Below are positions 1 to 6,678 of a stretch of 6,678 nucleotides of DNA, piece by piece (position 1 is the first letter of the stretch; each line of letters starts with the position of its first letter). Source of the stretch: an uncultured Porphyromonadaceae bacterium (lineage in GTDB: Bacteria; Bacteroidota; Bacteroidia; Bacteroidales; Muribaculaceae); NCBI GenBank assembly GCA_947178685.1, contig CAMWZE010000084.1, forward strand, positions 1-6,678, read 5' to 3'. The translations under genes were made by a program, and so were the position numbers. The notes under the pieces were generated by a model, which was given only the letters and a program-made list of their open reading frames with translations, searched no databases and was not told the DNA's origin.

Positions 1-217
1 AAGGGGATGGTATGGGACTCCCACTCCCGAACTAGAACTAATACCGGGGTTCGTCTGACGGTTAAGTACCTCTTGGAACTGAGATTCGCGTCGAAATTAA
101 CTTATTTTAAATGCAAGATTTTTTTATAGGCTTTACGAGAAAAATCTCGGTTGCGGATTGTCACTGACGACCGCCAATGATATAGAAGCCTTTCGGCAGA
201 GCTGAAATCTGCGCTTC
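1..217. other. Left edge, no assignable gene
   Basis: No gene can be supported here. All three rightward frames could read in from the left edge: one ends at a stop near base 35, one near base 57, and one stays open to about base 130. One of them may be the tail of an upstream gene, but none has a recognisable sequence. The stretch contains two small hairpins. One is CGAGA-AAAA-TCTCG at 136-149. The other pairs AGAAGC 184-189 and GCAGA 196-200 with TCTGC 208-212 and GCTTCT 213-218, leaving a one-sided bulge. A leftward open frame from 374 to 102 exists but is not credible as a gene. Confidence 0.4.
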
Positions 218-592
218 TGTTGCAGTAACGACAACCAATCTGAAAACGTAAACTTGCGGCCCCTATCGATCCTAGGTTAACACTTACAACTGAAAGAATC
301 CGAATCTCTGATGACTTGCGCTTCGCATGACGGCACCTAATGGCGACGAACCATCGGCACGGTGGCACCGCCATTTTAGTGCCTACCTTGGAATATCACC
401 CCGTGGTGACTGCTCCGTGATTCTCACCGAGCAGTCACTCACCGTTTCACCGGAAAATTCACCAGTGCCTATGTTGTCGCATACAAAGTAATGACCGAAG
501 TTCGAGCAAGGGTGCTCAAATTCGGTCATCCCATTGTTAGCGACTGTGATGAAAAATCAGACTGAAAATGGATACTTGCCTGTAAGGCTACT
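218..592. repeat. Tandem repeat unit 1 (about 375 bp)
   Basis: This is the first and most diverged copy of a non-coding tandem unit. The landmark GACTTGCGC falls at 313, 688 and 1064, giving periods of 375 and 376 bp. Similarity to unit 2 is weak over the first 90 bases and strong from about 309 to the end. Inverted repeats inside include AATGGCG 339-345 with CGCCATT 369-375, a perfect 10-bp pair GTGACTGCTC 406-415 with GAGCAGTCAC 429-438, and a long hairpin at 491-529 whose outer arms are ATGACCGAA and TTCGGTCAT. No reading frame is preserved between units, which argues against coding function. Confidence 0.85.
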
Positions 593-968
593 AATCTGAA
601 AACGAAAACCAATCTGAAAACGATAAATTGCCGGCTCCTGTCAGTCATAGGCTGGCACTTATGACTGACGAGAGCCGAATCCTTGAAGACTTGCGCTGCG
701 CATAACGGCACCTAATGGCGACGAACCATCGGTACGGTGGCGCCGCCATTTCAGTGCCTACCTCGGAATATTACCCGGTGGTGACCGCTCCGTGATTCTC
801 ACCGAGCATTCACTCACCGTTTCACCGGAAGATTCACCAGTCCCTATGTTGTCGCAAACAAAGTAATGACCGAAGTTCGAGCAAGGGTGCTCAAATCCGG
901 TCATCCCATTGTTAGCGACTGTGATGAAAAATCAGACTGAAAACGGAGACTTGCCTGTAAAGGCTACT
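593..968. repeat. Tandem repeat unit 2 (376 bp)
   Basis: This is the second copy. Its first roughly 245 bases are identical, by eye, to unit 3 (969-1212), while its last roughly 130 bases are nearly identical to the end of unit 1, with only a few substitutions and one indel. It opens with two AATCTGAAAACG motifs (593-604 and 611-622). A perfect 10-bp stem follows, GTCAGTCATA 640-649 with TATGACTGAC 660-669. The ATGACC hairpin recurs at 866-904 with one base changed in the right arm. Confidence 0.88.
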
Positions 969-1340
969 AATCTGAAAACGAAAACCAATCTGAAAACGAT
1001 AAATTGCCGGCTCCTGTCAGTCATAGGCTGGCACTTATGACTGACGAGAGCCGAATCCTTGAAGACTTGCGCTGCGCATAACGGCACCTAATGGCGACGA
1101 ACCATCGGTACGGTGGCGCCGCCATTTCAGTGCCTACCTCGGAATATTACCCGGTGGTGACCGCTCCGTGATTCTCACCGAGCATTCACTCACCGTTTCA
1201 CCGGAAGATTCAGCAGTGCCTGGGGTGCCGCAAACGCCGTAATGACCGAGATTGAGCAGGGATGCTCCATTTCGGTCATTTCCGCGTTAGCGACTGTCGA
1301 CGATTCAATCTGAAACGCAGACTTGCCTATAACGGGAACC
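969..1340. repeat. Tandem repeat unit 3 (about 372 bp, diverged tail)
   Basis: This is the third copy. It matches unit 2 exactly up to about base 1212 and then diverges sharply, although the order of elements stays the same. The 10-bp stem at 1016-1025 with 1036-1045 is retained. The long hairpin is present at 1242-1279 with many changed bases in its left arm and loop, yet it still folds (ATGACCGAG with TTCGGTCAT, inner GAGCA with TGCTC). It runs into the start of a further partial unit at 1341 (AATCTAAAAACG). Confidence 0.85.
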
Positions 1341-1400
1341 AATCTAAAAACGGTTACTTGCCTGTAACGACAACAAATCTGCAAATTAAAACTTGACAAC
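1301..1400. repeat. Short motif repeats, AATCTGAAAACG-N3-ACTTGCC type
   Basis: Three successive copies of a motif of about 33 bp, roughly AATCTGAAAACGnnnACTTGCCTGTAACG, occur here with starts near 1307, 1341 and 1376. The same motif opens each 375-bp unit (237, 593, 611, 969, 987) and recurs at 2963 and 3038. The tandem spacing produces the leftward open frame at 1399-1190, whose repetitive translation reflects the DNA repeat rather than a gene. No spacer-like unique sequence separates the copies, so this is not a CRISPR array. Confidence 0.7.
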
Positions 1401-1446
1401 TTTTCAATCTATTCCCTTAGCGTCATCGGATCTCACCGGCCGGGGT

Positions 1447-1631
1447 CGTTTTACGATGCAAAGTTACTGCGGCAGGAAGGAACGCCAAGGGACACCGGTG
1501 GCTTGAGTTGGAAAACCAAGCCGGCAGCCTTCCACAATTTTTATGCTAAAAATTGGGTATTCCGTCTTGGTTTTCTAACTCACCCTTGTCTTATCCTTCC
1601 TTTTGCCACAGTGATTGGGGCATGTAAAACG
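1447..1631. repeat. Long imperfect inverted repeat with outward promoters
   Basis: Pairing runs from CGTTTTACGATG at 1447-1458 against CATGTAAAACG at 1621-1631, through GGAAGGA 1475-1481 with TCCTTCC 1594-1600 and CAAGGG 1486-1491 with CCCTTG 1583-1588. The core is a 17-bp stem, TGAGTTGGAAAACCAAG 1504-1520 with CTTGGTTTTCTAACTCA 1566-1582, containing one G-T pair. The left arm has 12 extra bases at 1492-1503. A separate perfect hairpin, CAATTTTT-ATGCT-AAAAATTG, sits in the centre at 1535-1555. No transposase or gene lies inside. Confidence 0.8.
1459..1488 (-). promoter_or_regulatory. Promoter firing left into the repeat array
   Basis: Read leftward, TTG at 1488-1486, a 19-bp spacer and TAACTTTG at 1466-1459 match the Bacteroidales -33/-7 promoter pattern. 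Transcription would begin near 1452 and run into the tandem hairpin array, where no credible gene exists. The mirror position in the right arm (plus strand, about 1586-1620) has TTG, a spacer four bases longer and a degenerate TGATTGGG box, so the rightward twin looks decayed. Promoter activity is inferred from sequence alone. Confidence 0.6.
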
Positions 1632-1704
1632 AAATTCCCGACCGATAAGCTCAGACGAGCTTAACAAAAGGGAAAAGAATCAGAACTCCAAAATTTCAGT
1701 AACT

Positions 1705-1848
1705 ATGGTAAATAAGGAAATAGACACCAAATGGCGTGAGGTTATCTCGATTCTCAAATTTCTTGGTAAGGTTACGTTGGTTATGGGCATATTCGCTATG
1801 CTTTATCTCTGCCTTATTATCGGGTATATCCTCGACTTCAAAATGTAA
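1705..1848 (+). CDS. Small single-pass membrane protein
   Basis: This 47-residue protein is not recognised as a known family. It has a short charged N-terminus (residues 1-22, many Lys and Glu), one strongly hydrophobic helix at about 23-43 and a short basic tail, so it should be an inner-membrane peptide. The ATG at 1705 is preferred because its context, TAACTATG, matches that of the gene at 2061. An in-frame TTG at 1615 would add 30 polar residues but lies inside the long inverted repeat. It is the first gene of a five-gene rightward cluster, and its stop lies five bases before the next start. Small membrane peptides in such clusters can be toxins, anchors or phage-defence parts; nothing here distinguishes these. 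Confidence 0.55.
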   Translation: MVNKEIDTKWREVISILKFLGKVTLVMGIFAMLYLCLIIGYILDFKM

Positions 1849-1853
1849 TCGAC

Positions 1854-2048
1854 ATGAGAGTGAAAAGATTGACAATCGAGCAAGGTGAGAGAGTCGGCAT
1901 AGACCGATTCCCAAACTTCCACAAGACAGGAAGCGTCAGAGGCATGAAGAAACTTTACTATGGCAACAACTGCCTATTGGTGAAGTGTGGGGATTATATA
2001 TACAATGTATCTTCCGAACCACAAATCTACAATCAGGCAACTTTCTAA
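1854..2048 (+). CDS. Hypothetical 64-residue protein
   Basis: No family is recognised. The N-terminal half is basic and polar (residues 1-30, with the run FPNFHKTGSVRGMKK at 19-33). The C-terminal half, LYYGNNCLLVKCGDYIYNVS (34-53), alternates hydrophobic and polar residues as a small beta-hairpin or barrel would, and holds two cysteines at 40 and 45. The ATG at 1854 starts five bases after the preceding stop. A second ATG at 1944 (residue 31) begins the better-ordered half and is a possible alternative start. The tight spacing with both neighbours suggests one transcript. Confidence 0.6.
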   Translation: MRVKRLTIEQGERVGIDRFPNFHKTGSVRGMKKLYYGNNCLLVKCGDYIYNVSSEPQIYNQATF

Positions 2049-2060
2049 ATTCCAATAACT

Positions 2061-2390
2061 ATGAACACGGATATAGACTTTATGAGCCTTTCAGAGAACG
2101 ACAAGGCATTTGTGAACGAGTTTGAGAACTTTGTAAATGGCAGAATGAGTAATGCCGAAAAGACCGGAATGGCGATTACAACAATGCACCGCTATCTACA
2201 GCAACAAGCCTTCAAGGTTTGTCTCGGTTATATCAAGGGGCTTGCCCATAACTACCGAAAGGGAAGATATGACCAGCGTAATGAGTGGGCTTCCCAACTC
2301 GCAGAGGTTGCATACAAATCTCTTATTGAGGCTGACCTCATTTACGACCCCGATTTTTCCACCACTGAAATAGTAAACACCTATGGATGA
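2061..2390 (+). CDS. Hypothetical helical protein, 109 residues
   Basis: No family is recognised. The composition suggests an all-helical soluble protein: an acidic first 30 residues, then a central amphipathic stretch (about 35-65) leading into the basic segment NYRKGRYDQR at 64-73, and a helical region 74-95 before an acidic tail. The ATG at 2061 has the same AACTATG context as the gene at 1705. Its stop overlaps the next gene by eight bases, which implies translational coupling. Its place between very small genes and a DUF2958 gene is typical of accessory blocks in Bacteroidales mobile elements, but gives no function. Confidence 0.65.
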   Translation: MNTDIDFMSLSENDKAFVNEFENFVNGRMSNAEKTGMAITTMHRYLQQQAFKVCLGYIKGLAHNYRKGRYDQRNEWASQLAEVAYKSLIEADLIYDPDFSTTEIVNTYG

Positions 2391-2550
2391 TATAGATTTC
2401 CCCGAATACGGAAAACAATGCGAACTCAAAGAGCCTTGGCGTGGCTACCACCGTGGCACTATCGTGGGACGTAACGGCTACCGCTTTATAGTAGAGTTTA
2501 GCAGTGGCGCGAGAGAAGAGTATTATGACGATGAAATAGAATTTGATTGA
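2383..2550 (+). CDS. Small acidic hypothetical protein, 55 residues
   Basis: A 55-codon frame opens with the ATG at 2383, overlapping the end of the previous gene by eight bases (ATGGATGA), and ends at TGA 2548-2550, one base before the next ATG. The protein begins MDDIDFPEYG, is rich in Trp, Tyr and Gly in the middle (residues 18-39, PWRGYHRGTIVGRN then YRFIVEF) and ends in an acidic cluster (45-55). That alternating pattern suggests a small beta-barrel of SH3 or Tudor shape, which is an inference only. The overlap on one side and the one-base gap on the other are strong evidence that it is real despite its size. Confidence 0.65.
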   Translation: MDDIDFPEYGKQCELKEPWRGYHRGTIVGRNGYRFIVEFSSGAREEYYDDEIEFD

Positions 2551-2551
2551 T

Positions 2552-2920
2552 ATGTGCAGACTATTGACACCCCAACTGGAGGAAGCCTTGAACGGCTTCC
2601 CCCTATACTCCCAGGACGGCAAGGGAAAAGACGCAATATGCCGTGCAATCTTTGTCTTCGGACGTGTTAGGTGGTTCGTCATTGAGGGGAACCGAGAGGG
2701 AAACGACCTTACTATGTTCGGCATCGTAATCGGACTTATGGAGGATGAATATGGATATATTTCCCTTAAAGAAATGTCCGATATAGAGATAGACCTTGAA
2801 GAAAAAGGACTTGGAAAAGGGAAGGTAAGGGTACAACAACTCGAGAACTTCAAGCCAACTCCCCTAAGCGAGATAAACGACATCAATCTCCAACGCTTCC
2901 TTTCAAGATTTGAGTATTAA
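2552..2920 (+). CDS. DUF2958 domain protein
   Basis: The 122-residue protein matches the DUF2958 pattern along its whole length: LLTPQLEEAL at 4-13, LYSQD at 19-23, a Trp-Phe-Val-x-Glu-Gly strand at 41-46, FGIVIGL then EYGYISLKEM at 56-75, and the closing F-K-P-x-P-L-S-E-I at 100-108. DUF2958 proteins are about this long and are common on plasmids, conjugative elements and prophages; their biochemical role is unknown to me. The ATG at 2552 is chosen over an in-frame TTG at 2543 because it follows the preceding stop by one base. It ends the rightward cluster. The family call is from memory of the motif pattern. Confidence 0.75.
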   Translation: MCRLLTPQLEEALNGFPLYSQDGKGKDAICRAIFVFGRVRWFVIEGNREGNDLTMFGIVIGLMEDEYGYISLKEMSDIEIDLEEKGLGKGKVRVQQLENFKPTPLSEINDINLQRFLSRFEY

Positions 2921-2924
2921 GAGT

Positions 2925-2961
2925 TATGTCAGCCGTGGAAATCGGATCCACGACTGACATA
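2925..2961. repeat. Hairpin after the DUF2958 gene
   Basis: TATGTCAGCCGTGG (2925-2938) pairs with CCACGACTGACATA (2948-2961) around a 9-base loop, with a single C-A mismatch. It begins four bases after the DUF2958 stop, but no T-run follows on either strand, so it is not a standard intrinsic terminator. It could protect the 3' end of the cluster's mRNA or bind a protein. Confidence 0.7.
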
Positions 2962-2968
2962 GAATCTA

Positions 2969-3007
2969 AAAAGCGACTTGCCATATCCCTCACGGACATG
3001 GCAAGTC
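2969..3007 (-). terminator. Intrinsic terminator for leftward transcripts
   Basis: GACTTGCCATATCC (2975-2988) pairs with GGACATGGCAAGTC (2994-3007) around the 5-base loop CTCAC, with one A-C mismatch. Read leftward, the stem is followed by GC and then five T residues (2972-2968). Read rightward it is followed by TGATTGTG, so termination is directional. It is the first strong terminator met by the leftward operon ending at 3373, and would make that transcript antisense to the whole gene at 3051-3434. The left flank is also a copy of the AATCTAAAAAGCGACTTGCC motif of the repeat array. Confidence 0.6.
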
Positions 3008-3050
3008 TGATTGTGTGGAATATATATCTACTATTGGAATCTAAAAGCCT

Positions 3051-3434
3051 ATGAAATTAAACGACATTGTAAGAATCGCCAAAGAGTCTGGCTGGCACAC
3101 CATTATCACCACTTCTGTTAACGGGGTTTCATATGTGGATTTTCAATGGAAAACCAAATCGGGACAGCCATTTACGTTTTCTGCAGAATGGGACCCCGAA
3201 AATGTAGAGAGTTTTATTATGGATATAGAGGAGACGGAGCAAGGCTTCAATCGGATGAACTATCTTAAAGAATCGTTAGAATCTCTTGCCGTCATTTCTT
3301 TATCGACGTATTTTGAATTAACCCGAGAGATTGAGGACATACATACCAGAATTTGGCTCCTGTGGGTCAACATCAAGTATCTTCAGGAACAGAAGACCAT
3401 CTGGAATCAGTTTCCTCCTTATTTGTGGAATTGA
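3051..3434 (+). CDS. Hypothetical protein, 127 residues
   Basis: The family is not recognised. The first 60 residues look like a compact alpha/beta fold: helix MKLNDIVRIAKESG, strands around 17-31 (HTIITTSVNGVSYVDF), then KTKSGQPFTFSAEW at 34-47. The last 60 residues are helical (68-115) and end in an aromatic tail, QFPPYLWN. The start follows the twin hairpins and a copy of the AATCTAAAA motif; a weak TACTATTG box lies upstream but without a good -33 box. The final 62 bases overlap the end of the converging leftward gene. Either tail may be an extension created when two modules joined. Confidence 0.6.
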   Translation: MKLNDIVRIAKESGWHTIITTSVNGVSYVDFQWKTKSGQPFTFSAEWDPENVESFIMDIEETEQGFNRMNYLKESLESLAVISLSTYFELTREIEDIHTRIWLLWVNIKYLQEQKTIWNQFPPYLWN

Positions 3435-3717
3435 TAGGCTTACCAGGAGTTGGGAACGGTACGCGACGCCTTCCCAACTTAGGCAATCCTTCAGCCTTAA
3501 ATGCTATAAGGTCTGACCCCTTTATGAGTTTCCGGAAAGAACATGGCATTTTCCGGGATTCAATGGGACAAGACTTCGAGGAGAGATACCTATACAAGGA
3601 CATCCGACTCTTACCCAACAATCGGGCAGCCTTTGCAACCGAATAATACTCATCCGGAAGAATAGTATTATCATCGGTTGAATATTTGGGAGACCTTTTC
3701 GATTGATGAATTTCCAT
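3373..3717 (-). CDS. Helix-turn-helix protein, AlpA/excisionase-like (HTH_17)
   Basis: Using the ATG at 3717 the protein has 114 residues. Residues 24-50 (YYSVAKAARLLGKSRMSLYRYL) form the winged helix-turn-helix shared by AlpA, excisionase and MerR-type proteins, followed by RKLIKGSDLIAF (62-73), the usual second strand and helix. A long basic, Pro-rich tail from about 80 has no domain. A GTG at 3759 would add 14 residues and overlap the ATPase stop. It is last in the leftward operon. Family members bind short DNA repeats to control excision or integrase expression; that role here is inferred. A 9-bp inverted repeat, AGTTGGGAA with TTCCCAACT (3448-3479), lies inside the tail codons. Confidence 0.65.
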   Translation of the reverse strand: MEIHQSKRSPKYSTDDNTILPDEYYSVAKAARLLGKSRMSLYRYLSSKSCPIESRKMPCSFRKLIKGSDLIAFKAEGLPKLGRRRVPFPTPGKPINSTNKEETDSRWSSVPEDT

Positions 3718-3749
3718 TCTGATTAAAATTGAATGAAGCTGTTTGGAAA

Positions 3750-4424
3750 TTACAGACACCTAAAGGTATCGCCATTGAACTGTACCACATGCGCCATCTC
3801 TTCAAGACGGTCAGCACATCTATGGGTGTATCTGGGTCGTATATCCTTGAATGTCATATTCGTTGAAAGAATCGTATATTGCATACGAGCATAACGAGCT
3901 TCTATCAAGTCTATGATGGGGGTGTACTTCATTCCGTAGTGAACTATCTCGGCTGGTTCACTGCCCCAGTCATCGATCATTATCATGTCCTCCAGTCGAT
4001 AGGTGTGCGTGCCATCCATTATCTCCTTTACCATGTTCTTAGCAGATATTATTGGAATGGAGGTATTGAAAGGTTTCAAATGAGCCATAGCATCATGGCA
4101 TTTTAAGTAGACAAAATGTATTAGGGAACGGATTGCATACATCATAGTCGTTTTGCCGTTACCATAAGTGCCCATGAGAATGATTGCGAATCGGTGTGAG
4201 GGGGTACCGAGTATTTGGGCAATTTGGAGTATCTGGGAATTAAGTTCGGGGGTAGGTATAAAACTGCGAAGGCGAGTTTCTACCTGATGCTTGTAGAATT
4301 GCAAGAGCAGGTCTGCAATAACAGGGATAGGAAGATTGATGCTAAAACCGGCCTTGGGGAACATTCCCTGGTCCATAAGGTGGCGCATCAAATCCAAGTC
4401 TCCCATCTTCTTGGGCTGTGCCAT
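3750..4424 (-). CDS. DnaC-like AAA+ ATPase, probable helicase loader
   Basis: The 224-residue protein has a Walker A loop GTYGNGKTT at 85-93, a Walker B segment MIMIDDWG at 147-154, a sensor-1 asparagine in STN at 187-189, and an arginine-finger box RCADRL at 202-207. This set and spacing is that of the DnaC/DnaI/IstB group of AAA+ proteins. With no transposase beside it, and a DnaD-like gene directly upstream, a helicase-loader role at the element's origin is the best reading. The N-terminal 80 residues are helical and probably bind a partner. The ATG at 4424 lies inside the upstream gene, giving an 83-base overlap; in-frame ATGs at 4406, 4388, 4376 and 4364 are alternatives. The two-base-class spacing to the next gene implies one operon. 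Confidence 0.8.
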   Translation of the reverse strand: MAQPKKMGDLDLMRHLMDQGMFPKAGFSINLPIPVIADLLLQFYKHQVETRLRSFIPTPELNSQILQIAQILGTPSHRFAIILMGTYGNGKTTMMYAIRSLIHFVYLKCHDAMAHLKPFNTSIPIISAKNMVKEIMDGTHTYRLEDMIMIDDWGSEPAEIVHYGMKYTPIIDLIEARYARMQYTILSTNMTFKDIRPRYTHRCADRLEEMAHVVQFNGDTFRCL

Positions 4425-5124
4425 TGTCTTTTTGAGGATATTGTTTAGTTTTCTGTTTATTGGAAAGCTTAATCTCTTGTGATTTCCTTAGCCAGTTGAA
4501 TAAATGGTGCTTTATAATCCCAATTTCGGCTGGATCATCTTGCTTGGCAAGACGTTCTCGAAAGAAATCTTCAGCCGTCTGTCTAAGTTCGGCTGCACTC
4601 TTTTTGAGAGTGCCGGCCGTGTTCATCCAGAATTGTTCATCTTCTCGAATTTCTTTAAAAATCTTTTCAAATTCCTCGCGTGAAGAAGATGAAGAAGAAT
4701 TTTCTTTATTATTATTTTCTTTTATATGGGCTGATTTGCGGTTGGACTTGGGGTCGGGAGGATGTCCTTTTACTCTGGAATCTGGAGTATTTTTTAATCC
4801 TTTCGGAGACTTCATTTCCATAAAATCCAATACAGTAATAAGGGTATATTTTGGAAATATCTCTTTTCGAATCATTCCACCTTCTTCCAGAGTCTTTAAG
4901 AAGTCCATCGTACACTGTTTCCCGCATTGGAAATGAGAACTAAGTATTCTCATGGTTGTGGCAAACTGCCCCCTTTTCACTTCTACACGGCTTTTGCCTA
5001 TCATTACAGCTCCATCCTCCCACTGACAAAGGAATAGCATCTTAACCCACATCTGGAAGTGACGTGGGTTATGCCATAACCAATGGTGTTCGAGATCTCG
5101 CGATAAAGCAATCCAGCCACCCAT
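4342..5124 (-). CDS. DnaD-like winged-helix replication protein
   Basis: The 260-residue protein starts with a domain (1-102) containing MGGWIALSRDLEHHWLW and a winged-helix core (50-100, RGQFATTMRILSS...EEGGMIRKE), as in phage replisome organisers and DnaD-type initiators. A low-complexity linker follows (103-150), with an Asn run and six Ser at 143-148. A helical C-terminal domain (150-217) ends in IIKHHLFNWLRKSQEI, resembling the small C-terminal domain called DUF7833 in Bacteroidetes replication proteins; that match is from memory. The tail (218-260) is disordered. It probably binds the element's origin and recruits the ATPase encoded immediately downstream, whose start overlaps this gene by 83 bases. 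It starts 36 bases after the AlpA-like gene. Confidence 0.7.
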   Translation of the reverse strand: MGGWIALSRDLEHHWLWHNPRHFQMWVKMLFLCQWEDGAVMIGKSRVEVKRGQFATTMRILSSHFQCGKQCTMDFLKTLEEGGMIRKEIFPKYTLITVLDFMEMKSPKGLKNTPDSRVKGHPPDPKSNRKSAHIKENNNKENSSSSSSREEFEKIFKEIREDEQFWMNTAGTLKKSAAELRQTAEDFFRERLAKQDDPAEIGIIKHHLFNWLRKSQEIKLSNKQKTKQYPQKDNGTAQEDGRLGFDAPPYGPGNVPQGRF

Positions 5125-5160
5125 GAAATAGAATTATTTATAGTGGAATATTCTTCAGGG

Positions 5161-5358
5161 CTACACCTGACGTTGCCAGAATTTGAGAATCTCGCTTCCA
5201 AGATAGAATTTCTTGGCAGTGGCCATCCTGGTTCCTACTTTTATCCTACCGGTCTGGGTATATTTTCGCAGAGAATTTTTGTGGATTCCGAGCAACTTAC
5301 AAGTCTCTGTTACTGAATATCTGCCATCCGGAGTGACAACTGGCATTTCAGAGACCAT
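5161..5358 (-). CDS. Small AlpA/excisionase-like HTH protein
   Basis: The 65-residue protein is almost entirely one HTH_17 domain: YSVTETCKLLGIHKNSLRKYTQTGRI at 14-39, then FYLGSEILKFW at 51-61. Such proteins (AlpA, Xis, Cox types) bind repeated DNA sites to bend DNA for excision or to regulate integrase and replication genes. The ATG at 5358 is chosen over the adjacent TTG at 5361 because an AAGGAGGT Shine-Dalgarno sequence (5371-5364) sits five bases upstream. The gene overlaps the Cro-like gene by 11 bases. It shares its fold with the last gene of the operon, so the operon carries two such proteins. Confidence 0.75.
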   Translation of the reverse strand: MVSEMPVVTPDGRYSVTETCKLLGIHKNSLRKYTQTGRIKVGTRMATAKKFYLGSEILKFWQRQV

Positions 5359-5593
5359 CAACTACCTCCTTTTCCGGAAAGAGATACGCAGCATCCACAT
5401 TAAGGGTGTCCGCTATGATATTGCAGATTAGTTTTTCTGGCTTGAACTTACCGCTTATCCACATCCGTACGGTCAACTCAGACCGACCTGTGGCAGCTGC
5501 AAGGTCCTTGATCATGGCTCTTGCAGGCGACTCCACTTGGGCTTTCTTCTTTTCCTCGTAGAGCTTTTTCAATGATATTTTCCTTTTATCCAC
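5348..5593 (-). CDS. Cro-like small HTH regulator
   Basis: The 81-residue protein has a basic N-terminus (1-18, KKLYEEKKK) and a lambda-repressor-type helix-turn-helix at about 27-72: MIKDLAAATGRSELTVRMWISGK with the recognition helix near 38-48, then KLICNIIADTLNVDAAYLFPE. It starts with GTG at 5593; the next ATG (residue 27) would cut into the domain. It is first in the leftward operon, opposite the XRE repressor gene, the position of Cro in phage switches. It probably binds the TGATTAA sites in the intergenic region to repress the opposing promoter or limit its own. That role is inferred from position and size. Confidence 0.7.
   Translation of the reverse strand: MDKRKISLKKLYEEKKKAQVESPARAMIKDLAAATGRSELTVRMWISGKFKPEKLICNIIADTLNVDAAYLFPEKEVVDGL
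5364..5371 (-). promoter_or_regulatory. Full Shine-Dalgarno AAGGAGGT
   Basis: An eight-base Shine-Dalgarno sequence lies five bases before the ATG at 5358, inside the end of the Cro-like gene. Bacteroidales genes seldom use one, and no other start in this window has a comparable sequence. It may ensure strong or independent translation of the AlpA-like protein. Confidence 0.65.
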
Positions 5594-5598
5594 TATAT

Positions 5599-5617
5599 TG
5601 ATTAATTTAGTGATTAA
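5599..5617. promoter_or_regulatory. Operator-like direct repeat TGATTAA x2
   Basis: TGATTAA occurs at 5599-5605 and 5611-5617 with a 12-bp period, just outside the Cro-like start and immediately before the -33 box of the rightward promoter. The same heptamer forms the inverted repeat at 5736-5755 on the other side of the region, so both promoters have a candidate operator for a common regulator. Confidence 0.5.
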
Positions 5618-5621
5618 ATAT

Positions 5622-5652
5622 TTTGTTTTATCAGATATAATGACTAACTTTG
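5622..5652 (+). promoter_or_regulatory. Promoter for the XRE repressor gene
   Basis: TTTG at 5622-5625, a 19-bp spacer and TAACTTTG at 5645-5652 match the Bacteroidales -33/-7 consensus fully. Transcription would begin near 5659 and give a leader of about 112 bases before the ATG at 5771. Confidence 0.75.
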
Positions 5653-5671
5653 CAGTTGTATTAGCGACATA

Positions 5672-5734
5672 TTATGCAATATAGTTTGACTATCTGAATA
5701 ATTTAACCACAAAGGTACAAAATTTATTGCATAA
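5672..5734. promoter_or_regulatory. Widely spaced inverted repeat TTATGCAAT / ATTGCATAA
   Basis: TTATGCAAT (5672-5680) and ATTGCATAA (5726-5734) are perfect 9-bp inverted copies 45 bp apart. They flank the two predicted transcription starts; the right copy lies in the spacer of the leftward promoter. A dimer bridging both sites could loop the switch. A smaller inverted repeat, TAGT-TTG-ACTA, lies between them at 5682-5692. Confidence 0.5.
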
Positions 5735-5739
5735 CTTAA
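5710..5739 (-). promoter_or_regulatory. Promoter for the leftward replication operon
   Basis: Read leftward, TACCTTTG at 5717-5710 fits the Bacteroidales -7 box, and TTA 19 bp upstream (5739-5737) is one base off the TTG -33 box. The start would be near 5703, giving a leader of about 110 bases. The -33 box lies inside the TTAATCA/TGATTAA inverted repeat, so a protein bound there should block it. Confidence 0.6.
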
Positions 5740-5755
5740 TCATTTAACTGATTAA
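5736..5755. promoter_or_regulatory. Operator-like palindrome TTAATCA-N6-TGATTAA
   Basis: This is a perfect 7-bp inverted repeat with a 6-bp spacer, overlapping the -33 box of the leftward promoter and ending 15 bases before the XRE start codon. Size and symmetry suit a helix-turn-helix dimer, most simply the XRE repressor or the Cro-like protein. Confidence 0.6.
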
Positions 5756-5770
5756 TTTTCTGGATAAATT

Positions 5771-6262
5771 ATGCGCCCTAAAGGTCAATTATTTGATTTG
5801 AAAGGCTTTAGGAATTTCTATGGCCTTACCCAAAAAGAGATTGCAGAGGCTGTCAAAAGACCCTCCAGTTTCCTTTCAGCCATTGAACATGGCAAGAGGT
5901 CGGCCCCAAAGGCATTCTTGGATGAACTGGTGATTATTTATGGAGCCAAGAATATTTCGGATTTTCTAAGTGATCCAGTGGCTCCTCTTAACGGTGATGT
6001 CAGGAATGTCAAGAACTCCTTGGTTAACTCTCCAGGAGGTATGTATGTCCCTCAGGAAGTAGCCATGAAGATAAAGGAGTCAGAGAACACTGAGCGAAGT
6101 CAGGTCAAAACCATCTCCTCGTCTGAAGCTCCTGAGACGTATCAATCATTTGTAAAGCTGCTATTGGCAGCCGAAGAAAGATTAGAAAAAGCCAATGACC
6201 GGATTCGGGAATTAGAAGCTGAAAATGCCCAACTCAAGAGAGAGTTGGACGCAAAAATTTGA
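5771..6262 (+). CDS. XRE-family repressor with C-terminal coiled coil
   Basis: The 163-residue protein has an N-terminal helix-turn-helix at about 8-56: helix 2 TQKEIAEAVKR (20-30) and recognition helix PSSFLSAIEHGKR (31-43). The middle (65-120) is Ser/Pro-rich and probably flexible. Residues 124-162 form a clear coiled coil, with KLLLAAEERLEKANDRIREL and further Leu spacing, for dimer or tetramer formation. There is no S24/LexA peptidase domain, so RecA-driven self-cleavage is not expected. It reads away from the leftward operon across a shared control region, the position of CI in a phage switch or of the master repressor in a phage satellite. No terminator of its own is visible before the tRNA-half site. 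Confidence 0.75.
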   Translation: MRPKGQLFDLKGFRNFYGLTQKEIAEAVKRPSSFLSAIEHGKRSAPKAFLDELVIIYGAKNISDFLSDPVAPLNGDVRNVKNSLVNSPGGMYVPQEVAMKIKESENTERSQVKTISSSEAPETYQSFVKLLLAAEERLEKANDRIRELEAENAQLKRELDAKI

Positions 6263-6265
6263 TAT

Positions 6266-6286
6266 GCATGCACAAACGCGTGCACA
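6266..6286. repeat. Direct repeat GCRTGCACA x2 (12-bp period)
   Basis: GCATGCACA (6266-6274) and GCGTGCACA (6278-6286) lie between the repressor stop and the attachment core, about 60-80 bp from the core. The 12-bp period equals that of the TGAACACAA pair on the other side. They may be accessory-protein or arm-type sites, but the evidence is only position and spacing. Confidence 0.35.
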
Positions 6287-6346
6287 TAATAAGAGATAAT
6301 AAAAAACTAATTAGTAATCAGACGCTTGAAGTGGTTACGTCCCTCT

Positions 6347-6388
6347 CTCATAATCAGGGAGTCCTTGGTTCAAGCCCAAGTGGGACCA
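6347..6388 (+). other. 3' half of tRNA-Met(CAU): probable integration att core
   Basis: From 6347 the sequence reads as the 3' part of a tRNA: anticodon loop CTCATAA (CAT at 6349-6351), 3' anticodon-stem strand TCAGG, variable loop GAGTC, T arm CTTGG-TTCAAGC-CCAAG (6364-6380), acceptor strand TGGGACC and discriminator A6388. CCA is not encoded. The 5' half is absent: the bases before 6347 (CCTCT) do not pair with TCAGG, and no GGTCCCA acceptor strand or D arm lies upstream. Tyrosine integrases often use a tRNA 3' half as crossover core, so this is probably one junction of an element. It cannot make a working tRNA alone. Confidence 0.8.
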
Positions 6389-6401
6389 CCTCTTAAAAAT
6401 C

Positions 6402-6439
6402 AAGCAGTTACGACAACAATCGTAGCTGCTTTTTCTTTT
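6402..6439 (+). terminator. Intrinsic terminator after the tRNA half
   Basis: AAGCAGTTACGA (6402-6413) pairs with TCGTAGCTGCTT (6420-6431) over 12 bp including one T-G pair, with loop CAACAA and a following T-rich tract. It would end tRNA transcription in the intact locus and, here, read-through from the XRE repressor gene. It may belong to the conserved att region, since it lies 13 bases after the core. Confidence 0.85.
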
Positions 6440-6443
6440 GTTT

Positions 6444-6525
6444 TGAACACAAATCTGAACACAACTCCGCGCCAACTCCATTTTGCTATGCCTTACTATG
6501 TCTTGTGTTCATCGTATTGTGCTCA
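6444..6525. repeat. Four 9-bp sites TGAACACAA, two direct and two inverted
   Basis: TGAACACAA occurs at 6444-6452 and 6456-6464 (12-bp period). Its reverse complement TTGTGTTCA occurs at 6503-6511, and TTGTGCTCA, one base different, at 6517-6525 (14-bp period). Two pairs in opposite orientation 55-140 bp from a tRNA-type core is how arm-type integrase sites or excisionase sites are arranged. No protein is identified to bind them. Confidence 0.5.
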
Positions 6526-6678
6526 ATTGATAACTTAAGGCAATCTCCACTTTCGATCCAAATCCACGCTGATTACCGGCTATTTTCTATCCAAAATAAG
6601 GTGAACGCCTGACATTATGCGCTGATACTATCTGACAACCACTGATCCCACTCAAAAAATTGGGGGTGGTATTTATAT
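6526..6678. other. Right edge, no feature seen
   Basis: No credible reading frame, RNA gene or promoter was found. The open frame covering 6326-6538 crosses the tRNA half and the terminator and is not a gene. An integrase gene, if the element's integration end lies on this side, would have to begin beyond the window. Confidence 0.5.

Follow-up and report, generated by a model that had tools for sequence, protein, structure and literature searches.

The window, by which we mean the whole stretch of 6,678 nucleotides analysed here, most probably (probability about 0.95) spans the attR of an integrated mobile element, labelled W, that lies to the left of position 6347 and was inserted in a tRNA-Met gene of a gut Bacteroidales bacterium. 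By comparison of sequences, the element and host sides of the junction, both ends of W (in other genomes), the duplication of the tRNA 3' half and a crossover interval of eight bases could all be demonstrated. In the proposed mechanism, a tyrosine integrase of the element would exchange strands between CTCATAAT in attP and the same bases of the anticodon loop of the host tRNA-Met gene. The other end of the element would supply a terminator-like hairpin of its own together with a 3' half that replaces the host's; because that end carries the replacement half, the host tRNA would stay intact at attL. The 3' half and downstream DNA that the host had to begin with would be displaced to the far end, where they would form 6347-6678. 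The attP of W would consist of the right end followed by CTCATAATCAGG...GGGACCAC and then caaatttt. The actor is probably a tyrosine integrase with an arm-binding domain, by analogy with the enzymes seen at the corresponding end of relatives; the window's own host presumably carries the same attL, and W is presumably able to excise.

The tRNA-Met half and its host flank

By blastn against plasmid records, the 43 bases at 6347-6389 were 100% identical to 10001-10043 of a Parabacteroides distasonis record (L002), in which ARAGORN identified an intact tRNA-Met(CAT) at 9969-10043. ARAGORN made zero tRNA calls in the window. The sequence-only reading had described 6347-6388 as the 3' half of a tRNA-Met, and this was confirmed: judged by its match to L002, the feature (6347..6388, plus strand) corresponds exactly to the 3' half of an elongator tRNA-Met(CAU) of Bacteroidales, running from position 32 to the discriminator base, and it represents the displaced, host-derived sequence to the right of the crossover in attR. 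An exact 42-base match to the 3' half of a tRNA exceeds by far what chance would be expected to produce. The Rfam tRNA model scored 12 bits on the half tRNA, against a gathering score of 29. At gathering scores no Rfam family matched anywhere in the window, and at E ≤1 the repeats and the hairpin returned only plant or animal microRNA models, below their cut-offs.

Identity between the window and L002 starts precisely at C32, where the anticodon loop begins, and breaks between tRNA positions 31 and 32. It had been proposed that the 5' half was replaced and the anticodon stem broken. The replacement was borne out, but loss of the stem had been slightly overstated: when the 5' CCTCT was read against the 3' TCAGG, three of the five pairs were kept, and only the two loop-adjacent pairs were lost.

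The sequence to the right of the half (6389..6678, plus strand) corresponds to host chromosome downstream of tRNA-Met, a similar flank being present 3' of the intact gene in relatives. It opens with a terminator-like hairpin at about 6402-6436, recognised by eye. When 6347-6678 was searched against the 397 genomes of the family of G002, matches were obtained in 344, and among the matches listed many span little beyond the tRNA half. The best 30 loci were fetched. The best flank match covered query bases 1-332 at 78% (G770, L049), and five flank matches spanned query bases 1-137 at 92-94%, including that of L054 and, at 94%, that of L051 (G613). An intact tRNA-Met was present in 24 of the 30 best loci, and in 23 the flank match begins inside that tRNA; in the remaining one (L069) the longer flank match adjoins the tRNA rather than starting in it. 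From their arrangement (tRNA 5' half, 3' half, then a flank like that of the window) these 23 loci are judged to be empty sites. The proposal of an insertion would have been weakened if the tRNA-Met of relatives always carried a different 3' half; the window flank was instead found after an intact tRNA-Met in 23 of the 30 best loci.

No intact tRNA was found in six of the 30 best loci (L054, L059, L065, L074, L076 and L077). In L054 and L059 other sequence replaces the 5' half, and on this comparison these are different elements at the same site. Altogether, copies of the tRNA-Met half or tail after unrelated sequence, some with ggatata, were observed in L054, L059, L065, L076 and at 5380-5480 of L014. 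The tRNA-Met gene appears to be an insertion hot spot shared by several elements.

The two ends of W and the crossover interval

The genome_contigs collection was scanned for copies of the half tRNA in which base 31 is not A, and 22 loci were obtained. Fifteen of these, all from Bacteroidota by their titles, were covered by flanks, tRNA scan and BLAST, with one genome pattern search in addition for L017 and L026. In L006, L014 and L022 the sequence to the left of the half was identical to the window, and the right flanks were three different ones. The blastn matches, which include the shared half, cover 119 bases at 100% (L006), 120 at 99.2% (L014) and 117 at 100% (L022). In a fourth genome, G399, the right end of W adjoins a broken menD-like gene and equals that of the window across all 119 bases present there. 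Up to and including the core, the right end was identical over 81-119 bases in the four genomes, which is all of this end that their contigs contain. An exact search of viral_contigs for the left and right ends of W returned no match. Relatives of the regulatory or replication proteins of the window adjoin a half tRNA in L009, L016 and L024 of genome_contigs and in L001 and L028 of the viral collection. The suggestion that the DNA left of 6347 is a mobile element in tRNA-Met was upheld by the recurrence of the same end in four other genomes beside other right flanks, and the assignment of the left side to a mobile element and of the sequence right of 6388 to the chromosome holds on these alignments.

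The other end of W was recognised from genomes that carry more than one copy of the half. G001 (the genome of L006) and G002 (that of L014) each contain two, one in an intact tRNA-Met and one as the half only. After the intact copy both genomes read caaattttaagaatctgattttaagc..., identical for 75 and 45 bases, to the end of the contig; in L025, one of the 22 loci and from G399, the half is followed by this sequence too. The other end of W begins caaattttaagaatc in three genomes (G001, G002 and G399), after an intact tRNA-Met in two and inside the menD-like gene in one. The left-end contigs end 45-77 bases beyond the tRNA half. In G003 the right end of W alone was found. The left ends in G006, G005, G004 and G001/G002 each open with their own terminator-like hairpin after the tRNA 3' half (by eye), as if the elements bring a replacement terminator.

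Both junctions were recovered in G399. The left junction reads ...gccttcCTCATAATcagggagtcc..., where a menD-like frame of 453 codons ends in the half. The right junction, on a separate contig and without a tRNA half, reads ...cgtccctctCTCATAATaggggatctaacg..., and the remainder of the menD-like protein continues from there. Because the caaatttt end and the right end of the window both interrupt this gene, they are taken as the two ends of one element. When the flanks were joined, a frame of 585 codons resulted, which matched L199 at 39.6% over residues 1-567, most of its length being aligned. In eleven further menD-like homologue loci (L199-L209) the open frame is 561-608 codons long, the range over all homologues listed being 502-668. 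In the draft genome of G399, no other tRNA-Met 3' half was found within 2 mismatches, although the search with window 6347-6678 counts a second match there, outside those listed. The presence of W in the menD-like gene is an off-target insertion. The two contigs concerned, G399:C46 (L083, 9532-10890) and G399:C13 (L220), place W within a menD-like gene of an apparent polysaccharide cluster.

The bases common to the two G399 junctions are CTCATAAT, with none further on either side. Since the junctions share only these, strand exchange is placed within 6347..6354 (plus strand), which comprises the anticodon loop C32-A38 plus T39. The sequence-only reading had put the crossover either at the anticodon loop or immediately 5' to it, and this proved right, the G399 junctions locating it within the loop plus one base. 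A crossover at the tRNA 3' end, as the left junction of G004:C129 might indicate, was considered and rejected: the sequence left of that junction is also present in G552 (L074), free of the prophage, and its recurrence in G004 itself (L088), with few changes, also counts against it. The sequence at this junction is better read as another, ATPase-carrying element in the tRNA tail. At 4.3 kb and 46.7-48.3 kb of G004:C129 (L116 and L088), two copies of a unit with an ATPase-like gene, each with a 13-base tRNA-Met tail at its end, flank the prophage, which suggests a second element using the 3' end of the same tRNA-Met gene.

Putative integrase sites and gene content

No integrase was found in the window, and none was assigned to W. 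The integrase that follows the intact tRNA-Met of G006:C248 carries PF13102, PF00589 and the arm-binding domain PF17293. Its relatives were found in G787 (70%; the L001 record, 43509-44819), on G005:C158 (65%), where the contig start truncates the tRNA, and on G004:C129 (59%). In G006, G005, G004 and G787 the integrase lies at the end opposite the half tRNA. When nine genomes or records were searched with the G006-type integrase, G788 alone gave no match, and G001, G002, G003 and G399 gave weak ones (best E 3e-25), which do not show the integrase of W.

Two 11-base direct repeats with a step of 12 bases, ATGCATGCACA / ACGCGTGCACA (6264..6286, plus strand; 9 of 11 bases alike), mark putative integrase arm-type sites. 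A repeat pair at this step, starting about 84 bases before the core, is common to six right ends (the window, L024, L009, L016, L001 and L028). Over the six, the mean match was 8.83 of 11 bases, whereas 1000 base-shuffles reached 6.17 at most (0/1000 as good); single ends ranged from 7 (L016) to 11 (L009), the window giving 9. The sequence of the repeat varies between elements and recurs at each element's own left end, with 13, 24, 9 and 10 shared bases in G006, G005, G004 and G787, respectively; the two ends of G006 share AGACTTGCAAGTA. Among the 24 possible assignments of left to right arm motifs in these four elements, the true pairing gave the highest sum (rank 1), although the left end of G004 shared 11 bases with the right end of G005 and 9 with its own. 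From these comparisons the repeat pairs are likely to be integrase arm-type sites. The right end of W shared at most 7-9 bases with the four known left ends. At the left end of W, arm sites similar to GCGTGCACA and with the 12-base step are predicted, with an integrase carrying an arm-binding domain just inside. When the right ends were compared side by side, an A+T-rich box, TTAGTAATCAG (6311..6321, plus strand), was seen to resemble TTATTAATCAG of L001 and L028, with variants in the remaining right ends; that it is a site for a bending protein or Xis is a guess.

Leftwards from the junction, the window holds a CI-like repressor, a small regulator, an excisionase-like HTH protein, a DnaD-like and a DnaC-like protein, a further HTH protein, four small ORFs and a tandem repeat. 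The phage-type (CI-like) repressor (5771..6262, plus strand; PHROG transcriptional repressor, E 4e-5) has a counterpart at the corresponding position in L024 and L016 (tblastn); among 393 genomes from the order to which G002 belongs, 6 gave matches to it (best E 1.3e-6). The second small regulator, Cro-like by position (5348..5593, minus strand; PHROG transcriptional repressor, E 5e-4), has relatives in L024, L016, L009, L028 and L001. Two HTH_17 proteins are excisionase-like, one at 5161..5361 (minus strand; PF12728 above its cut-off, PHROG excisionase E 7e-4) and one at 3373..3759 (minus strand; PF12728 below its cut-off, PHROG excisionase E 2e-4). Between them lie a DnaD-like helicase loader (4342..5124, minus strand; phrog_2514, E 2.5e-22) and a DnaC-like helicase loader (3750..4424, minus strand; phrog_50, E 1e-16); no relative of the DnaC protein was confirmed in viral_contigs.

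The four small ORFs (1854-2048, 2061-2390, 2543-2920 and 3051-3434; together 1854..3434, plus strand) form a cluster that recurs in the fetched relatives. The third resembles a DUF2958-annotated protein of CP103159.1 (37% identity over 62% of the query) and has relatives in 17 of 387 genomes; in the stretches fetched (L184, L185, L188, L190, L196 and L005) the adjacent ORFs and the HTH gene mostly accompany it. Its relative in L005 adjoins a type III restriction enzyme and methyltransferase; that in L184 and L190 occurs with an integrase beside tRNA-Lys, and that in L185 beside tRNA-Arg. A strong hairpin lies upstream of the cluster at 1495-1588 (-40.3 kcal/mol for 1490-1590, z -5.24), and similar DNA is present in L004, L005, L191, L188, L189 and L196. 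On the element side, a 375-base tandem repeat of 2.9 copies (227..1297) lies in a region that is 67-72% alike in L024, and it gave no useful Rfam match. L024 has a 345-base tandem repeat at the corresponding place.

Rival readings and known systems

That the window is the element's own attP, from a circular form or a phage genome, with its right side leading to the integrase, is highly improbable. L001, in which a half tRNA-Met lies between a repressor and a convergent integrase gene, gave the first impression of such an arrangement. The right flank of the window, however, matches the chromosome after the intact tRNA-Met of relatives, and the other end of W begins caaattttaagaatc, not cctcttaaaaatc, in three genomes. 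The G006-type integrase of L001 (70%) lies at the far end, at 43509-44819, and is the sole such match in the record, which makes the convergent integrase one of a different type. L001 as an attP was ruled out by this relative of the attL integrase at the far end together with the host-flank matches. Still less credible is a decayed or chimeric tRNA that owes its form to a point deletion or to faulty assembly, no mobile element being involved. By their titles, the genomes on which most depends (G001, G002, G003 and G399) are indeed drafts assembled from metagenomes. The stretches of element at contig ends measure 117-120 bases for the right ends of L006, L014 and L022 and 119 for that of G399, and 117, 87 and 119 for the left ends. 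Where one element is present in several hosts, an assembler of the MEGAHIT type yields contigs whose first bases are an overlap of fixed length at the branching repeat. The genomes of L006, L014, L022 and L025 may belong to the bank vole metagenome set of PMC7511399, and the available text of that paper describes 254 metagenome-assembled genomes, with MEGAHIT run on single samples and CD-HIT-EST and Minimus also cited. Later merging of contigs by these last two is possible. A chimera breaking at an 8-base core match while keeping the reading frame is not expected, and the artefact reading leaves unexplained the same left flank in independent contexts, the second end in three genomes and the restored menD-like frame. 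The junctions of W are thus unlikely to be assembly artefacts, and integration at tRNA-Met is the preferred reading.

As to the kind of element, we lean slightly towards an integrative mobilizable or conjugative island with a phage-like integrase and regulatory end, an assignment that is itself tentative, over a prophage, which is somewhat less probable. If W were a prophage, the CI, Cro, DnaD and DnaC proteins would form the early region of a temperate phage, with head and tail genes left of the window. L028, with a similar right-end architecture, encodes a terminase and a head protease (PHROGs), and on G004:C129 an int gene and the half tRNA-Met lie ~42 kb apart with an intervening frame that begins like the L028 terminase (by eye). 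Against this, no structural gene was found among the ten window ORFs tested, in which no terminase was recognised, and relatives of part of the region in L005 adjoin type III restriction-modification genes. The closest relative, L024 of G006 (DnaD 65%, DnaC 66% and repressor 60% relative to the window), has a partner-end contig on which the integrase lies near a relaxase and a DUF4134 protein. An island is favoured by this genome in another respect: two copies of the tRNA-Met 3' half were found in it, one in the intact tRNA on the contig with the integrase and relaxase (PF03432) and one beside the W-like module, and the two ends have AGACTTGCAAGTA in common. However, these ends are on separate contigs, so that a tandem of two elements is possible, and no relaxase was recognised in the ten tested window ORFs. 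A broader proposal, that one element with a phage-type switch and a helicase-loader pair circulates in several Bacteroidales species of one host population, as a natural gene disrupter and an unnamed class of integrative island, is unlikely; under it, the integrase would need little beyond the 8-base loop and would for that reason land in unrelated genes such as the menD-like one. W occurs in five host contexts, including one off-target site, which suggests recent movement.

Integration into tRNA anticodon loops is textbook knowledge, and Williams 2002 is said to be the source paper on sublocations within tRNA genes. The available text of PMC8371274 reports that the 7-base anticodon loop and its stem are the counterparts of overlap and core in lambda-type sites, that integration reconstitutes the tRNA sequence and that secondary sites exist. 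W resembles the tyrosine-integrase elements described there in having loop and stem as overlap and core, a duplicated 3' half and a rebuilt tRNA; relative to that portion of the paper no mechanistic difference was found, and the crossover of W was mapped to 8 bases from natural junctions. NBU1 of Bacteroides, as covered in the accessible part of PMC10865867, likewise recombines in a tRNA gene, but its core overlaps the 3' end of tRNA-Leu whereas that of W is the anticodon loop. The same text states that secondary sites share only part of the core, and describes phage Fionnbharth, which normally uses a tRNA gene and was found in unrelated genes sharing part of the core, as W was. The Fionnbharth secondary sites arose very infrequently, in a mutant with a tRNA defect, whereas that of W comes from a single natural draft genome and shares 8 bases. 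Such insertions leave tRNA fragments, according to the passages available from PMC9897764. Set beside these three sources, the insertion of W is a known kind of event; what is new is the element W, its Bacteroidales tRNA-Met site and the precision of the natural mapping. In a search for literature on Bacteroidales or Muribaculaceae prophages in tRNA genes, no paper on W was among the matches listed.

From draft genomes alone, a half tRNA seen by eye was resolved into an insertion with both ends, an empty site and an eight-base exchange point, and the attP core is now available for finding the integrase of W and for testing host range among Bacteroidales. The DnaC-like loader, the only protein compared in this case, was 32% identical over 86% of the query to that of the Bacteroides phage Versailles (ON453897.1).
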